From Desulfobacterales bacterium (GTDB lineage: Bacteria; Desulfobacterota; Desulfobacteria; Desulfobacterales; JAFDCJ01), in the NCBI GenBank assembly GCA_020345785.1, contig CP070771.1, positions 4,655,470 to 4,661,230 of the forward strand: DNA of 5,761 nucleotides, in the 5' to 3' direction. Below are positions 1 through 5,761 of this stretch, in pieces. The first letter of the stretch is position 1. Every line of letters begins with the position of its first letter. The notes beneath the pieces were generated by a model that worked only from the letters and a program-made list of their open reading frames with translations, made no database searches and was not told the DNA's origin. Position numbers and translations under genes: made by a program.

Positions 1-215
1 TTTTTGACCAATGCAGCGACGGCCGCCGCCACCGCAGGGTGGGTGCAAACCGCCTGTTCGGGTCTGGCTTCGCGCAGCAAATTGACCTTGAGCACAATCT
101 TTTCGCCCTGCTTCGCAAATCGTCCCATGCCGCCCATCAGATCTATCAGGGATCTAATCTTATCATCGGTTTCAGCGTAATCCTTGCATTGAACAATATA
201 GACTTTATTGTCCAT
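1..215 (-). CDS. DUF362 domain-containing protein, N-terminal 71 codons (truncated by window edge)
   Basis: The minus strand is open from an ATG at 215 to the left edge, giving 71 codons and two further bases. The visible protein starts MDNKVYIVQCKDY. It contains a KVNLL segment at residues 43-47 and a PEQAVCTHP segment at 52-60, followed by an Ala/Val-rich helix. This K-x-N-L-L ... THP arrangement is what I recognise from the start of DUF362 proteins (PF04015). Many of these also carry 4Fe-4S ferredoxin-type segments further on, which would lie outside the window. The biochemical role of the family is not established. I chose the ATG at 215 because GGTGA lies five bases upstream. An in-frame ATG at 227 would add four residues (MVNT) but has no visible ribosome binding site. 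The gene is separated from the amidase gene by over 700 bases and is probably transcribed independently. Family assignment is fairly secure; function is unknown. Confidence 0.75.
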   Translation of the reverse strand, partial: MDNKVYIVQCKDYAETDDKIRSLIDLMGGMGRFAKQGEKIVLKVNLLREARPEQAVCTHPAVAAAVAALVK

Positions 216-345
216 GGTATTCACCATTGCCGTAAAAAGTTTTGAAAATCAGAAAATTGACAACAGCATCTCATGCTAAAATTTAAAACTTTGTCCTGCT
301 GGCCAGGTCATAGATAATAGGCTTTGCCGTGATTGAATGCAACGG

Positions 346-496
346 GGTATTGGAATAATGGAAGGTTGGAATACTGGGTTTGGCGGAATGATATCTGGTT
401 TTTTACGGATGGCCGTGATCAACAAATAAAATAAGACCCCCATCCGCTCTTGATCCCCAACATTCCATTTTTCCAGTATTCCATTATTCCATAGGT
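346..496. repeat. Inverted pair of octamer-phased repeat arms with nested core stem
   Basis: The right arm (465-496) is four consecutive 8-base units that each begin CCA, three of them ending TT, such as CCAGTATT (473-480) and CCATTATT (481-488). The left arm (346-377), read on the minus strand, is also four consecutive 8-base units beginning CCA, again including CCAGTATT (370-377) and CCATTATT (354-361). The arms share a perfect 13-base complement (351-363 with 479-491) and a perfect 10-base one (368-377 with 473-482). The core between them carries a further complementary pair, CGGATGG (406-412) and CCATCCG (440-446), nested inside the arms. The whole could fold into a long interrupted hairpin in DNA or RNA. 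It contains no gene and no transposase. The phasing and inversion are directly visible; any mobility or function is inference. Confidence 0.8.
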
Positions 497-504
497 TAAT
501 AGAC

Positions 505-528
505 AGCAAAAACCACCCCTCTGGGGTG
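505..528 (-). terminator. Candidate rho-independent terminator, possibly for the amidase transcript
   Basis: On the minus strand CACCCC, loop AGA, GGGGTG forms a perfect 6-bp GC-rich hairpin (514-528), followed directly by GGTTTTTGC. The shape is right for an intrinsic terminator reading leftwards. However, it lies about 410 bases past the amidase stop codon, the loop is tight and the T-run is only five bases, so it may be a fallback terminator or a chance structure. It would insulate the DUF362 gene from upstream transcription. Confidence 0.4.
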
Positions 529-668
529 AATCTAAAGCCTGATCCTTTGGGTATGATTCTCTTTTATGCCACAAAGTGGAATATGTGTCAATCCGGGGTA
601 GATGAAGATCCAAGGGAATGTCAAATTAAATTATAAGCCGGCTGCATCAGAAGGTTTTATGAAACATT

Positions 669-889
669 AAAATTCCAAATCTCAAGCATCAAATTACAAA
701 AAAATCTCAAATTACAATATTCAATGACCAAAACGTCCACTATGGTTGTATCGCATCGCTTTGCAAACCCCAGTCTGCCGGTGATGATGCCATTGGTACA
801 ACAGTTGATATATCATATCATCTGTTTGGAATTTTGAATTTGGGACATTGGGATTTGTTTGAGATTTGATTTTTGGTGCTTGAAATTTT
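669..889. repeat. Inverted pair of heptamer-phased CAA-word arms around a nested core
   Basis: The left arm consists of 7-base units beginning CAA: four in phase (676-703), a 4-base slip ATCT (704-707), then four more (708-735). Read on the minus strand, the right arm has the same plan: four CAA heptamers (882 down to 855), a 4-base slip ATCC (854-851), then CAATGTC (850-844) and three looser words to 826. Both arms also begin AAAATT at their outer ends. AAATCTCAAA (702-711) is perfectly complementary to 858-867. The roughly 90-base core is less repetitive and carries nested pairs: GTTGTA (745-750) with TACAAC (797-802) and GCATC (753-757) with GATGC (786-790). It is a structured intergenic repeat, not a coding region. 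I recall similar CCAAAT-type words recurring in intergenic regions of Desulfobacterota genomes, but cannot verify that here. Confidence 0.8.
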
Positions 890-938
890 CACGATCCACA
901 TCGGCCAGTAGATTTTATGATATCATTCTATCTCCTGC

Positions 939-2372
939 CTAAATGACCGAATCTCCTGCCAACTTTGGCCGCTGTTTCCAGAATTCAGTGGCTTGTTCAA
1001 AAGCATACGCCAACTGGAGTACACTGAAGTCGGCATTGTGCCTTCCGACGATTTGCATGCCCACCGGCAGCCCCTCCGGCGTAAATCCGCAGGGCACCGA
1101 AATGGCCGGCAGGCCGGTGACGGTGATGTAATAGCAGCTTTTCATCCAGTCGATATAGCTTTCCATTTTGACACCGTTGATCTCTTCGATCCAGCGCTGA
1201 TGGATATCAAACGGCGGCACCTGATTAACCGGACAAATCAAATAGTCATAGGTTTCCAAAAATTGCCGCACCCGTTGGTAGAGTTCGGTGCGTCTGACCT
1301 CGGCCCTGCCGATCTGCGGCCCGGTGAGCTTCTGGCCCTGTTCGACGTTCCAGATGACGGTATCTTTAATCAGCTTGCGGTGGTCTTTCAGCAGTTCGGA
1401 ATATTGCAGCTCAAAATTCCAGGCCCGCCACACCTTGAATATTTCATCGGCATCGCTTAAATCCGGCTGGGCTTCTTCCACGATGCAACCCAGATCATCG
1501 AATACCCGGCGCCCGTTTTCCAGCACCTGCGTCACCCGCGGGTCCACCGGCAATTCCCCCAGATCTTTGCTCCAGGCGATCTTCACATTTTTAAAATCGC
1601 GCTCGAGCGGGCGTGTGAACAGGCTTCCGGGTTCGGCAATCGCAATGGGGCTGCGCGGGTCCGGACCGGCGATGGTACTTAACATCAAGGCCACGTCCTG
1701 CACGGTGCGGGCCATTGGTCCTTGTACGGATATGGGAAACCAGGCCACCATTCTCGGCCAGACCGGAACCCTACCCGGAGAAGTTCGGAATCCGACGATA
1801 TTGCAGAAGTTGCCCGGATTGCGCAGCGAGCCTCCCATGTCACTGCCGTCGGCCAACGGGAGCATACCGCAAGCCAGGGATACGGCCGCTCCGCCGCTGC
1901 TGCCGCCGCAGGTTTTGGTGGTGTCGTAAGGATTCAGCGTTTCTCCGAAGACCTGATTGAACGTCTGAGAACCGGCTCCGAATTCGGGTGTGTTGGTCTT
2001 GCCGATGGTAAGGGCGCCGGCCTTTTTAAGCCGCTCCACGATTAAGGCGTCATGATCCGGGACAAAGTCTTTGTATATGGGCGAGCCCCAAGTGGTGCGC
2101 ATATCTTTGGTCGGAAACAGATCCTTGTGTGCAATGGGAAGGCCATGCAGCGGTCCGATTTCCTTATCCTGCGCCAGGGCTTTATCCGCGGCATCGGCCA
2201 GGGCCACTGCCTGCTGGGAGGGTAGGCGGGTGACGATGGCATTGACCACCGGGTTCACGCGTTCGATTTGATTCAAGTGGGCTTCCATCACCTCGCGGCA
2301 AGACAATTCTCTACGCCGGATTCGTTGAACCATTTCCGTTGCCGTCATGAAACAAATTTCAGAATTTGACAT
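939..2372 (-). CDS. Amidase-signature (AS) family amidohydrolase
   Basis: The 477-residue protein is a complete amidase-signature enzyme (PF01425), normal in length for the family (about 450-550). These enzymes hydrolyse carboxamide bonds with a Ser-cisSer-Lys triad. Visible elements are GLPIAHKDLF with the catalytic Lys83, the GGSSGG loop with cis-Ser158, and GSDMGGSLRNP with nucleophile Ser182. The 24-residue Ser158-Ser182 spacing matches fatty acid amide hydrolase. The C-terminal segment GLPAISVPCGF...GLPVGMQIVG is also typical. No signal peptide or membrane segment is evident, so it is probably cytoplasmic. It is unlikely to be the tRNA amidotransferase subunit GatA, since no GatB or GatC gene is nearby and the Ser loop has a general-amidase look. 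The ATG at 2372 is favoured over an in-frame ATG at residue 9 because AGGAG lies five bases upstream. The substrate is unknown. The C45 hydrolase gene lies 364 bases upstream and may share a transcript. Confidence 0.93.
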   Translation of the reverse strand: MSNSEICFMTATEMVQRIRRRELSCREVMEAHLNQIERVNPVVNAIVTRLPSQQAVALADAADKALAQDKEIGPLHGLPIAHKDLFPTKDMRTTWGSPIYKDFVPDHDALIVERLKKAGALTIGKTNTPEFGAGSQTFNQVFGETLNPYDTTKTCGGSSGGAAVSLACGMLPLADGSDMGGSLRNPGNFCNIVGFRTSPGRVPVWPRMVAWFPISVQGPMARTVQDVALMLSTIAGPDPRSPIAIAEPGSLFTRPLERDFKNVKIAWSKDLGELPVDPRVTQVLENGRRVFDDLGCIVEEAQPDLSDADEIFKVWRAWNFELQYSELLKDHRKLIKDTVIWNVEQGQKLTGPQIGRAEVRRTELYQRVRQFLETYDYLICPVNQVPPFDIHQRWIEEINGVKMESYIDWMKSCYYITVTGLPAISVPCGFTPEGLPVGMQIVGRHNADFSVLQLAYAFEQATEFWKQRPKLAGDSVI

Positions 2373-2382
2373 AAGTTCTCCT
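2373..2382 (-). promoter_or_regulatory. Ribosome binding site of the amidase gene
   Basis: AGGAG (minus strand, 2382-2378) stands five bases before the ATG. This is near-ideal spacing and decides the start against the internal Met9. Confidence 0.8.
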
Positions 2383-2392
2383 AATTTCTCCG

Positions 2393-2416
2393 CCCTGAAA
2401 AATTGATCATTCAGGG
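2393..2416. other. Hairpin in the amidase leader
   Basis: CCCTGAA (2393-2399) and TTCAGGG (2410-2416) form a perfect 7-bp stem with a 10-base loop, ending 11 bases upstream of the amidase Shine-Dalgarno sequence on the minus strand. In the gene direction it has no T-run, so it is not a terminator for that strand. It might affect translation or message stability. On the plus strand it is followed by TTTTG, but no plus-strand gene ends there. Confidence 0.35.
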
Positions 2417-2630
2417 TTTTGAATTGTTTTTAATGAAGTGAAGATAGTCGCCAGATCGAAGGTCCGGCGGATAAATTACCTAATGCTGCGCATTTTTTCT
2501 TTAGCTGAGCTTTGATTATCTCATAAATAATTTTAGTAGAAAAAGGCCAAGCCATATTAAATTTGCCCTTTCTTTAACATGGTATACCAAATCCATCTCA
2601 AATAAATGTAGTGTGCCTTTTGTTTTATAC

Positions 2631-2744
2631 GCCTTTACCCTTTGTCCTTCACATTTGCTATCAGCTATGAGCTATGAGCTATCTCCTGGTGCAATAGTGC
2701 CACCGCCTTAAACCCTAAACCTTATATCTTCACCATTCACCACC
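2631..2744. repeat. Successive heptamer word runs ending inside the C45 stop region
   Basis: Four different 7-base words occur one after another in short runs: CCTTT-type words (units at 2631, 2638, 2645), GCTATGA-type (2657, 2664, 2671, 2678), CCTTAAA-type (2706, 2713, 2720) and CACCATT-type (2731, 2738). The last run overlaps the final codons and stop of the C45 gene (stop at 2737-2739). Unlike the other gap elements, no inverted partner arm is visible within the window. Confidence 0.6.
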
Positions 2745-3825
2745 CCAACTCCAGTGTCTGAACATCTCCCCGGCAGGGATTGCCGAGGGTATAGTGAATT
2801 TGCCGCCGACTGAGATTCATGATGATGGATAGACAGGTGACAATCTGCAGCAGCGGCGCCACTGCTGGATTCCGATGGGTACAGACGGAAAATGGTTTGT
2901 CCATGTGATCTTTGAGAATATTCTGAATCCCCTGAACATCGATGTCGCGCTTTAATTCTGTCAAACGCTTCTGGACTCGGCGGCAGCGAAGATAGGTCGA
3001 CGGGTAAGGATCCCGCAGGGGTTTGAGGTCCCGGAAATTTTTGCCCGGCTTAAGATAGTGATTCGTATGGACGCAGATGCCGTTTTCAGGCCACAGCACA
3101 TGTTCCTCCACCGGCGAGGTTTCCAGGTTGACGGCTTCACCTTCTGCATATCCGATGAGAAAATTGATGGAATGGGCTCTGCCGGTGTTCAACACATACC
3201 CCAGGGCCTGGGCCAGATAGGATGACTCCAGAATACGCCGGGTGAGAAAGATCCAGGGCACCCCTGCACGGGGCTGGTCGGAAGTCAGATTGTTGACCAC
3301 CAGGCCGACGCCGGCGGCGTTCATGCCGATCTTGGCAAGCTGCCCGGCCTCGGTAAAGGTTATCAGGGCCGGCTTCCCCTCGCGCGGCCCGATCTTAAGA
3401 ATCACCTGGCAGTTTACCACCTCACGATACCAGTCCCAGTTCTGAGCCAGCAGCATGTCGTCGTTTCGGGTGACTTCGGGCAGGGCGGCAATCGCGGTGC
3501 ATTCCTGGGCCAGGACCTGCGGGTTAAAAAGGATCTCCGAACGGGCATTCAAAAGGAATATGTCCTCAAATGCACGTCCGGCGCCTTCTGCAATTCCCTG
3601 GATTTCCTCCACAAGATCCGGGGCAAAGGCTTTGGCCTTGAGAAGGAACGGCGCGCCCCTCTCGACGGTTTCTTCCCATGTCTCTCCCGTGGTGCGATGG
3701 AAAATTTCACGGTAGGCCGCAATAATCGTCTCGATCCTCTCTCTGGCAGCTTCACCATATGCGCGTCCTCGTTTTTTCGGATCCGCCTCATTCAGTTCAA
3801 TAACAGGAATGGATTCAATGGTCAT
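2737..3825 (-). CDS. C45-family autoproteolytic acyltransferase/hydrolase (Ntn-hydrolase)
   Basis: The 362-residue protein matches peptidase family C45 (PF03417), the family of fungal acyl-CoA:6-aminopenicillanic acid acyltransferase. Members are made as a proenzyme and cleave themselves so that a Cys becomes the N-terminal nucleophile. The likely nucleophile is Cys109 in QECTAIA. Cleavage there would give chains of about 108 and 254 residues, close to the two chains of the fungal enzyme. Other family landmarks are the Arg/Gly-rich start RGRAYGEAARERI (19-31), the helix EIQGIAEGAG (74-83), NARSE (93-97), QNWDW (128-132) and the closing IHYTLGNPC...LEL segment. The residue before the nucleophile is Glu, not the Gly of the fungal enzyme. 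No signal peptide is visible. Bacterial homologues mostly have unknown substrates, so penicillin chemistry should not be assumed. A ribosome binding site supports the start. The amidase gene follows. Confidence 0.88.
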   Translation of the reverse strand: MTIESIPVIELNEADPKKRGRAYGEAARERIETIIAAYREIFHRTTGETWEETVERGAPFLLKAKAFAPDLVEEIQGIAEGAGRAFEDIFLLNARSEILFNPQVLAQECTAIAALPEVTRNDDMLLAQNWDWYREVVNCQVILKIGPREGKPALITFTEAGQLAKIGMNAAGVGLVVNNLTSDQPRAGVPWIFLTRRILESSYLAQALGYVLNTGRAHSINFLIGYAEGEAVNLETSPVEEHVLWPENGICVHTNHYLKPGKNFRDLKPLRDPYPSTYLRCRRVQKRLTELKRDIDVQGIQNILKDHMDKPFSVCTHRNPAVAPLLQIVTCLSIIMNLSRRQIHYTLGNPCRGDVQTLELGW

Positions 3826-3841
3826 CTGAACCTTTTCTCCT
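3826..3841 (-). promoter_or_regulatory. Ribosome binding site of the C45 gene
   Basis: Upstream of the ATG at 3825 the minus strand has AGGAG (3841-3837) and, closer in, AAGG (3834-3831) five bases from the start. The nearer AAGG has the better spacing; both support this start. Confidence 0.65.
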
Positions 3842-3890
3842 ATGGATACGATTTGTTGAATCTTCGTATGATTTCAGATTTTTTCAAATT

Positions 3891-4029
3891 GGACACGGAT
3901 AAACACGGATAGCACAGATGAATTTTCGCGGTTCAGGATAAAAGAATTACCACTAAACTCCGCCCGGGCGAGACCCCCTGTACCTTTGAATGCTTTCAAA
4001 TCCGTTAAGATCTGTCTAAATCTGTGTCC
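3891..4029. repeat. Inverted pair of decamer-phased ACRGAT arms with nested stems
   Basis: The left arm is three 10-base units (3891, 3901, 3911), the first two ending ACACGGAT and the third carrying ACAGAT one base out of step. The right arm, read on the minus strand, is also three 10-base units (4029-4020, 4019-4010, 4009-4000), each ending ACAGAT or ACGGAT. Both arms open with GGACAC at their outer end. The core has GGTTCAGG (3930-3937) facing CCTGTACC (3977-3984) with one mismatch, a perfect palindrome CGCCCGGGCG (3961-3970), and a hairpin TTTGAA-TGCT-TTCAAA (3985-4000). Words of the ACACGGATNA type are familiar to me from intergenic regions of environmental bacterial genomes, though I cannot check that here. 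No coding capacity. Confidence 0.82.
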
Positions 4030-4086
4030 TCTAATTTAAATAGATAGGTTGCTACGAATCATCTACAGGTGGATTTTTATGATCTT

Positions 4087-4115
4087 TTGTTATCGGAAAA
4101 AAGATTTCATGTCAA
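4087..4115 (-). promoter_or_regulatory. Possible sigma-70-type promoter for the C45 gene
   Basis: The minus strand has a perfect -35 box TTGACA (4115-4110). A weak -10 candidate follows: TAACAA at 4092-4087 with 17-base spacing, or GATAAC at 4094-4089 with 15-base spacing. It sits between the LamG terminator and the C45 gene, where a promoter would be expected. The weak -10 keeps confidence low. Confidence 0.35.
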
Positions 4116-4180
4116 TTGCGTATAAAAGCTGCCAGGCCATAGCACACTGAAAACACGATATACCTTTTTGCATAACTTCG

Positions 4181-4217
4181 GAAAATAATAACCCCCTGGT
4201 TTTCATTCCAGGGGGGT
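4181..4217 (-). terminator. Rho-independent terminator of the LamG gene
   Basis: CCCCCTGG (4192-4199) and CCAGGGGG (4208-4215) form a perfect 8-bp stem with an 8-base loop. In the minus-strand direction the stem is followed by the T-rich tract TTATTATTTTC (4191-4181). It lies about 75 bases past the LamG stop codon, in the correct orientation. Confidence 0.8.
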
Positions 4218-4290
4218 CGGTTCCAGCTTACTCGATAGTTTTGCCCGCCTTTTAGATAAAAAATTTTACCGAATCAGAACGTAAAAACAA

Positions 4291-5760
4291 CTACCACCGC
4301 CACCACCATCTTTTCCTATATATAGTTTGATACAAGTCATTCTTATATATGGTTTGATATAAGTCATAAACACGCACGCTTTTTGAATTAGCACGGGCAA
4401 TACTATTGTCAGTCCTTACCTGTAAAATAAAACTAAATTCGTTACCTCTATTGATAAGCTCTTGAACAACATACTCTGGCAGAAATAGGCACCCCATGTG
4501 GGTGGGTACGTTTGGCCATACTAAAAGTTTAAGATCATCATTTTCATATGCCCCGATTCCGGCTCTAATCGATGTGCTATAGTTCTCGGCTATGCTAAGT
4601 AGCTCCCTCGGAATATCCCACATCCAATATATATTACCATCCTGATCAGAGTGAATCTGAAACGTATCAGATGAAATTACAGGAAGCTTTAGAAGAAAGT
4701 CGAACTCGATTGGTTTTTCGTGCGTTATGCCATCTTTGGTCGTAACTTCTAATTTATAAGTGCCGATGACCAATGGATCTAAGATATCAGCGTCAAACTC
4801 GCTAAGAGATAAGGTATCATAATAGGTCCATGAAGCAGCGCTGCGATCAAAACGAGCCCCTTTATAATCATACTCTTCGAAAGTAACAGATGATAAGTTA
4901 ACAACATTTTCAGCCGGATCAATTAGCTTAACGTTGGTCACAACACTACCGTCAGTAAGATAGTCGCCATTGGCATCCTGCATATCAAAGGCCAACACAT
5001 TTATCGTTTTAGTGCATTCATACTTTATGGGTTCATACACTCTGTGCTGGATTGACACCCATCCCAATTGGTATCCCTCCCCCACATCGGGCTTGCACTT
5101 CCCTTCACTGCCTGCAGAATAGATCGCTTGGATTTCTGAAGCGCTTAGGGCGTGATCGTAAATTTCGACTTCGTCAAGGAGACCATCAAGAGATTCGTCG
5201 GATGACCCGAATCCGACCCAAGGTGCGGGACCCAATACTCCGCTTACCTCAAGGCTCCCAACTTCCAAACCATCCAAATACAATCGCATAAAGCTACCAT
5301 CGTAGGTTCCAGCCACATGCTGGAAGACACCCTCTTGCAAAACTTCGTTAACACGAATATGATGCAGATCACCATTAATGGTCATATAGAAATGAAGTTG
5401 TCGCGGCCCGTTTTCTCCATCATAGCGTATTACAGCTTTATCAGCCAGTGTCACATATCGCTGAATCCGGCTAGAAGGTAATAAATTATGCATCACCCAA
5501 GCATCAATTGTTAACGCCTGCAAATTCTCGATGTCCGTTCCAGAAGTCGCCACCAGATCATCTTCACCATCAAAACTAAATGCCCCATCAACCATGCCCT
5601 CTGCAAATGTTGCACCATTTATAAGGTCTCCATTATTTGTACCAATGATATCACGCGCGTTTCCATCACCCGGCCACCAACTTACCAGACCAGGTGGTGG
5701 GTCGAGACAATCCGCGTTACTCTGTGAACCAACAAAAAAGATAGAAACTAAAATTAATGC
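4291..5760 (-). CDS. Secreted LamG-domain protein (N-terminus beyond window; C-terminus possibly frameshifted)
   Basis: The frame is open from the right edge to TAG at 4291-4293, giving at least 489 residues; the first in-frame ATG in view (5595) is internal. The visible start ALILVSIFFVGSQSNADC is the hydrophobic core and cleavage region (after SNA) of a signal peptide, so the protein is exported. Visible residues about 18-222 form a LamG/concanavalin-like jellyroll (PF13385 type): PPPGLVSWWPGDGNA, AFSFDG, LTIDAWV, VAGTYDGSFMRLYLDG and DGLLDEVEIYDHALSASEIQAIY. Cys18 and Cys222 bracket the domain and could form a disulfide. The remaining part looks beta-rich and Ig-like, but I do not recognise it. 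The tail repeats DLYQTIY twice and ends RKRWWWRW. LamG domains commonly bind glycans or surface polymers; the ligand here is unknown. Base composition looks lower in GC than the amidase gene. A terminator follows; the promoter is out of view. Confidence 0.87.
   Translation of the reverse strand, partial: ALILVSIFFVGSQSNADCLDPPPGLVSWWPGDGNARDIIGTNNGDLINGATFAEGMVDGAFSFDGEDDLVATSGTDIENLQALTIDAWVMHNLLPSSRIQRYVTLADKAVIRYDGENGPRQLHFYMTINGDLHHIRVNEVLQEGVFQHVAGTYDGSFMRLYLDGLEVGSLEVSGVLGPAPWVGFGSSDESLDGLLDEVEIYDHALSASEIQAIYSAGSEGKCKPDVGEGYQLGWVSIQHRVYEPIKYECTKTINVLAFDMQDANGDYLTDGSVVTNVKLIDPAENVVNLSSVTFEEYDYKGARFDRSAASWTYYDTLSLSEFDADILDPLVIGTYKLEVTTKDGITHEKPIEFDFLLKLPVISSDTFQIHSDQDGNIYWMWDIPRELLSIAENYSTSIRAGIGAYENDDLKLLVWPNVPTHMGCLFLPEYVVQELINRGNEFSFILQVRTDNSIARANSKSVRVYDLYQTIYKNDLYQTIYRKRWWWRW
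4312..4365 (-). repeat. 27-base in-frame tandem duplication in the LamG gene 3' end
   Basis: Two adjacent 9-codon units (4365-4339 and 4338-4312) encode DLYQTIYKN and DLYQTIYRK. They differ at four of 27 bases, two of them silent. The duplication abuts an AAAA run (4314-4311) after which the reading frame looks shifted. Confidence 0.85.
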
Positions 5761-5761
5761 C

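Follow-up and report, generated by a model that had tools for sequence, protein, structure and literature searches.

The three inverted elements in the window, as we call the whole analysed stretch of 5,761 nucleotides from a sulfate-reducer-like bacterium, are copies of three dispersed repeat families (F1, F2 and F3) and not local inventions. We consider it moderately probable that these are three separate intergenic palindromic repeat families, resembling MITEs or REPINs, that have spread within and between Desulfobacterota genomes. In F1 the two arms match at their words and mismatch between the words beyond chance, a pattern which, judged from sequence, suggests that the irregular hairpin is the feature that counts. 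An earlier note on this DNA had described three inverted gap elements on a common plan, with word lengths of 8, 7 and 10. The common plan is supported, all three are present where they had been placed (Table 1) and TRF returned periods of 8 and 10, but the elements are not confined to the window and element 2 is not strictly 7-periodic (7 nt x2.7 and 11 nt x1.9).

Table 1. Positions of the three elements in the window and the basis of each assignment.
Feature	Position	Strand	Sequence or extent	Basis
Element 1, F1 family copy with lineage-conserved flanks	288..551	.		limits by eye
F1 left arm	351..377	+	words TGGAATNN, period 8, TGGGT at end	inverted-repeat search, word parser
F1 core	378..464	.	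87 b between arms	blastn core clustering
F1 right arm	465..491	-	words TTCCANNA inverted	inverted-repeat search; TRF period 8 at 462-492
Element 2, F2 family copy, full lineage homology	609..952	.		nhmmer, 288 bits; window among 11 seeds
F2 left arm	669..733	+	CAAAT/CAAG/CAATGACC words	sequence, alignment
F2 core	734..823	.	~90 b, can itself form hairpins	alignment, folding
F2 right arm	about 824..889	-	TTTGGAATTTTG..GGTGCTTG	sequence, alignment
F3 left arm	about 3891..3920	+	GGACACGGATAAACACGGATAGCACAGATG, period 10	TRF 3893-3911, word parser
F3 core	3921..3998	.	78 b	sequence
F3 right arm	about 3999..4029	-	inverted words, end CTGTGTCC	TRF 3998-4025, word parser

The arms of element 1 are 81% complementary in the inverted-repeat search. 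Its core groups with those of six other F1 copies from the G001/G002 lineage (blastn of 71 cores), and its flanks are common to L110, L111, L120 and L135 in the alignment of 13 F1 seeds; the nhmmer span of 270-588 for F1 reflects the seed only, the window itself being among the seeds. Three F2 copies outside the seed (L083, L046 and L070) match nearly the whole F2 model by nhmmer, the F2 flanks are conserved in the lineage beyond the arms (alignment of 19 copies), and the F2 core is alignable across many lineage copies among the matches listed. L002 carries an F2 ortholog at the same site with a diverged core. In this lineage elements 1 and 2 thus have conserved sequence outside their arms. 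The cores, earlier described as unique, are conserved by family in the lineage of the window, whereas from one genome to another most show no relation. In G002 (L414), one F2 arm pair is separated by 3.7 kb with ORFs in between.

RNA folds of elements 1 and 2 were better than those of dinucleotide shuffles (z -3.46, 0/200 as good, and z -3.47, 0/100 as good, respectively), and the fold of element 3 was no better than its shuffles (z -1.25, 20/200 as good). Element 3 was accepted because copies of its family support it, in place of folding; arm pairing in F3 is weaker, with 24 LR, 10 LL, 6 RR and 5 RL arrangements by the word parser.

Dispersal was evident in two relatives, the Olavius Delta1 symbiont and a Desulfosarcina MAG, which held 125+26 matches to the F1 pattern (period 8), 98+15 to F2 and 9+8 to F3 (period 10), overlapping matches within one array being counted separately, against 0-4 matches for the reversed-pattern controls. 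Among the 297 genomes of the phylum survey, G002 included, the spread was patchy, with F1 in 27, F2 in 21 and F3 in 24 genomes, and the reversed F1 pattern gave 8 matches in a single genome (G163). All three words occurred in G002, G095, G124, G177, G201 and G224. Uncorrected for kinship between genomes, co-occurrence exceeded expectation for F1 and F2 (13 genomes vs 1.9, p 1.6e-10), F2 and F3 (8 vs 1.7, p 5.6e-5) and F1 and F3 (10 vs 2.2, p 6.0e-6). Excluded from the element counts were F2 matches scoring below 60 bits, duplicate loci listed by hand, one overlapping L130 element and repeated copies of one place.

The window gap holding F1 is ~289 b longer than the matching gap in L002 (BLAST coordinates), and F1 is absent from the otherwise collinear gap of the Olavius Delta1 symbiont (BLAST and reading by eye), a single case of either polarity, with junctions that MAFFT alignment did not place. 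With the dispersed copies and the patchy spread across the phylum, this one presence/absence difference bears out the mobile-like behaviour proposed earlier. No precise excision or insertion of the elements was seen. A plasmid search with elements 1 and 2 gave no match. Viral contigs yielded 62 F2-word matches on 61 stretches, of which 4 had a strong inverted partner (z >5), 2 of these being F2-like by eye; phage carriage was rejected. F1 words occurred on 4 viral stretches.

Inverted pairing was far above chance for F1. At loci not chosen for pairing, 54 of 59 neighbouring arm pairs faced inward, the other arrangements accounting for 3 and 2, and another count gave 81 LR, 4 RR and 2 LL. The word parser left 51 of 159 F1 arms without an inward partner, and 315 of the 421 F1 words were exactly TGGAAT by a parser that asks for 5 or more of the 6 bases. 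One of the origins suggested earlier is that a short word slipped locally and the template then switched at a hairpin, creating each element separately in its gap; this would explain why the words in the window are phased and the arms inverted. Slippage predicts neighbours that are alike and template switching predicts matching arms, and since F1 shows neither, this origin was rejected for F1. Adjacent F1 words were not unusually alike, either in the lineage (2/78 and 7/81) or in other genomes (15/133 and 16/129), each value being at or below the permuted one, and the arms were anti-matched at their spacers as described below. The same words moreover recur across the phylum. Matches with identical spacers, the pattern of a plain tandem array, predominate in two planctomycete genomes (G424 and G335), and the single match of G049 is of this kind. 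We therefore regard separate local slippage as very improbable.

Opposing F1 spacers were less alike than permuted spacers. For 50 elements outside the window's lineage, identity was 0.299 versus 0.427+-0.025, with 0/5000 permutations as low. Permutation within genomes gave 0.420+-0.024 and again 0/5000, eight elements that were alone in their genome, including L288, L291, L292 and L295 (genome unassigned), remaining unpermuted. The deficit was retained without the earlier-picked loci (39 elements, 0.302 vs 0.431, 0/5000), and identity lay below the permuted value in 9/9 genomes with at least three elements. It was also register-specific, as shifts of -2, -1, +1 and +2 were not significant. 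The outer register showed 0.343 vs 0.421 (p 0.0012, 50 elements); the first 27 elements from other genomes had given p 0.0055 in the inner register and p 0.14 in the outer. The signal was absent at word four, counted from the loop. Whole-arm alignment had first given lower within-element similarity and was replaced by these spacer-only tests because differences in arm length affect it.

Within the 2-nt F1 spacers, Watson-Crick pairs were depleted at both bases, A.C and G.T were enriched about equally at the first base, and A.A and T.T were enriched at the second. By these pair counts, the spacers depart from compensatory change in the opposite direction. Uninterrupted pairing of at least 16 nt was found in 0 of 81 F1 elements, with 4.0 expected (p 0.015). 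Among the three families the spacer signal is demonstrated for F1. F3 spacers gave 0.290 vs 0.380 permuted in the outer register (p 0.09) and 0.371 vs 0.362 in the inner (p 0.59), neither significant, and the variable A/G within F3 words leans to matching (0.600 vs 0.481, p 0.058).

Hairpins transcribed between co-directional genes and acting at the RNA level, in mRNA processing, stability or attenuation, would account for such mismatches as a means of keeping helices too short for double-strand-specific RNases, and the lack of 16-nt pairing agrees with this. So does the gene context, classified from crude ORF calls, with F1 (n=58) in 34 tandem, 9 divergent and 2 convergent gaps, 6 times in an ORF and 7 times at locus edges, and F2 (n=39) in 31 tandem, 4 convergent and 1 divergent gaps, twice in an ORF and once at an edge. 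However, background gaps of at least 150 b are also mostly tandem (122/181), and the first spacer base is as rich in G.T, a pair that RNA can form, as in A.C. Covariation in F2 was also low, with compensatory change in 2/21 pairs and a consensus energy of -1.03 over 20 copies, and no part of the window reached the gathering score of an Rfam family. We judge a role in RNA to be unlikely.

Geobacter metallireducens, of the former Deltaproteobacteria, also carries multicopy intergenic words. The passages of PMC2700814 on these elements describe four tandem heptanucleotides (word GGGACCG) with putative IHF/HU sites, mostly paired; the inverted double-arm plan and the spacer mismatch of the present families do not figure in those passages. 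A corresponding possibility is that our elements are arrays of double-stranded sites to which a nucleoid or regulatory protein binds, with inversion and mismatch as by-products, and a constrained six-base word with free spacers would fit it. As such arrays predict neither a register-specific spacer mismatch nor the strong excess of inward pairs, we hold this to be quite unlikely.

We read F1 as a ladder-like hairpin whose spacers are kept unpaired, most likely a mobile palindrome that is moved in trans and works like a bulged REP. An analogy is E. coli REP, in which the unpaired bulge of the stem matters, a conserved 2x2 mismatch being needed by TnpA_REP according to PMC8266576. The functional form would be a strand folded into a ladder, the words forming short helices with the unpaired spacers between them, and a putative trans-acting factor would read the words plus the loops. 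Perfectly paired copies would then either not be used or not be kept, and F1, F2 and F3 may represent a single type of device built from different words.

The families share several features with REPINs and REP-BIMEs as described in PMC3116915, namely short inverted repeats between genes that enclose a spacer, a high copy number and predicted hairpins; inverted intergenic doublets at high copy, as in REPINs, were found for F1 and F2 and more weakly for F3. That system has one stem with one bulge; F1 instead builds each arm from 2-7 repeated words, and its mismatch loops are many. The earlier note had linked the elements to a RAYT-like enzyme, so that they would be REPINs whose movement depends on a Y1 tyrosine transposase gene at another place in the genome. 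Y1_Tnp matches are present in both relatives (9 and 16) and in 18/19 word-rich genomes, but are nearly as common in word-negative ones (14/19, p 0.18). In line with such an enzyme, E. coli REP also needs a mismatch bulge, and target-site duplication was not detected for F1, the longest common substring of 14-b flanks being at the permuted level (2.93 against 3.11 permuted in other genomes, n=27, and 3.35 against 3.29 in the lineage, n=31), with erosion possible. On the other hand, 0/25 Y1_Tnp loci of the two relatives carry a match to the F1 or F2 models, and in word-bearing genomes a word lay within ~1.5 kb of 1/43 Y1_Tnp loci, with ~1.5 expected by density, a comparison of low power. The 55 Y1 loci inspected comprised 25/25 in the relatives and 30 of ~270 elsewhere, a sample that could miss linkage present only in individual copies. 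G137 is rich in F2 and has no Y1_Tnp match. GTAG, a tag expected at one end of a REPIN palindrome, is not commoner than chance in the window (16 vs 19 expected) and is not adjacent to any of the three elements, the nearest copies lying 107, 19 and 23 b outside the arms of elements 1, 2 and 3, respectively; no common tetranucleotide was apparent by eye in 27 F1 flank pairs. A RAYT driver received no positive support, and movement by such a transposase appears unlikely. No mobilising enzyme linked to the elements was found.

Other known repeats share single features with these families. The terminal inverted repeats of a MITE derived from a DDE insertion sequence are present in F1, but as word arrays, and the target-site duplication of such a MITE was, as noted, not detected for F1. 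BrickBuilt, a Porphyromonas gingivalis MITE, is likewise intergenic with inverted ends and internal short tandem units, but PMC4596501 describes head-to-tail units of 23 nt flanked by small inverted ends, whereas here the repeat units are the inverted arms. The TAACTGA heptamers of Beggiatoaceae are short phased intergenic words whose distribution suggests horizontal transfer by a mechanism that is not evident (PMC4679880). Unlike the inverted arms here, these are direct repeats, with 169 sets plus a single indirect repeat counted in one genome, and most lie just upstream of start codons.

We put forward only tentatively, as a single joint proposal, that ladder hairpins form a class of mobile DNA not described until now, with several families of unrelated words per genome, each family made of two inverted word arrays whose spacers must stay unpaired, a putative recombinase system for folded single-stranded DNA common to the families, and the core as free cargo space. 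If the device is shared, a mismatch excess would be expected in F2, in F3 and in the CACGAAAG, GCAAAGGC, GGATTAACA and GCTATGA arrays. Anti-matched spacers would be a sign, readable from DNA sequence alone, of a hairpin that is formed and acted on in the cell and in which perfect pairing is disfavoured; any genome can be searched for them, and they could lead to a recombinase or an RNA-processing system that has escaped recognition. In some members of this large phylum, the space between genes is shaped by repeat families of such a size.

The literature searches found no paper that prints the F1, F2 or F3 words; the 11-mer ttggtgcttgg matches papers on animals, judging by their titles, probably through primers or chance. 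The window gap at 2373-2736 holds another palindromic repeat together with a 7-nt word array.

The three inverted elements in the gaps of the window are copies of dispersed families, F1 to F3 (elements 1 to 3, respectively). Sequence inspection, TRF and an inverted-repeat search bore out the arm and core positions claimed for all three in the earlier note, while the period of 7 assigned to element 2 was recovered as a loose periodicity and not as a strict one (TRF). Upon RNA folding, elements 1 and 2 beat every shuffle, and element 3 folded no better than shuffles (z -1.25; 20/200 equally good).

Genes and inverted elements of the 5,761-b window, whose four genes all lie on the minus strand
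Feature	Position	Strand	Remark
DUF362-like protein (start only)	3-227	-	match below Pfam cut-off
Element 1 arms	351-377/465-491		F1
Element 2 arms	~669-733/824-889		F2
Amidase	939-2372	-	
Acyl-CoA:6-APA acyltransferase-like protein	2737-3825	-	
Element 3 arms	3891-3920/3999-4029		F3
LamG-domain protein	4291-5760	-	

With the window acyltransferase as query, 17 loci in named genomes were obtained, two of them close: L001 of a Desulfosarcina sp. MAG (G001; 86% aa) and L002 of the Olavius-associated Delta 1 symbiont (G002; 85% aa). With each match inside one array counted separately, G002 and G001 have, respectively, 98 and 15 matches to TTTGGTGCTTG of element 2 (F2; 2 and 4 to the reversed pattern), 125 and 26 to the word triplet of element 1 (F1; up to one mismatch) and 9 and 8 to that of element 3 (F3; up to two mismatches), the reversed pattern of either triplet giving no match. 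The F2 core and outer flanks align among many lineage copies (alignments of 19 and 20 copies, alongside a reading of part of the 74 F2 places listed for G002), and F1 cores and flanks are likewise of lineage type; the cores described earlier as unique are therefore not unique within the window lineage. Clustering of 71 F1 cores (at least 30 b) yielded 47 clusters, the three largest (9, 7 and 4) being confined to the window/G001/G002 lineage. In other Desulfobacterota genomes the arms are conserved and the cores mostly unlike by reading.

In an evenly drawn survey of 297 genomes of the phylum, including G002, F1 was found in 27, F2 in 21 and F3 in 24, while the reversed patterns of F2 and F3 gave no match and that of F1 matched a single genome (G163, 8 matches, probably a separate array of that genome's own). 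Genome overlaps between families (13, 8 and 10 vs 1.9, 1.7 and 2.2 expected) are only suggestive of co-occurrence beyond expectation, since the statistic ignores kinship, which is not given for the surveyed genomes. The F1 pattern also occurred in 4/246 genomes of the phylum to which L015, a Phycisphaerae MAG locus, belongs; in two of these four (G424 and G335) nearly all F1 matches listed have identical spacers and resemble plain tandem repeats.

BLAST aligned L002 to window positions 1-258 (88%) and to the region of the amidase gene. At the site of element 2, L002 carries an F2 copy (70.6% identity over window 612-887) whose core has diverged. Element 1 is missing there: window positions 258 and 534 meet at overlapping L002 ends, a difference of ~289 b (BLAST and reading). 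This one presence/absence difference may reflect insertion in the window lineage or deletion in L002. Around element 3, L001 and L002 showed no similarity past the gene start, and no target-site duplication was detected at F1 flanks. Dispersal, patchiness and the single presence/absence case suggest that the elements may be mobile.

The F1 word consists of TGGAAT and two free bases. Of 81 distinct elements parsed, 31 belong to the window lineage and 50 to other genomes, with arms of 2-7 words. Adjacent F1 arms at most 260 b apart were inward in 81 cases and same-direction in 4+2, some loci having been chosen for pairing; without such loci, 54 were inward vs 5 not, upholding inverted pairing above chance, and 108/159 arms were partnered and 51/159 unpartnered. 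If one arm were copied from the other, or if pairing were favoured, opposing free bases should match. In the 50 other-genome elements they matched less than chance (0.299 vs 0.427±0.025 with right arms shuffled among elements; 0/5000 shuffles this low). Shuffling within genomes gave a null of 0.420±0.024, the deficit had the same direction in 9/9 genomes having at least three elements, and omission of loci chosen for pairing left 0.302 vs 0.431 (n=39). The effect was seen at the three words nearest the loop and was absent at the fourth; a register offset of one or two words left no significant signal. Watson-Crick pairs were depleted, with A.C and G.T enriched at the first base and A.A and T.T at the second. 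At least 16 uninterrupted pairs occurred in no F1 element vs 4.0 expected (p 0.015). Adjacent F1 words were no more alike than permuted ones (2/78, p 0.01 for fewer; 7/81; 15/133; 16/129). Both results speak against the slippage and template switching proposed earlier.

These data fit an F1 hairpin in which the words would be paired and the spacers open, resembling the bulge of unpaired bases in the E. coli REP stem. There, according to PMC8266576, two conserved mismatches make the bulge that TnpA_REP needs, activity is lost when a regular stem is restored, and tested substitutions leaving bases unpaired retain cleavage. Taking the F1 spacer data together with this precedent, we think that F1-F3 may act like folded-DNA substrates. 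That they are REPINs moved by a Y1 (RAYT) transposase, as the earlier note had considered, is unlikely: REPINs differ in their GTAG tag, which adjoins none of the three window elements, and F1-F3 were not enriched at Y1 genes, albeit in a weak test (55 loci inspected, ~1.5 chance matches expected). For these two reasons F1-F3 are not classed as REPINs. An instability filter removing perfect hairpins could also yield the spacer signal. RNA-level avoidance of long helices could do so as well, but the equal enrichment of G.T and A.C counts mildly against RNA. Element copies lie mostly between co-directional genes, as do most background gaps. In the parts of the open-licence literature accessible to us, no description of these words or of this plan was found.

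F3 pairing was looser (24/45 inward, some loci chosen for pairing). Across 24 F3 elements the spacer test was not significant in either register, and the variable A/G tended to match across arms (p 0.058); adjacent spacers were identical in 1/27. Further word families (GCAAAGGCGCAAAG, ATTCCGACTTCCGC, CACGAAAGCACGAAAG and GGATCAACAGGATC) adjoin or lie within F3-like loci of G001/G002 (L139, L141, L146 and L069). The 20 aligned F2 copies share 21 consensus pairs in short blocks, with compensatory change in two. A 38-b palindrome, CCCTTCGAC..GTCGAACC, lies in F2 arms of G002 (L053, L059, L075, L083, L096, L102, L103 and L104; A arm in 2 copies, B arm in 6, by regex count), with a longer, doubled form in L096 and L104. 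Its position in the word is constant: it is preceded by ATTTA/ATTTG, or by AATTA in L096, and followed by ATTTG, or by ATCTG in L059. It may have arisen either by site-specific insertion into the word or by descent with arm exchange.

Just upstream of the amidase, window 2382-2478 (tail to ~2493) is a separate MITE-like repeat with imperfect ends TAATTTCTCCGCC...GGCGGATAAATTA; its relatives mostly read TAATTAATCCGCC...GGCGGATTAATTA with the tail TTTATGCTGCGCAT (22 aligned sequences, by eye) and occupy at least ~30 places each in G299 and G002 among the matches listed. A second amidase of the Olavius symbiont (G002:C952; L210, L230) has 82% DNA identity to that of the window. Window 2657-2683 is a single-armed array of the 7-nt word GCTATGA/GCTATCA (3.9 copies, TRF), matched at one place each in G299 and G300, and two 27-b tandem copies (window 4313-4367, 89% matches, TRF) lie within the final codons of the gene for the LamG-domain protein.
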